Assembly: GCA_019358855.1 (NCBI GenBank)
Contig: JAHHII010000003.1
Span: forward strand, 1 to 64,000
Origin: Timaviella obliquedivisa GSE-PSE-MK23-08B
Lineage (GTDB): Bacteria; Cyanobacteriota; Cyanobacteriia; Elainellales; Elainellaceae
Reading direction: 5' to 3'
Length of the DNA: 64,000 bases
The translations under genes and the position numbers were made by a program. Under the pieces are notes generated by a model. The model was not told the origin of the DNA. It did not search any database and saw only the letters and a list, made by a program, of their open reading frames with translations. Of the stretch, positions 1 through 64,000 are shown piece by piece (within the stretch, counting starts at the first letter, position 1; the number at the start of each line of letters is the position of its first letter).

Positions 1-90
1 TTGAACAAAGATTATGAACACCTTCCGCAGACCTCAGAGACTCTGATCTATCTGGCGATGATCCGGATTATGGTGAGGCGATTGGCGTAA
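1..90 (+). CDS. IS5-like transposase, C-terminal fragment
   Basis: The window starts inside an open frame that ends with TAA at 88-90. The last 29 residues, with the motif YEHLPQTSE followed by a hydrophobic IYLAMIRIMVRRLA tail, match the conserved C-terminus of IS5-family DDE transposases common in cyanobacteria. The catalytic part lies outside the window, so whether the enzyme is intact cannot be judged. The 60 bases after the stop probably contain the right end of the element, but its exact boundary is not visible without the left end. Confidence 0.7.
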   Translation: MNKDYEHLPQTSETLIYLAMIRIMVRRLA

Positions 91-156
91 AATCTGACTT
101 GCCATAACTTTTCAAACATCCTCTTAGGACGGATTCAGCTTTCAAAAAGCTTTTTT

Positions 157-747
157 ATGCGTGAGTTCCTATACTCTGAAATCTCACAAATTGAAGGTAT
201 TCCTAATATCCCGAATGATTTTGAGTTGGCGATCGTCGCAGGAAAAAACCTGTGCGAAAAAGTGCTTGAACCTATTCAAGATGCTCTCGGTCGAATCAGC
301 ATCCGGTCTGCTTTTCGGGCTAGTGCTGTTAACGCGAAAGGTGCAGAAAATAAAAATCAATATAGCTGTGGTAGCAATGAGGTAAATCATGCAGGACATA
401 TCTGGGATGTCAGGGATAAGGATGGATACATGGGAGCAACTGCTTGTATCATCGTGACTTCTTTTATACCTTATTATGAGCAAACACAAGATTGGACAGC
501 CTTAACCTGGTGGATTCATGATTATATTGATGCCTATGCATAAATGACATTTTTCCAAAAATATGCAGCTTTTAATATTACTTGGCATGAAAATCCAGAG
601 CGTCTAAAAATGATTTATAGCTACGTGAAAAATCCACATACTGAAAAGAGCAGTGGGTATCTAACCAAGACAGGAATGGAAAACTTTTCAGGGTCACATG
701 AGCCGTCTTATCACGAGTTTATTCGGCAGTTGCACTCAGCTAGTTAG
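157..747 (+). pseudogene. M15-like (D-Ala-D-Ala carboxypeptidase-like) protein, interrupted by an in-frame stop
   Basis: Two open segments, 157-543 and 544-747, are in the same frame and separated only by the TAA at 541-543. Together they read as one protein of about 196 aa. The first part has LCEKVLEPIQ and IRSAFR, typical of the N-terminal half of M15-like peptidase folds, and a conserved NHAGHIWD stretch. The second part continues directly with FFQKYAAFNITWHE, which belongs to the same family pattern. A single nonsense mutation replacing one residue is the simplest reading. Separate use of the ATG at 544 would give a 67-aa fragment with no known independent role. The IS5-like transposase end lies just upstream, so the native promoter or the extreme N-terminus may also have been lost. 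Confidence 0.6.
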
Positions 748-780
748 GATATCAGCAGGCTCATTTCTCCCCGCAGAATC

Positions 781-1419
781 ATGACCGCAACTTTGATCCA
801 AAGCCCCGATCGCGTTCTTCTAAAAAATATTAGTTGGCATACCTATCAGTCTCTTGTAAAGGACTTTGAGCAACAGCCCGCAATGTGCTTAACGTATGAC
901 CAAGGGACATTAGAAATCAAAATGCCGTTAGATCCCCATGAAAGTTACAAAAAGCTGCTCGGACGATTGGTGGAAGCATTAACGGAAGAACTAGGAATTG
1001 AAGTGCGAAGTTTAGGCTCTAGAACGTGCGATCGCGAAGACCTGGCACGGGGGCTAGAACCGAATCAGTGCTACTACATTCAAAATGAGCCAGTCGTGTG
1101 GGATAAGGAACAAATTGATTTATCGATCGATCCGTCCCCTGATTTGGCGATCGAAGTAGACATTAGCAGCAGTTCAATCAATCGACTCGATATTTATGCT
1201 GCCTTGGGTGTGCCTGAAGTTTGGCGTTATAATGGTCAATCTTTGCTGATGTATCGGTTGGAAAGTCAGCAGTATCAATCTTGCAGCCATAGTGCTGCTT
1301 TTCCTTTGTTGACCGCTGCGGATGTTGAAAGGTTTTTGAAACTTAAGAAAACAACGAAGGAAAATGCGCTGATTCGGCTATTTCGAGAATGGGTTGGCGA
1401 TCGCCTCAACTCTCCATAA
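781..1419 (+). CDS. Uma2 family (DUF820) restriction-endonuclease-like protein
   Basis: This 212-aa protein fits the Uma2/DUF820 family, which is strongly expanded in cyanobacteria and has a PD-(D/E)XK nuclease fold. Visible family marks are the N-terminal SWHTYQSLVKDF, the G-T-L-E-I-KMPLDPHE segment, and the core PDLAIEVDISSSSI, where the acidic residues of the nuclease core sit. LDIYAALGVPEVWRY then contains the usual conserved Tyr and Trp. The substrate and biological role of the family are not settled. It stands alone between the M15-like pseudogene and convergent hom. A second, incomplete member begins at 63831. Confidence 0.85.
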   Translation: MTATLIQSPDRVLLKNISWHTYQSLVKDFEQQPAMCLTYDQGTLEIKMPLDPHESYKKLLGRLVEALTEELGIEVRSLGSRTCDREDLARGLEPNQCYYIQNEPVVWDKEQIDLSIDPSPDLAIEVDISSSSINRLDIYAALGVPEVWRYNGQSLLMYRLESQQYQSCSHSAAFPLLTAADVERFLKLKKTTKENALIRLFREWVGDRLNSP

Positions 1420-1464
1420 AGTTGGTAGCCCATAAAATCAGTAGATTGCAAAATCAGTAAATCT

Positions 1465-2787
1465 TTACAACACTCGCAACACACTCGGCACATTCGACAC
1501 TGCATCAAACGATCGAATTTCCTCTAGTGCTTTTCGGAAATTGCCTTCTTTGACACAATGCGTAATCACTACAATCTCTGCCTGATGATCTCGTAAACCA
1601 ATTTGCACGACCGATTCTAAGCTAACTTCATGGTTGCCAAACGTAGTGCCCAGCCGACCAATTACGCCAGGGAAATCTTGCGTAAGAACGCGGGCATAGA
1701 AGCGGGTTGTCAGATCATCGATCGGGGCGATCGCGGCATAGTCCTGGTGAGAGCAAGCCAACAGCGGGTCGAGGAGCGGGCGACCATCAGCATGAACGGC
1801 TGAACCACGCCCGACCTTTAGAATGGCTGCGATATTTAAAGTATCTGCTACCACTGCACTAGCGGTAGGGCCGGCACCAGCACCAGGGCCATAAAACATG
1901 ACTTGTCCCACCGGATCGCCTTCTATGAGTACCGCGTTGTACACGCCATTGACGTTGGTAAGCGGATGAGTTTTAGGAACCAAAGTTGGGTGAACTCTCA
2001 CTTGAAGGCGATCGGGAAACTCTGAATCTCCATCGCGTTGTGCCGTTGCTAAAAGTTTAATCACAAAGCCTAGACGTTCAGCATAAGTAATATCGGCGGC
2101 TGTAATTTGGCGAATGCCCTCGCAATAGACTTCTTCTAAGTTGATGCGCTTGCCAAATGCCAGGGAAGCCAAGATCGCAATTTTGTCTGCCGCATCCAGT
2201 CCCTCAACATCGGCAGTCGGGTCGGCTTCGGCATAGCCCAGTTGCTGAGCATCTGCCAGAACGTCATCAAAGCTGCTGCCTTCAGTCTGCATCCGCGTCA
2301 AAATGTAGTTAGTTGTGCCGTTAACGATGCCCATCAGGGTGTGAATGCGGTTAGCACAAAGAGATTGCTTTAACGGTTCAACGACCGGAATTCCACCAGC
2401 AACGGCGGCTTCGAGAAGAACGTAGACTCCGGCTTGATTTGCCGCTGTGAAGATTTCGTCGCCAAAGCGCGCGATCGCTGCCTTATTGGCTGTGACGACG
2501 TGCTTACCATGAGCGATCGCTTTGAGAATGAGCGATCGAGCAGGTTCTAGCCCACCCATGACCTCTATAACAATATCGATTTCAGGATCACTAACGATCG
2601 ATTCCAAGTCAGTGGTAAGGAGATGGGGAGGCAAAGAAATAGGTCGAGGTTTGTCGAGCGATCGTACTCCCACCCGATGAATTTCTAGCTCCTGCAACAA
2701 AGGATGACGCTGTGCCGGATTGAGCAAAATTTCGGCAGTGCCAGCCCCAACCGTACCTAATCCTAATAGCCCAATCTTGAAAGCCAC
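1465..2787 (-). CDS. hom: Homoserine dehydrogenase
   Basis: This enzyme reduces aspartate semialdehyde to homoserine with NAD(P)H, the branch toward threonine, methionine and isoleucine. The 440-aa protein has an N-terminal Rossmann motif GLLGLGTVGAGT (residues 6-17). The ANKAAIA segment near residue 105 carries the substrate-site lysine, and the central domain includes GIVNGTTNYILTRM. A C-terminal ACT domain (about 350-430, starting near DFPGVIGRLG) is the usual site of feedback regulation by threonine. The length is typical for the monofunctional bacterial form. The gene is single and convergent with the upstream Uma2 gene. The ATG at 2787 directly precedes the Rossmann motif, so the start is secure. 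Confidence 0.96.
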   Translation of the reverse strand: MAFKIGLLGLGTVGAGTAEILLNPAQRHPLLQELEIHRVGVRSLDKPRPISLPPHLLTTDLESIVSDPEIDIVIEVMGGLEPARSLILKAIAHGKHVVTANKAAIARFGDEIFTAANQAGVYVLLEAAVAGGIPVVEPLKQSLCANRIHTLMGIVNGTTNYILTRMQTEGSSFDDVLADAQQLGYAEADPTADVEGLDAADKIAILASLAFGKRINLEEVYCEGIRQITAADITYAERLGFVIKLLATAQRDGDSEFPDRLQVRVHPTLVPKTHPLTNVNGVYNAVLIEGDPVGQVMFYGPGAGAGPTASAVVADTLNIAAILKVGRGSAVHADGRPLLDPLLACSHQDYAAIAPIDDLTTRFYARVLTQDFPGVIGRLGTTFGNHEVSLESVVQIGLRDHQAEIVVITHCVKEGNFRKALEEIRSFDAVSNVPSVLRVL

Positions 2788-2867
2788 TGTTTTTACCCGT
2801 TTAGTAACACCAGTCCTATATTGTAGGCGGGATAGGGAAGCTCTTCATCTGTGCCCCAAAATCTCTT

Positions 2868-3018
2868 AAGGAGTTGCGTGAAAATAAAACCCAGTGAGAT
2901 GGATTGACTTTTCAGCCCCCTAAATCCCCCATTCTGGGGAACTTTGAAAGGTTCGGAAGTCCCTGCCCCAGAATGGGGGACTTAGGGGGCGATTCAGGGT
3001 GTTATTTAATTGCAACTT
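2868..3018. repeat. MITE-like palindromic element, copy A
   Basis: About 150 bp of noncoding DNA matches, in inverted orientation, the element at 34156-34307. The outer ends are GGAGTTGC-like terminal inverted repeats flanked by TTAA/TAAG-type sequence. The centre is a long imperfect hairpin whose arms read CCCCCTAAATCCCCCATTCTGG and its complement. It contains no open frame. The rest of the 2788-3159 gap shows nothing else that can be recognised. Confidence 0.75.
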
Positions 3019-3159
3019 CTAAGTTATTACGCTGCCTCAGTTGCAATGTAATGAGCCCAGATGAAACTTCATAGATTACTGATTAAGTTTGCGTATTTGT
3101 ATTGAGTTTAAATGTTAGGGTCGAGGCATGGTGTTTAGACTACGGCTAGGAGATCGACG

Positions 3160-3648
3160 ATGGCTACTCATCTGTCTAACATCGAAGGTACAGATGCCTC
3201 TAAAATCTTGGCTCGTCTTCACAGTGGGCAGCTATGGATGGTCAATAGTCGTCGGCGCAATGGGCTGATTCTTTGTAAAGCTTTTCACGCCGAATTTGCA
3301 GGCCCTGGAGCGGCAGTGGGTGGTTTTTTTGATTCAGATTGTCATGGCGTAATCCCGGTGGGCAACTTGTCACTTCTCCGCCCAGACAGCCATGAGGAAC
3401 GGCAAAAAGCTTATTTAATCAGGCGGCAGTGGATTCGTTTGACCCAGCAATTTACTGATCAATCCACGCCCATTCAGCGGGCACAGATGATTCTCAATCA
3501 ATTTGAAAATTATTTTGATCAAGAGACGATCGCCCGTATCCCTGATGATGCTTTTGCTCAGTTGGTTGGGGTTTTACCCTTCTCAGTGCGGCTAGCGCGT
3601 CGAACACCAGGCGTTTTGAATGTGAAACTAAAGACCCAACCCAAATAA
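3160..3648 (+). CDS. Conserved hypothetical protein (162 aa)
   Basis: This soluble protein has no signal peptide or membrane segment. The first third is mixed alpha/beta with a Gly/Ala-rich centre (AEFAGPGAAVGGFF). The second half is strongly helical and charged, ending in Lys-rich LKTQPK. The frame is open from ATG with a short purine-rich stretch upstream (GGAGATCGACG). I do not recognise a domain. It stands alone between a MITE-like element and convergent sppA. Confidence 0.6.
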   Translation: MATHLSNIEGTDASKILARLHSGQLWMVNSRRRNGLILCKAFHAEFAGPGAAVGGFFDSDCHGVIPVGNLSLLRPDSHEERQKAYLIRRQWIRLTQQFTDQSTPIQRAQMILNQFENYFDQETIARIPDDAFAQLVGVLPFSVRLARRTPGVLNVKLKTQPK

Positions 3649-3846
3649 GTGCTCAAACTCAGTTTCAGCTTAAAAGCTGGGTTAGATCATGAGCCTGTTG
3701 CTTAGGTGTAAATATTTAATTTACTGTACTCAATTTGGTATTGTTTAGTTCGTGTTTTGCTGCATTTAAGTCTTGACATATCCCTACTAAGAATGAGCCA
3801 GGGCTATTTTTTGCAGCATTGCCAAAGGCAGAGAACTGGGTAAAGC

Positions 3847-5652
3847 TTAGTCAATTCTTGGCGTAAAGGGTAAGCGGCTGTAGGCACCTAACGGATCGTT
3901 CATTGCCTTGAGAGTCGCAAAATCTTGCTGAAATCTCTGAATTTCTGCTGTTAGAGGATCAATCGGGGCAGTGCGATCGGGTGGGGGGAAGTAGCTATTG
4001 AACAGTTGCCCCAGCAACTTCACTTCAAACGAGTTGGATTTAGGATACTCATCTAGTTCCCAATCATCGCCTAGTTTGGCTTGCTTAGCAGCAGCCTGAA
4101 TGGCATCTTCTATGCCGCCTAGCTCATCAACCAAGCCGATTTTCTGAGCCTCTAAACCCGACCAAACCCGTCCTTGAGCAAGTTCGTTCACCTTGGGTTT
4201 AGCGATCGCCCGCGAAGTCGAAACGATGGTCAAGAATTCGTCGTAAATTTGATTAACCACTCGTTGCCCGATCGCTAACTCTTCGGCAGTTTTTGGGCGA
4301 GAAATTGTATCGCTGTCCGCAAAGCGCCCCGTTTTAATGCTGTCCCAGGTGATACCGTTATTCTGAGCAATTTTTTGAAAGTTGGGCAATACCCCAAATA
4401 CTCCAATCGAGCCAGTAATTGTATTAGGCGATGCAAAAATCTGAGTGGCATAAGCAGAAATTTGATAGCCCCCTGAAGCTGCAAGGTTTCCCATAGAGGC
4501 AATCACGGGCTTTTCACGATTCGTCAAAAATACCTCACGGGCAACTCGCTCTGAAGCAGTGGCACTACCGCCCGGACTGTTGACGCGCAGCACGATCGCC
4601 TTAACATCGCTATCATTCCGTAGGTCACGCATTAGCTCTGCCAACGTTTCGCCACCAATCGACTCAGAGCCACCCTTACCGCTGACAATGTCGCCCTCGG
4701 CGTAGACTACAGCAACCTTGTTGGGAGATGATTTCTCTCCATCTTGCAACGTTTGGGCGTAATCTCCTAAATCAATCTGGCGGAAAGAGTGCGTATCTTT
4801 GTCTTCTCCGGTCAGCTTTTGCAATTCGGCAATGACTTCATCTTCATGGGCAATTTTGTCTACCAGTCCCAAAGATTTAGCTGAGCCGGAGAGAATTATC
4901 CCTTCTTTGTCAGCGATCGCCTGTATTTTTTGCGGTGTCAGTTTGCGGCTCTTGGCAGAGGCAGCCAAAAACTCGTTCCACAAATCTGTCAGCCATTTTT
5001 GGGTTTGCTCTTTATTGGCTGAACTATTGCCGCTGAGCAAGAAAGGCTCGATCGCTGACTTATACTTACCCACGCGCAATACCTGAACGCCTACGCCATA
5101 TTTCTGCAACGCGCCTGCAAAAAAAGGTGTCTCAACGTCCAGTCCATTAATTTCTAGTAACCCCGTCGGATGCAACAAAATTGTATTGGCAACTGAGGTG
5201 AGGTAGTAGTCTTTTTCCTGCCAACTCGTATTGTCGTAGGCATAGATTGGCTTGCCCAAGTCCCGAAATTTCTGCAATGCCAGCCTGACTTCGCGCAGCG
5301 TCGCAAACCCGGTTCCCTGAACGTTTCCGCTCAAGTATAAGCCCACAATTCGCGGGTCTTTTGCAGCTTGTTCTAACGACTCTAACACCAGCCGCAGCGC
5401 AATAGAATTCTCTCGATCGCCCCCACCCAACGCCGAACCAATCACCTCGCGCGCACTCGTCTCAGGGTTAGCATCAGTGATCGATTGAGATAAATCGAGG
5501 GTCAGGACTGAGCGAGCTTCTACGGTCGGTTCAGAATCACGGGCGCTAGTCGCGATCGCCACCCAAAAAGCTGCCAGCCCTGCAATTCCTAACGTCAAAA
5601 ACAAGAACAAACCTACAAAGGTAGCCAGAACATTCTTAAAAAAATCGCGCAT
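3847..5652 (-). CDS. sppA: Signal peptide peptidase SppA, 67K type
   Basis: This membrane-bound serine protease degrades signal peptides and, in cyanobacteria, has been linked to light acclimation. The protein has one N-terminal membrane segment (FVGLFLFLTLGIAGLAAFWV) and two tandem ClpP-like SppA domains. The N-terminal domain carries the catalytic lysine in VGKYKSAIEPF. The C-terminal domain carries the serine in NLAASGGYQIS, preceded by VLRVNSPGGSA. I chose the ATG at 5652 (MRDFFKN) because it places the membrane segment right at the N-terminus as in relatives. An in-frame ATG at 5712 would add 20 residues of poor quality. Total length is about 601 aa, normal for the long form. Confidence 0.93.
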   Translation of the reverse strand: MRDFFKNVLATFVGLFLFLTLGIAGLAAFWVAIATSARDSEPTVEARSVLTLDLSQSITDANPETSAREVIGSALGGGDRENSIALRLVLESLEQAAKDPRIVGLYLSGNVQGTGFATLREVRLALQKFRDLGKPIYAYDNTSWQEKDYYLTSVANTILLHPTGLLEINGLDVETPFFAGALQKYGVGVQVLRVGKYKSAIEPFLLSGNSSANKEQTQKWLTDLWNEFLAASAKSRKLTPQKIQAIADKEGIILSGSAKSLGLVDKIAHEDEVIAELQKLTGEDKDTHSFRQIDLGDYAQTLQDGEKSSPNKVAVVYAEGDIVSGKGGSESIGGETLAELMRDLRNDSDVKAIVLRVNSPGGSATASERVAREVFLTNREKPVIASMGNLAASGGYQISAYATQIFASPNTITGSIGVFGVLPNFQKIAQNNGITWDSIKTGRFADSDTISRPKTAEELAIGQRVVNQIYDEFLTIVSTSRAIAKPKVNELAQGRVWSGLEAQKIGLVDELGGIEDAIQAAAKQAKLGDDWELDEYPKSNSFEVKLLGQLFNSYFPPPDRTAPIDPLTAEIQRFQQDFATLKAMNDPLGAYSRLPFTPRID

Positions 5653-5797
5653 TTGCCAGAACCAATAGGAGAATCGCCCCCCAGCCTGCCCTGCATTCAG
5701 GCAGAAACCCAAAACCAGGCGCAGGTTTGAAGAGCAAAAAACAGTTGCTAATCACTACTCTATCCTTCTCGCCCTATCCTCGTCGCAACTTTCACTC

Positions 5798-6835
5798 CTA
5801 CCGCTCTACCAAAATTCCTGGCTCCCGCAATCCTGGCAAACTTCCCGTCCCGGTACAAAACAAGACCGTTGTAATTTCAGCAATCAACACCTCAACCAAC
5901 TCGTGCAATGCGCCCTCCGACTCAGCCGCCGCCTGCAAAAATGGCAAGGCAAGCCCTGCCACGTCAGCGCCCAACGCGATCGCCTTTGCCACGTCCAAGC
6001 CATTCCGCAGCCCTCCTGAAGCAATTAAAGGTAACGTAGCAGAGAGCGATCGCACCGCCTTTACACAATCTGCTGTCGGCAATCCCCAATCTGCAAACGT
6101 CGCTCCTAGTCGTCGCTGCTGGTTATCCTGCGCCCGCTCACTCTCTACCCTTGCCCACGAAGTCCCTCCGGCTCCTGCCACATCGATCGCCCTAACGCCA
6201 GCCTCGATTAGCTTTTGCGCCATCACTGCCGAAATCCCATTACCCACTTCCTTAGCAATGACTGGAACAGGCAGTTTTTTACAAAGCAGGGCAATTTGGG
6301 TTAGCAATCCTGCAAAGTTAGTATCCCCCTTAGTTTGAACACTCTCTTGGAGAGGATTAAGGTGCAAAATCAGTGCGTCAGCTTCCAGAGCATCGACCAC
6401 TCGCAGACACTCGTCTAAGCCATAACGATAATTAAGCTGGACGGCTCCTAAATTAGCAAATAGCAAAATGTCAGGGGCTACAGAGCGAACCGCAAAGGTA
6501 GAAGTGACCTGTGGATTTTCGATCGCCACTCGTTGCGAACCCACACCCATCGCAATGCCATAATGCTGTGCTGCTTCGGCAAGGCGATAGTTGATTGTTT
6601 TTGCCAAGTCAGTGCCACCCGTCATGGAAGAAATTAACAGAGGCGCACCCAGTTGCTTGCCTAGAAAAGAGGTAGAAAGATTAATTTCATGGCGATCGAG
6701 TTCAGGCAAACAACAATGTGTGAATCGATAACGCTCTAAGCCAGTTGTCGTTTGATGAAACTGCACATCATCTTCAAGACAAACGCGCAAATGATCAGCT
6801 TTTCTATTTTGAGTAGTCAATGAGTCAACAATCAT
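5798..6835 (-). CDS. fni: Type 2 isopentenyl-diphosphate delta-isomerase (FMN-dependent)
   Basis: This enzyme interconverts IPP and DMAPP for carotenoid, phytol and quinone synthesis; cyanobacteria use this flavoenzyme instead of the type 1 isomerase. Family marks in order are [16 protein letters not shown] near the N-terminus, [43 protein letters not shown] and [20 protein letters not shown]. The last is the phosphate-binding end of the FMN barrel. The length of about 345 aa is typical. An in-frame TTG at 6847 lies four codons upstream, but the ATG at 6835 is the likelier start. It is single and transcribed in the same direction as sppA. Confidence 0.94.
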
Positions 6836-7049
6836 GGGCACCAACAACAGAGCGGGTTCATCTCATATTTTCTCCCTTTCATCTCCCTTTCACCCGCCCT
6901 GTTCTTGAAGCGTAATGAATCAAGCTTTGAAGACTAGGCAAGTTGATCGGAAATTGGTATAAATTGATATAAATTGAACGACTTCAAGACCGTCAGAACT
7001 CCTGTTATGTTACTCCGTCGAACATTTCATACCCTTAAGGTCACCAAAG

Positions 7050-7424
7050 ATGAAATCAGACAATACGTTTAGAAAAGCCCGTGACCTAGGCTCTTTCAAC
7101 AGCACCCAAGCGCTCCGGGCCAAGGATATGATCGGTCCTTCCGATAAAGCAGATGTGTATAAATTTACACTTACTCCTACGTTTGGATTCAGAGCCAGCG
7201 GTTCCTTCAAGTCACAAGGTGGATCGATGAGGTTTTCATTATTTCTCCTTAACCCGCTGACAAATAAGCCCACAGCCATTGCTGCTCCGGCAATTATCAA
7301 CGCCGGGAAAAACGTTAGTAATTCTAATTTTCCTGCAACCAATATGCCGTTTACCTTTTTCATAAAGTTCGACAAACCTACTCAAAACGTGAAATACCAA
7401 TTCGCCCTCAAACCTCTTGCTTAG
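7050..7424 (+). CDS. Small PPC-like (pre-peptidase C-terminal domain-like) protein
   Basis: The 124-aa protein has the pattern of bacterial PPC beta-sandwich domains: [13 protein letters not shown], then [13 protein letters not shown], a Leu/Phe-rich strand region, and a C-terminal KYQFALKPL strand. PPC domains usually sit at the C-terminus of secreted proteases. Here the domain is alone and has no obvious signal peptide. The stop at 7422-7424 overlaps the stop of convergent pyrR by a few bases. The function is unknown; the domain assignment rests on motif spacing only. Confidence 0.6.
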
Positions 7425-7960
7425 CTGCCCCGAACTAGTTCAACTCTGTCTTGTCCATCGATCGCTTGAAGGTAAACCTTAACTTTTTCTTCTTTAGAAG
7501 TCGGTAGCGCTTTGCCCGTAAAGTCTGGATGGATGGGCAGATCTCGATGCCCGCGATCGACCAATACCGCTAACCGAATTTTTTCGGGTCTGCCATAGTC
7601 GTTAACGGCGTTGAGCGCTGCCCGAATAGTTCGCCCCTTATAAATCACATCGTCTATCAAAATAACCGTTTTACCTGATAGATCAAACGGAATATCAGTC
7701 TTTTCAGGCGTTCGTAGGTTGATTCGATCCAGGTCATCGCGGTAAAAGGTAATGTCTAGAAAACCTAGAGGCACTTGGACTTTTTCCAGTGTCTCTATTT
7801 GTCTGACTAAGATCTCTGCTAGGGGCACGCCTCGCGTGTAGATTCCGAGCAGCACCAACTTAGACAGATCATCAGTCTGTTCAACAATCTCAGAGGCTAG
7901 GCGGTTGACGGTTCGGCGCACTTCGTCTGCCGAAAGAATTTCAATAACTTCGGGCGGCAT
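7421..7960 (-). CDS. pyrR: Bifunctional pyr operon regulator / uracil phosphoribosyltransferase PyrR
   Basis: This 179-aa protein belongs to the PyrR family, which binds pyr mRNA in some bacteria and has uracil phosphoribosyltransferase activity. The PRPP-binding loop [18 protein letters not shown] is clear, as are [17 protein letters not shown] and the C-terminal [15 protein letters not shown]. The ATG at 7960 (MPPEVIEIL) fits the family start, and an upstream in-frame start at 8005 would add 15 unsupported residues. Its gene neighbours are not pyrimidine genes, so attenuation control of a local operon is not indicated. Confidence 0.93.
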
Positions 7961-8115
7961 AGGAAAGAATAGAGATAGAGCAACATTCTGTCTTGCTATT
8001 ATCATCCCTTAAGCGATCGAAAGTGCCAGTCGCCTCTCTCCTAAGTATCGACTCGCATATCTGCCAGCAAGAATTCTATTAAGTTATGCTTGCCTAAGCA
8101 TTGAGGCAGCAATTC

Positions 8116-10575
8116 ATGGATAGCCTAATCTCCCGCCCATCTGGGCTGAGTGAATCAGAAGTTTTGGCTCGACGTGCAGCCGGATTTGGAAACAACGTCA
8201 AGCTTCAAACCAGCCGTTCCTACAGGCAGATTTTTCAAGAAAATCTCTTTACATTCATTAACGCAATGTTTTTTGCCATTAGCGTGGTGATGTTTTTGCT
8301 GCATCGGGTTGGGGATGGAGTTTTAGTCGTAATCGTTATTTTTGGCGGCGTGTTGGTCAACATTTGCCAAGAGATTTGGGCAAAGCAGCAGCTTGATAAA
8401 ATTGCCTTGCTCAGTCGTCCTAAAGCCACGGTCATTCGGGAGGACAGAGAACAAGACATTGACCCAAGCGAGATTGTGCTGGGAGATTTACTGTTAGTGC
8501 AACCGGGCGACCAAATCTTGGTAGATGGTCAGATTGTGGGCGAGGGGCGAATTGAGGTAGATGAGTCGCTGTTGACGGGGGAGTCTGACCTAATTTTGAA
8601 GCAGATAAATATGCCCGTTTACTCTGGGAGTTTTTGCGTCAGTGGGACGGCTTGCTATGAAACTCACAAGGTTGGAACCGATACTTTGGCTTTTAAGCTG
8701 ATGATAGGCGCGCGTGCGTTTCGGCGATCGGCAACGCCGCTACAAGTTGAAATCAATGTGGTGATTCGGGTGTTCATGCTGATTTCCTGCTTCCTCTGGA
8801 CGCTAGTTGGCATCAGCTTTTTTAGCAGTTCCTATTCATTGCCTGAGATTGTTCAACGGGCGGCAGTCGTGGCGGGTTTAGTGCCAGCAGGCTTGCTACT
8901 GGCAATTACCTTAGCCTATGGGCTAGGCGCAGTCCGGATGGTGGGGCAAGATGTGTTAATTCAACAGTCTAATGCTGTCGAATCATTAAGTAATGTAGAC
9001 ACCCTGTGCTTGGATAAAACAGGCACCCTGACGACAAACCAGCTTCGCCTCCGAGAAATTTTTGCCTTCGATCGCCCCCAAGCTGAAATAGCAGCGCTCC
9101 TAGCCGACTACGCAGCAAGTACAACAGCAGGAAATAAAACCACCGAGGCGCTAGCGAAGTTTTCCGAAGGCAGCCTTCTATCCCCCTGCTACCCCAAAGC
9201 CGAAGTTCCCTTTTCTTCGGCTCGTAAGTGGAGCGCGATCGCCTTTGATGATCTCGATCGGCAAGGGGTCTATATTCTCGGCGCACCCGAAATTCTTGCC
9301 AGCGTCATGCCTTTGTCTGCCAAACTCAAAGACCTGATTCAAAGCCAAGCACAACAAGGGTTACGGGTCATCCTCTTTGCCCACAGCCTCGACCTCACAG
9401 CAGTCCAAGATCCTGAGCATCCTAAGCTTCCACACGATCTACGTCCTCTAGCGCTTTTAAGCTTCGACGACCAACTCCGCCCCGAAGCTTACGCCACCCT
9501 TCAGGGCTTCTTTGCCGCAGGGATTGAGGTCAAAATTATTTCAGGAGATAATCCTCAAACCGTAGCTGCCTTGGCAAAGCAGGCAGGACTGGGGACAGAA
9601 GTGCAGGTTATTTCGGGGCAAGAGTTGGCTGAAATGGATGAGAACCAATTTGCTCAGGCGGCAGAAACCTGCAACGTGTTTGGGCGCATTAGCCCCGACC
9701 AAAAAGCTAAGCTGGTGCGAAAGATGCGGCTGGCAGGGCGATATGTGGCAATGATTGGCGATGGAGTCAATGATCTTTTGTCACTGAAACAGGCGAACTT
9801 GGCGATCGCCATGGAGAGCGGCAGCAAAGCCACCCGAGGCGTTGCCGATATTGTTTTGCTGAAGGATTCCTTTGGGGCGCTGCCCCGCGCTTTTCTAGAA
9901 GGGCAACGCATTCGCAACGGCATTCAAGACGTGCTAAAACTCTTTATGATCCGGACATTTTGTGTAACCCTGCTGATTTTTGCCACAGCCATTGTCACCG
10001 ATAGTTTTCCTTTACAAAACAAGCAAAGTGCAGTTGTCGCCCTCATTGGCGTTGGCTTCCCCACCCTGTTCATTCCCATTTGGGCAAAACCAGGGTTGTT
10101 GCCCCGGCGCAGTATGGTGCGATCGATCCTTCACTTCGTTATCCCGGCAACTCTCACCCTGACCTTTGTCTCTCTCTTTGTTTACCTGTTCTACCTCGTG
10201 GTGGCAGTTCTCGACCTACCACCCGGCTCGGGTTTGGCAGAAGTGAATCATGCTGTGCCTCGCAGCGCTCTGGTCACTATCTTAATCATGGGACAGTTGT
10301 TGCTCATGCCATTTTTAAAGCCTCCCACGACTGCCTGGGTAGGTGGCGAACCCCTCAGCGGAGATAAGCGCTACTCAATCGTTGCGATCGCGCTCTTTGG
10401 GCTGTATCTTTTAGTACTAGCCGTTTCGCCTGTACGCCAATTTTTCGAGCTTTATCCCTTGGGCATCGCCAACTATTTATTTATTGGGCTAATTGCCCTG
10501 GAGTGGTGCTTAGTGCTGAGATTTATGTGGCGGAGTCGGTTTCTCGATCGCTTCTTAGGGGTTGACTTAAGCTAA
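8116..10575 (+). CDS. P-type ATPase, CtpE-like (probable Ca2+ or other divalent cation)
   Basis: This integral membrane pump has about 819 aa. In order it has two N-terminal membrane segments, the actuator motif LTGES (about residue 154), two further segments, the phosphorylation motif DKTGTLT (D300), the nucleotide domain, the hinge GDGVND (about 548), and six C-terminal membrane segments. The layout and LSRPKATV-type actuator region resemble the mycobacterial CtpE group, implicated in Ca2+ transport; I infer the substrate only from that. The usual PEGL in M4 reads PAGL here (about 257-260), which removes a conserved acidic ligand position. A TTG start at 8101 is possible; the ATG at 8116 is preferred. 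The stop overlaps the next gene's ATG by one base (TAATG). Confidence 0.88.
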   Translation: MDSLISRPSGLSESEVLARRAAGFGNNVKLQTSRSYRQIFQENLFTFINAMFFAISVVMFLLHRVGDGVLVVIVIFGGVLVNICQEIWAKQQLDKIALLSRPKATVIREDREQDIDPSEIVLGDLLLVQPGDQILVDGQIVGEGRIEVDESLLTGESDLILKQINMPVYSGSFCVSGTACYETHKVGTDTLAFKLMIGARAFRRSATPLQVEINVVIRVFMLISCFLWTLVGISFFSSSYSLPEIVQRAAVVAGLVPAGLLLAITLAYGLGAVRMVGQDVLIQQSNAVESLSNVDTLCLDKTGTLTTNQLRLREIFAFDRPQAEIAALLADYAASTTAGNKTTEALAKFSEGSLLSPCYPKAEVPFSSARKWSAIAFDDLDRQGVYILGAPEILASVMPLSAKLKDLIQSQAQQGLRVILFAHSLDLTAVQDPEHPKLPHDLRPLALLSFDDQLRPEAYATLQGFFAAGIEVKIISGDNPQTVAALAKQAGLGTEVQVISGQELAEMDENQFAQAAETCNVFGRISPDQKAKLVRKMRLAGRYVAMIGDGVNDLLSLKQANLAIAMESGSKATRGVADIVLLKDSFGALPRAFLEGQRIRNGIQDVLKLFMIRTFCVTLLIFATAIVTDSFPLQNKQSAVVALIGVGFPTLFIPIWAKPGLLPRRSMVRSILHFVIPATLTLTFVSLFVYLFYLVVAVLDLPPGSGLAEVNHAVPRSALVTILIMGQLLLMPFLKPPTTAWVGGEPLSGDKRYSIVAIALFGLYLLVLAVSPVRQFFELYPLGIANYLFIGLIALEWCLVLRFMWRSRFLDRFLGVDLS

Positions 10576-11390
10576 TGTCAAAAGTCGCTGTGGTCACAAT
10601 TCATGGCATGGGCAATACGCCTGAAACCTATGCCGATGAACTTAGAAATAATTTGCAAGCTGCATTAGCACCTGAATGGAACCAAATTTCCTTCCAATCG
10701 GTTTACTATCAAACCTTGCTGCAAGGCAACCAAAGCCGCGTTTTTGAAAATATGAAACGTCACATTTCTGGCAAGCTGCTGCGAGAGTTTTTACTCTACG
10801 GCTTCTCAGATGCTGCCAGTCTGGAAAGTAGCCGAGGTGAGGCTAAAGGCGCGTATGCCCAAGCGCAGATGCAAGTGATTAGTGCCCTGCGGCAAGTCTA
10901 TGCCGAGCTAGAGGGTCAGCCTGCCAAAGTTGTGATCATCGCGCAGTCATTGGGGGGGCAAGTATTGTCAAACTATATTTGGGATGCCCAACATCCAGGG
11001 CGATCGGGAGTGTGGAGAAACATTGCTGGTTATGTGAATGTGGATACTCACGAGCAGTCATTTTTGGAGCTAAAAAGTCTCTATCGCTTGTTTACGACAG
11101 GCTGCAACATTCCCATTTTTGTGGCTGGACATGGCAACATTCAGCCGATCGCCCCACCCACTCCTGATTTCCGCTGGTTTAACTTCTATGATGCTGATGA
11201 TGTTTTAGGCTGGCCGCTCCAGCCGTTAAGTGCGGCATATGAACAACTGGTAGAAGATATTCCCGTTAACGCAGGACGGAGCGTTCAAGGTTGGCTGACG
11301 AGTTGGAACCCGCTTTCCCACGGCAATTATTGGAGCGATCGCGGCTTTTTAGAAGCATTGGTCATAGAAATTCGTAGAGGGCTGAGATAG
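10575..11390 (+). CDS. Alpha/beta hydrolase, lipase/esterase-like
   Basis: This 271-aa cytosolic protein starts with the strand and oxyanion motif VVTIHGMGNTPETY. The nucleophile elbow is VIIAQSLGGQVLSNY, placing the serine at about residue 125 in an A-x-S-x-G variant of GxSxG. The Asp and His of the triad are probably in the VAGHGNIQPI and NPLSHGNYW regions but are not certain. The start overlaps the stop of the P-type ATPase, so the two genes are translationally coupled and probably co-transcribed. The substrate is unknown. A second hydrolase of similar build lies at 22891-23877. Confidence 0.8.
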   Translation: MSKVAVVTIHGMGNTPETYADELRNNLQAALAPEWNQISFQSVYYQTLLQGNQSRVFENMKRHISGKLLREFLLYGFSDAASLESSRGEAKGAYAQAQMQVISALRQVYAELEGQPAKVVIIAQSLGGQVLSNYIWDAQHPGRSGVWRNIAGYVNVDTHEQSFLELKSLYRLFTTGCNIPIFVAGHGNIQPIAPPTPDFRWFNFYDADDVLGWPLQPLSAAYEQLVEDIPVNAGRSVQGWLTSWNPLSHGNYWSDRGFLEALVIEIRRGLR

Positions 11391-11598
11391 AGCGGAAATG
11401 GGGTTGACGCTGAGCAATTCGGGTCGTCAATCCTGATGAAGGCTAGTTTTTTGAGTAATTGGAAGGTAGGATGACAGCGAACCCGTTGCAATTAATCTAC
11501 TGCTGTGTTTTAAGTAGCAGAGATTTGAATGTCAAAAGATTGAGCAACTCAACTGTTTCGATTAGCGCTGAAATTGTCTCGTCGCATAGGGATGGGTT

Positions 11599-13773
11599 AT
11601 GACCGGAAAATATGACGCATCAAACCCCCGTGCTGCTTCGCAGATACCGCAAGGGTCGCCCCACGATCGCTCCGATCCAGTTCCTCCCGCCAGTGCCGAG
11701 CGAAAAATTCCTCCTCTGCACATTCCCAGCACTGCTCAGCCATCGGCTAAGTTTTCTCCAGAGTTTCAGCCCGCGATCGCCAATCAAGTCTCAGATCAAT
11801 CGCCGCCCCAGCCGTCTCAACGCCGCATCCTGCCCCTACAATTGCAACTGCCCAAAAGCTGGCAGTTCTGGGGCATTGCGACCATAGTGGCACTAGGCAG
11901 CGTCGGCGCTCTGTCAGTTGCTGTATTGCTAAAGCTGCCTGCCTTGCCCAACTGTCCGGCTGTGTTTTGGCCCACTGCCTCAGCCTCTTTACGCCTGTAT
12001 TGCGCCCAACTGGCAAGCGAAAAGCGCACCCTTCCTAACTTGCTAGAGGCGATCGCCCTCGTCAAAGATCTCCCTTCAGATCATCCGCTTCGCCCCGAAG
12101 TTGACCGTAACTTAGAGCAATGGGCAAGCGATATTTTGACCCTGGCAGATGCAGCGTTTCAACGAGGGGAATTAAAAAAGGCGATCGATGCAGCTCAAAA
12201 AATTCCGACAACCACTGCCGCCGCTAAGCTTGTCAAGCAGCAGATTAAAGACTGGAACGAAACTTGGGCAAGCGCTTACCGCATTTACAAAGAGTCTGAG
12301 AAAGCGCTGGAAAAACAAGACCTGAAAGAAGCTTTTTTAATCGCGACCCGTCTGCTGTCTGTTCCGAATCAGTACTGGCAAACCACCAAATATCGTGAGC
12401 TAACGGGCGTTATTAATGCCACCCGTAAAGACGTGGAGAAGCTGACAAAAGCCCAAGGGTTCGCTGAGCAAGGAGGGCTAGACAATTTTATTGCTGCGAT
12501 TCGGCTGGCTGAAGAGATTAACGATAAAAGCCGGATTTACAAGCAAGTTCAATTGTTTGTGGCTAAGGTCGGCAAGGATATGCTTGATTTAGCCAAAGAT
12601 GCCATGTCTCGGCGCGATTTTGACGAAGCTGCCGCTATTGCTCGTCAAATCCCCACAGCAGCAGGGTTAGAAGCAGAGGTGGAAGACTTTAGCACCCTGG
12701 CAGATGCCGAATCACAGGCTTGGGGCGGCAGCGTTTCTGATCTGCAAGCTGCCATCCTCGCCGCACAAAAGCTGAAGCGCGATCGCCCTCTTTACAGCCG
12801 CGCCCAAGAGCTAATCGCTATTTGGAAACTCGAAATTCAAGATGTTGCCTACCTCGACCAAGCTAAAGACCTAGCAAGCGGCGGCGGCATCAATGACTTA
12901 GCTGCTGCTGTGAACGAAGCCAGCAAAATTCCATCGGGCAACCCCCGCTACGATGAAGCTCGACAAGAAATTGCCCGTTGGCAAGACACTATCCAAACCG
13001 TAGAAGACCGCCCTATTCTAGATCGCGCTGACCAGTTGGCAGAGGGAGGAAATGTCAATGCTCTCCAATCTGCCATTGATGAAGTTAGTCGCATTGGGAA
13101 AGGGCGATCGCTCTCTGCTGATGCTGATCAGCGGATTGCCGACTGGTCAGATCGCATTCACCGGATTCAAGACCAGCCCAAGCTCGATCGCGCTAGACAA
13201 CTGGCAGACCTGGGCGACTTAGCAGGCGCGATCGCCATTGCTAACCAAATTGGCTCTAACCGGACACTTTACAGCGATGCCCAAGCCGATATCCGGGACT
13301 GGAACGATCGCCTAGAGATTAACGAAGATCAGCCTAGACTAGAGCAAGCCAGGGCTTTGGCAGAACAGGGCGACTTAGCCAGAGCGATCGCCACTGCCCG
13401 ACAAATCCCTGCCAACCGTAATCTTTACAACGAAGCGCAAAACGATATCCAATCCTGGCAAAATCAATCGGCAGGGTTACAGCGAATGCAGCAAGCCTAT
13501 GCTTTGGCAGACGTAGGCTCTCAAAGTTCACTGCTCTCAGCCATCCAAATTGCTGACCAAATTTCTACCGATAGCCCCGCACGGGCTGAGGCTGAGCAAA
13601 TGATTAGTGAGTGGAGCTACGATTTATTACAACTCGCCGAAAATCGGTCAGATCAAAACCCATTAAGAGCCATTGCGATCGCCGAGTCCATTCCACCGAA
13701 TACTCCTGCCTACGATGCTGCTCAAGGGCGAATTCAAGTCTGGCGGCTACAACTGCCAATAGCGCCACGGTAG
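11599..13773 (+). CDS. Membrane-anchored helical repeat protein, conserved in cyanobacteria
   Basis: The 724-aa protein begins with about 85 residues rich in Pro, Ser and Gln. One membrane segment follows (about 88-112, FWGIATIVALGSVGALSVAVLL), and then a long helical region. From about residue 400 on, a unit of about 55-60 aa repeats at least five times, each with DxARxLAxxGDLxxAIxxAxxI, a Tyr-x-x-A turn and a Trp-x-D-x-I end. This looks like a solenoid of helix pairs outside the membrane, on the periplasmic side if the N-terminus is cytoplasmic. Relatives are often labelled chromosome segregation ATPase, but no Walker motif is visible, so that label is not supported. A scaffold role is the most that can be inferred. 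Confidence 0.75.
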   Translation: MTGKYDASNPRAASQIPQGSPHDRSDPVPPASAERKIPPLHIPSTAQPSAKFSPEFQPAIANQVSDQSPPQPSQRRILPLQLQLPKSWQFWGIATIVALGSVGALSVAVLLKLPALPNCPAVFWPTASASLRLYCAQLASEKRTLPNLLEAIALVKDLPSDHPLRPEVDRNLEQWASDILTLADAAFQRGELKKAIDAAQKIPTTTAAAKLVKQQIKDWNETWASAYRIYKESEKALEKQDLKEAFLIATRLLSVPNQYWQTTKYRELTGVINATRKDVEKLTKAQGFAEQGGLDNFIAAIRLAEEINDKSRIYKQVQLFVAKVGKDMLDLAKDAMSRRDFDEAAAIARQIPTAAGLEAEVEDFSTLADAESQAWGGSVSDLQAAILAAQKLKRDRPLYSRAQELIAIWKLEIQDVAYLDQAKDLASGGGINDLAAAVNEASKIPSGNPRYDEARQEIARWQDTIQTVEDRPILDRADQLAEGGNVNALQSAIDEVSRIGKGRSLSADADQRIADWSDRIHRIQDQPKLDRARQLADLGDLAGAIAIANQIGSNRTLYSDAQADIRDWNDRLEINEDQPRLEQARALAEQGDLARAIATARQIPANRNLYNEAQNDIQSWQNQSAGLQRMQQAYALADVGSQSSLLSAIQIADQISTDSPARAEAEQMISEWSYDLLQLAENRSDQNPLRAIAIAESIPPNTPAYDAAQGRIQVWRLQLPIAPR

Positions 13774-13815
13774 CTCTATCAGGAAAACAACCTGTCACAA
13801 CCTTGCTTAAGAATC

Positions 13816-14310
13816 GTGCAATGTGTCGATATCGCTCGAATTTTAGAGATAGATGAAATATCCATCGATCATCTTGTCAAAGAAAGCTCATTCCAGGGAT
13901 TTCGATTTGTTGAAAGACTCATTCGAGATTATTGTAGCGGTTTGAATTGCTTTGATAAGTCTGGAGAAGTATTACTTAAAGCATCATTAGAAGGCATGGT
14001 CATTGGAATAGGTGGATTAAATCAAGATCCATATTTTAATGATCCTAAAGTTGGACGATTGCGACATTTATACGTTGGAGCGGCTTGGCGCAGGTGTGGT
14101 ATAGGACGTTTGCTAGTCAATCAGTTGGTTGAAGAAGCTAGTCAGCACTTCCATCTTTTGACATTGCGCACCGACACACCAGCCGCTAATCAGTTTTATC
14201 AAGAATTGGGGTTTAAGACTCATCCTAGCTGGGAGCACACGACTCATCATTTACAGTTAAGCAGGGTAGAGTATATTCCCTTGATAGGCAAAATTTTAAG
14301 ACCTACCTAG
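13816..14310 (+). CDS. GNAT family N-acetyltransferase
   Basis: The 164-aa protein has the acetyl-CoA binding core of GNAT enzymes. A strand, GRLRHLYVGAAW, leads into the pyrophosphate-binding loop RRCGIGRLLVNQLVEEA (R/Q-x-x-G-x-G/A type). The C-terminal motif FYQELGF follows about 40 residues later. The acceptor substrate cannot be told. The start is the GTG at 13816; no better ATG precedes the first conserved helix. It lies 43 nt after the repeat-protein gene and 50 nt before convergent epimerase. Confidence 0.85.
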   Translation: MQCVDIARILEIDEISIDHLVKESSFQGFRFVERLIRDYCSGLNCFDKSGEVLLKASLEGMVIGIGGLNQDPYFNDPKVGRLRHLYVGAAWRRCGIGRLLVNQLVEEASQHFHLLTLRTDTPAANQFYQELGFKTHPSWEHTTHHLQLSRVEYIPLIGKILRPT

Positions 14311-14360
14311 TGCTACACAATTTTACAAGTACACAATCTCACAAGTACACAACTTCATCA

Positions 14361-15344
14361 TTATGCGTAGTACTGCCGATACCATTCTACAAAGCGATCG
14401 ATTCCGACTTCGATCGACGTGCTTGGCTTGAAACCAACATCCTGCATGAGGTCATCTACATCGGCGTAGGTAATGGGCACATCGCCCGGTTGCATCGGTA
14501 GATAGTTCTTCTGAGCTTTCTTACCCAGCGCTGTTTCAATGACTTCGATAAAGGTTCCTAACGCCACGGGCTGATTATTGCCAATGTTGTAGAGCTTATA
14601 GGGCGCTTGATGCACTAGCTCAGATCCTTCAGCACTAGGCGGCTTAAGCATTACTCGCACCACTCCTTCCACAATGTCATCAATGTAGGTAAAGTCTCGT
14701 TGCATATCGCCGTGGTTGTAAACGTCGATCGCCTCTCCCGCTTCGATCGCCTTCACAAACTTAAAGTAAGCCATATCCGGTCTACCCCACGGACCATAAA
14801 CCGTAAAGAACCGCAGCCCCGTCATTGGCAACCGATAGAGATGGCTGTAGGTATACGCCATAAGCTCATTGGCTTTTTTAGTGGCGGCATAGAGCGAAAT
14901 CGGGTGGTCAACGTTGTCGCTGGTGGAAAAAGGAATCTTAGGATTAGCGCCATAGACCGAACTTGAAGAAGCAAAGACAAGGTGGCGAACTTGGCTATGC
15001 CGACAGCCTTCTAGCAAATTCACAAAACCCGTCAGGTTACTGTCTACGTAGGCATGAGGATTTTGGATGGAGTAGCGAACTCCAGCTTGGGCAGCAAGGT
15101 TAACCACACAATCAAAAGTATGGTCTTGAAAAATCTGGGTTAGGGCAGGGCGATCGCTCAAATCTAAAAACTGAAATTGAAACCCGGTTTGAGGATTAAG
15201 CTGCGCCAACCGATCTTTTTTGAGTTGGACATCATAATAGTTATTCAAGTTATCAATGCCATAAACCTGTATCCCCTGGCTCAAGAGACGCTGCGCCAAA
15301 TGATAACCCACAAAACCAGCGACTCCAGTGACCAATACTTGCAT
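14361..15344 (-). CDS. NAD-dependent UDP-glucuronate 4-epimerase-like sugar epimerase
   Basis: This short-chain dehydrogenase-type epimerase of 327 aa acts on nucleotide sugars for surface polysaccharide synthesis. The N-terminal NAD motif is VTGVAGFVGYH and the catalytic dyad is in YAATKKANE (Y-x-x-x-K). The segments GIDNLNNYYDVQLKKDRL, LRFFTVYGPWGRPDMA and RDFTYIDDIVEG match the UDP-glucuronate 4-epimerase subgroup rather than GalE. The exact sugar is inferred. No glycosyltransferase or export genes flank it. The ATG at 15344 immediately precedes the first strand. Confidence 0.9.
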   Translation of the reverse strand: MQVLVTGVAGFVGYHLAQRLLSQGIQVYGIDNLNNYYDVQLKKDRLAQLNPQTGFQFQFLDLSDRPALTQIFQDHTFDCVVNLAAQAGVRYSIQNPHAYVDSNLTGFVNLLEGCRHSQVRHLVFASSSSVYGANPKIPFSTSDNVDHPISLYAATKKANELMAYTYSHLYRLPMTGLRFFTVYGPWGRPDMAYFKFVKAIEAGEAIDVYNHGDMQRDFTYIDDIVEGVVRVMLKPPSAEGSELVHQAPYKLYNIGNNQPVALGTFIEVIETALGKKAQKNYLPMQPGDVPITYADVDDLMQDVGFKPSTSIEVGIDRFVEWYRQYYA

Positions 15345-15425
15345 GGTGGATACTCTCAGGATGAATTGCGAATGTAGAGTTCCCTAAAACACTGCTGACA
15401 ACACAATCGCTAACCATACAGCAAA

Positions 15426-15453
15426 GGGATGGAAGTAAGCCTACTTCCATCCC
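15426..15453 (-). terminator. Perfect 12-bp hairpin between prx and the epimerase gene
   Basis: The arms GGGATGGAAGTA and TACTTCCATCCC are perfect complements around a 4-nt loop. On the minus strand the hairpin is followed by only TTTG, so it is a weak terminator candidate for the peroxiredoxin transcript rather than a canonical one. Confidence 0.45.
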
Positions 15454-15505
15454 CCACAGGTTTCAAGATATTACTAGACAGTTTGTTAACTGAGCAAGAT
15501 TAAAT

Positions 15506-15946
15506 CTATAAACCCAACTCTGCCAAAATATCGGTAGCATGAGTCTCTGTCTTGACCGTACCATCGTAAGTTTTGACAATTTGCCCTGTGCCATCGATCA
15601 CATAGGTCACTCGCTTGGCGTAGCCACCACCATCTACATCGTAGGCGCGAGTTAAGACACCCTCACTATCTGCCAACAAAGGAAAAGGCAGACTAAATTT
15701 TTGAGTGAATGCTTGGTGAGAGGTTTCATCATCCATGCTGACACCAAAGACCGCAATATCTTTGCCTTGGTAAGCAGAATAGTTATCGCGGAAGCTACAA
15801 GCTTCTTTGGTGCAGCCTGGTGTATCGTCTTTGGGATAAAAGTACAGCACCACAGTTTTGCCTGCATAATCAGACAGCGAAACGGTGTTGCCATGGGTAT
15901 CTTTAACAGTAAAGCTGGGGGCAGGAGTGCCAACGGGTAGCGACAT
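15506..15946 (-). CDS. bcp: Thioredoxin-dependent peroxiredoxin, BCP type
   Basis: This 146-aa enzyme reduces hydrogen peroxide and organic peroxides. The active-site segment YFYPKDDTPGCTKEACSF has the peroxidatic Cys45 and, five residues later, Cys50, the arrangement of the atypical 2-Cys BCP/PrxQ-type enzymes. The downstream FGVSMDDETSHQAF and FPLLADSEG segments complete the fold. There is no transit or signal peptide, so it is cytosolic. It is a single gene followed by a hairpin at 15426-15453. Confidence 0.94.
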   Translation of the reverse strand: MSLPVGTPAPSFTVKDTHGNTVSLSDYAGKTVVLYFYPKDDTPGCTKEACSFRDNYSAYQGKDIAVFGVSMDDETSHQAFTQKFSLPFPLLADSEGVLTRAYDVDGGGYAKRVTYVIDGTGQIVKTYDGTVKTETHATDILAELGL

Positions 15947-16172
15947 AGGGGTTTATTTTTAATGGGGTTTCGGTTACAGATTCTAACCTTAATAGGTGGC
16001 ATATAGCAGTTTTGTTGCCTACCAGTACACGAGTGCAAGCCATTTAGGTTTGTTTAATATCGGCATTGAGGAACCAAATGTTTGTAGTGCAATTTAGCAA
16101 TGTATTTAGCAATGTCCAGAATGATTGGCTTGTAAATTTCGATCGCCCTCCTCAAGCAATCTCAAACCTTAG

Positions 16173-17501
16173 TTATTCTTCATAATGTCCAAAAACCTCA
16201 TCCAAACTCAGTTCTGCCTCTAGCGTTGGTAAATCAACATCCAACAGTGGCAAAGTATGATCACGCCACTCCTCTTGATAGGCAACTGTTTGAAATGCCA
16301 AATTTTTTGGAGAGGATGAAACATTATCCAAAGTCGCCAATTTTTTTAGATCTACTGAAGGAAAGCCGCCTGCCTGCCGATCGCCTCCTAATACTGCTGC
16401 CCGACCTTGGGAAAAATCTGCCAATGCTACAGTCGCAATCTCTAATACTCGATGAGGATTCACCTGAAGCGCCGTTAGAACTGTCTGAGCGATCGCCCCG
16501 AACCCTGGCAAATTCATCGACTCTGCCACGCCTAAAAAGAACTCTGCTTTTTCGTGCAGCAAGACGGCAAGTTGAGTAGCGTGAGGAGAGAGCAGCGATC
16601 GCTCCAAGTCGCCTAGCCGCTGAGCAACGCCAACCTGAAACAAATTTTGCACCACATCAAACCCCAAATCCACCGAAGTAAGAAGGGGCAGGTCTGGGTC
16701 GAAGCAACCCCTTAGCTTTGCCTGAATCTGCGCAATCACCGAAGCTACCCGGTTTAGCGCCTCCGGTTCATCAATTTGGACTCCGGCAAATTGCGCCATT
16801 AGCGGTATTCTCAAGCAATCATACCCCTGTAGCAACAGCAACTCTAGCTCTAAATCCAGTTCCTCCTGTGAATGGCGGAGGGCGGCAAAAACATCCTCCA
16901 GTCCATGGGCAATTTTAGCAATGGTTTGTAGCCCCACACTGGCAGAGCCACCTTTGATAGTGTGAACGGCTAGCAGCATATTATGAATTTTTGCCAAGCT
17001 ATGATCTTCCCGGAGAGTCAGCAAGTCCTGTTCAAGATTTTCTAACAGCCCTTGTGCCTCTATGACAAAATAACCATACAGCTTTTGTTGGTTAGAAAGA
17101 GCAATCGGAAAAACAAGGCACCAAGCCGGACTCACCTGCCCGATCTGTCGTCCATAGACTTTGAGGGTCTGAATGTTTTGAAGTTGAAGTTTTTGAAGTT
17201 GAAGTTTTTGAAATCCTTGGCGAATTCCAGGTTGAATTAAGGTTGCCTGTGCCCGGTCTGGCACACCGATCGCCTCAAGCAAAATACCCAAGCGATCGCC
17301 CTTACATGCCACCTTTGCCCTTATATTGTGTGCAAGCAAGGGGTTGATGAGAGCCGCGATCGTGGCTAAGCTCTCGTTCTGAGTTAAACAGCCGTTCTGA
17401 ACTAAGCAGTCTTTTTGAGGTAAAAAGGCTGTTTGAGCCAAATCATCTTGCTGAGCCAAGCGTATTGACTTTGCATCACTAAACCCTTGAACAGAAGCCA
17501 T
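16173..17501 (-). CDS. Hpt-domain signalling protein (CheA N-terminus-like)
   Basis: The 442-aa protein carries a histidine phosphotransfer domain with HTIKGGSASVG, the phosphoaccepting His being residue 180, followed by LEDVFAAL as in CheA/PixL-type Hpt domains. There is no kinase ATPase domain or receiver, so it can only relay phosphate. The N-terminal region is Gln/Leu-rich with a short tandem duplication (KLQLQKLQLQ, near 17180-17210). The C-terminal half has a second helical bundle and many acidic residues but no second clear HxxKGG. The PatA-type regulator at 17562-18800 lies directly upstream with a 60-nt gap. The two are likely co-transcribed and act in one pathway, possibly taxis or cell-surface control. 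Confidence 0.75.
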   Translation of the reverse strand: MASVQGFSDAKSIRLAQQDDLAQTAFLPQKDCLVQNGCLTQNESLATIAALINPLLAHNIRAKVACKGDRLGILLEAIGVPDRAQATLIQPGIRQGFQKLQLQKLQLQNIQTLKVYGRQIGQVSPAWCLVFPIALSNQQKLYGYFVIEAQGLLENLEQDLLTLREDHSLAKIHNMLLAVHTIKGGSASVGLQTIAKIAHGLEDVFAALRHSQEELDLELELLLLQGYDCLRIPLMAQFAGVQIDEPEALNRVASVIAQIQAKLRGCFDPDLPLLTSVDLGFDVVQNLFQVGVAQRLGDLERSLLSPHATQLAVLLHEKAEFFLGVAESMNLPGFGAIAQTVLTALQVNPHRVLEIATVALADFSQGRAAVLGGDRQAGGFPSVDLKKLATLDNVSSSPKNLAFQTVAYQEEWRDHTLPLLDVDLPTLEAELSLDEVFGHYEE

Positions 17502-17561
17502 GGTTTTAATTAGCCTCTTCTTACAAATAACTATTTACAACTAACTATTCAATAATTACAA

Positions 17562-18800
17562 CTAACTATTCAATAAACTTTCTTTTAACAAGAGCGCTGT
17601 AGTTTCGCCCATCTCATAGTCTCCTGACGATTTAGGCTTCGGGTCTTTTAGCGTCAGGTATTTTTGTACCACTGCCAGCAACTTATCCGCTTCGACAGGC
17701 TTTGCCAAATAATCTGAAGCCCCAACCATTTTTGCCCGCACGCGATCGACAATGCCGTCTTTTCCCGTCAAAATGACGATAGGAATGTCCTTAAGTACCG
17801 AAACTCGCCGAACTTGAACACAAATTTCATACCCATTTGCAACAGGCATCATTAGGTCTAAAAAAATTAAGTTTGGCTTTAGTTCAATTAACGCCGGTAA
17901 CGCTTGCATTGAATCTTGAATGCTTGTAAATCGATAGCCTGCCGGAGTCAAGATTTGATGGACTGCCTGACAGACTTGAAAACTGTCATCAATGCAGACA
18001 ATTAATGGCTGATGGGTGGAAACGCGCCTTGGAGTTGGAGGAGCAGCGACTGCCATTTCTTCTTGAAGCTCAGGTAGCGTAATGTCGGGAATACCTTGAA
18101 AGCCAATCAGTCCGCGATGAATGTATGGGAGAAGCGATCGCGCGACTGTAAGCGGATTTTGCTTAATTAAGGTAGCAATATCTCGTAGAGTCGAAGAACC
18201 ATTGACTAACGACTTTAGGGTTTTATAAGTGCTGGGAGAGGTTTGCTCTTGTAACTCGTTTGTCCGTCGCAGCACAGGCGCAAAATTAGGTGAATAAGGT
18301 GCCAAGTTGGCGTTGCGCCAAGTTTCCCAGGTTAGCTGTGCCCGCAACAGAATTTGCTCAGCGTTAATCAAGGTCAATGGATCACCAATGGTTTCTGAAT
18401 TCTCAGAAACGTAGGTCAGATGACTGACCTCGTCAATTCCTTGAAGAATGTCAAACAAGACTTCGTTAACGCTGTGCTGAATGAGCATCACCGCTTGTTC
18501 TAAGCGAATGCGCTGCCGTTTGATGAGTACCGTGAGCACTAAGTATTCCCAAATGCGCGAAGTCTCTGCTTCACGCAACCGAACTCCTGTTGGGCAAATC
18601 TCCGGACAAAACTGTGACAAACTTCGATACCATCGTCGGAAACGGTGCACTCCGCCTGTTGCCCACACCAAACGACCCAGTTGAAAATATAAGCTCCAGC
18701 ATTCTCCTTTCGCCAACTGCAAATCGACTCTACCCGTATAGTGAGAGCGATGATTGACTTGAAATTGATGAACCAACTGGTCAACCGTCAAACGTTCCAT
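17562..18800 (-). CDS. PatA/PixG-type response regulator
   Basis: The 412-aa protein has an N-terminal DUF4388/PatA-type domain (starting ERLTVDQLVHQFQ, with GECWSLYFQLGRLVWA) and a C-terminal CheY-like receiver. The receiver has the acidic pair in VCIDDSFQV, the phosphoacceptor D315 in FLDLMMP, the Thr in VILTGKDG and the Lys in LAKPVEAD. Proteins of this build act at the head of cyanobacterial chemotaxis-like gene clusters for phototaxis, pili or heterocyst patterning. Here only an Hpt gene follows; no CheW, MCP or full CheA is in view. The output mechanism is unknown. Confidence 0.86.
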   Translation of the reverse strand: MERLTVDQLVHQFQVNHRSHYTGRVDLQLAKGECWSLYFQLGRLVWATGGVHRFRRWYRSLSQFCPEICPTGVRLREAETSRIWEYLVLTVLIKRQRIRLEQAVMLIQHSVNEVLFDILQGIDEVSHLTYVSENSETIGDPLTLINAEQILLRAQLTWETWRNANLAPYSPNFAPVLRRTNELQEQTSPSTYKTLKSLVNGSSTLRDIATLIKQNPLTVARSLLPYIHRGLIGFQGIPDITLPELQEEMAVAAPPTPRRVSTHQPLIVCIDDSFQVCQAVHQILTPAGYRFTSIQDSMQALPALIELKPNLIFLDLMMPVANGYEICVQVRRVSVLKDIPIVILTGKDGIVDRVRAKMVGASDYLAKPVEADKLLAVVQKYLTLKDPKPKSSGDYEMGETTALLLKESLLNS

Positions 18801-18945
18801 AGTCTGTGCTCGATTGGCGAATATAATGTCAGGAATGCTGATCCTGACAGACTTTCCATAGGGCTAGGATTCCCATCCTAGGTGATGACTTCACTATGGA
18901 TTAAGAACTTATCAGGGATAGAGAAAACGACGAGGGCAAATTTTT

Positions 18946-19968
18946 CTAAAGGAATACTGTGAAATCTTGCCCCAAGAATAGTGCTCGCTCAGCCTGTCGT
19001 CGGCGCGTCAAACCAGGCAGTTCTTGACCGCCGCCTTTGTTCCAGCGTAGCAGTTGATCTGCGGCTCCTAGGTAGTCTTTTTGATTAAGGAGTTTTAGCA
19101 AGGTTGACTTGACAAAATCTGTTTCTCCAATGTTATAGATAAAAGAAACTAGGGCTGAGAATTGATCGGCGGTGACAGGAACTTTAATAGCGTTGGCGAT
19201 CGCTGCTTCAAAGGTCGCCAAATCTCTTTTCAAAAACGCTTCTGCTTCTGCTTGCGAAATCCGCATCCCTGGCACTACTCCTGAGGTAGTGCCATAGCCA
19301 ATTGTCCAAATCCCAACTGCATCTAAATACGCCTCTAACCGCAATCCTTCCATCGACTTCAGGAGGCGCAGTCCATTTGCATTAATTTTTCCAGTACTGG
19401 TAGTTAGGGAACTGGCTGAAGAAATCACTTGTCCGTTGCGCAAGATCTGTACCATAGGTTGATAAACATACCAGGTGTTACGCCCTTTGAACGCCAGTTG
19501 TTTACCTTGCCGATCTAGTCCCAGTGTGACTTTAATATGATCATCTTTAACCAGTTCGTAACTCGATAGGGCAATCAGGCTACCCGCATCAACGAACTGT
19601 TTTTGCTCATTGGGCAACAGAGAGCTTTGAACGGTACTGAGCTTAAACCACGTATCTATTAAAACCTTCAGTGCGTAGGTTGAACTGGAAACAAATTTAG
19701 CGATCGCAATGACTTGCCCATCTCGCAAAACTTGCACGGTTGGACGATAGACATACCAAGTATTACGTCCTTTAAAAAAAACTTGCCGACCTTGCGGATC
19801 TTGCCCAAATGCTATGCGGATATGGTCTGCTCCAACTGCCTCGAAATTGGCGATCGGTAGCACCGCACCGGCACTAATATATTGCTTTTGCTCATCTGGT
19901 AATTTTGAACCCTGGTCCGTGCTGAGCTTTAGCCAGGTATCCAACATAATTTTGAGAGAATAAGCCAC
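18946..19968 (-). CDS. Endolysin-like GH24 lysozyme with two N-terminal SH3-like repeats
   Basis: The 340-aa protein has two tandem modules of about 85 aa. Each starts with a SLKIMLDTWLKLST-like stretch and includes a GRNTWYVYxPxVQxLRxGQV end. A phage T4-type (GH24) muramidase domain follows from about residue 195. The catalytic Glu is E207 in KSMEGL, and VGIWTIGYGTTSG carries the active-site Asp/Thr region. FSALVSFIYNIG and LPGLTRRRQAE are also diagnostic. GH24 enzymes cleave peptidoglycan. No signal peptide is visible and no other phage genes flank it, so it may be a domesticated endolysin or a cell-wall enzyme exported by another route. The repeats probably bind cell wall. Confidence 0.85.
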   Translation of the reverse strand: MAYSLKIMLDTWLKLSTDQGSKLPDEQKQYISAGAVLPIANFEAVGADHIRIAFGQDPQGRQVFFKGRNTWYVYRPTVQVLRDGQVIAIAKFVSSSTYALKVLIDTWFKLSTVQSSLLPNEQKQFVDAGSLIALSSYELVKDDHIKVTLGLDRQGKQLAFKGRNTWYVYQPMVQILRNGQVISSASSLTTSTGKINANGLRLLKSMEGLRLEAYLDAVGIWTIGYGTTSGVVPGMRISQAEAEAFLKRDLATFEAAIANAIKVPVTADQFSALVSFIYNIGETDFVKSTLLKLLNQKDYLGAADQLLRWNKGGGQELPGLTRRRQAERALFLGQDFTVFL

Positions 19969-20274
19969 GGTGTCTGCCCCTTAATTTTATCCAACGCTAT
20001 TTGCCGAATGTGCTGAGTTTCAGGCTTTGCTGGAGGATACCTTTAGGAAACAATCTCGATCTGCATTCCCAGTCGCATCGATCGCAGCGCAACAGGTTTC
20101 TCAGAAACTTTGCATCATAGGCGCATCTTTGAGGATACCTAGCTTTACTTCTCCGTTGTACGAGTAATTATACGGGTTGAATTATTTTGTCCTGATCGAA
20201 TGATTCAGCCTGCGTAACTCTAGTTAAGAATACTCAGACCGCACCTTTCAGGTTATTGCCAGGTCATTATCACT
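19969..20274. other. Intergenic region between divergent genes
   Basis: This 306-nt stretch separates the leftward lysozyme gene from the rightward secreted-protein cluster and must hold both promoters. I see no RNA gene, repeat or clear operator. Confidence 0.5.
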
Positions 20275-21573
20275 ATGCGTGTTTCAACTGTTACTCTCTG
20301 TACTCTAACCGCAATCGCTACTGGGGATTTAACTCAAAAAGCGATCGCGACTCCTGCTCCACCTGTCTCATCTACGACTGAAGATTTAGCGGCATTGCCT
20401 GAAGCTTTGTCCACTGATGTCATTATTACTTCTACTGCGCCTACCGAGTCTATCGTGGTAGAACCCTTTACTAGCGCTAAAGTTCCCGATCTCGTCAATG
20501 CTGTTTTTAGAGTGGCTTCTGAGCCAGCGTTAGCAGACCAGAGTGGAGTAGCGATCGCCCCAAATGCTGAACCGTCTGTTGCTGAACCGTTTATTGCTGA
20601 ATCGACTTTTATACCAGTAGCAGAACTCATTACAGTCAATACCACACCTGAATCGACTTCAATTCCCGAAAGGCGCATTGAGTCTAGAATGCCTCTCGAA
20701 GCAGCACTTCCTGCTGTGCCCGAGTCAGTTACCGAACTCACTGCTCAAACGACTCCAAATGCACCTAGTCCTGTAACTCCAACACCTACCGAGCTAACTC
20801 CTGTCAACTCGGATGTTGATCCTACCGATTCGGAGATTGAAGAGTTGCAACGCCAGTTAAACGCAGTGCCCACCCTTCAAGATGAATTTGGCGATGAGTT
20901 TGGCAGTTCTCCAGCCATCACTATCTCTAATCCTAGTGGACGAGGTGCCGATCGCTTCACGGCTTTCCTCAATACAAGTTTTCAGTCGGACACGCGCTTT
21001 ACAGATAGCGCCGATGCCACATTGGGGGTAGGCATTGGCTTAGGCGATGCGCGGCGAGCCGTGGGGCTCCAGCTTTCCTACACTCTGGCAAGCTTTGGTA
21101 CCTTGGGTCGAGACCTTGGCACAGGTGGTTTTAACGCCAAACTTCATCGCCAGTTTCCTAATGGCTTGAGCGCTGCCTTGGGCTGGGAGGGCTTTGTCAC
21201 CCTTGGCGACGATGTAGATTTTGAAGACACCGTTTATGGAAGCGTCACCCAGCTTATTCGGACAACACCAAATATTAATAAGCCTCTCAGTCGCATTGCC
21301 TTAACCGCTGGAGTGGGCAACGGGCGCTTCCGTTCAGAAGATGATTTTAATGAAGGGGTTGATTCTTTCAGTGTGTTTGGGAGTGCTGCTGTCCGGATTG
21401 CTCGTCCTTTGAGCGTAATTGTGGAATGGACGGGACAAGACTTGGCGGCAGGGCTTTCGATTACGCCCATTCGCAACTTTCCTTTGGTCATTACTCCGGC
21501 ATTGCGAGACATTGCGGGTGCCGGAGACGGGGCGCGCTTTGTAATTGGTACGGGCGTTTCATTTCAGTTTTAG
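20275..21573 (+). CDS. Exported beta-strand-rich protein with Ser/Thr/Pro-rich N-terminal half
   Basis: The 432-aa protein has a weak export signal at the N-terminus (MRVSTVTLCTLTAIATG). About 170 residues of low complexity follow, rich in Thr, Ser, Pro, Glu and Val. From about residue 215 on, a domain of alternating Gly/aromatic strands (NTSFQSDTRF, LGVGIGLGDARRAVGLQLSY, GLSAALGWEGFVTLGDDV) ends with Phe (SFQF*), the mark of outer-membrane beta-barrels. An outer-membrane location is inferred from this. It is first of three genes for exported proteins, with the next start 16 nt downstream. Confidence 0.6.
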   Translation: MRVSTVTLCTLTAIATGDLTQKAIATPAPPVSSTTEDLAALPEALSTDVIITSTAPTESIVVEPFTSAKVPDLVNAVFRVASEPALADQSGVAIAPNAEPSVAEPFIAESTFIPVAELITVNTTPESTSIPERRIESRMPLEAALPAVPESVTELTAQTTPNAPSPVTPTPTELTPVNSDVDPTDSEIEELQRQLNAVPTLQDEFGDEFGSSPAITISNPSGRGADRFTAFLNTSFQSDTRFTDSADATLGVGIGLGDARRAVGLQLSYTLASFGTLGRDLGTGGFNAKLHRQFPNGLSAALGWEGFVTLGDDVDFEDTVYGSVTQLIRTTPNINKPLSRIALTAGVGNGRFRSEDDFNEGVDSFSVFGSAAVRIARPLSVIVEWTGQDLAAGLSITPIRNFPLVITPALRDIAGAGDGARFVIGTGVSFQF

Positions 21574-21588
21574 GAGGAGGAAAAAGTG

Positions 21589-22044
21589 ATGATACAAGCG
21601 ATGCAAAAAATGAGTGGTAGAAAGTTGGGCGGGCTGATCATTGGCGGGTGCCTTAGCCTAGTGCCTTTAGTATTATTGCCAGGGGCGATCGCCCAAGATC
21701 TCCCTGGCGGCAACGCCTCCGATAACTCTGGCACGACCGTTACAGAACCTGCAATTCAAACCCGAGACGGCGATGGAAACTTTGTAGACCAAGATGTTCT
21801 AGATGCTGCCGAGCGCTTTTCGACACAGTTAGGCAATGCTCGGATTGCCTGTGCCGATTCTAGGGTAGCAGCAGTTAATTTACCGCGTCGCTTTGCCCGA
21901 GGCCCTGCCACCCAAACGGTCTGCGTCAGTCAGGAATGTCAAACATTACGGGTAGTTACTCAACAAGCTAAAGAATTTTTACAAAGCCTGGACGAAGCAC
22001 AACGCGATCGCCTTCGCCAAGTCCAAGCCCTGCAACTTTGGTAA
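21589..22044 (+). CDS. Small secreted protein (hypothetical)
   Basis: The product of about 151 aa has a Sec-type signal peptide: positive MSGRK, hydrophobic LGGLIIGGCLSLVPLVLLPG, cleavage after AIAQ. The mature part has three cysteines (IACADS, TVCVSQECQ) that could form disulfides. A strong ribosome site, AGGAGGAGG, sits 8-16 nt upstream of the ATG at 21589. A GTG three bases earlier is less likely. The gene follows the beta-barrel-like gene immediately and is surely in the same operon. No domain is recognised. Confidence 0.65.
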   Translation: MIQAMQKMSGRKLGGLIIGGCLSLVPLVLLPGAIAQDLPGGNASDNSGTTVTEPAIQTRDGDGNFVDQDVLDAAERFSTQLGNARIACADSRVAAVNLPRRFARGPATQTVCVSQECQTLRVVTQQAKEFLQSLDEAQRDRLRQVQALQLW

Positions 22045-22079
22045 GTCTCCCTTTGTCTTTTCATCCCCCCACAATTCCC

Positions 22080-22781
22080 ATGTTGACCTCCAAAAACTAT
22101 TCCCCTCTGCTTCAAAAAGCCTTTGTACTCGCCACCTTACTAAGCGGATTGTTCACTGCTCCAGCCCATGCCCAAGAACAATTTGATAGTAACGGCATTC
22201 AGTTTGATGTAGATACGGTTGTTGAGTTTGAGTTTTTAGAATCTCACGGCGCGTACCAATCGACCTTTGGCATCATTAATTTACAAACAGGCGAAAAAAC
22301 GCCTCTCATTCAAGAAATTAAACCTTCCGATACTCCCCAGAACACCGAAGTTCCCTCTAATTACCAAGACGATGTTGGCAGGGCTTCAGATTTTTTAGGT
22401 TCGGTGGGCAATACGGTGACTCAACCGTTGGCAGAATTTAACTTCAGAGCAAATACGCTTTACGCCTTTTACCTAGAATCTTTTCTCAACGGTAAATCAG
22501 AGGAGATTTTTTATTCGGTCGATAGCCGTAATCCTAATAATACGCAGCGCGTTAAGTTTGATAGTGCGATCGATCGCCTGGGCAATGGCGGTATCCTGCT
22601 GAACTGGGACGATACGGGTTCGCTATTAGTATCGACTCCTGAAGAAGATCGAGATTTTGATGACTTTTTGGTACGAGCAGGCGGCAATTTGGCTTGCGTT
22701 TATGACCAGGTCAGCAGTGCTGACTCTACTAACCTAGTGGCGGCAAATCCTCAGGGTTCCTGTGAAGCGCCTCAGAGCTAA
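22080..22781 (+). CDS. Secreted protein of unknown function
   Basis: The product of about 233 aa has a clear signal peptide (LLQKAFVLATLLSGLFTAPAHAQ). The mature part is acidic and probably beta-rich, with VEFEFLESHGAYQSTFGIINL and NWDDTGSLLVSTPEEDRDFDDFLVRA. Similar acidic, exported cyanobacterial proteins exist, but I recognise no named domain. The ATG at 22080 was chosen because it begins the signal peptide; a TTG at 22038 would overlap the previous gene and precede the signal with 14 unhelpful residues. It is third in the exported-protein cluster. Confidence 0.65.
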   Translation: MLTSKNYSPLLQKAFVLATLLSGLFTAPAHAQEQFDSNGIQFDVDTVVEFEFLESHGAYQSTFGIINLQTGEKTPLIQEIKPSDTPQNTEVPSNYQDDVGRASDFLGSVGNTVTQPLAEFNFRANTLYAFYLESFLNGKSEEIFYSVDSRNPNNTQRVKFDSAIDRLGNGGILLNWDDTGSLLVSTPEEDRDFDDFLVRAGGNLACVYDQVSSADSTNLVAANPQGSCEAPQS

Positions 22782-22890
22782 TCGATCTTCAGCCATTCAG
22801 ATCTAGTAATGCCTGTTTACCCATCAGGGGAATAGTGCGATCGCGTTTTGCCATCCATAATAGGGGCAAGAGTATTGCAAGATCAAAATA

Positions 22891-23877
22891 ATGGCAACTG
22901 ACTTTGTTCTATTTATTCACGGGGTCAATACGCGCCTTAGCCCTGAAAAGCCTAGCTATGCTCAGGGCTTAATGCAGCTTTTGACCCAGTTTGATGCCTC
23001 TGCCGCACCGCCACTGGTTATGAAAGAGCTAGATTGGTTTAAAGTCATGGAAGAGGCTGAAGCCCTTTTGCTCGACTGGCTCGATGAATCCGACCACTGG
23101 CGGCGCTCCTGGTTTCAAGATTTTCGACAACGGCAAATTATTCCTTTTACTGGAGATGCAGCCCTCTATATCAGCCGCTACATTGGCTCAGAAGTGGTGA
23201 CGATGTTGAGAAAGCAAGCTGAGGAAATTCTGAGAGCCTGCGACCCAGCAAGCGATCGCTTGCATTTAGTGGCGCACAGTTGGGGAACAGTCATTCTGTT
23301 CGATATTTTATTTGCTGGACGGTGGGACAACCCTGATATTCCAGGACATAACGATGCTCAAACCATTCGCCGTGCCATTTTTGGGCTAGGAGCAGACAAT
23401 GAAAAAAGACAAGGGATCAGAATTGCCAGCATCCATACTCTAGGTTCACCGATCGCCCTCGCCAATCTCATTAATTTGAAGCGAATTGAAATTGACACAG
23501 GTGAAGATTTAACTGAGAGAAAAATTCAGACCGTTTTTACCCACGACATTACCTTCGGCTTAGAGCAGCTGCTCACAGAACTCTACAATACTCATCAACA
23601 GCCGCTCCTATGGCGAAACTTTGCCCATGTCGGTGACCCGATCGCCTATCCTCTGGCAACCATTATTCCTAAGCTCATTAACCCCTCTGCATCAGATGGA
23701 AAATATCTCGATATTCGAGATGTTTCTACACGGGGCAGTGGCTGGTTGGAATGGTTAGCAAGCCCCTTCTACAAAACGTTCTTAGCTTTAATCAATGGCG
23801 GTAGTGCCCATAGCAGTTACTGGAAAAGTAAGCAGGTTGCTCAAGCTATTATTCAGAGCATTCGGAGCAATGTTTAG
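22891..23877 (+). CDS. Alpha/beta hydrolase-like protein
   Basis: The 328-aa protein begins with FVLFIHGVNTRLSPEKPSY, the oxyanion-hole strand of an alpha/beta hydrolase. The nucleophile elbow is LHLVAHSWGTVILFDIL (A-H-S-W-G). The C-terminal part has HVGDPIAYPLATI, a likely Asp site, and HSSYW, a likely His site. There is no signal peptide. The build resembles the hydrolase at 10575-11390, but the two are not close in sequence. The substrate is unknown. Confidence 0.75.
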   Translation: MATDFVLFIHGVNTRLSPEKPSYAQGLMQLLTQFDASAAPPLVMKELDWFKVMEEAEALLLDWLDESDHWRRSWFQDFRQRQIIPFTGDAALYISRYIGSEVVTMLRKQAEEILRACDPASDRLHLVAHSWGTVILFDILFAGRWDNPDIPGHNDAQTIRRAIFGLGADNEKRQGIRIASIHTLGSPIALANLINLKRIEIDTGEDLTERKIQTVFTHDITFGLEQLLTELYNTHQQPLLWRNFAHVGDPIAYPLATIIPKLINPSASDGKYLDIRDVSTRGSGWLEWLASPFYKTFLALINGGSAHSSYWKSKQVAQAIIQSIRSNV

Positions 23878-23893
23878 ACTAGCAGTAAACTAC

Positions 23894-23926
23894 AAAAAAG
23901 CAGGCTTCCTTGAGGAGAACCTGCTC
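23894..23926 (-). terminator. Rho-independent terminator of psbK
   Basis: On the minus strand AGCAGG and GCCTGCT pair around a loop of about 14 nt and are followed by a run of six T. It lies 23 nt after the psbK stop. Confidence 0.8.
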
Positions 23927-23948
23927 TTTGAAAAAGTTTTTTCTTAAC

Positions 23949-24086
23949 TTATCTAAAACCAACTGACGCTTGCCAAACAAAAGCCAGCAGTAAGAAAAAC
24001 ACAGGGATCACAGGTAGAACGTCTACCAGAGGATCAAAGATTGCGTAGGCTTCAGGTAATTTTGCTAATAGCATTGCCGCTTCCAT
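23949..24086 (-). CDS. psbK: Photosystem II reaction center protein K
   Basis: This 45-aa protein is a single-span thylakoid subunit of photosystem II near CP43 that stabilises the complex and its plastoquinone region. The frame on the minus strand has an N-terminal propeptide-like [14 protein letters not shown]. The highly conserved core then runs [17 protein letters not shown] with the membrane span [14 protein letters not shown] and a final Arg. Mature PsbK starts near the KLPEAYA segment. The gene stands alone, with its own terminator just downstream. Confidence 0.95.
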
Positions 24087-24163
24087 GTATAAATCTACCT
24101 CTTCAACACAGCTTGAGAATTGTCAAAGATCCTAACATGACTGGGGTTACAGAAGCTTATTAA

Positions 24164-24391
24164 TCAAGGCTTTTTCCTGGCTTTCCAGGTGCCGCCATAA
24201 CGATAGTTCAGATTGTCTTGGCTCATGCTAGGGAAGCAGCGATCGCACACAAAGAGCCATTGTTGAGACGCATCATACTGAACCCTATAGAGAACAGGGG
24301 CGGGACAGAGACAGCGATCGCACTTTTTCACCCGCTCTACTCGCATTGGTATTTCTTGTTGGTATTTCTTGCCCTTAGATTCAACAGCCAC
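24164..24391 (-). CDS. Small zinc-ribbon-like conserved protein
   Basis: The 75-aa basic protein has two CxxC knuckles, CDRCLCP and VCDRCFP, 25 residues apart, separated by VLYRVQYDASQQWLF. This is a probable zinc ribbon. The C-terminus is YRYGGTWKARKKP. Similar short proteins are widespread in cyanobacteria without a known function. A second in-frame ATG (MRVERVKKC) would shorten it by 15 residues. It lies 20 nt downstream of the PIN-TRAM gene on the same strand and may be co-transcribed. Confidence 0.7.
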   Translation of the reverse strand: MAVESKGKKYQQEIPMRVERVKKCDRCLCPAPVLYRVQYDASQQWLFVCDRCFPSMSQDNLNYRYGGTWKARKKP

Positions 24392-24411
24392 CTTATTAGC
24401 TTAGCAACCGC

Positions 24412-25491
24412 CTACGCCATCACCGAGGCTTCAGGACGGGCAAAAATCATTCGTCCTGCGGAGGTCTGTAGCGCTCCAGTCACCACAACTGTCACAGCAT
24501 CGCCAATCAAGGCACCGCCTTCTTCTACCACAACCATCGTGCCATCGTTCAAGTAGCCAACACCTTGAGCGGGCTCTTTTCCTTGCTTAAGAATTTTTAG
24601 GTCAAGCGAATCTCCAGGCAGATATGCCGGGCGCATTGCCTGAGCTAACTCATTAATATTTAAGACTGTTACCTTTTGTAAACTTGCAACTTTGTTGAGG
24701 TTGTAATCATTCGTTAGCAACATTCCGTTAATGTCTTGCGCTAAGCGAACCAGCTTAGCATCTACTGTTGCTACATCCTCGTAATCAGCCGGATGAATGG
24801 TAATGCGAGTTGGGAAAGCTTCTTGAATTTGATTCAAAATGTCTAAGCCTCTGCGTCCCCGGACTCGCTTCTGATCGTTAGAAGAATCGGCAACCTGCTG
24901 TAATTCTTGCAGCACAAAGCGTGGAATTAAAAGTTGACCTTCTAAAAAACCGGTCGCCAATAAATCCTGAATTCGTCCATCAATAATGCAGCTTGTATCT
25001 AAAATTTTTGTAGTTGTTGGCTTTAATGTGCCTTCCGCCATCAACATTGACTCAACGCTGTTGGGATTAATCAGCCGCAATAATGTTCGCCCATGCACAT
25101 CAGCTAAGTTTATTCCTGAGAAGGCAAATATAACGCTGCTTAATACTGCTGCCAAAGGTTTGATGAAGGCAAATTCTCGCGGAATGGGCAACAGAAAAAT
25201 TGGAGCCAGCATGAGGTTAGCAACCAGCAACCCTAGCACGAGTCCAACGGCACGGCTTAGCAGCATATCAACGGGCATTTCTCGGACTTGTCGCTCAATG
25301 CGGCGATAGCTAGTCTGGGCAACCAGCCCGATCGCCAGTCCCATTAAAGCTCCAAATCCTCCAGTGACTGTGCTTAAGCCCTCTAGGTTGCTGACTTGCT
25401 CTAAGGCACTGGTGGGCAAGAAATCGACGCTAAAAAAGCCAATTCCTCCGCCTGCTATGATGAATGAAATAATAATAATTGCGTCGAGCAT
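24412..25491 (-). CDS. PIN/TRAM domain membrane protein (YacL family)
   Basis: The 359-aa protein has four N-terminal membrane segments within about the first 140 residues. A PIN nuclease domain follows, with acidic residues in ILDTSCIIDGRI, VLQELQQVAD, TVDAKLVRLA and LLTNDYNLNKVA. A C-terminal TRAM RNA-binding domain follows (about 295-355, QGVGYLNDGTMVVVEEG). The family is widespread in bacteria and cyanobacteria as a membrane-tethered predicted RNase. All four PIN acidic positions seem present, so activity is plausible. The ATG at 25491 directly precedes the first membrane span. Confidence 0.9.
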   Translation of the reverse strand: MLDAIIIISFIIAGGGIGFFSVDFLPTSALEQVSNLEGLSTVTGGFGALMGLAIGLVAQTSYRRIERQVREMPVDMLLSRAVGLVLGLLVANLMLAPIFLLPIPREFAFIKPLAAVLSSVIFAFSGINLADVHGRTLLRLINPNSVESMLMAEGTLKPTTTKILDTSCIIDGRIQDLLATGFLEGQLLIPRFVLQELQQVADSSNDQKRVRGRRGLDILNQIQEAFPTRITIHPADYEDVATVDAKLVRLAQDINGMLLTNDYNLNKVASLQKVTVLNINELAQAMRPAYLPGDSLDLKILKQGKEPAQGVGYLNDGTMVVVEEGGALIGDAVTVVVTGALQTSAGRMIFARPEASVMA

Positions 25492-25628
25492 GACTTCAAT
25501 CCAACTGGATTACCGTGCAATGGTGGCGATTAGACCACTGCCGATCGAGGACAAGATTGCACAGCCTTATTATATATCTCAACCTTTGCATCTAAACGCT
25601 TTTGAGCTTTTCGAGTAATCCGCTGCCC

Positions 25629-26828
25629 ATGTCCCCTGTGTTTGACCCGCCTACAGCAGCGTACATTCATATTCCGTTTTGTCGGCGACGCTGCTTCTAT
25701 TGCGACTTTCCGATTTCGGTGGTGGGCGATCGCCCTCCCCTAAACTCCAGTTTTGGCTCTATTGCAGAATATGTCGAGATTTTATGTCGAGAGATTGCGA
25801 TCCCATCTCCTACCCAAAATTTTCCCCTCACCTCAGTTTTTTTTGGCGGCGGTACGCCCTCTCTACTCACCGTCGAGCAACTAACGCAAATTCTCAACAC
25901 GCTCGATCGCCACTTCAGCATTGCTACCAGCGCCGAAATTTCTATGGAGATTGATCCGGGCACCTTCGAGCTTGTCCATCTCCAGGGCTATCGCGCTGCT
26001 GGGGTCAATCGAGTCAGTTTAGGCGCTCAATCCTTTCATTCCGAAATCCTGCAAGCCTGCGGTAGAACCCATACTCCTGCCGAAATTTACGCTGCCGTTG
26101 AAATGATTCATCAGGTAAACTTACCCAACTTCAGCCTAGATCTGATTTCTGGACTGCCCCATTTAACCTTGGAGCGCTGGCAAGAATCTTTGGAAAAAGC
26201 GATCGCCCTCTCCCCCGCTCACTTATCAATCTATGACCTGACTATCGAACCCGGCACTTCTTTCGATCGCTGGTACAAACCGGGCGTTAGACCCTTGCCT
26301 ACCGATGAAATGACAGCGCAAATGTATCGGCTTGCCCAACAAACTTTAACAGCAGCAGGGTACGAGCATTATGAAATCTCTAACTATGGGCGATCGGGCT
26401 ACCAGTGTCATCACAATCGGGTGTACTGGGAAAACCGCTCCTACTATGGCTTTGGCATGGCAGCAGCCAGCTATGTCAAGGGTCAGCGGTTTGTGCGTCC
26501 GCGTAAACGCCGAGAATATTTTGAGTGGGTGGAAGAGTTAGAGAAAAATGGCGGGGCAATCGACTGTGCGGTGGTTTCTCCAGAAGAAATGCTGCTGGAT
26601 ACTCTAATGTTGGGGTTACGGTTAGCAGATGGACTGAGTGTTGAGAGAATGCGATCGTGCTTTGGATCTGTTTTATCAGCGAAAGTTTTAGAAGCTCTCC
26701 AGCCTTACTCAAAAGTTGAATGGGTCAAGATTGTAAATGTTCCAGAACAAAGAATTAGATTGATAGATCCAGAAGGTTTTTTATTTTCCAACGTTGTCCT
26801 GGCTACCCTATTTGAAAAACTTGGCTAA
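25629..26828 (+). CDS. hemW: Radical SAM heme chaperone HemW
   Basis: The product of about 399 aa binds a 4Fe-4S cluster through CRRRCFYCDF (C-x3-C-x2-C) just after AAYIHIPF. FFGGGTPSLL, the SAM-binding glycine motif, and RVSLGAQSFH and ISNYGRSGYQCHHNRVYW are typical of HemW. The protein is related to coproporphyrinogen dehydrogenase but has the four-His/Tyr pattern of the heme-trafficking HemW group. The ATG at 25629 matches the family start; a TTG at 25602 would add nine residues. Confidence 0.92.
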   Translation: MSPVFDPPTAAYIHIPFCRRRCFYCDFPISVVGDRPPLNSSFGSIAEYVEILCREIAIPSPTQNFPLTSVFFGGGTPSLLTVEQLTQILNTLDRHFSIATSAEISMEIDPGTFELVHLQGYRAAGVNRVSLGAQSFHSEILQACGRTHTPAEIYAAVEMIHQVNLPNFSLDLISGLPHLTLERWQESLEKAIALSPAHLSIYDLTIEPGTSFDRWYKPGVRPLPTDEMTAQMYRLAQQTLTAAGYEHYEISNYGRSGYQCHHNRVYWENRSYYGFGMAAASYVKGQRFVRPRKRREYFEWVEELEKNGGAIDCAVVSPEEMLLDTLMLGLRLADGLSVERMRSCFGSVLSAKVLEALQPYSKVEWVKIVNVPEQRIRLIDPEGFLFSNVVLATLFEKLG

Positions 26829-26882
26829 ACACCACCAACACGCTACCCCTCAAGATTTGATACTCTAACTCTATTCAGTCTC

Positions 26883-28064
26883 ATGACAAGGGTGGAAAGC
26901 GTGGATATTCAAATCGGCAGAGGCAAAACAGCCCGCAGAGCGTATGGTATTGATGAGATTGCGCTTGTCCCTGGACAACGAACCCTAGATCCATCATTGG
27001 CAGATACTCGCTGGCAAATTGGCGGGATTGAACGCGAAATTCCCATCATCGCGAGCGCCATGGACGGCGTAGTAGACGTGAAAATGGCAGTGAAGCTATC
27101 TCAGTTAGGCGCATTAGGCGTACTCAACCTCGAAGGGATTCAAACTCGTTACGAAGATCCAGAACCCATCCTGGATCAAATTACCGCAGTAGACAAAACA
27201 GAATTTGTGCCGTTGATGCAAAAGCTGTATGCCGAACCCATCAAGCCAGAACTGATCGTCCGTCGAATTCAAGAAATTAAGCAGCAGGGAGGCATCGCCG
27301 CCGTCAGCGCCACCCCAGCCGGAGCCGCAAAGTTTGGAGCAACAGTGGCTAAAGCCGGAGCCGATCTGTTCTTTATTCAGGCAACGGTTGTTTCTACTGC
27401 CCACCTATCTCCAGAATCTATTACCCCTCTCGATTTGACTCAGTTTTGTCAAGAGATGCCGATGCCCGTTATCTTAGGCAACTGTGTTAGCTACGAAGTT
27501 ACCCTAAATTTGATGAAAGCGGGTGCAGCAGCAGTTTTAGTGGGTATTGGTCCGGGTGCTGCCTGTACTTCTCGGGGCGTTTTAGGAGTCGGCATTCCTC
27601 AAGCCACTGCTGTGGCAGATTGTGCCGCTGCTCGGAACGATTATTTTCAAGAAACCGGTAACTACATTCCTGTAATTGCGGACGGTGGATTAATAACAGG
27701 CGGCGATATTTGCAAATGCATTGCCTGTGGTGCCGATGGTGTCATGATTGGATCGCCTTTCGCCAGAGCCGAAGAAGCGCCTGGACGAGGATATCACTGG
27801 GGCATGGCAACTCCTAGCCCTGTTTTACCGCGAGGCACTCGCATACGGGTAGGTAAGACTGGAACGCTTGAACAAATTTTGCGGGGCCCAGCGCAGCTTG
27901 ATGACGGTACCCACAATCTATTGGGGGCGCTCCAAACCAGTATGGGGACTTTAGGCGCAAAAAACATTCGAGAAATGCAACAGGTAGAAGTAATTATTGC
28001 ACCTGCACTGCTAACTGAGGGAAAGGTCTATCAAAAGGCGCAACAATTAGGGATGGGGAAGTAG
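26883..28064 (+). CDS. guaB3: GuaB3 family IMP dehydrogenase-related protein
   Basis: The 393-aa TIM-barrel protein lacks the CBS pair of GuaB and has the GuaB3 signature. The start is [20 protein letters not shown] and the substrate region is [13 protein letters not shown]. The catalytic-loop region [21 protein letters not shown] contains the Cys-Thr, and [27 protein letters not shown] follows. GuaB3 proteins oxidise IMP or act in purine balance. It is followed by Yfr1 and trxA, a conserved cyanobacterial order. Confidence 0.93.
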
Positions 28065-28168
28065 GGATGGGGAAGTATTCGAGTTTTGTCAATTTTCTTT
28101 ACAAAGTCTAGCGAGGCTTGACAAATTCGCCTCGCGCAAACTTTGAGCCGTCACCTACAATATAGAGA

Positions 28169-28243
28169 GCGGAGACGTAAAGTTTCCGTTCACTCCTCAC
28201 ACCACATTCCGCCTGAGCCGAGGTTCAGGCGGTTCCTCTTTTC
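28169..28243 (+). ncRNA. yfr1: Small RNA Yfr1
   Basis: The region between guaB3 and trxA, the usual place of Yfr1, has all its marks. There is a short 5' hairpin (GGAGAC...GTTTCC). The unpaired ultraconserved motif ACTCCTCACAC follows at 28192-28202, and then a GC-rich terminator hairpin (CCGCCTGA...TTCAGGCGG) and a T-rich tail. A TACAAT box at 28156-28161 is positioned correctly for a start near 28169. Yfr1 is a trans-acting riboregulator that, in studied strains, represses outer-membrane protein mRNAs. The ends are estimated to within a few bases. Confidence 0.88.
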
Positions 28244-28453
28244 TGTGTGCGTCGATGGTACTTTGTGAATCTAATATTGTCCACTTAGTTCAACTTTGTT
28301 TACAATCCATCGTTGATTTTCTATCGTAATTTACACGCTCTATGACTTGCTTTTGCAGGTAATTGTGTCTGATTGTATAGAGCTTGGTGCAGAGGAGACG
28401 GTTTTAGCTATGGTAATATTCTGTCAAACAAACATAGGCAAGGATTTTCAGGC

Positions 28454-28777
28454 ATGTCAGCAGCCGCGCAAGTTACAGATTCAACCTTTAAGCTAGAGGT
28501 TCTTGAGAGTGATGTTCCGGTACTGGTGGACTTCTGGGCACCGTGGTGTGGTCCCTGCCGGATGGTTGCTCCCGTAGTCGATGAGATCGCTGAGCAGTAC
28601 ATCGGGCAGGTCAAGGTGGTCAAACTCAATACCGATGAGAACCCTGGAGTGGCAAGTCAGTATGGTATCCGCAGTATTCCTACCTTAATGATTTTTAAGG
28701 GCGGACAAAGAGTAGATATGGTGGTGGGAGCAGTGCCTAAGACAACTTTGGCAACTACTTTGGAAAAATATCTCTAG
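28454..28777 (+). CDS. trxA: Thioredoxin
   Basis: The 107-aa thioredoxin has active site [11 protein letters not shown] and the cis-Pro loop [13 protein letters not shown]. It is a general disulfide reductant in the cytosol, fed by thioredoxin reductases and light-driven ferredoxin. The ATG at 28454 ([12 protein letters not shown]) gives the standard length; an upstream in-frame start at 28373 would add 27 residues unlike the family. Yfr1 lies 210 nt upstream and a terminator hairpin follows at 28813. Confidence 0.96.
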
Positions 28778-28812
28778 CCTTTATTCATACAGCTTGATAC
28801 AACATTTCTACG

Positions 28813-28842
28813 ATGCCTTGGCTGAGTCAGTCAAGGCATTTT
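28813..28842 (+). terminator. Terminator after trxA
   Basis: The arms ATGCCTTG and CAAGGCAT pair around an 11-nt loop and run into TTTTAA, 36 nt after the trxA stop. Confidence 0.7.
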
Positions 28843-28931
28843 AATGAACCACTCTCAAACCGAACTTAAGCGCAACGTCCAGACCGAGAACGAATCTCTT
28901 AGAATAGGATGCTGCAAGTTTTAAGCAATTC

Positions 28932-29999
28932 ATGACAACATCTCTATCATCTTCTGATCCTCAGTCTCTTCAGGTCGAGATTAGTGAACTCTTGACCCAT
29001 CTACCGAGCATGAAGCATGGGGAGCTTATTCAACGCGCCCTAACAACGCTTGTCCGAATGGCTGAGGTAGAAGCCGATCGCCTGGATTGGAAAATTCTCA
29101 ATTCTTCTCTACAGGATATGGAGCAGGCGTTCCGAGTGTTTTATCCCTATCGCCACATTCGTAAAATTTCCATCTTTGGCTCTGCTCGCACGAAGCCTGA
29201 TGCGCCAGAGTATCAGATGGCGGCAGACTTTGCTCGATGCGTGACGCAACTGGGCTTTATGGTGATGACAGGTGGGGGCCCTGGCATCATGCAGGCGGGT
29301 AACGAAGGGGCGGGGTTAGAGAAGTCTTTTGGGCTAAATATTCAATTGCCGTTTGAGCAGGGTTCTAACCCCTTTATTGAGGGTGACCCGAAGCTGATCA
29401 ATTTTAAGTATTTCTTTACCCGCAAGTTGTTTTTCTTGAGAGAAAGTGATGCATTGGCGCTTTTTCCAGGCGGCTTTGGCACGCAGGATGAGGCGTTTGA
29501 GTGTTTAACGCTCATGCAGACTGGCAAGGCTGACCCGTTGCCACTGGTGTTAGTTGATCCGCCGGGGGGTGATTACTGGAAGAACTGGGAGGTGTATCAG
29601 CGCGATCATTTGCTGAAGGCTGGGTGGATTAATGAGGATGATTTGCACTTATACACCTTGACCGATCGCGTCGATGAAGCGTGTGAGGCGATCGCCAGTT
29701 TTTATAAAGTTTTTCACTCTAGCCGTTACGTAGGCGAGAATCTCATCCTCCTACTCAAGTGCGAACCTTCAGAAGAAACGATCGAATACCTCAATCAAAA
29801 ATACAGTAAATTACTGGTGAAAGGAAAAATTCTTAGGGGTACTGTTCTGGCTCAAGAAATTGGCAGCGAAACTGAGCACCTCGCTCGTCTGATTCTGCAC
29901 TTTAACCAACGCGATTTAGGATTGCTCTATCAATTGATTCGAGATCTTAACCGCTTGGTAGAACCTGCCCCAGAGGTGGTTCATCCTGAACAAAAATAG
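28932..29999 (+). CDS. LOG family protein (Rossmann-fold, lysine-decarboxylase-like)
   Basis: The 355-aa protein contains the LOG core: KISIFGSARTKPDAPEY, VMTGGGPGIMQAGNEGA and the signature PGGFGTQDEAFE. LOG enzymes release cytokinin-type bases from nucleoside 5'-monophosphates, and many bacterial relatives are nucleotide hydrolases. This one is about 150 residues longer than the compact LOG type. The extra helical N-terminus (about 80 aa) and C-terminal extension are typical of a cyanobacterial subgroup of unknown substrate. Confidence 0.87.
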   Translation: MTTSLSSSDPQSLQVEISELLTHLPSMKHGELIQRALTTLVRMAEVEADRLDWKILNSSLQDMEQAFRVFYPYRHIRKISIFGSARTKPDAPEYQMAADFARCVTQLGFMVMTGGGPGIMQAGNEGAGLEKSFGLNIQLPFEQGSNPFIEGDPKLINFKYFFTRKLFFLRESDALALFPGGFGTQDEAFECLTLMQTGKADPLPLVLVDPPGGDYWKNWEVYQRDHLLKAGWINEDDLHLYTLTDRVDEACEAIASFYKVFHSSRYVGENLILLLKCEPSEETIEYLNQKYSKLLVKGKILRGTVLAQEIGSETEHLARLILHFNQRDLGLLYQLIRDLNRLVEPAPEVVHPEQK

Positions 30000-30040
30000 C
30001 GGTAGGGTAGAGAGATTAGTCCAGCCGACGAGGATTCAGA

Positions 30041-31030
30041 ATGCCGATTATCAACGTCGAAAATCTTAGCAAGGTCTATCCCGTTGCGGTTAAGGAACCT
30101 GGGTTGAAAGGAACATTGACCCACTTTTTTAAGCGCACCTATACGGCGATCGCTGCCGTCAAATCAGTTTCTTTTGCTATTGAATCGGGTGAAGTAGTCG
30201 GCTTCTTAGGAGCCAACGGCGCAGGCAAAACCACCACGCTTAAAATGCTCACTGGACTGATTCATCCTTCTGAAGGACGATTAGACGTGGCAGGATACAA
30301 TCCATTTCAGCGAGAAACTGGATTCTTGCGAAAAATCACCTTAGTCATGGGGCAGAAGCAGCAGTTGATTTGGGATTTACCTGCCCTCGATTCTTTGCGA
30401 ATTAATGCAGCAGTCTACGGCATTTCTGATCAAACGTTTCGCCAGCGTGTCAGTGAACTGAGTGAAATGCTGACTCTCTCTGATAAGTTAACTCAACCTG
30501 TTCGCAAACTTTCTTTAGGCGAACGGATGAAAGCAGAACTGCTTGCCGCTCTGTTGCATCAACCTCAGGTATTATTTCTGGATGAGCCAACGTTAGGATT
30601 AGATGTCAATGCCCAAGTTAGCGTTCGGGAGTTTTTGAAAGACTATAATCAACGCTACGGAGCTACGGTTCTGCTGACCAGTCACTACATGGCGGATATC
30701 ACTGCCTTGTGTCAACGAGTGCTGGTAATCTATGAAGGACAAATGATTTATGACGGTAGCTTAGATGGATTGCTAGAAAAGTTTGCTCCTTGCCGCGCCA
30801 TTACAGTAGAGCTTGGAGAAGTGAAACCCCTAACCGAACTGCGAGCCTACGGCGAATTGAGTGAAGTCTCTGGGCGCGTTGCCCATTTCATTGTTCCTCA
30901 AGAGAAACTGACTCACACCTTGTCTCGTATTCTGGCAGAACTTGACGTGGTTGATCTAACCGTTGCCGAACCGCCAATTGAGGAAATCATTGGGCAAATC
31001 TTTCGCTCTGGGGCTGTTGGAGTATCATGA
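30041..31030 (+). CDS. ABC-2 type exporter, ATP-binding protein
   Basis: The 329-aa subunit has Walker A GANGAGKTTTLKM, Q-loop VMGQKQQL, signature KLSLGERMKAEL, Walker B VLFLDEPTLGLD and the H-loop in LLTSHYM. It belongs to the group of ABC-2 ATPases paired with DUF990-type permeases, whose N-terminus carries an extra segment before the core. Its ATG follows LOG by 41 nt, and its stop overlaps the permease start by four bases, so the two are translationally coupled. The cargo is unknown. Confidence 0.93.
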   Translation: MPIINVENLSKVYPVAVKEPGLKGTLTHFFKRTYTAIAAVKSVSFAIESGEVVGFLGANGAGKTTTLKMLTGLIHPSEGRLDVAGYNPFQRETGFLRKITLVMGQKQQLIWDLPALDSLRINAAVYGISDQTFRQRVSELSEMLTLSDKLTQPVRKLSLGERMKAELLAALLHQPQVLFLDEPTLGLDVNAQVSVREFLKDYNQRYGATVLLTSHYMADITALCQRVLVIYEGQMIYDGSLDGLLEKFAPCRAITVELGEVKPLTELRAYGELSEVSGRVAHFIVPQEKLTHTLSRILAELDVVDLTVAEPPIEEIIGQIFRSGAVGVS

Positions 31031-31827
31031 GGCGCACGATTCAAAACGCTTTGCGAAAAGCTGGCACATTGCTGACCGTTTACTATGCCTACATGTTGGA
31101 GTATCGGGCAGAGCTATTGCTGTGGGTGCTTTCGGGTTCCTTGCCCTTTATCTTGATGGGCGTTTGGGGGCAAGCGGCTCAGGGCGGTCAATTTGGTTTA
31201 TCTTCGTTGGAGTTTATCCGCTATTTTTTAGCGGCTTTTCTGGCAAGGCAATTCACGGTTGTTTGGGTAATTTGGGAATTTGAACGAGAAATTGTAGAAG
31301 GTAAACTATCTTTTCGTCTGCTGCAACCGATTGATCCAGGATGGCATCATTTTGCTTCCCATGTTGCCGAACGATTTGCAAGATTGCCGTTTGCGATCGC
31401 CTTAATAATCCTGTTCTTTTTTCTGTATCCTGAGGCGGTCTGGATACCCAGCTTATCTAATTTTCTATTGTGTACCTTGGTGGTAATGCTGGCGTTCGTT
31501 TTACGATTTACGAGTCAGTACACATTTGCGATGTTTGCCTTTTGGGTAGAGCGGGCTAATTCTATCGAATCATTCTGGTTTTTGTTTTATTTATTCTTGT
31601 CAGGACTTATCGCCCCTGTGCGGATTTTTCCACCCGCATTGCAAGCCATTGTCATGTGGACTCCCTTTCCTTACCTAATCGATTTCCCGGCTAGCATTTT
31701 GGTGGGGCTACCTGTCAACCTGGTGCAGGGACTATGCATTATGATCGGTTGGATTGTCTTGTTTTTTGGGTTGAATCGGTGGCTATGGCGGCGGGGGTTA
31801 AAGCGCTATTCGGGAATGGGGGCTTGA
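31027..31827 (+). CDS. ABC-2 type exporter, permease
   Basis: The 266-aa membrane protein has about six hydrophobic spans. The segments YYAYMLEYRAELLLWVL and REIVEGKLSFRLLQPIDPGWHHF are typical of the ABC-2 permeases that work with the upstream ATPase. These systems usually have two permease genes in tandem; here no second one follows. The 3' end overlaps the convergent PhoD-like gene by 89 bp. It may act as a homodimer, or its partner may lie elsewhere. Confidence 0.88.
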   Translation: MRRTIQNALRKAGTLLTVYYAYMLEYRAELLLWVLSGSLPFILMGVWGQAAQGGQFGLSSLEFIRYFLAAFLARQFTVVWVIWEFEREIVEGKLSFRLLQPIDPGWHHFASHVAERFARLPFAIALIILFFFLYPEAVWIPSLSNFLLCTLVVMLAFVLRFTSQYTFAMFAFWVERANSIESFWFLFYLFLSGLIAPVRIFPPALQAIVMWTPFPYLIDFPASILVGLPVNLVQGLCIMIGWIVLFFGLNRWLWRRGLKRYSGMGA

Positions 31828-34093
31828 CGGATGAGTCAGGCTTTAACTCAGCTGTAAATCGACTTTGAACCAGCCGGATGGGAGAAGTAGTTGAGAACCA
31901 ATACAAATCTTGTACGACTTGACTGGCTTCTTCTCCCTCAAAATGAACAAATGCCAAGTTGTTTAAACCCACCACTTCTCGCCCATCCTGAAACCAGAGG
32001 CTCTTCCAGAGCATTAAAGATCTCCACCATTTTGCTAGCCTTGCCCGTTTCCAGGGCGGCATTAGCCAGGATGTATCATCCTTGAACTTAACGAGTTGGG
32101 CTGCCTCTCGCTCGATCCATTCTAAAGTGCAGGACCACTCAGGAAGGGGGGTGAGCGATCGCCGATCCTCAGGCTTTCCCTGGCATTCCAGCATATCCAT
32201 TGGATCATTCCAACCGATCCAATGACGCATTTTCTCGGGTAATAACCAGTGCTTTAACCGAGTATGCAGAACTTCTGTAACCATCTCTTCATTTTTGATT
32301 GCACTTGACGTTAATTGCACTAAGACTGACTCTGCCTGAGTTTCGACAGAGGAGTGCACTAATCGAATTGCCGAACCATAGTGAATATCTCCCGATAAAA
32401 CTACGACTCGTTCTCGGTGTTGAAATAATGTCAGCAGCAGTTGCGCTAATGCCTCGGTGTTAATGTTCCAAGAGTCTCCTACATCCGTTGCAAATACTTT
32501 GTTGCGCCGTAAATGCCAGTGGTGAATCCAATCGATCACTTTCAGTCCAAATAAGTTCGTCGGTGCAATGATAAACGTGGCTTTGTGAGACGAATCGGCT
32601 ATTTCTTGTAGCGGTAAAGCAAGCTGTTTTTGAAAAGCTTGGGGGCAAAGCAGCATGGGTGGAGTTGTTGCTTTTGCATTGGCTGGGTAGCCGCGCCAAG
32701 TGCGAGTATCCAATACAATGACTTCGTGACAATGGCTATGAATGGTAAAGTTCCAGGTGATTGCCTCTGGGTGCCGATCGAGAACTAGCACAGTACCGTC
32801 TTGAATAAAGCGCGGCATCCCAGTCTGAAGATCGCTAGGGGGTAGACCCAGATATTGGGCGATCGCCGCTTTTGCGTTTCCATCCGTGCCCCCTGATGCC
32901 GACCAGGCGGCAGCAGCAACCAACAGTTTTTCGCCCGATTGACCCGGCTCAAATTGGTCTGGCGTATTACCCCAAGCTTGAAAAACGGCATAGGCTAACA
33001 GCGCATTCTGAACAGTATTTCGTCCTAGCGATCGCCCCAACACGCGCAAGCACCAGGCTTGATTCAAGTTCCAATCATCGCTGACATCATGATCATCAAA
33101 AATGGTGTACATGGGAACATTTGCCAGCGATCGCCGCACCTTCCAGAGGGTGTGGATAAATTGCCGCATTTGTCGAACTTCTTGCTTCCACCGTCGCCGA
33201 GTTTCGGGCTTTGCTTCTGACTCTGAAGGCAAGGTGTGAGTCCAGCAGACAGGCGACCAGGCTAAAAGATAAGAGGCATAGTACTCCCCTAATCCCAATA
33301 AATGACTCGTCACTTTATTACGCTTGTTGCTTAAGCCTGCCGTGAAACCTGCCTGTTGAGTCGTTATCGTTGCCCGATCGCCAGGCGGCAAACTACGAGG
33401 CGTTAAATACTGAAGTGACTCTTTTTGACCAACTGGCAATTTCTCTTCCCAGCCCAGCAATGCATCGCCCAAATGACTGGCTGCCCATAATAGCGGGTCG
33501 GCTACGTCATCTCCGTAAATTTGGTCGCCTGTCAAAAAAAGCTGGTGCGGACGTTGCCGAGGCTGCCTAGCAAATTCTGCAATCAAACTATCTAGAATGG
33601 GCAATCCATCAAACCCGCGACCGTGCGGCTTGCGGCAAGACCCATGCACCAATCGCAAATCTTCAAGGCGATCGGGCGGTAAGGCAAATGTCGGCTTACC
33701 ATGGTCGAAGTAGCTAATGTTAACGGTGGGAAATGCTTTGGAACATAAGGCTTGATCAAGGGTTTGTGAGGTTGAATCGGAGGGCAAATTGAACTGAAGA
33801 TCGTAGGCGTAAATGCGATCGCCCGTTAAACAAAGCCCCTCTTCAGAACGAGCCGTCACCGCAACAACATGAAGAAATTTTCCCAGCGCGACTGTTTCTC
33901 GTTGCCCCTCTAACAAAATTTTTTCTAAAATTTCGTCTTCTTGCGTTTCATAAACCTTAAGTTCAACCTGACAGGATTGCCTCAACGCAATCCAAACGGT
34001 CACCGAAGCGGGTTCTGTGTGCTGAAGAATCGGTCCCGCCAAAATGAGCGGCAAGTGCTGTAGAAAATCATTGCTTTTGACTGACTCGTCCAT
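31739..34093 (-). CDS. PhoD-like metallophosphatase
   Basis: The 784-aa protein has an N-terminal beta-sandwich with AGPILQHTEPASVTVWIAL, the usual lead-in of PhoD-like enzymes. The metal-binding motifs follow: VHGSCRKPHGRG (Cys ligand), LFLTGDQIYGDDVADP, TIFDDHDVSDDWN and VVLSGDIHYGSAIRLV. PhoD enzymes are Ca2+/Fe3+ phosphodiesterases or phosphomonoesterases. No Tat or Sec signal is visible, in contrast to classic exported PhoD, so this belongs to the large cytoplasmic-type PhoD-like branch. The last 30 residues lie over the end of the convergent ABC permease gene. Confidence 0.85.
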   Translation of the reverse strand: MDESVKSNDFLQHLPLILAGPILQHTEPASVTVWIALRQSCQVELKVYETQEDEILEKILLEGQRETVALGKFLHVVAVTARSEEGLCLTGDRIYAYDLQFNLPSDSTSQTLDQALCSKAFPTVNISYFDHGKPTFALPPDRLEDLRLVHGSCRKPHGRGFDGLPILDSLIAEFARQPRQRPHQLFLTGDQIYGDDVADPLLWAASHLGDALLGWEEKLPVGQKESLQYLTPRSLPPGDRATITTQQAGFTAGLSNKRNKVTSHLLGLGEYYASYLLAWSPVCWTHTLPSESEAKPETRRRWKQEVRQMRQFIHTLWKVRRSLANVPMYTIFDDHDVSDDWNLNQAWCLRVLGRSLGRNTVQNALLAYAVFQAWGNTPDQFEPGQSGEKLLVAAAAWSASGGTDGNAKAAIAQYLGLPPSDLQTGMPRFIQDGTVLVLDRHPEAITWNFTIHSHCHEVIVLDTRTWRGYPANAKATTPPMLLCPQAFQKQLALPLQEIADSSHKATFIIAPTNLFGLKVIDWIHHWHLRRNKVFATDVGDSWNINTEALAQLLLTLFQHRERVVVLSGDIHYGSAIRLVHSSVETQAESVLVQLTSSAIKNEEMVTEVLHTRLKHWLLPEKMRHWIGWNDPMDMLECQGKPEDRRSLTPLPEWSCTLEWIEREAAQLVKFKDDTSWLMPPWKRARLAKWWRSLMLWKSLWFQDGREVVGLNNLAFVHFEGEEASQVVQDLYWFSTTSPIRLVQSRFTAELKPDSSVKPPFPNSALTPAAIATDSTQKTRQSNRS

Positions 34094-34155
34094 GCTTCAA
34101 CATCTTCATCACAATAACGACAGAAAGCTTATGCCGATGAGCCTAAATCTTCCTA

Positions 34156-34307
34156 AGGGAGTTGCAATTAAATAACGCCCCGAACCGCCCCCTAAACCCC
34201 CCATTCTGGGGGACTTCCAAACCTTTCTAAATCCCCCAGAATGGGGAATTTAGGGGGCTGAAAAGTCAATGCATTTCACTGGTGTTTTATTTTCACGCAA
34301 CTCCCTA
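34156..34307. repeat. MITE-like palindromic element, copy B
   Basis: This is an inverted copy of the element at 2868-3018. It has outer GGGAGTTGC / GCAACTCCC terminal repeats flanked by TAA/TTA, and internal arms rich in CCCCC...CATTCTGGGGG that fold back on each other. It lies between divergent genes (phoD-like and convergent hydroxylase) and is noncoding. Confidence 0.75.
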
Positions 34308-34355
34308 ACCTTCAGTTTATACCGCCCCATCCCCTTGCCTCAGTTCACTAACAAT

Positions 34356-35093
34356 TCATTGACAATTTGGATCTTGCGTTCCCAGCAGCTTATCCCAAAA
34401 CGTAAAGTACAATCCATAATGCACTTTATACTGGCGATGATGAATGAGGTGGTGCTTGGGCCCAATTAAGCCGCGCCCTAGCCAAGCCCCGATCGCCGAT
34501 GGAGAACTGCGCTCAAAACCTAGATGGTTTAGAACTGACCAAAGCGTCATAGTAGTCAGAACCGCGGCTAAAGTTGCAAAATGTAGAGGCATGAGGAAGA
34601 CAATCACAACCAAAAAAAACGCCTGACTTAACGCCTCAGGAGGGTCAAAGGCAAAGGAAGTCCAGGGGGTTGGATGGGTAGAGCGGTGATGTCCTTGGTG
34701 TATGCGCTTAAAAATAGCCGGATGGTGAAACAGCCGATGAGTAAAGTAAAAGTAAGTGTCCTGGAGCATTAGAACCGCCACAAAGCTTAGCCCCAAATAC
34801 CACAGCCCATAGTCTTGTGGGTTAGTATACAGACGTGTTAGACCGAAGTCATAGGCTGACAAAATTAATGCGGCACAGAGGGCAAAGATTACCGTCGAAA
34901 TAATAGAAAGCTTAACGTCTCGATGAATCGATCGCCACAGCAAGCGCCGTTCTGAAGGTTTTCCCCGCATGACAGCAGACTTACCCAGCCACGCATAAAA
35001 CACTAAATGTGCTCCCCCAGCGATCAAAAAATACCGACCCAGAATAGCTCCAGAGAGGATAAACCAATATAACCAGAATGAGTAGTCGCTCAA
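34356..35093 (-). CDS. Sterol desaturase / fatty acid hydroxylase family membrane protein
   Basis: The 245-aa membrane enzyme has about four spans and the three His boxes of the di-iron hydroxylase superfamily. They are HRLFHH, HQGHHRSTH and the C-terminal HHLIHHRQYKVHYG. In cyanobacteria relatives act on carotenoids, fatty acids or unknown lipids; the substrate here is open. The length is at the short end for the family but all boxes are present. It stands alone. Confidence 0.9.
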   Translation of the reverse strand: MSDYSFWLYWFILSGAILGRYFLIAGGAHLVFYAWLGKSAVMRGKPSERRLLWRSIHRDVKLSIISTVIFALCAALILSAYDFGLTRLYTNPQDYGLWYLGLSFVAVLMLQDTYFYFTHRLFHHPAIFKRIHQGHHRSTHPTPWTSFAFDPPEALSQAFFLVVIVFLMPLHFATLAAVLTTMTLWSVLNHLGFERSSPSAIGAWLGRGLIGPKHHLIHHRQYKVHYGLYFTFWDKLLGTQDPNCQ

Positions 35094-35451
35094 TTCAATG
35101 TTTCCTTTCTAAAGATATTAAGGTTGGGGCAGGGCGATCGTTGTTCAACGCTGTAACCGTAATCTTAACCCAATCAAAATTATCGCCCTATTAGTGCAAT
35201 ATTTGGGGTAACTTTTTAGCTCGTTAATTAACTTCTTCCTCTAGAAGGATATTAATAAGACTGGAAATATCACCTTGTAGACGCGACTTTCCAGGTAAAA
35301 GGTGAAGATCTTGAAAACAAGTGCGCTTTCCAGTATGTCAATCTCTCTGAAGACAGAAAAAATTGGAATAACATGTTATTAGTCTAGATATACTGATGAA
35401 TAATATAGCGGTATGGCTCCTTAAAAAAGGAATTTATAAGCGTCAGTTATT
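35094..35451. other. Intergenic region between divergent genes
   Basis: This AT-rich stretch of about 360 nt should hold the promoters of the leftward hydroxylase and the rightward transglutaminase-like gene. No RNA gene, repeat or small open frame could be supported. Confidence 0.5.
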
Positions 35452-35484
35452 TTGCAACTCAGCGACGAAGACAAGGAAATTTTC

Positions 35485-36276
35485 ATGCGGCTAGATGCAG
35501 GATGTCAACTTTCATTTGAAACCAATGCTGCTGTTCCTGCAATTTTTATGTTGCGCCCTTGCAGCAATTCAGAACAGCAAATTTTGACTGAAGACTGTTC
35601 ACTACAGCCTAATGTCACGGTGCATGAGTATAAGGACGGATATGGCAACTGGTGTAAGCGCCTGATTGTTCCTCCCGGAAGTTTTCAGCTAACGACTCAG
35701 GTGCAGGCTGAAACTAGCGATGACGTTGACATTAACATTAATGCTAATTTTGTTCCTATTGAAAATTTGCCAGATTCTATCCTGCAATTTCTGTTGCCTA
35801 GCCGTTACTGTCAGGCTGATCTGTTGGGTGACTTAGCCGCTCAAATAGTGACAGATTGTCCAATGGGCTACCCTCAGGTACAGGCAATTCAGAATTGGAT
35901 TTACGCCAATATTAAGTATCAATATGGCAGTAGCGACTCATCAACATCTGCACTAGACACGTCTAAGAGCCGAGTTGGGGTTTGTCGAGATTTTACCCAC
36001 CTTGGCATTGCGCTTTGCCGCAGTCTAAATATTCCAGCACGAATGGTAGCAGGATATCTTTACCAGCTTAAGCCGATGGACTTGCACGCGTGGTTCGAGG
36101 CATTTTTGGGTGACCAGTGGTATTCGTTTGATGCGACCCAAAAGGAACTAACTGGGAACCGAATTGCGATCGCCTATGGTCGAGATGCGGCTGACGTGGC
36201 ATTAGTAACGCACTTCGGTTCGTTAACCCTTACTCAGATGAGAGTATGGGTTAACGAATTGGTTTCAAATCATTGA
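35485..36276 (+). CDS. Transglutaminase-like cysteine protease family protein
   Basis: This protein of about 263 aa has an N-terminal beta-sandwich and a transglutaminase-like core. The triad is visible: Cys in VGVCRDFTHLG, His in MDLHAWFEAF and Asp in YSFDATQ. The family is common in bacteria, and its members may be peptidases or amidases. The ATG at 35485 has AAGGAAA upstream at good distance and begins the conserved RLDAGCQLSFE. A TTG at 35452 would add 11 residues. There is no signal peptide. Confidence 0.88.
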   Translation: MRLDAGCQLSFETNAAVPAIFMLRPCSNSEQQILTEDCSLQPNVTVHEYKDGYGNWCKRLIVPPGSFQLTTQVQAETSDDVDININANFVPIENLPDSILQFLLPSRYCQADLLGDLAAQIVTDCPMGYPQVQAIQNWIYANIKYQYGSSDSSTSALDTSKSRVGVCRDFTHLGIALCRSLNIPARMVAGYLYQLKPMDLHAWFEAFLGDQWYSFDATQKELTGNRIAIAYGRDAADVALVTHFGSLTLTQMRVWVNELVSNH

Positions 36277-36299
36277 ACTAATCTTTAACTGAGCTAACC

Positions 36300-36581
36300 T
36301 CAGCGCGTTTCAAACTTTGGACTAGGACGAACTGGGCGGCTGCTCTTGGGTTTGAGCCGAGGAATGCTTTCGTCAAAGCCTTGATCGCTTGAACTAGGCG
36401 GGTTGGCAGTCAGCAGATAAACCCGTCGTCCATCCACCCGATACAGATCTTCGTAAGTGCAAACCATGCCTTGGGCTTGCAGTTCCAAAAGGCGTTCATT
36501 CCTTCGTTGCAAAGCCTCTGCTGCATCATCAAAATCTAACTCGTTGAAGACTTCTGAAGTCATGCGTTTCAACTCCTGCAT
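36300..36581 (-). CDS. Small conserved hypothetical protein (93 aa)
   Basis: The charged N-terminal half is helical (DFDDAAEALQRRNERLLELQAQG). A short strand-like segment TYEDLYRVDGRRVYLLTANPP follows, then a Pro/Ser/Arg-rich tail. There is no membrane segment. The codon use is like its neighbours and the frame ends cleanly. I do not recognise a domain. It lies 134 nt upstream of the topoisomerase stop, on the same strand. Confidence 0.6.
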   Translation of the reverse strand: MQELKRMTSEVFNELDFDDAAEALQRRNERLLELQAQGMVCTYEDLYRVDGRRVYLLTANPPSSSDQGFDESIPRLKPKSSRPVRPSPKFETR

Positions 36582-36715
36582 TGATCTGCGAAATGTGTCT
36601 TATCCAACAATACTGTATGAAAACTAAACTGACAGAGCGGCGAAATGTCTCCTCTATAACAATACTGCACATAAGAATACTGCACAAACGCTGACTGGAT
36701 TAAGACGATTAAGAC

Positions 36716-38905
36716 TCAGTGCGTCAGTTCTTTTGTTTTTAATTCTCCCCTTTTCGGATTCCACCAACCTTTAGAAGTTTGAAAATAAACGGCATCTTGA
36801 TGTTTGCGATCGCCCCTAGCCTTGGCATCAGAGCATCGCAAAAGCTTTTTAGGCTGCCCTTCTTTTTCATAGCTGTATTCTTCCATCAGTTTCTTGCAAA
36901 CCGGACAAGGATGATGAGTCAAAATAGCATCGGCTTGATTTCGCAACTTTTCTAAGGTCTTCGGGCGGGGCGGCTCCCATTGACGACTAAACTCTGACCA
37001 GAATAGTACAACTTCTTCGCAGTCAGCAACACACTTCAAGAAATATTTTTTCTTAACCTTGCTGCTCGTAATTTTCGCCATGGGCTTGTGACATTGAGGA
37101 CAAGGCGTTTTGGAAAACGCTGTCGGTGCCTGTTGTCCGGTTGCTTTGCCATGGACAGGACGAGTTGTGAGATGGCTGGGAATTGCCTGCCGAGCTTGCG
37201 CCAATGCGGGAATAAAGTACGTCTGGTTCCAAGTGTTAAGATAACACTGCCACTCCTGCTTCCCTGCGGCAATTTGGTCTAGCGATTGTTCCATCTGTGC
37301 AGTGAATTCTGCTTCTAACAAATCAGGTAACGCATCCTGTAAAAAAGCATCTACTTCTAATCCCAACACTGTAGGCTGTAACGTTCCTTTTTCAATGTCT
37401 ACATACGTTCGCTGCTTGAGGGTTTGCAGGGTTGGCGCGTAGGTGCTGGGGCGACCAATGCCTCGGCGTTCCATGACTTGAACTAGCTTCGGCTCGCTGA
37501 AACGCGGCAGCGGTTGGGTTTGCTTGGCTTCGTGGGCAGTTTGCTGAAGCGTTAAGGCTTGACCTTGTTGCAAGGCAGGTAGATCAGTATCTGCACTTAA
37601 ATTATTCCAATACTTGCTATAGCCCAAAAACTCAATCACCTGTCCTTTTGCCAACCACCGGACTGATCCGGATTGAGTCATAATTTGGGTTTGCCTTAAC
37701 CGTGCCGATTGACATTGGGAAGCGATCGCGCGTTTCCAAATTAAGACATACAGTGCAAACGCATCATCAGCCAATTCTAAGCGTAACTCTTTAGACGGAC
37801 GAGAGAGGTCAGTGGGACGAATTGCTTCGTGCGCTTCCTGGGAGCCTTTGACCTGGCGATGAGATGCTGTTTTTTTAGGAACATTTGACGGATCGTTTGC
37901 CTCTAACCACTGTCGAGCTTGGGCACAAAACTCCGGACTGAGGGCAATACTGTCGGTTCTCATGTAGGTGATCAAACCTGCTTCATAGAGCGACTGCGCC
38001 ACTTGCATTGTTTTTTCAGGGCTAAGGCGCAGCCGAGAACCTGCTGCTTGTTGCAGGGTAGAAGTGACGAAGGGCGGCGGCGGCGTTCGGCTGGTCTGTT
38101 TGCCTGCAATACTGAGAACTTTGTGGGGATGATTTTGAGCGATCGCCACCAACCGATCGGCTTCAGCTTCAGTGGTAACCCGCTCCGATTCTTGAAGCGG
38201 CTTGTCAGGCAGTGCGGCATCATCTGGCTGGACAGAATTGAGTTGTGCATCATCTACTGTAGGGTTCGCAGCACTGCCTTTATAAAAGGCTCGAAAACCT
38301 TCGCCATACTCTACAAATACGCTCCAATAATCTTGGGGTACAAAGGCTTGAATCTGGCGTTCGCGATCGCACAAAATATGTAGCGTTGCACTCTGCACTC
38401 GCCCCATGCTTTTAGCTCCATTGTGCAATTGCCAGAGCAGCGGCGAACCTTTGTAGCCTACCAATTTATCTAAAACAGTGCGGCATAGCCCTGAATGAAC
38501 AAGATTAAGGTCTAGGGGGCGGGGGTGGGCGATCGCTTGGCGAACTGCCGCCGGAGTAATTTCGGTATAAACCACGCGATCGGGATTTTTGAGGTTAAGC
38601 GCTTGTTGCAAATGCCAAGCGATCGTTTCGCCTTCGCGGTCTGGGTCAGTGGCTAAAAATACAGTTTTAACCTGTCTGACCGCAGCTTTAAGAGCTTGAA
38701 TGGTGTCTGCTCCGCGTGTACCTCGTGGAATAAACCGACAGCGAACCGAACTGCCATCTAGATCAAAACCCAGCGAGTCTCCCCCATCGCTTGCCAATTC
38801 TCGAATATGCCCCACGCTGGCTTTAACTAGCCAATCAGTACCCAGAATTTGGCTTAGTTTTTTGATCTTGCCAGGGCTTTCGACAATTAGGAGTTTGGTA
38901 GGCAT
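36716..38905 (-). CDS. topA: Type IA DNA topoisomerase (TopA-like)
   Basis: The 729-aa enzyme relaxes negative supercoils by a covalent tyrosine-DNA bond. It has the TOPRIM domain with LLIVESPGKIKKL and the DxDxD motif in FLATDPDREGETIAWHL, and the nucleophile Y314 in GLITYMRTDS. Two C-terminal zinc-ribbon-like modules follow (CPQCHKPM...CVADCEE and CPVCKKLM...RCSDAK). It is shorter than the usual cyanobacterial TopA, and the conserved central segment reads SPLLWQLHNGAKSMGRVQS instead of the common form. It may be a second, divergent TopA paralogue; whether the main one lies elsewhere cannot be seen. Confidence 0.9.
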   Translation of the reverse strand: MPTKLLIVESPGKIKKLSQILGTDWLVKASVGHIRELASDGGDSLGFDLDGSSVRCRFIPRGTRGADTIQALKAAVRQVKTVFLATDPDREGETIAWHLQQALNLKNPDRVVYTEITPAAVRQAIAHPRPLDLNLVHSGLCRTVLDKLVGYKGSPLLWQLHNGAKSMGRVQSATLHILCDRERQIQAFVPQDYWSVFVEYGEGFRAFYKGSAANPTVDDAQLNSVQPDDAALPDKPLQESERVTTEAEADRLVAIAQNHPHKVLSIAGKQTSRTPPPPFVTSTLQQAAGSRLRLSPEKTMQVAQSLYEAGLITYMRTDSIALSPEFCAQARQWLEANDPSNVPKKTASHRQVKGSQEAHEAIRPTDLSRPSKELRLELADDAFALYVLIWKRAIASQCQSARLRQTQIMTQSGSVRWLAKGQVIEFLGYSKYWNNLSADTDLPALQQGQALTLQQTAHEAKQTQPLPRFSEPKLVQVMERRGIGRPSTYAPTLQTLKQRTYVDIEKGTLQPTVLGLEVDAFLQDALPDLLEAEFTAQMEQSLDQIAAGKQEWQCYLNTWNQTYFIPALAQARQAIPSHLTTRPVHGKATGQQAPTAFSKTPCPQCHKPMAKITSSKVKKKYFLKCVADCEEVVLFWSEFSRQWEPPRPKTLEKLRNQADAILTHHPCPVCKKLMEEYSYEKEGQPKKLLRCSDAKARGDRKHQDAVYFQTSKGWWNPKRGELKTKELTH

Positions 38906-39227
38906 GAGACCGATCCTTAGGAGACAAAAGTACCATAGGGTTGAATAAGTAGATCAATTATACTACATGCCTTGCCAGCGTCAGACCAAGATTCAGGATA
39001 GAAGGGCAGAAGGTAATCCTCTCAAGGCTAACTTTTGAGGGCGATCGCTGTCCAAAAAACCGGGTCTCTTCCTTTTGATAGAGGTCAGCAAACGATCTAG
39101 CAGGAAACAGAATGCAGACGTTATGATCCTGATGATTGAAGGTGATTCCTAGTCTAAGTTTTCAGCACGTCTTTCGCCTCTACTGTTGGTATTTTTTCAA
39201 AAACAATGAGTTACAGGAGTATCTGAG
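38906..39227. other. Intergenic region between divergent topA and the aldolase gene
   Basis: This stretch of about 320 nt contains promoters for both directions and one HIP1 site. No small gene, RNA or operator is recognisable. Confidence 0.5.
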
Positions 39228-40277
39228 ATGAGCCATAACTATACTCAAGAACTGCAAGCAACCGCTCAAGCAATGGTTACTGAAGGCAAAGGGCTGTTAG
39301 CAATGGATGAAAGCACAGGGACTTGCAACCAACGTTTCGAGAAAGTAGGCATTCCTACGACAGAAGAAAATCGGCGGGCATACCGAGAGCTAATTCTCAC
39401 CACCCCTAGCTTAAGTAACTTCATTAGTGGCGCAATTTTGTACGATGAAACCATTCATCAAGCCACATCCTCTGGTTTTCCTTTTATTCAAGTTATGAAA
39501 GACGTGGGAATGATCCCAGGAATCAAACTAGACAAAGGTGCTAAACCATTAGCCGGACACACTGAAGAACGCGTTACAGAAGGACTAGATGAACTGCGCG
39601 ATCGCATTGCCGACTACTATTCTATGGGCGCACGCTTTGCCAAGTGGCGAGCAGTTATTACCATTGGCAAAGATATCCCCAGCCGAGGCTGCCTTGAAGC
39701 TAATGCCCATGCCCTGGCTCGTTATGCAGCGCTTTGTCAGGAGGGCGGCTTGGTTCCTATTGTTGAACCAGAGGTGTTGATCGATGGTGACCATACTTTA
39801 GAACGATGCTATGAAGTTACTGAAGCAACAATCCATGAAGTCTTTCGCCAACTTTATTCTCAAAAAGTGGCATTTGATCAAATGATTCTAAAGCCCAGCA
39901 TGGTTATTTCTGGCGCAAGCTGTCCGATGCAGGCAAGCGTGGACGAAGTGGCAACCGCAACGATTCACTGTTTACTCAACACTGTTCCGGCTGCTGTCGC
40001 AGGCGTTGCTTTTCTGTCGGGTGGGCAGACTATTGTTCAAGCCTCGGCTCATCTGAATGCGATGCATGTCATGTTTGAGGGGCAGTGTCCTTGGCCAGTC
40101 ACTTTTTCCTATGCGCGCGCCATTCAGCAGCCCGCCTTAGAACATTGGAAAGGCAACAGTGCCAATGTAGAGACTGCACAAAAGCTGCTTTATCATCGGG
40201 CAATGTGCAATGGAGCAGCGAGTCGGGGTTTATATCAGGCAGAGATGGAAAAAGAGCCTGTAGCAGCCCGTTCTTAG
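39228..40277 (+). CDS. Fructose-bisphosphate aldolase, class I
   Basis: The 349-aa Schiff-base aldolase acts in glycolysis, gluconeogenesis and the Calvin cycle. LLAMDESTGTCNQRF is the classic N-terminal motif. The Schiff-base lysine is K222 in MILKPSMVISG, and VAGVAFLSGGQ is the phosphate-binding loop. Most cyanobacteria depend chiefly on the class II enzyme and carry class I as a second, stress-related form. The start ATG is preceded by AGGAG at normal distance. It is single and convergent with the amylase gene. Confidence 0.95.
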   Translation: MSHNYTQELQATAQAMVTEGKGLLAMDESTGTCNQRFEKVGIPTTEENRRAYRELILTTPSLSNFISGAILYDETIHQATSSGFPFIQVMKDVGMIPGIKLDKGAKPLAGHTEERVTEGLDELRDRIADYYSMGARFAKWRAVITIGKDIPSRGCLEANAHALARYAALCQEGGLVPIVEPEVLIDGDHTLERCYEVTEATIHEVFRQLYSQKVAFDQMILKPSMVISGASCPMQASVDEVATATIHCLLNTVPAAVAGVAFLSGGQTIVQASAHLNAMHVMFEGQCPWPVTFSYARAIQQPALEHWKGNSANVETAQKLLYHRAMCNGAASRGLYQAEMEKEPVAARS

Positions 40278-40307
40278 ATAAGAAAAATCCTCTTATCTTT
40301 AATCTTC

Positions 40308-41882
40308 TTATCTTCGAGGAATTTTTGATCCTTTATGAATTGCGATCGCGTTCATTCCTTCTACGGTCAAGGTGATCTGTCCTCGCCGATTCACCTTGAC
40401 TTCTTCTGTAGGCGAACATCCGATCGCATTAGCCACAACCACATTGCAATAGAAACCTGACGATAATCCTGTTTGAAAGGTTTGAGTCAGGGGTTGAGCT
40501 TCCCGGTTAATAACAACAAAGCCGATATTTCCGCGCCCAAAGGCAATTTGGTTACCGCCATTGCTCCACCAGTGAGTAAGAGATTGGTTGGCAGAAAGGT
40601 TATGAAAACTAACCATGCGGGCGATCGCTCCCCACCGATGTTCACAAGTCCACTCTTTAAAGCAATTGGCTTCCCCATTTATATAAACGCTGTTAGTATT
40701 GCCTTCTGAATCAGATGGAGGCCCTTGGTCGGAATGGGTAAAGTTGTAGCTCGACATTACTTGAGGAATGCCGTAAGGATATGCCAGCATAAAAATATTA
40801 GCAAGGTTATAGATCTGTCCTTGCTTGTAAGTGAGATAGTTACCGCCACCGCCATGACCCCGTTGTTTATCATGATTATCAATGAAGGCGATCGCTTTTT
40901 CACTTGGCATCAACCGAGAGCTTTCAGCTAGCTTTTCTAACTGAGCTAAGTTTTGCCCCTCCACCCCCAAGAACGCTTCCCCCACCATTTTTCCATACTC
41001 GAACTCAGTCACTTGACCATTGTCATAGTATTCACTCTTGCGAACGGCTTCGGTTCCAGGATCAATGACTTCTTGATAAATAAAAGGCTTTGAATGAACG
41101 CCGCGAAGATTTGAATAAACGCGGCGAAGAATGGCTGCTAAGTCCTTAGTTTTAATATGCTTGGCAGCGTCAATCCGAAAACCATCAACACCGAGGTTAA
41201 CCAAATCTGTCAGGTAATCAGAAATTTTTTCACGAACGCGATTTGCACCAGTGTCTAAATCTGGTAACCCAACCAACTCACAGTTGGTTACTTCATCATG
41301 ATCACCATAGTTACTAATGCCACGCCGACACGTGTGAAAATCTTTAGGTTCATAAGATCCAGGATAGTTGTAGCGAGTGAAAGACGTACCCGCACTGCCT
41401 ACGCCGCTGCTGATAGCCGCCATATGGTTAATCACAGCATCGGCGTAAACGTTTACCCCGACCGCATGGCAACGCGCCACCATAGCGGCGAACTCGGCAC
41501 GATCGCCACTCCGACTCTTAATTCTGTAGCTAATGGGTTGATATCGCTGCCACCAAGGATAGTTTGCTTCAGCAATGACTGCATGTTCATTAGGCGGCGA
41601 AACTTGCACTGCACCGTAGCCATTGGGGGCAAGAAAGGTTTCGCATTCTTGAGCAACATCGTTCCATTTCCACTCAAATAAATGAACGAACGGCGCAATC
41701 GGCAGGGCGATCGGCGGGGCGATCGCTGAAGCAATGGAGGGCGCAATCGGTAGCGCAATCGGTGAAGCGATCGGTGGAGATGTTTGGGCTTTTAGAGTTG
41801 GGGTTAAGAAATGGACAGTGATGATCACTAGCAGCGTTAAGAAGGCTGGAATAACGATGCGGAAAAATGGTTTATTTATCAT
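40308..41882 (-). CDS. Secreted alpha-amylase (GH13)
   Basis: The 524-aa enzyme hydrolyses alpha-1,4-glucans. It has an N-terminal membrane/signal segment (FRIVIPAFLTLLVIITVHFL). A low-complexity linker of repeated PIA units (about 35-65) follows, and then the catalytic barrel. GH13 regions are VYADAVINHMA (I), GFRIDAAKHIK with the nucleophile Asp (II), FIYQEVIDPG with the general acid Glu (III) and AIAFIDNHDKQRG (IV). A C-terminal beta domain ends the protein. It resembles animal-type alpha-amylases in region II-IV wording. Export is inferred from the N-terminal segment. Confidence 0.92.
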   Translation of the reverse strand: MINKPFFRIVIPAFLTLLVIITVHFLTPTLKAQTSPPIASPIALPIAPSIASAIAPPIALPIAPFVHLFEWKWNDVAQECETFLAPNGYGAVQVSPPNEHAVIAEANYPWWQRYQPISYRIKSRSGDRAEFAAMVARCHAVGVNVYADAVINHMAAISSGVGSAGTSFTRYNYPGSYEPKDFHTCRRGISNYGDHDEVTNCELVGLPDLDTGANRVREKISDYLTDLVNLGVDGFRIDAAKHIKTKDLAAILRRVYSNLRGVHSKPFIYQEVIDPGTEAVRKSEYYDNGQVTEFEYGKMVGEAFLGVEGQNLAQLEKLAESSRLMPSEKAIAFIDNHDKQRGHGGGGNYLTYKQGQIYNLANIFMLAYPYGIPQVMSSYNFTHSDQGPPSDSEGNTNSVYINGEANCFKEWTCEHRWGAIARMVSFHNLSANQSLTHWWSNGGNQIAFGRGNIGFVVINREAQPLTQTFQTGLSSGFYCNVVVANAIGCSPTEEVKVNRRGQITLTVEGMNAIAIHKGSKIPRR

Positions 41883-42061
41883 GACTGTCTCTAACGATTA
41901 AAATATGTCCCACCAGCATTCATAGATGCGTTTGCCCATACTGCTTGCCAATACTTCTGACAACATACTATTCAGCAGACCACCAACCCTCGAATTTAGT
42001 GAAGATGAGATTTATTATTCCCTCAAATCTAAATAATCAAGCACCTTTCTTACTTCTCTGC

Positions 42062-42541
42062 CTATTCACCAATTTTGGCTGCATCGGTAGGACAGTAGGT
42101 TTGAATAGCTGCCGTAGTGACAGCAACATCGAAGGTAGGCGGGAAGAGTTGATCAGCCTGAACCTGACGGAGTTCTTCCAAGGTGCCACCGTGCCTGAGG
42201 AAAAGGCAGATGGTATTACCGTAGGCAGTAACTTTTGTGCGTCCGTAGGTGTTGGCATAGGCGATCGCCTCATCATCGGCAGCTTCAATAAAGCTCTCCC
42301 AAAAGCGATCGCGGCGTACCTCTGAGGCATTGCCCAAACCCTGGCAATAAGCTGTTAGGTTGACCAGATTACCATCAATATCAATCGTGCTGTAGCCAGA
42401 AAGGTTATACAGAGGACAAACGCCCAGCCGATCTTGAGCAAATTCTTGTGCAGCCAATAGGGGCGGAAAGACGACAGTAGAGACTAGGGCAATGCTTAGG
42501 AAAGCAACAGAACGAGGAATTTTTAGGAAGATTGTAAACAT
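42062..42541 (-). CDS. Secreted small protein, DUF732-like
   Basis: The 159-aa protein has a signal peptide (SVAFLSIALVSTVVFPPLLAAQE). The mature domain has paired cysteines (GVCPLYN, AYCQGLG, TICLFL, TYCPTD) and a helical core, FIEAADDEAIAYANTYGRTK then ICLFLRHGGTLEELRQVQADQ. This pattern resembles the DUF732-like exported helical domains, but the match is by pattern only. The function is unknown. It is a single gene upstream of the amylase on the same strand. Confidence 0.65.
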   Translation of the reverse strand: MFTIFLKIPRSVAFLSIALVSTVVFPPLLAAQEFAQDRLGVCPLYNLSGYSTIDIDGNLVNLTAYCQGLGNASEVRRDRFWESFIEAADDEAIAYANTYGRTKVTAYGNTICLFLRHGGTLEELRQVQADQLFPPTFDVAVTTAAIQTYCPTDAAKIGE

Positions 42542-42617
42542 AGCGGACTAGTGCAATTTTCATGCATTGTTCCCGCAGAAGAGCAGAGGCGATCGCTTCT
42601 AAAGAGGCAGCTAGACT

Positions 42618-43592
42618 CTAAGGATGCACTGTGCCATCGGGCATTTTGGCTCGCTGCAAGTTAGCTTGATGAAGGTTGACTTGATGGAGGTTAGCGTTGA
42701 AGAGATTCGCTTCAAACAAATTGGCTCCCGTTAAGTCAGCTTTGTACAAATCGGCACTTCGCAAATCAGCACCTTTAAGATTAGCTCCCTCAAGATTGGC
42801 TCTGGAAAAATTTGCTTGATGCAGATTCGTTTGGTCTAACGTTGCGCCTGATAAGTTGGCACGGCTAAGATTTGCCCAACTGAGGTTCGATTGAGTCAAA
42901 ACTGCTTCAATTAAAGTTGCACCCACTAGATAGGCTCCGACCATTTGTGCTTCAACTAATAAGGTTTTGTACAGGGTGGCTTTGGTCAGGTTGGCTTCAA
43001 TCAGATCGGCTTTGTAAAGCTTGGCACGGCTGAGGGTAGCACTCACCAAGTTAGCGGCATTAAAGCTGGCACAGCTACAGTCAGCGCGAGTTAGATTGGC
43101 ATCGCTCAAGTCAGCTTTTTTCAGGATGGCTCGGCGCAGATCTGTCCCAATTAAATCGGCGCGACTGAGGGCAGCTTGTTCTAAGTAGGCTTCTCTCAAA
43201 TCTGCACCCCTAAGCGTTGCTCCTTGTAAGTCAACTCGGGTAAGATTTGCGCCAATTAGGTTAGCGTCGGTCAGATCAGCTTCACTGAGATCTGCGTCGG
43301 TGAGGTTGACTTCGTAAAGGTTGGCCTTGGTTAGCGTTGCGCGGCTCAGAATGGCAGCGATTAGAGTGGCTTCTGTAAGATATGCCTTCGTTAAATTGGC
43401 GGTACTCAGGTTGATGCCGCTGAGGTGGGTGCGGCGCAGGTCTACCTCGCTGAGGTTAGGTTCAACTTGGGGAAGGTGCGATCGCCACTCTTGCCATCCC
43501 ATCGTCCCTTGCCTTAGTGCCGCTATCTGTGCTGCCATCCGTGCCGCCAAATGCTCTACAGTCTCCATCTCCTGACTCTTTCTGCCCCTCAC
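42618..43592 (-). CDS. Pentapeptide-repeat protein
   Basis: The 324-aa protein consists, after about 45 helical residues, of some 50 tandem A(D/N)Lxx units. These fold into a right-handed quadrilateral beta-helix. There is no signal peptide or catalytic motif. Cyanobacteria have many such proteins with unknown roles. Its ATG overlaps the stop of the upstream ccmP by four bases, so it is translated together with the carboxysome shell protein. That link suggests, without proving, a role connected with carboxysomes. Confidence 0.93.
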
Positions 43593-44227
43593 TCATTCCG
43601 CCCTACGGTTCTTTCTCGTCCGGCAATATTTTCGATCGCCTCTACAGCCGCCCGTGAACCCGCTAAAATATCTTGCTCTGCCCCACCCAAGTACAGCCGC
43701 CCAAAGCTACCCACCGCTGAAACTTGAAGGATATTGATCAATGCCGCCTTCTCCGCTTCATTGGCTGCTAAAGCTGCGTATGCCGCAGGCTCAACCTCTA
43801 GAACATAGAGGGTTTGCCCAGCCAACAGCATATTGCCACGACGAGTGCGGTTAATTAGTTGGGTGTGATGGGCATCGACGTTGCGAATAATTTGACTGGA
43901 AACAATGCGAGGTTTGAGGCAATCGCGGTAGGTCGCCCCGATCGCTTCTAAAATTGCCCGACCCGCCGCCTGGGTATCGCTTTGATTTTTAGAATGAACT
44001 TCTAGTAGCCCATAAAGCCGCTCAATCACCAGCACCCCTGGACGCACTGAGGCAGATTTAAGCGCAATATCTAGAATGCGGTTAATCTCAATGCCAGGAG
44101 AAATTTCAACCCAAAGAGAAGAATCTCCGGGCAGCGGCAAGAAGCCCAATGCCTGTGTTCCCATGTAGGCAGCGTGCTGGGGTTGCAAGCTGTCAAGATA
44201 GACGTAACTCCGAAGATCGATTCCCAA
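43589..44227 (-). CDS. ccmP: Carboxysome shell protein CcmP (tandem BMC domain)
   Basis: This 212-aa protein has two fused bacterial-microcompartment domains and forms the stacked trimers of the beta-carboxysome facet that can open and close a large pore. The N-terminal domain includes [19 protein letters not shown] and [22 protein letters not shown]. The second includes [21 protein letters not shown] and [15 protein letters not shown]. This wording is specific to CcmP and distinguishes it from CcmK or CcmO. CcmP is often outside the ccmKLMN cluster, as here. Confidence 0.92.
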
Positions 44228-44426
44228 TGTAAAAATTATCCAGTGTTAATGATTCAGGGTGATTTAGATAAATCAATTATCCCTGAGTTATCCCCATTAA
44301 TTCCATCTCTAAATTATTTCACTGCTCAGGGAAACTTATCGCTACACTCAGCAAAAAATCATTTTTGTGACAGGCAGCTTGTTTACACTGTCAGTAGGCA
44401 ACGATTCAAGTTGCTGTTCTGAGTCC

Positions 44427-45833
44427 ATGACGTTCATCCAACATCGTTTTAAGCAGTTCGGTCGATTGAAGCGCGAGGGCATTGGCTCGCTGCAATTACG
44501 TTTGACCTTGGGCATTACCGTCGTTTCGCTATTGGGCTTGGGCAGCATTGGCACCTGGACGATTTGGGATATGCGGCAAATGCTGCTAGTGAAGCACAAG
44601 CAGTCATTAGAATTGATTGCCGATCGCTTTCCAGAAGGTCTAGAGCGACCTGCTTCAAAATCAGCCATGACCCAGACCTTGCAACACAAAGTTGATCAAT
44701 GGGCTTCTCCCAGCCTATGGATCTGGGTCAAGGTAGAGGATGAAGTAGTCGCTCAGTCGCCGCCGATCGCCCCCATGGAACCTTTGTTTTCCCGCCAAAA
44801 GATGCCCGCCCTTCCAGAAGTTTATGCCCTAGATAACCGTTATTGGGTTTTGTGCAGCCGCACCTTACAAGCCAACGGAATGAAGGTGGGACAGCTTTAC
44901 CTGGCGCAAGATATTACCCATGACTATACGGTTTTAAGCACGCTAATCAATACCTTGAGAGTTGCAACGCTGGTGGTGATCGCCATGATTGCCGGATTGG
45001 CTACCCTCCTAATTTGGCGATCGCTTCGTCCGCTTCGCCGCATGAACCGACTCGTCGCCGCAGGCATGGAGCTTGATCAAGTGCCGACCGAAGTCAAAGA
45101 TCTGGTTCAAGCCTTCGGTCAACTCTCTGCCCGTCTTTCCGAAACTGGCGAACAGCAACGACAGTTCACCAACAGCATGTCCCACGAACTGCGTACTTCT
45201 CTCAGCTTGATCTACGGCTACCTGCAAAGCACCCTCCGCCGAGGCGATAATCTCACCGATCCTCAAAAAAATGCCCTAGAAGTCGCTGTGGGTGAAACCG
45301 AACGCACGATCCGGCTTCTCGGCTCCCTTTTAGACCTGGCCAAATCTAACCAGGGCGGAATTTCCTTACACCTCATTCCGCTCAACCTCAACGACTGGCT
45401 ACCCACAATCTGCTGGGTTCTCGAATCTCCAGAATCCTCCCGCCTCTCTATAGAAGTTGCTCCTGAGCCTCTGATCATTCAAGCTGACCCTGAAAAGTTG
45501 CAGCAAGTGATCCAGCAACTCATTGATAATGCTGCCCAATATTCTGAAGCCGATCGCCCGATCGCCCTCATCCTCAGCCGCGATCGGCAAGAAGCAGTGA
45601 TTCAAGTGCGCGATCGCGGCTCCGGCATTCCTACCGCCGAACAAACCCGAATTTTTGAGCCTTTTTACCGCCTCGAAGCTTCCCGTTGCCGTTCTACGGG
45701 CGGCGTTGGGCTGGGGTTAGCCATTGTCAAGTCTCTGACTGAAAGCATGGGCGGACGCGTGACCGTGCAGTCAACCTGGGGCGAGGGCAGTGTATTTGAG
45801 GTGAGGCTACCCATTGAGGTTGCAAAGCCATGA
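44427..45833 (+). CDS. Sensor histidine kinase
   Basis: This inner-membrane kinase has about 468 aa, with two membrane spans (about 22-42 and 170-192) bounding a small periplasmic sensor domain of about 125 aa, then a HAMP-like linker. The phosphoacceptor His is in SMSHELRTSLSL. The ATPase boxes are LIDNAAQYS (N), VRDRGSGIPTAEQTRIFEPFYR (G1/F) and GGVGLGLAIVKSL (G2). The ATG at 44427 is preferred over an in-frame GTG at 44367. The response regulator starts 31 nt downstream and is its clear partner. The input signal is not identifiable. Confidence 0.93.
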   Translation: MTFIQHRFKQFGRLKREGIGSLQLRLTLGITVVSLLGLGSIGTWTIWDMRQMLLVKHKQSLELIADRFPEGLERPASKSAMTQTLQHKVDQWASPSLWIWVKVEDEVVAQSPPIAPMEPLFSRQKMPALPEVYALDNRYWVLCSRTLQANGMKVGQLYLAQDITHDYTVLSTLINTLRVATLVVIAMIAGLATLLIWRSLRPLRRMNRLVAAGMELDQVPTEVKDLVQAFGQLSARLSETGEQQRQFTNSMSHELRTSLSLIYGYLQSTLRRGDNLTDPQKNALEVAVGETERTIRLLGSLLDLAKSNQGGISLHLIPLNLNDWLPTICWVLESPESSRLSIEVAPEPLIIQADPEKLQQVIQQLIDNAAQYSEADRPIALILSRDRQEAVIQVRDRGSGIPTAEQTRIFEPFYRLEASRCRSTGGVGLGLAIVKSLTESMGGRVTVQSTWGEGSVFEVRLPIEVAKP

Positions 45834-45864
45834 TGCCAAGTAGTGAGCAAGAGGAAGGAAGTCT

Positions 45865-46539
45865 ATGAGCGCCCATATCTTAATTGTGGAAGACGAAATT
45901 AACCTAGCCCGTTTAGTGGAACTAGAACTGAGCCTGGAGGGCTATACCGTCACCGTTGCCAATGATGGGCTAACGGGATTGACCAAAGCCCGCGAAACCC
46001 CACCCGATCTCCTAATTCTTGATTGGATGATGCCTGGAATGACGGGCATTGAAATTTGTCGGCGGCTGCGGGCAACAGGCAACAAAGCCCCTGTAATTTT
46101 GCTAACTGCCAAAGAAGATGTCAGCGATCGCGTTGCCGGACTGGATGCAGGAGCCGATGATTACGTCATCAAACCTTTCAAAATTGAGGAGCTTTTAGCC
46201 CGCGTTCGCGCCCACTTACGCCGCACCCACGAAGATAACCCTGACCTGTTGCAATTTGCCGACCTCAGCCTCAATCGTCGATCGCGGGAAGTGTTTCGAG
46301 AGGGAAGGGCGATCGAACTGACTGCCAAAGAGTTTGATTTACTCGACTACTTGATGACTCATCCCCGCCAGGTCATCACCCGCGACCAAATTCTTGAAAA
46401 AGTGTGGGGCTACGACTTCATGGGCGATTCTAATATTATCGAAGTTTACGTTCGCTACCTACGGTTGAAACTAGAAGAACATCAAGAAAAACGCCTGATT
46501 CAAACGATTCGGGGTGTGGGTTATGTTTTGAGAGATTAG
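45865..46539 (+). CDS. OmpR/PhoB-type response regulator
   Basis: The 224-aa regulator has an N-terminal receiver and a C-terminal winged helix. The receiver has the acidic pair in LIVEDEINLA, the phosphoacceptor Asp in LILDWMMPG, Thr in LLTAKED and Lys in VIKPFKIEE. The wing has ELTAKEFDLLDYLMTHPRQVITRDQIL and SNIIEVYVRYLRLKL. It resembles cyanobacterial regulators such as NblR and ManR, but I cannot assign one. It is paired with the upstream kinase. Its stop overlaps the stop of convergent arsR by four bases. Confidence 0.93.
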   Translation: MSAHILIVEDEINLARLVELELSLEGYTVTVANDGLTGLTKARETPPDLLILDWMMPGMTGIEICRRLRATGNKAPVILLTAKEDVSDRVAGLDAGADDYVIKPFKIEELLARVRAHLRRTHEDNPDLLQFADLSLNRRSREVFREGRAIELTAKEFDLLDYLMTHPRQVITRDQILEKVWGYDFMGDSNIIEVYVRYLRLKLEEHQEKRLIQTIRGVGYVLRD

Positions 46540-46865
46540 GAGAGCGATTCTCGCAACAGTGCTAACTTTGCCGGAAGAATCCGGTAATAAATCCATGTCC
46601 CGCGTCTCTCTCGGTCTAGCAATCCAGCTTCATACAGCACCTTAAGATGATGGCTCACCGTGGGTTGCGAAAGTCCTAACGGCTCTACTAACTCACAAGC
46701 ACAAATCTCTTGACTGGGCTGCCGTGCGATCAAACTCAGCATTTGCAATCTCGCAGGTTCACCTAGCGCCCGAAAGATCGCCGCTAAAGCGATCGTCTCA
46801 TCTGGGGTGAGATGACCCGTGAGTAGAGGAGTGCAACAGGCGGTTTTGGGTTTAGATATCTTCAT
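46536..46865 (-). CDS. arsR: ArsR-family metalloid/metal-sensing repressor
   Basis: The protein of about 109 aa has the ArsR/SmtB winged helix: IFRALGEPARLQMLSLI, the sensing helix ICACELVEPLG with Cys-x-Cys, the recognition helix LSQPTVSHHLKVLYEAGLL, and the wing RRGTWIYYRI. CACEL corresponds to the alpha-3 As(III) binding motif, and an N-terminal Cys pair (TACC) could add a ligand. The ATG at 46865 is preferred, because a further upstream ATG at 46904 would make the frame run through the operator palindrome. It is divergent to the arsI/cadI-like gene. Confidence 0.9.
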   Translation of the reverse strand: MKISKPKTACCTPLLTGHLTPDETIALAAIFRALGEPARLQMLSLIARQPSQEICACELVEPLGLSQPTVSHHLKVLYEAGLLDRERRGTWIYYRILPAKLALLRESLS

Positions 46866-46871
46866 ATTTTT

Positions 46872-46891
46872 ATATTGACATGCATCAATAT
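46872..46891. promoter_or_regulatory. Probable ArsR operator
   Basis: ATATTGA and TCAATAT form a perfect 7-bp inverted repeat around a 6-nt spacer, six bases upstream of the arsR ATG and between the divergent genes. Dyads of this ATxTTGA form are typical targets of ArsR/SmtB repressors. Confidence 0.7.
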
Positions 46892-46954
46892 AGTTGACTA
46901 GCATATCGATAGAGTTAAATATTGACGCTTGTAAATATAAGGAGAAATTGAGTT

Positions 46955-47368
46955 ATGTCTCGTCTTCAACTGGCACTGAATGTGAGTAACATTGATACGG
47001 CTGTTGATTTTTACAGCAAACTCTTTAGCACCGAACCGTCAAAGCGCCGTCCAGGGTACGCCAATTTTGCCATTGCTGAGCCACCGCTGAAGCTAGTGTT
47101 GTTTGAAAATCCTGGCGCAACTGGCAAGTTGAACCACTTGGGAATTGAAGTGGAATCATCTGAAAAAGTGATAGAGGCGGGCGATCGCCTCAAGCAAGCC
47201 AACCTAAATGTTAAAGCGGAACCCCAAACCACTTGCTGCTACGCCTTACAAGACAAAGTTTGGGTGTCAGATCCAGACGGTGATGATTGGGAAGTCTACA
47301 CAGTTTTGAAGGACTCTGCAACGTTTGCTCGTGGAGGTGCTGAAACCGCGACCTCTGCTTGTTCATAG
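46955..47368 (+). CDS. ArsI/CadI-type metalloenzyme (C-As lyase-like)
   Basis: The 137-aa vicinal-oxygen-chelate protein has the ArsI/CadI signature: LNVSNIDTAVDFYSKLF, KLNHLGIEVES with a metal-binding His, QTTCCYALQDKVWVSDPDGDDWEVY with the vicinal Cys pair that binds trivalent arsenicals, and the metal-ligand Glu. Characterised ArsI enzymes cleave methyl groups from organoarsenicals; relatives are labelled cadmium-induced. AAGGAG precedes the ATG. It diverges from arsR and shares the operator at 46872-46891, so metalloid induction is likely. Confidence 0.9.
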   Translation: MSRLQLALNVSNIDTAVDFYSKLFSTEPSKRRPGYANFAIAEPPLKLVLFENPGATGKLNHLGIEVESSEKVIEAGDRLKQANLNVKAEPQTTCCYALQDKVWVSDPDGDDWEVYTVLKDSATFARGGAETATSACS

Positions 47369-47883
47369 CTTGCCCGTACTACCATAATCTTCGGGGCGAT
47401 TTGCTATGCTTTGACATTCAAGCGATCGCCCCATTTCTTAGTTTCGATCGCCCGTTCTACTTCAGTTGTAGCTTGGCGCTCAACGATCGCCACACACCAA
47501 CACTAAATAACCGCACTCAACTTTTAAGGCGATCGCATCGCTACAAATTGATATATTTTCTGATTATGTATTCCCAACATCTGAGCATCCAGAATTTCTC
47601 CGGGTATAAAAGTTGTCTCACCTGGTTAGAAATAGGCTAATTCTTTGGAACGGAAGCGATCGCACACAAAACTTAATCCTTCTCTTATTGAGAAATACTT
47701 GCAAAAAGAAAGGGAATGTGGTTCCATCATTATTGACTAGAGTTCTCAACTAGCAATCCATAACTGCAAGGCAGACAGCATAGAACGTGTTTAGTCTTTG
47801 CAGACTGTTAGCTGGAATTCTTCCATGAAAAAGCGGGGCGATATTTACCGCACTAAAAGTTAAAACAAATTGGAGAATCTGCA
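47369..47883. other. Upstream region of isiA
   Basis: This gap of about 515 nt contains several HIP1 sites in its left half. Open frames there are poor in coding character. The right half holds the isiA promoter and leader. GGAGA sits just before the ATG. TTCTCTTATTGAGAA (near 47682) is a small dyad that could be part of a Fur-type site, but it does not match the Fur consensus well. No RNA gene is recognised; an antisense RNA of the IsrR type could lie within isiA but leaves no clear sequence mark. Confidence 0.4.
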
Positions 47884-48912
47884 ATGCAGACTTACGATAA
47901 AGCTGATGTCAAATACGATTGGTGGGCAGGCAACGCCCGATTTGCCAACACTTCTGGGCTATTTATCTCTGCCCATGTTGCGCAAGCCGCATTGATTACT
48001 TTTTGGGCAGGAGCCTTTACGCTGTTTGAACTCTCCTCCTACAACTCTAGTATCCCCATGGGTGAACAAGGGCTGATCTTACTGCCTCACTTAGCAACAT
48101 TGGGTTTAGGAATTGGGCAAGGCGGACAAGTGGTTGATACCTATCCCTATTTTGTCATTGGCGCTGTCCATCTCATTTCATCAGCAGTTTTAGGTGCAGG
48201 CGCTTTATTTCACACCTTCAAGGGTTCCGAAGATTTAAAGCAAGCTAAAGGTAATGCTAGAAGATTTCACTTTGAGTGGAGTGACTCCAAGCAGTTGGGT
48301 CTGATTCTAGGACATCATTTGCTTTTCTTAGGTGCAGGCGCTTTGTTGCTGGTGGCAAAAGCCATGTATTGGGGCGGGCTGTATGATGCGGCGACTCAAA
48401 CGGTGCGCGTCGTCACGACACCCACCCTCAACCCTGCAATCATTTATGGCTATCAAACCCATTTTGCCAGTGTTGATAACCTGGAAGATTTGGTTGGAGG
48501 ACATGTGTATGTTGGTGTTTTGTTAATTGCGGGCGGCATTTGGCATATTTTGGTGCCGCCGCTGAGTTGGGCGAAAAAAGTGTTGATTTTTTCGGGTGAG
48601 GCAATTCTTTCTTATTCTTTGGGCGGTGTTGCACTGGCAGGATTTGTTGCAGCTTACTTCTGCGCCGTCAACACTTTGGCATATCCGGTAGAGTTTTATG
48701 GGCCTGTACTAGAGGTAAAGTTAGGAGTGACTCCTTATTTTGCTGATACCGTCGTTCTGCCGTTTGGTGCACATACGTCTCGGTGTTGGTTAGCCAATGC
48801 TCATTTCTTTTTAGCGTTCTTCTTTTTACAAGGACATCTCTGGCACGCGCTGAGAGCGATCGGGTTTGATTTCAGACGAGTCGAGCGCGCGCTAAATGCC
48901 GTGGAAAGTTAG
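47884..48912 (+). CDS. isiA: Iron-stress chlorophyll-binding protein IsiA (CP43')
   Basis: The 342-aa six-span antenna protein binds chlorophyll a and forms rings around photosystem I under iron starvation. The N-terminus [27 protein letters not shown] is diagnostic. Chlorophyll-binding His residues appear in each span (for example [62 protein letters not shown]). It lacks the large lumenal loop of CP43, as expected. GGAGA precedes the ATG. A Fur-family gene follows, which fits iron control. Confidence 0.96.
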
Positions 48913-49011
48913 TCGTTAATATCTAAGTGCCCAGGGTGTGTTGGAGCGCAGAAATACCTTAATCAAGCGCTCCACGCCCCTTTCTTTTGATAATCTTGAT
49001 TTTCGTCCCCC

Positions 49012-49584
49012 ATGCCCGAAAACCCACCGAACGATTTACAGCCTGATGTACCGAATCAAAATGTCGGATCTCTCTATTCAATTAATGCGTTAAAAGCATC
49101 TCTCCACCAGCGAGGCTTTCGTTTAACGGCTCAGCGGCAAACCATTCTCAATATCTTTCAAACCCTGACGCAGGGCAATCATTTAAGTGCTGAAGAACTG
49201 CATGTTATTCTGCAGCAGCAAGGCGAGCGCATTAGTTTGTCAACGGTTTATCGAACGCTGCATTTAATGACGCAAATGGGGTTATTACGAGAGTTGGAAT
49301 TTGCAGAAGGACATAAGCACTATGAACTCAATTTACCGTCTCCTGACCAGCATCATCATTTGGTTTGTGTTCAGTGTAATCGTACGTTGGAATTCAAAAA
49401 TGATTTGATTCTGAAAATGGGTTCTAAGCAAACTGAGGCTCATGGCTATCATTTGCTGGATTGCCAGCTAACCCTCCATGTGGTTTGTCCGGAGGCTTTT
49501 AATCAAGATTGGCGAACCTTGCAGCGTGGGTGGAGATGTGAAAGGACAATGCAACTGAGTGAATCGCCAGAGTCACCAGGATAG
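49012..49584 (+). CDS. fur: Fur-family transcriptional regulator
   Basis: The 190-aa metalloregulator has the Fur winged helix (RGFRLTAQRQTILNIFQ, ISLSTVYRTLHLM). The metal site HKHYELN...HHHLVCVQCNRTLEFKND follows, then GYHLLDCQLTLHVVCPEAF. Relatives keep two CxxC pairs for structural Zn; here the first (CVQC) is intact, but the second reads CPEA, lacking its last Cys. The C-terminal tail, with a lone Cys in GWRCERT, is longer and Trp-rich. It lies 99 nt after isiA, a classic Fur target, and may be autoregulated. It could also be PerR-like. Confidence 0.85.
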   Translation: MPENPPNDLQPDVPNQNVGSLYSINALKASLHQRGFRLTAQRQTILNIFQTLTQGNHLSAEELHVILQQQGERISLSTVYRTLHLMTQMGLLRELEFAEGHKHYELNLPSPDQHHHLVCVQCNRTLEFKNDLILKMGSKQTEAHGYHLLDCQLTLHVVCPEAFNQDWRTLQRGWRCERTMQLSESPESPG

Positions 49585-49635
49585 ATATTTTGTAGTGATG
49601 TTGTTTATTCATTATTTAAGGTCAAAGGAAGTTTA

Positions 49636-50403
49636 ATGTCTAAGTTGCCGGATGTGCTGATGTTGAGTGCGAGTCCTAGTTTGAAAGGGTTTAATCAGTC
49701 GCTGATGCGCCATTTATCTTGGCACGTGGCGATCGCTCAATGGGAATATTGCCAGAGTGAGGACGAAGCAAGCTCTTTAGAGGTGGCATTGGTATTGCTG
49801 CATGACTATTTAAAGACGAGTGATCATCCCGTTCATTTAATTGGTCATGGCATTAGCGGATTAGTGGGGCTGCTCTATGCGCGTCGTCATCCTGAACGGG
49901 TTAAATCGCTGACCTTACTATCGGTTGGAATGCATCCGGCGGTAGACTGGCAGGCGCATTATCACGTTCATTTAAAGCTGTTACCTTGTAGCCGTGAAAC
50001 AATTTTGATGCAAATGGTTTACAACTTATTTGGCTATCAATCTAGACCGATCGCCCAGGATTTGGTCAAGATTTTGGAGCAAGATTTGTGTAATTCTCTG
50101 TCTCCCCACACTATATTTCAATCCACCTCTATTTCCCCAGATACAACTCCAGTGCCAACGCTGGTTTGTGGGAGCGAAGATGACATCATTATTACGCCTC
50201 ACGAATTGCAGGGATGGCGAGATTGGTTAGGAAAGGGCGATCGCATTTGGAAATGTCCTCAGGGGCGACATTTCTTTCACTATTTTCATCCTCAAATGGT
50301 GACTCGACAGATTCTTAATTTCTGGGCGGCTTTGTCCTCAGAAAACTATCAGTGCCCAAAAATTCATTCTAATAATGCGTTAACGATTCCATCTGAGTAC
50401 TGA
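49636..50403 (+). CDS. IsiC-like alpha/beta fold hydrolase
   Basis: The 255-aa protein has an alpha/beta hydrolase fold: HPVHLIGHGISGLVGLLYARRHPERVKSLTLLSVG contains the nucleophile elbow and VPTLVCGSEDDIIITPHEL the Asp strand. The elbow reads G-H-G-I-S-G, so the usual nucleophile position holds Gly, with Ser two residues later. Relatives occur in isi (iron-stress) operons of cyanobacteria, and the position after isiA and fur fits that. With an altered elbow it may not be a normal serine hydrolase. The start at 49636 follows fur by 51 nt. Confidence 0.8.
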   Translation: MSKLPDVLMLSASPSLKGFNQSLMRHLSWHVAIAQWEYCQSEDEASSLEVALVLLHDYLKTSDHPVHLIGHGISGLVGLLYARRHPERVKSLTLLSVGMHPAVDWQAHYHVHLKLLPCSRETILMQMVYNLFGYQSRPIAQDLVKILEQDLCNSLSPHTIFQSTSISPDTTPVPTLVCGSEDDIIITPHELQGWRDWLGKGDRIWKCPQGRHFFHYFHPQMVTRQILNFWAALSSENYQCPKIHSNNALTIPSEY

Positions 50404-50420
50404 TTTGCTAGAAGGATTTT

Positions 50421-50735
50421 ATGTTCTATTTAAATTTCATTCCAGTCAGTCAAGCCGTGTTGCCACCATTTTTTACAATCTTGCTGGGAGGTGGTCTTAT
50501 TAGTTTAGCTTGGTCAATGGTTAAAACTGTTCAACAAGGTGTTAATTATCTCAAAAAACTGCATCAGGTTCCTTGCGATCGCTGCGCTTTTCATACCAAC
50601 AGCTATCTATTGAAGTGTACTGTTCATCCTAGCAAAGCGTTTACTGAAGAGTCGATTGGCTGCTTAGATTATGAACCAACTTGCCGTCGCATTTCACCTT
50701 GTTCTCAACCCTGTCAAAGGAAAGACAAGCCTTAA
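50421..50735 (+). CDS. Membrane-anchored Cys-rich protein of the isi cluster
   Basis: The 104-aa protein has one N-terminal membrane segment (AVLPPFFTILLGGGLISLAWSMV). A cytoplasmic domain follows with eight cysteines, including CDRCAF, LKCTVHP, IGCLDYEPTC and CSQPCQ. The spacing suggests a metal or Fe-S binding site, but no named motif fits. The gene follows the IsiC-like gene by 17 nt and ends in a strong terminator, so it closes the isi transcription unit. A role in iron-stress membranes is inferred from position only. Confidence 0.7.
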   Translation: MFYLNFIPVSQAVLPPFFTILLGGGLISLAWSMVKTVQQGVNYLKKLHQVPCDRCAFHTNSYLLKCTVHPSKAFTEESIGCLDYEPTCRRISPCSQPCQRKDKP

Positions 50736-50769
50736 AAAAGCCCCAAACGTTAAACATTAGGGCTTTTTT
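50734..50769. terminator. Bidirectional terminator between the isi cluster and dps
   Basis: AAAAAAGCCC and GGGCTTTTTT form a 10-bp stem around a loop of about 16 nt. It can stop the rightward isi transcript and the leftward dps transcript. Confidence 0.88.
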
Positions 50770-50791
50770 ATCTCAGCTAACTAACAACCCG

Positions 50792-51328
50792 TTAATTCAA
50801 AATGACCAAAGTATCGTTGGCAAGGAAATGAGCTAAATGATAAGCGCGTTCTTCGGTTTTCAGCAAAATCTTCTCGTAAAGGTAACGAGTGGCGCGATCG
50901 CCCAAACTCTCTGCTGCCGAAGCTTGCCGACGCAGTACACCAATGATCGTCTGTTCTGCTTGCAAATCATGAGCCACCATTTGACGGCATTGATAAGCCC
51001 CATCTGCTTCGGGTGTGAAGCAGCACAATTCTGCCAGCTTGGTAAAACTTGCAGCCGGGACACCTCCCAAACCGTTCAACCGCTCACCAATTTCGTGAAC
51101 ATGATCCTGAACTTCTTCGTAACTCTCTTGAAAAAACTGATGCAGCGAATAAAACTCTGCTCCTTCCACAACAAAGTGATGCTTTTGGTATTGCAGATAC
51201 AATGCTTGAAAACTAGCGAGAGCAATATTAAAGCCTTCGCAAATTGGCTCTGTAGTAGAGCGTTCAAGCATCAGTACATTATCGTTAACGTGACCGAATG
51301 GATGCACGACTGTTTGCAAGTTAGGCAT
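50792..51328 (-). CDS. dps: Dps-family ferritin-like protein
   Basis: The 178-aa subunit of a 12-mer mini-ferritin oxidises and stores iron and protects DNA from peroxide. The inter-subunit ferroxidase ligands are visible: His in [20 protein letters not shown], with Asp and Glu in [16 protein letters not shown]. The C-terminal helix is [21 protein letters not shown]. It is convergent to the isi cluster across a shared terminator, giving two iron-homeostasis units side by side. Cyanobacteria usually have several Dps proteins with different tasks; which this is cannot be told. Confidence 0.92.
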
Positions 51329-51640
51329 ATCGTTTTTCTCTTAGTTTATCTCAGGACAAGCGACCTACCGTATAGATGCTTGCATACCAAGGTACAGCAA
51401 CTTTCGGCTCAAAGTAATGGCAGCTAAACTTTTTGATCGCCTAATTTGAGTAGTAATTAGAAGTCTTTCGCATGTTTTTCATTGTTCATAAAACCTGATT
51501 AGCCTGCCATTAGCCTGTATTTAATTAAACACATCACTAACCGGGCTAGAGATACGCAACCAGAAAATATTTAATCGCCAATGATTCTCTTTACAAAAGT
51601 TAACAAACACTAACAACTCTTTCTTCGTTCCCTCTTAAAT
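51329..51640. other. Intergenic region upstream of dps
   Basis: This stretch of about 310 nt is AT-rich and lies between divergent dps and the 73-aa gene. A short TTAGCCTG repeat occurs twice near 51498-51515. No operator or RNA gene could be assigned. Confidence 0.4.
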
Positions 51641-51862
51641 ATGTTTGAAATCCAAAGTTCAGAACGCTGGCAGGTCTACCGTCGATTACAAGAACTCGAT
51701 ATTCATTGCTTTTGCTCATCTTACAAGCCCCTGAAGGTTGAGATTAATGGGGCGATCGCAGCTTCTCAAATTTGGAGTGTGACTCGGCAATTCACTGCAT
51801 CTCGTCAAGAGTTAATCGACTGGATGGAAGACTGTTGGAAGTGTAAAGGGCGAAAGCGTTAA
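51641..51862 (+). CDS. Asr1405/Asl0597-like small conserved protein
   Basis: The 73-aa cyanobacterial protein has the pattern VYRRLQELDIHCFCSSYKPLKVEINGAIAASQIWSVTRQFTASRQELIDWME. It is small and soluble, with a Cys-x-Cys and two Cys in a C-terminal CWKCKGRKR tail. I recall this as the Asr1405/Asl0597 family, whose function is unknown. It is the last ordinary gene before the CRISPR island. Confidence 0.7.
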   Translation: MFEIQSSERWQVYRRLQELDIHCFCSSYKPLKVEINGAIAASQIWSVTRQFTASRQELIDWMEDCWKCKGRKR

Positions 51863-51902
51863 AGCCTCCTTACGTTGGAAGAACCTACAAAAAAGAAGGC
51901 AG

Positions 51903-51939
51903 GTTTCTAACTAATCCGATCGCAATCGATCGCGGCAAC
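51903..51939 (-). repeat. Solitary CRISPR repeat
   Basis: A 37-nt sequence matches the array repeat at 52881-53858 at 33 of 37 positions (for example GTTTCTAAC instead of GTTTCCAAC and CGGCAAC at the end). It has no repeat partner within 900 nt and is followed by a copy of the array leader at 51943-52114. Confidence 0.8.
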
Positions 51940-51942
51940 GGA

Positions 51943-52114
51943 GGCTTCCTAGAAACCGCTTGTCATCCGTATTCTAGCCCCAATTTGCGCGAACCTCATT
52001 TTCATGGGTCAACAAGCCCTCCTCATTATCAACAAAAAACGACTAAATCCTTGAAACCCTGATTCCACAAGCTACGCGGATGATTACGAAAGGATAAAGG
52101 TTGGGGCGATCGCT
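51943..52114 (-). repeat. Second copy of the CRISPR leader
   Basis: The 172-bp segment aligns without gaps to 53863-54034, with about 11 mismatches, exactly 1,920 bp apart. Both copies sit at the same side of a CRISPR repeat, starting with GGCTTCCTAGAAACCGC and ending at GGGCGATCGCT. It is therefore a duplicated leader (leader-like in the minus direction). It is not coding. Confidence 0.8.
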
Positions 52115-52120
52115 ATTATT

Positions 52121-52546
52121 TCACTTGGGTAGAGTAACTTGCTCAAAAGGCTGACTTCGATAACGACGGTAGATATTAAAATCATTATCCAGTGTGACAA
52201 TTGCAGAGATATCAAGACGTTCGGAGATAGCGACTAAGGACAGATCTGCAAAATCAGCAGGAAGGTCAGCATACTGTGCATTTAGTTCAGCGATGCGAGT
52301 GTAATCGCTCAATACCAGAGATTCAACAGTGTACAAATCTTTAGCAAGATCAGATAAAAACTCGTTTTGAGTGCGCCAGTCAGCGTTGAGTAGCCACATT
52401 ACCTCAGTGACACAGCCTGAAGTTGTGACTAGTTGGCTGGTGCATTGCTCAAAAAATGTATACGCCTGCTAGTGATATCTGTCCCTGGCACTGTAGTAGG
52501 CAATCAGGATGCCGCTGTCAATCAGGATGACGGCAGGATAATTCAT
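52121..52546 (-). pseudogene. VapC-like PIN-domain toxin, inactivated by an in-frame amber stop
   Basis: Read from the ATG at 52546, the minus strand gives VILIDSGILIAYYSARDRYH and then TAG (52469-52471, codon 26). The same frame continues with AYTFFEQCTSQLVTTSGCVTEVMWLL and DLPADFADLSLVAISERL...IVTLDNDFNIYRRY to a normal end, 141 aa in all. The PIN acidic residues (D in LIDSG, E in VTEV, D in ADFADL, D in TLDNDF) are all still there, so the nonsense codon is the only visible lesion. A restart at the ATG at 52399 would lack the first catalytic Asp. The start overlaps the antitoxin stop (ATGA). Confidence 0.8.
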
Positions 52547-52812
52547 TGAGAGAACTGTTGCGGACGGCGCACTGATAAATATTCAGCGATCGCACCTTTA
52601 CGATTTTTGCGCTCAGATAAATTAACAGGGGCACCTTCAAGGAGTTTTTCAGGATGTCCTCCTCGTCGCTCAACAAGTGTCTTACCCGATTGCAGGTTCA
52701 TTAAACGCTGATGCAGTAAGTTTTTAATCAGTGCTTCAGGCGTAGTATTCTCCTGTTTCAAGATCTCACTGAGATATCCCACTGTTTCTGGGTCTAGCTC
52801 TATCGTAAACAT
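52543..52812 (-). CDS. Antitoxin of the PIN toxin pair (CopG/VapB-like)
   Basis: The 89-aa protein has an N-terminal MFTIELDPETVGYLSEILKQENTTPEALIKNLLHQRL, a beta-strand plus helix-turn-helix pattern like ribbon-helix-helix antitoxins. The charged, flexible C-terminus (NRKGAIAEYLSVRRPQQFSQ) would wrap the toxin. It overlaps the vapC start by four bases, as in typical TA operons. Since the toxin gene is broken, the antitoxin may now have only regulatory or no function. Confidence 0.75.
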   Translation of the reverse strand: MFTIELDPETVGYLSEILKQENTTPEALIKNLLHQRLMNLQSGKTLVERRGGHPEKLLEGAPVNLSERKNRKGAIAEYLSVRRPQQFSQ

Positions 52813-52880
52813 GATATTTCCTCACCCTGACTGAAGTTTTATCTAGTGCTGTAGTCCTGGTTAGTTAGTCTATGGATGCC

Positions 52881-53858
52881 GTTTTTAACTAATCCGATCA
52901 TAACCGATCGGGGCAACCACAACTTCAGCCCAGGCGATCGGCTCATTTCACTCATTTCCGGTTACACCGATCGCAAACGATCGGTGCAACTCGATTGCAA
53001 TACTTGGAGAGGGCAGGACTAATCGTGCCGAGTTTCCAACTAATCCGATCGCAAACGATCGGTACAACTGGAGGCGGTTGAGCGAAGTATTGACGATGAT
53101 ACTTTTCCAACTAATCCGATCGCAAACGATCGGTGCAACGAGTTGGCGATAGTTGCCGATCGCCTCTTGGCATGAATTTCCAACTAATCCGATCGCAAAC
53201 GATCGGTGCAACCAGGCTGTTGTTTTCGGTAACGATCTGGCTTCCACGGTTTCCAACTAATCCGATCGCAAACGATCGGTGCAACTGCTCATCAGCGCCT
53301 CAAACGCTGTTAGCAGTTGCAGTTTCCAACTAATCCGATCGCAAACGATCGGTGCAACAGATGATTAAAGGAATGATTTAGAACTATGGGACAAGTTTCC
53401 AACTAATCCGATCGCAAACGATCGGTGCAACCTGCTGAGCATCTTGCTTAAGCCCCTGGTCTAAGTTTCCAACTAATCCGATCGCAAACGATCGGTGCAA
53501 CCAGTAGTCAAAAGATTTGTTGAGGCTTATCGTCAAGGTTTCCAACTAATCCGATCGCAAACGATCGGTGCAACCCGTGCTTTGCGTTCAGAGTTTAGGG
53601 CAGTTTTTGTTTCCAACTAATCCGATCGCAAACGATCGGTGCAACGTGTTGACAAAAAATGTAGTCGGAGCGATACTAAGTTTCCAACTAATCCGATCGC
53701 AAACGATCGGTGCAACTTCGGAGTTTGGAGATCCCTCAAGCTCTTTCCAGTTTCCAACTAATCCGATCGCAAACGATCGGTGCAACGATTACAATTAATA
53801 AATCGAGAGTTAACTTATCAAGTTTCCAACTAATCCGATCGCAAACGATCGGTGCAAA
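52881..53858 (-). CRISPR. Main CRISPR array, 14 repeats of 37 nt
   Basis: Repeats start at 52881, 52954, 53032, 53103, 53176, 53249, 53322, 53395, 53465, 53538, 53609, 53680, 53750 and 53822. On the plus strand the repeat begins GTTTCCAACTAATC, then has CGATCG-CAAA-CGATCG and ends GGTGCAAC. The 13 spacers are mostly 33-36 nt (one is 41). The first two repeats (52881, 52954) are strongly degenerate, the next three have one change, and the last has one end change. Decay at the low-coordinate end, a GGAAAC 3' end on the minus strand and a leader at 53859-54034 all indicate leftward transcription, the same direction as the cas operon. The crRNA 5' tag would be TTGGAAAC. Confidence 0.95.
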
Positions 53859-54165
53859 CTGCGGCTTCCTAGAAACCGCTCGTCATCCATATTCTAGCCC
53901 CAATTTGCGCGAACCTCATTTTCATGGGTCAATAAGCCCTCCTCATTATCAATAAAAAACGCCTAAATCCCTGAAACCCTGATTCCACAAGATACGCGGA
54001 TGATTACAAAAGGATAGGGGTTTGGGCGATCGCTAGAGATCCGCGCAAACTCCCGAATCTCTCCCTTAGGGCAGAAGCACCCACGGAGCTAATCGCCTGC
54101 ATTTAAGGGCTGAATAGGCGATTTTCTTTTAGTAGACATTTCGTGACTCTCCTCCTTTTCAATCA
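53859..54165 (-). promoter_or_regulatory. Leader of the main CRISPR array
   Basis: The 172 bp at 53863-54034 adjoining the youngest repeat is the leader; its duplicate is at 51943-52114. The rest, up to the cas stop at 54166, includes the inverted repeat at 54091-54123. The array promoter should lie here, but I cannot point to defined boxes. Confidence 0.7.
54091..54130 (+). terminator. Hairpin with T-rich tail, plus orientation
   Basis: AATCGCCT and AGGCGATT pair around a 17-nt loop and are followed by TTCTTTT on the plus strand. It sits between the cas operon and the leader but faces against both, so it could end an antisense transcript from the array. A regulatory hairpin is the alternative. 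Confidence 0.4.
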
Positions 54166-55827
54166 TTATCGTTTCCTTTTTGGATCTGCAACCTTAACAA
54201 CTCTCGGCACGTTTTTAGGCGCGTTTCCCCAAGCTAGATTAAAGTCCTTACCTTCCAACTCTTGAACAAATTTCAGAAGTTGACAGCCCTCTTGCTGATG
54301 ACTCCAGGGCGTGCGATCGCCATGAAACACCGTCACAATTTCTAAAAACTGATTCTCCACAGGCAACATCCGATGCCACACCGAACTCACAAATCGAGGT
54401 CGAGTATCACCAGGATTTTTACCCCCAATCGCAGGCGTTGTCTTAAATGATTCATCATGAAATAACCGAATCACCTCAGACTGCTGCGTCAACTTGGCAT
54501 AAACTGCAACACGCTCAGGATGCCACGACTCTCGCCACTTAAGCGACTGAGGAACACGAACATTAAGGCGATCGCAACAGCTTTTGTGCAACTGATTTAA
54601 GAACGTCTTCAACTGCTCCACTGTCAAGATGTCATCCATCTCTTTAGAAGTCCAATGACAACCAATCGCAAACTTTCGCGAATGATAGTCTGGCAAAAAC
54701 TCTCCATGCCAAACCCGTCGCCACGACTTCCCAAACCCGCCCATCACGAAAGCAAACTTAAGAACTTGTTTTATGAAAAGGCGATCGTCCTCTGGTGCAT
54801 CCAAATATAAAATACCCTCCGTTTTATAAGTCGGGTTTTGCCCATGCGTATCAAACTCTTCCGACCTCGACTGCCAAATCAACCGCACTGCACTTTCAGC
54901 TTTTTGATCCCCAAACAAAGCATTCACACCGCTAGTAACCCGATGTTCTTCAGCACAAACCCCCGCCAGCAATCGGCTCACATGCCCTCTCAAACTCGCC
55001 TTAAACAAATTAGGACGAAACTCTGGCACATTATTACGCAACTGAGAACTGACCCCAACACCCGACAGCAAAAGACTAACCGGAAAAGCAGGCGTAATCG
55101 TCGGCTGCCCTGCAAGATTACCACCCATCCCATAGCCATTGCTCGTTTTGCCGCCCACGCCTCGCTGCAATGCCGCAGTCAAAATCCGACGCACCTCATT
55201 CCAGTCCACATCCGGCTTAGCACAGCTAAACTCAAACATCATCAACGGACGATAAAAGCTGATAATCGCATTTGCCGAAGTTTGCCTCTCCGATGAACCT
55301 AGCTGCCTAGCTTGCTGAGGATGCACGACATCCACAATTCGCTTCGCCCAGTTTCCTACTGGATAAGCCCCTAAAAACCGTAATTCTCCCGGCTGGTCAG
55401 CATTACCGCAATATTTCAGCTTTTGCCGATCATTGCAAGCCCGCTTAAACAAACCTTTCACGCTGCTTCCCGGCAATAACGGAATACCATTCTTCCCAAT
55501 TACAGGACGAGCAATACTATCCTGTCCACAGTTGCTAAACAACCGAAACGGAAACTCAACCTGCACCCGATAGACAGCTTTATCTAACCCGATCGGACGA
55601 GTTTTATGTTGGTAACAGGCTTCGCCCTGCTTATTTTTATAAGTCCACTCCTCAGTCCAATCGTCTAAATCCTGATTATTTCCAGCAAATTGCAGACTAC
55701 AGCGCCCCGAAACCTGAGCGCGATACATCATCGGAATCCTCTTCAGGATATTATCCACAGACTGAACAGACGGCGGTGGTTCTTGAATTACCCCAGCTTT
55801 TTTGAACGCGGCGGCAAAAGCATTCAT
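54166..55827 (-). CDS. Double-RAMP Cmr subunit (Cmr6-Cmr1-like fusion)
   Basis: The 553-aa protein belongs to the RAMP superfamily. Its N-terminal half (about 75-250) has PLLPGSSVKGLFKRAC and ALQRGVGGKTSNGYGMGG, the opening and closing glycine loops of Cmr6. Its C-terminal half (about 265-480) has FKASLRGHVSRLLAGVC, NALFGDQKAESAVRL and GGFGKSWRRVWHGEF, which follow the Cmr1 pattern. Separate Cmr1 and Cmr6 genes are absent, so I infer one chain does both jobs at the backbone end near the crRNA 3' side. It is last in the operon; its start overlaps cmr5 by four bases. Confidence 0.75.
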   Translation of the reverse strand: MNAFAAAFKKAGVIQEPPPSVQSVDNILKRIPMMYRAQVSGRCSLQFAGNNQDLDDWTEEWTYKNKQGEACYQHKTRPIGLDKAVYRVQVEFPFRLFSNCGQDSIARPVIGKNGIPLLPGSSVKGLFKRACNDRQKLKYCGNADQPGELRFLGAYPVGNWAKRIVDVVHPQQARQLGSSERQTSANAIISFYRPLMMFEFSCAKPDVDWNEVRRILTAALQRGVGGKTSNGYGMGGNLAGQPTITPAFPVSLLLSGVGVSSQLRNNVPEFRPNLFKASLRGHVSRLLAGVCAEEHRVTSGVNALFGDQKAESAVRLIWQSRSEEFDTHGQNPTYKTEGILYLDAPEDDRLFIKQVLKFAFVMGGFGKSWRRVWHGEFLPDYHSRKFAIGCHWTSKEMDDILTVEQLKTFLNQLHKSCCDRLNVRVPQSLKWRESWHPERVAVYAKLTQQSEVIRLFHDESFKTTPAIGGKNPGDTRPRFVSSVWHRMLPVENQFLEIVTVFHGDRTPWSHQQEGCQLLKFVQELEGKDFNLAWGNAPKNVPRVVKVADPKRKR

Positions 55828-56270
55828 TCTCCCTCTCCATTCTTTTTCTTATAGCGTTGCGTCCACCACACCAACGCATCACAAAGCTGAGTCAGCACCA
55901 TCAATGCAGCCCGCTGATCTTCCATCGGCATTTTCCAAATTTTTTCTGCCATTGCTTCAATCTTGGCAGTTTCATTATGCTTAACCGGATCATTAGGTAA
56001 ACTAAATCCAGCTTCATGCAAAACATCATGCAGCGCTTGCCAAACCGCCTTCCAATATTCACCCTTTTGCCGATCCTTACTGTCTCGCATTAAGCGCAAA
56101 TGCTCTCCCCAAAATCGTTCTAATCCGTAGGCAACAGACATTCTCATTTTGTGAGACTCGTTGAGAACATTTTCTAAATCACGGCGTTCAATCACCAGTT
56201 TTTGGGCATTGTGATCCAGCTTATAAGGCTTCCATCCAGTTGATTGCTGATTCGGTGTTACTTGAGTCAT
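55824..56270 (-). CDS. cmr5: CRISPR type III-B small subunit Cmr5 (Cas11)
   Basis: The 148-aa all-helical protein has size and position of Cmr5, which lines the target RNA filament between Cas10 and Cmr4. No catalytic motif is expected. There are helical segments rich in Arg, Glu and Trp (NAQKLVIERRDLENVLNESH, WKAVWQALHDVLHEAGF, MVLTQLCDALVWWTQRYKKK). The family assignment rests chiefly on operon position and helical build. It overlaps both neighbours by four bases. Confidence 0.75.
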   Translation of the reverse strand: MTQVTPNQQSTGWKPYKLDHNAQKLVIERRDLENVLNESHKMRMSVAYGLERFWGEHLRLMRDSKDRQKGEYWKAVWQALHDVLHEAGFSLPNDPVKHNETAKIEAMAEKIWKMPMEDQRAALMVLTQLCDALVWWTQRYKKKNGEGE

Positions 56271-57121
56271 CTTTCTTGTTCTCCTGATGCTGTTTTAGCG
56301 ACTTCTGGTAACGCGTTCAATGTGACTTGGGTTCGCCCAAAACCCACCGATTCTAACCCACCGAAATAGAGTTCCTTGCTCTCTTGCAACTGCGCCGCTT
56401 CGATAAACTGCTGCCATTCAACAGGCTGCTTGTTATACTCCTTGCGAAGTGCGATCGGGAAAATCATCACCGAGCCTTCTGGCAATGCCTCCATATTAAA
56501 AAACGCCTTGCCCTTAGCAATCTTTTGATCCTCATCCAAAGAAACACGGCTCTGGCGATAAAGTGCCATATCGTGAATCATGGCGATTTCGGTATCATCG
56601 ACTACCATCAGCAAATGCTCATTTGCATCATTGATCTCTGTCGGCATGTAATCTTTTAAGCCCTTATCTTCGTCGCCCAGGTGAAAAAAGCCAAGATTGA
56701 AAAATAGAGTGCGGCTAGATTTTTTGCCGAAGTAACTCCGAGGTTTAAATATATGCTTAGGTTTATCTAACATTCGTTGATAGCGCTTCAGCCAGGTGGG
56801 GCAAGAGACTCGCACCACAGGCTGGTTAGGGCAGTACACCGGAATCCAGAGCAGAGACGCATATTCAAACTTGACGATACCCTCGCTAGTACTGTTCGGT
56901 TCGCCCGAAACGGCATCTTTGCCATACCAGTAGCCAAAGTCTGCGTGCGCTTGCCGCATATCTGCCCGAAACCGTCCGCGAATTGAGCTACCCGGAATGA
57001 TTCCTGTTTGCGTAAACTGATCCCTAAAAATCAGGTTGAGATTACCTGTTTCCTCGCCTGCACTTGCCCCCACATGGAGCGGAGCAAGCGTTTCGATGAT
57101 GCCATAAGCTTTTTTGTACAT
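56267..57121 (-). CDS. cmr4: CRISPR type III-B backbone RAMP Cmr4 (Cas7)
   Basis: The 284-aa RAMP protein starts YGIIETLAPLHVGASAGEETGNLNLIFRD, the classic Cmr4 N-terminus. IIPGSSIRGRFRADMR is the glycine loop with the RNA-binding Arg, and the C-terminal LYFGGLESVGFGRTQVTL is the G-loop end. Cmr4 forms the crRNA-bound backbone and cuts target RNA at 6-nt intervals with a conserved Asp; a likely candidate is in the IFRDQF segment (not certain). The gene begins within the 3' part of a truncated PIN frame. Confidence 0.88.
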   Translation of the reverse strand: MYKKAYGIIETLAPLHVGASAGEETGNLNLIFRDQFTQTGIIPGSSIRGRFRADMRQAHADFGYWYGKDAVSGEPNSTSEGIVKFEYASLLWIPVYCPNQPVVRVSCPTWLKRYQRMLDKPKHIFKPRSYFGKKSSRTLFFNLGFFHLGDEDKGLKDYMPTEINDANEHLLMVVDDTEIAMIHDMALYRQSRVSLDEDQKIAKGKAFFNMEALPEGSVMIFPIALRKEYNKQPVEWQQFIEAAQLQESKELYFGGLESVGFGRTQVTLNALPEVAKTASGEQER

Positions 57122-57347
57122 GGTGGCTTGGATTCTGGAGGGCTTTGAATTCTAGGTTGTAGGCGGTTTGGGAAAGAAGTTTTTTGCGAACCAGGACATG
57201 AAAGAGTTCGCCTAACGTTTGAGTGCTGATCTGGATTCTGGGGCGATCGCTTCTGATAATCTCTTCAACGCGTTGAGTCTTGATGGCTGGGTTTTGACTA
57301 TACAAGTAAACCCAGAGATTAGTGTCTAGAAAAATGCTATCGGTCAT
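57042..57347 (-). pseudogene. PIN-domain toxin, C-terminally truncated at the cmr4 junction
   Basis: The frame begins with SIFLDTNLWVYLYSQNPAIKTQRV and includes the second acidic site in QTLGELFHVLVRK, both normal for PIN/VapC proteins. After about 73 residues it runs into the start of cmr4 and ends in unrelated sequence. The C-terminal half with the last PIN acidic residues is missing, so nuclease activity is unlikely. It overlaps the upstream antitoxin's 3' end and lies inside the cas operon, between cmr3 and cmr4. Confidence 0.75.
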
Positions 57348-57591
57348 AAATTTCGTTGCGATCGAATTTGTAGTCTGGGGGGAGTTGAAAGGAGTATTGT
57401 TTGGTATGTTCTAAAAACTTTTGGGTGCGGACGTTTTCTAAGTCATCAGTTTCGGCTTGATGCTGTGCTAAGTCTTCTGTTTCTATATCAAAAATCATGA
57501 GTGTGACTCGTTTTCCCTCTAGTGCAGAATCGGGAGTTTCGTCAGGGATAAACTTGCCATTGATGCAGGTCGCTTGTAGAACTTTAGACAT
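57337..57591 (-). CDS. Antitoxin partner of the truncated PIN gene
   Basis: The 84-aa protein starts KVLQATCINGKFIPDETPDSALEGKRVTLMIFD, a two-stranded AbrB/AF2212-like antitoxin core. An acidic helix and a C-terminal HTKQYSFQLPPDYKFDRNEIYDR tail follow, as seen in VapB-like antitoxins next to PIN genes. It overlaps the truncated toxin start and begins 41 nt after the cmr3 stop. It appears intact, so it may be made along with the Cmr proteins. Confidence 0.75.
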   Translation of the reverse strand: MSKVLQATCINGKFIPDETPDSALEGKRVTLMIFDIETEDLAQHQAETDDLENVRTQKFLEHTKQYSFQLPPDYKFDRNEIYDR

Positions 57592-57631
57592 TGCTTTTTC
57601 CCGGTGTAATTTAGTTTTTACTCAGTATAAG

Positions 57632-60946
<3,315 letters not shown>

Positions 60947-61209
60947 CATGACCGATAGTACTTATCGGATTAGTTGAAAACAACTTATTTATGACAACCG
61001 TTTGATGCGTTTCTGTATCACAAAGCATCTGTCCTTTGGGCAGGTGCGATCGGATTAGTTGGAAACTGAATGATGTCATGCCACGGCTTCTGTTCATCAG
61101 TTGTTCCCGATCGGTTGCGATCGGATTAGTTGGAAACGCACCTGTTAGGATGAGCGCACCAATCCATTTCTCCAGTTCCCGATCGGTTGCGATCGGATTA
61201 GTTGGAAAC
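60947..61209 (+). CRISPR. Second, decayed mini-array with a variant repeat
   Basis: Two intact 35-nt repeats lie at 61103-61137 and 61175-61209. A half-degenerate repeat is at 61031-61066 and a weaker one at 60947-60981. Spacers are 36 and 37 nt between the last three; 49 nt separate the first two. The repeat's last 23 nt (TTGCGATCGG...TTGGAAAC) equal the minus-strand repeat of the main array, while the first 12 differ (GTTCCCGATCGG). It is oriented rightward, away from the cas operon. Decay is at the 5' end of this orientation, opposite to the usual pattern. Confidence 0.8.
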
Positions 61210-61263
61210 TCGAAAATGTCTCCGTCAGTTGCCTGGAAAATGTAGATTTTCCAAATCAGCAGA

Positions 61264-61324
61264 AAAATCGGGGTTCTCTGTCGATCAACTGGGACTTACC
61301 AGCCTTCGTCAGAACCCCGATTTT
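61264..61324. repeat. Inverted repeat after the mini-array
   Basis: AAAATCGGGGTTCT and AGAACCCCGATTTT are perfect 14-bp complements around a loop of about 33 nt. The plus side ends in TTTTC, so it may serve as a terminator for the mini-array, or be a small palindromic element. Confidence 0.6.
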
Positions 61325-61498
61325 CAAAACAACGATTAGATACACCCATTGACGATATTTTTGATAGAACCTCGCAGAGTAGAAAAACATCCGGCAGGCA
61401 AGGTTAGCTTCTGCATAGAACCCATTTGACATCTTCTGGCTTCTTCCTGCTTAGCTACCCAGTGATGAGGGCGATCGCTCAATTAGTCAAACCCTCAC

Positions 61499-61756
61499 TT
61501 GCCAATCCCTACAGATGATTACACAGAACTGGACTACCATTGCGATCGCCCATCGACTTTCGACTTATTCATCAGGGCGATCGCATTTATGTATGGAGCG
61601 AGGACAACTAGTGGAGCAGGGCAAGCACGAGAAATGACTGGAACTTGGAAGGATTTATGCCACGCCCTAGCACATTCAAATGGGAGTGCTTTGATCTCCA
61701 TTAACAGAAAGCGCGAAATCACTGAAGTGAACTTTGCGGGCAACCGACCCCTCTAG
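61499..61756 (+). CDS. Hypothetical protein (uncertain)
   Basis: This 85-aa frame has no clear ribosome site and no recognised domain. A middle segment FIRAIAFMYGARTTSGAGQAREMTG is mildly hydrophobic. Its stop overlaps the stop of the convergent ABC transporter by four bases. HIP1 sites in frame can produce such open frames by chance, so confidence is low. Confidence 0.25.
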   Translation: MPIPTDDYTELDYHCDRPSTFDLFIRAIAFMYGARTTSGAGQAREMTGTWKDLCHALAHSNGSALISINRKREITEVNFAGNRPL

Positions 61757-63570
61757 TCTGAGACGATCGAACCCTGTTCTAGCACAATAATTTGATCGGC
61801 TCGTTGTAGTACTGACTCACGATGAGAGACTACTAGACAGGTTGGTTGCCAGTGGGTTGCGTCAGCTTGCTCAAACTGGTCTTTAACTGCAAAAAGACGA
61901 GACCATAAACGCTGTTCAGTTTCAATATCCAATGCGCTAGACAAATCGTCAAAAACTAACAACTCAGGTTTGTGAACAAACATCCGGGTGGCAGCCGATC
62001 GCTGCTGTTGTCCTCCCGATAAACGAACGCCCTTTGCCCCAATCATTGTCTCTAGTCCTGCTGGCATCGCGGCAATATCTTGTTCAAACACCGCTAAAGC
62101 GATCGCTTGTTCTAGCACTTGTTCATCAGGTTCTAGCCCCAGCAGCAGATTCTCTCTAAGGGTGTAACTAAACAGTTGGGGTGCTTGTGGGGTATAGGCA
62201 GTTTGGGGCGGAACGAAGAACCTCGCTGGATGCTCAACGAGTTGATGGTTCCAGTAAATTGCCCCGGTTTGCTGAGGTAATAATCCTAAAAGCACCCGCA
62301 ACAACGTGGTTTTACCTGAACCTACACGTCCAGTGATCACCGTCAAACTACCCCTTGCCAACGACAGATTAACGTCAAAGATACCGCGATCGCTTCCAGG
62401 ATAACGATAAGTTAGGTTGTGGACAGTCAAGCTGTGTAGCTGATTCGATCGATCAGGTTGTTGAATAGGCGGTAACGGTGGTTTTTGTCCTCGCAGATTA
62501 TGCAAATAAAGTGGCGTTGCTGCAACCAGTGCAGACGGGGAAGGACTGCTATCTATAGTGGAAGGAGATGGCATCTTTTGCTCCTGCTTTAACAGTGAAG
62601 TCATTCGCTCGAAGGCGACTTCTGTTTGCTTTGACAAAGTTAAGAACCCTCCTAGGAACGAAAGAAATTCTGTGACAAAGGATAGATAGTAAACAAACAG
62701 GGCAAAATCACCCACTGTCAACACAGCGGCTCCATTGGCGATCGCGAGGGAGGCAACCAGCAAAATTAGCCCAGTTCCGATGCTAACCAAGTTCTCCAAA
62801 CTGGAATTCAATGCCGCCATAAACACTTGATCTCGAACCATTGAGCGTCGCCGCTGTTCGTTGAGATGACGGAAATGATCGAGGACGATCGCCTCTGCAC
62901 CCGCGACTTGAATCGCTTGTACGGCACTGAACATTTCGGCAATCAACCCGGTAACTTGTTGAGTGGCTTGGCGGCTAGTGCGGCGATATTGCTTAATTCG
63001 TTTTTCAGCCAATTGAATGAGAATAGCAATGAGCACTAGCGGTAAAAAAACAAATAACGTTAATGGAATACTCACGTTAAGAAGAATTGCGATCGATATA
63101 GCCGCAAATATTCCTGCACCTACAATCTCATTGGTTCCTACTACAGTATCTTCAATTTGTGCGACATCTTCCCGAAAATAGCTGATGATCTCTCCTGGCG
63201 ATACCGTTTTACCATTCTCAAGCATGAACGGTTCAGCCCCAGGACGACGAAACAATTGTTCTAACAAATTGCACTGTACCAGTGAACTTATGGTAAATCG
63301 ATGCTGTGTTTTGGTGATACGCCCTGCAAAAATTGCCACGATGCGTCCTAGTCCTGTGGCGAATAACAGAGCAATCAGCGCTTGAGGAGACACACTGTTC
63401 TGAGATTGGTTCGTCAACGTGTTAAAAAACTCACGGATGATCAGTCCCAGGATGGCAGGCAATCCCATGATAAACATCCATAAAAAACTGTCTATCAGGT
63501 ATAACCGGGGTGCATACCGAATCATTTCCCAAAGGAGTTTCCAGATTGAGCTTTGCTTAGTTGAAGTCAT
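61753..63570 (-). CDS. ABC exporter, fused membrane and ATPase domains
   Basis: The 605-aa half-transporter has about six membrane spans in the first 330 residues and a C-terminal nucleotide domain. Walker A is GRVGSGKTTLL, the signature LSGGQQQRSAATRMF, Walker B LLVFDDLSSALD and the H-loop LVVSHRESVL. The Walker B glutamate is replaced by Asp, which may slow hydrolysis. A low-complexity Ser/Pro linker lies between the two domains. Relatives work as homodimers exporting lipids, peptides or drugs. The substrate is unknown. Confidence 0.9.
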   Translation of the reverse strand: MTSTKQSSIWKLLWEMIRYAPRLYLIDSFLWMFIMGLPAILGLIIREFFNTLTNQSQNSVSPQALIALLFATGLGRIVAIFAGRITKTQHRFTISSLVQCNLLEQLFRRPGAEPFMLENGKTVSPGEIISYFREDVAQIEDTVVGTNEIVGAGIFAAISIAILLNVSIPLTLFVFLPLVLIAILIQLAEKRIKQYRRTSRQATQQVTGLIAEMFSAVQAIQVAGAEAIVLDHFRHLNEQRRRSMVRDQVFMAALNSSLENLVSIGTGLILLVASLAIANGAAVLTVGDFALFVYYLSFVTEFLSFLGGFLTLSKQTEVAFERMTSLLKQEQKMPSPSTIDSSPSPSALVAATPLYLHNLRGQKPPLPPIQQPDRSNQLHSLTVHNLTYRYPGSDRGIFDVNLSLARGSLTVITGRVGSGKTTLLRVLLGLLPQQTGAIYWNHQLVEHPARFFVPPQTAYTPQAPQLFSYTLRENLLLGLEPDEQVLEQAIALAVFEQDIAAMPAGLETMIGAKGVRLSGGQQQRSAATRMFVHKPELLVFDDLSSALDIETEQRLWSRLFAVKDQFEQADATHWQPTCLVVSHRESVLQRADQIIVLEQGSIVSD

Positions 63571-63612
63571 GTTGCTATGGTTGGGCTACTACCTCTCAAT
63601 AGGAATGATACT

Positions 63613-63804
63613 GTGATTACGGTTGCAGCGATCGCTATGGTTACTCTAGATGGCAAAGTCACAATTTAATTACCCTCCACTATTCCGCCAGGTGAGCATA
63701 AATTGGTGCTGATAATTGATGAAATCTCTACCGAAAATAAATGTCCACCCCTAGGTTTTCTGCAATTCACTGTTAATAGCTCAATGCCCTCTAGGTTATA
63801 CTGA
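63613..63804 (+). pseudogene. Antitoxin-like gene with an in-frame ochre stop
   Basis: From the GTG at 63613, the frame reads ITVAAIAMVTLDGKVTI, then TAA (63667-63669), then LPSTIPPGEHKLVLIIDE and on to a TGA at 63802-63804. Cyanobacterial antitoxins of this kind commonly read VTLDGKLTIQLPPTIPPGEH, so a CAA to TAA change is the likely cause. The C-terminal end also differs from the family. No toxin gene follows; a Uma2 gene does. Confidence 0.6.
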
Positions 63805-63830
63805 AATTAGTTTTACCGGGAAATTCTGCT

Positions 63831-64000
63831 ATGGTACATCTTGATGAGAATCCTCCCTTTATTAGTGAGGAGGTCATTTACGATATTGATTTGCCTCCCA
63901 GCGACTTATATAGTGACGAGCCAGCCTTGGAAACCGATCTTCACCGCAACCAGATTGACCTATTGATTCGGCTACTGAACTATTGGTGGCAAGATCGTCA
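63831..64000 (+). CDS. Uma2 family (DUF820) protein, 5' part, cut by the window end
   Basis: The 56 visible residues include DLPPSDLYSDEPALETDLHRNQIDLLIRLLNYWWQDR, the typical N-terminus of the Uma2 subgroup with an extended start. The nuclease core lies beyond the window. It is unlike the Uma2 gene at 781-1419 in this region. Confidence 0.75.
   Translation, partial: MVHLDENPPFISEEVIYDIDLPPSDLYSDEPALETDLHRNQIDLLIRLLNYWWQDR

Follow-up and report, generated by a model that had tools for sequence, protein, structure and literature searches.

The window, a stretch of 64,000 nt from Timaviella obliquedivisa, carries a type III-B (Cmr) CRISPR locus in which the leader is present twice. On the minus strand, the cmr genes are followed by the main-array leader (L2), 14 repeats, a VapBC-like pair composed of a small ORF and a PIN toxin gene, an extra leader copy (L1), a solitary repeat (R1), 44 nt, and the edge of the island. 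The effector genes (54166-60308, minus strand) encode RAMP proteins (54166-55827 and 56267-57121), Cmr3 (57632-58624) and Cas10/Cmr2 (58617-60308), and another PIN-type gene with a small ORF lies among them (57042-57591). L2 occupies 53859-54035 and the main array 52881-53858, both on the minus strand. Since worn repeats, the oldest of the array, lie at the left (52881 and 52954) and the leader at the right, next to the newest repeat (53822), transcription should run leftwards. All 13 spacers of the main array are at the L2 copy, and comparison of the array with a phage collection gave no match. The consensus repeat is GTTGCACCGATCGTTTGCGATCGGATTAGTTGGAAAC on the minus strand; its 3′ end resembles the usual crRNA handles.

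The extra copy L1 (51940-52115, minus strand) extends in full to a HIP1 octamer (GCGATCGC) on its outer side and retains a TAGAAT box that resembles a −10 element. It adjoins the solitary repeat R1, GTTGCCGCGATCGATTGCGATCGGATTAGTTAGAAAC (51903-51939, minus strand), which differs from the array consensus at four positions. The following 44 nt (51859-51902) separate R1 from the island edge, the last position in DNA synteny with the congener G001 being 51858; the comparison with this genome yields the left edge only. The preliminary description had placed the whole array and a toxin-antitoxin pair between both leaders. This is confirmed, with two additions: the minus strand is the reading strand of the array, and the vapC-like PIN toxin gene (52121-52546, minus strand) is interrupted at codon 26 by an in-frame TAG. 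The small ORF (89 aa, 52543-52812, minus strand) is open, overlaps the start of the PIN gene and is presumed to encode the antitoxin by its position only.

Two other features of the window are recorded here. A second, worn array of four repeats lies on the plus strand on the far side of the cmr genes (60945-61209), accompanied by what may be the remnant of a leader, CCGCTAGAATAGTAAC. Genomes G142 and G224 also have a comparable additional cluster of repeats, on the opposite strand and about 6 kb from the main array. An IsrR antisense RNA (Rfam RF01419) is located opposite an isiA-like gene at 48277-48454.

The duplicated leader and its place in related genomes

The segment 51903-52115, composed of a 37-nt CRISPR repeat and the leader, matches 53822-54035. 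The leader part (51937-52115 against 53857-54035) aligns over 179 positions without gaps, with 13 mismatches and an offset of exactly 1920. The initial claim of a 172-bp leader repeated gap-free with about 11 mismatches at a spacing of 1,920 bp is thus borne out for the leader, the final 172-173 positions of the alignment containing 11 mismatches. Position 51903 is the first base of the solitary repeat and 53822 that of its partner, whose repeat-leader junction has one extra base.

Whole-genome blastn found two copies of the leader in the 4.9-Mb genome (E values of 1.3e-107 and 1.3e-82) and no third. The remaining matches to the leader query are CRISPR repeats or short stretches, many of them at the octamer GCGATCGC. 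With two copies only, both chance similarity and a dispersed repeat element, the finding that was named beforehand as fatal to the leader reading, are excluded. A plasmid origin was dropped after a plasmid collection gave no match.

Among the 388 genomes of the class that were searched, eight others gave matches, nearly all at repeats of this repeat family, and a homologous leader proper was found in G124 and G142 only. These two genomes belong to another family than the host. The homology to their leaders spans about 200 nt, in blastn pieces that are 77-78% identical, and it is L2 that can be placed by it. The gene at the leader end of the array in G142, G124 and G224 is a homolog of the cmr gene at 54166-55827 (about 39% identity, 426-489 aa). 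Because the same cmr gene lies beside homologous leaders, L2 occupies the ancestral position and L1 is the additional one. On this comparative evidence the sequence at 51940-52115 and 53859-54035 is a true CRISPR leader, and the proposal of a duplicated leader end is upheld both by the homologous leaders at the orthologous place and by the copy number. With the G142 leader as query, seven related genomes yielded no second full leader copy. In a set of 36 genomes of the family, no L1-type copy was present beyond a 25-nt match in one genome.

Toxin-antitoxin-type genes recur in arrays of this repeat family. Five such arrays are split or bordered by differing pairs of the PIN or BrnT type on the strand of the array (L087:5139-5990, L088:2757-3828, L089:3402-4316, L059:246-1051, and 52116-52880 of the window), and further, often worn, repeats lie past the pairs. 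The genes that split or end the arrays of relatives are of the PIN type in G142, PIN with another small ORF in G224, VapC in G124 and BrnT in G020. The toxins of these array-borne pairs show no significant mutual similarity by blastp. At two other loci of the family, in G177 and G089, inspection by eye revealed no such pair among the surrounding ORFs. The G089 array (L090:2478-4542) contains seven copies of a 338-bp unit between repeats, each ending like the 3′ half of the repeat. No description of toxin-antitoxin pairs inside arrays was found in the open-access literature that was searched.

The solitary repeat and its junction with the leader

R1 is identical to the array consensus at 33 of 37 positions. 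Two of its derived changes, A6C and G32A, are also present in the oldest repeat of the array, a coincidence with a chance of about 0.014 if changes are uniform. R1 is therefore more like a terminal repeat than like the newest one, which serves as template. The changes of the oldest repeat at positions 17, 18 and 33 are absent from R1, and the change at position 7 is R1's own. In the relatives, too, leader-distal repeats carry handle changes from G to A. Downstream of R1 there is no further match to the 19-nt repeat core within four mismatches, leaving one repeat and no spacer.

Differences between L1 and L2 were polarised with G124 and G142 as outgroups. In the leader body they split about evenly, and divergence there is no greater in L1 than in L2. 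Clustering is seen among the changes assigned to L1: six fall in the 62 nt made up of the last 25 nt of the leader and the repeat, versus two in the other 152 nt (p 0.008), counts that are small and come from distant outgroups and a single strain of the species. The clustering drops to p 0.07 when all ambiguous sites are charged to L1; if junction and body are compared directly between L1 and L2, the difference is not significant (p 0.15). Among the six clustered changes are some that weaken the hairpin or shorten the repeat stem.

The L1-R1 junction is unlike that of the working array in that its hairpin and repeat stem are weaker than those of L2 and an indel is present. The leader hairpin that precedes the first repeat has a calculated energy of −5.7 kcal/mol in L1, compared to −11.6 in L2, −10.3 in G124 and −6.5 in G142. 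As the hairpin of the G142 leader is also weak, its strength is not a strict requirement. In R1 the repeat stem is shortened (−7.8 versus −10.6 kcal/mol) and the crRNA handle is altered. The nearly equal drift of the body in both copies, together with the location of most polarised junction changes in the empty copy, suggests that the junction hairpin and the repeat are the constrained parts in this leader family.

Origin of the extra leader

The L1-R1 arrangement is genuine, and its features suggest a likely history. It is probably the stump of a second Cmr array that arose by tandem duplication of a leader and its array and subsequently collapsed to a leader with one repeat. The duplicated block would have contained both leader and array and would have been joined at the HIP1 octamer GCGATCGC, with which both leader copies end on their outer side. 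The window contains 94 such octamers, and this motif could have provided the homology for duplication, a role that was assigned to it post hoc. The downstream copy would then have collapsed through repeat-repeat recombination or slippage, whereas the L2 copy would have stayed beside the cmr genes and kept all 13 spacers. This order of events presumes that spacers at L1 were lost rather than never gained; none remain there, and no intermediate with spacers at L1 was seen among the relatives searched.

The preliminary description left the choice between a relic of an older array and a second integration site. The worn repeat, which looks like a terminal one, and the decay of the junction, the part that is read in integration and processing, favor the relic over the live site. 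If the leader and repeat had been copied as an integration site, Cas1-Cas2 could still add spacers at R1. L1 has retained an entire leader, including the TAGAAT box, with a body that has not diverged more than that of L2, and in laboratory systems a single repeat beside a leader suffices for spacer uptake (PMC8047081). However, the damage sits at the junction, where the leader hairpin, repeat stem and handle are all affected, and L1 holds no spacer after 7% divergence. The Cmr locus also has no adaptation genes. The genome contains two cas1 genes, neither of them with the Cmr genes: one, which carries a fusion to Cas4-like sequence, neighbors an array whose repeat core is GAACCTTTGATGCCGTAAGGCG, and the second neighbors an array whose core is GCGCCCAGCTTTCGGGCTGGGTGAGGATTGGAAC; neither core matches the repeat GTTGCACCGATCGTTTGCGATCGGATTAGTTGGAAAC. 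These genes might act in trans, but a live integration site appears unlikely. We also consider it unlikely that L1-R1 is still functional in a wider sense, either as a spare integration end able to found a new array or as the source of a transcribed one-repeat guide RNA for Cmr. If the latter were true, the R1 guide would be antisense to the 3′ end of the mRNA of a convergent 73-aa gene (51641-51862), and Cmr could target that message.

Instead of being duplicated in place, L1-R1 could have been acquired from a related strain through recombination. At the corresponding place the congener lacks the DNA that adjoins R1, and the 7% difference between L1 and L2 means that the copies are not young. 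Yet the related genomes that were searched gave no closer match to either copy, and such a history alone would still leave a collapsed array, which makes a foreign allele an improbable alternative. A further option is a module like CreTA, a CRISPR-regulated toxin-antitoxin system (PMC9458426), in which a guide RNA from the solitary repeat would repress the neighboring toxin gene. Both have an ectopic repeat beside a toxin gene, here with a promoter-like leader. Unlike CreTA, L1-R1 has no second repeat after R1, the toxin is a protein of the PIN type whose interrupted gene has its own small partner ORF, and no guide match is found in the toxin-antitoxin region: the 36 nt after R1 match at most 22 of 36 positions elsewhere in the window, with no top place in that region. 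We consider regulation of this kind very improbable. The reading as a collapsed duplicate is preferred.

Several CRISPR arrays with homologous leaders can share one genome. The present locus is like such cases in having two near-identical leaders beside one effector set, but differs in that one leader has no spacers and is set 1.9 kb apart from its counterpart, beyond a toxin-antitoxin pair. A direct description of duplicated leaders or leader relics was not found in the literature searched. Collapse of an array to a lone leader-adjacent repeat by repeat recombination has been reviewed with evidence from Legionella, and with laboratory refilling of a lone repeat (PMC8047081). The collapse of the type I-F array of Legionella pneumophila (Deecker and Ensminger 2020, as reviewed in PMC8047081) left a leader with a single terminal-type repeat, the type that R1 resembles. 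Repeat recombination would explain both cases, and such ends can in principle be refilled. In contrast to the Legionella pneumophila case, L1-R1 is a second copy beside an intact type III-B array, with decay in both the residual repeat and the junction. Usually, array collapse is either deduced from polymorphic repeats or produced experimentally, whereas here the likely collapsed copy adjoins its surviving sister, which allows a base-by-base comparison. L1-R1 most likely exemplifies a type of event that is already known, preserved here with unusual clarity.
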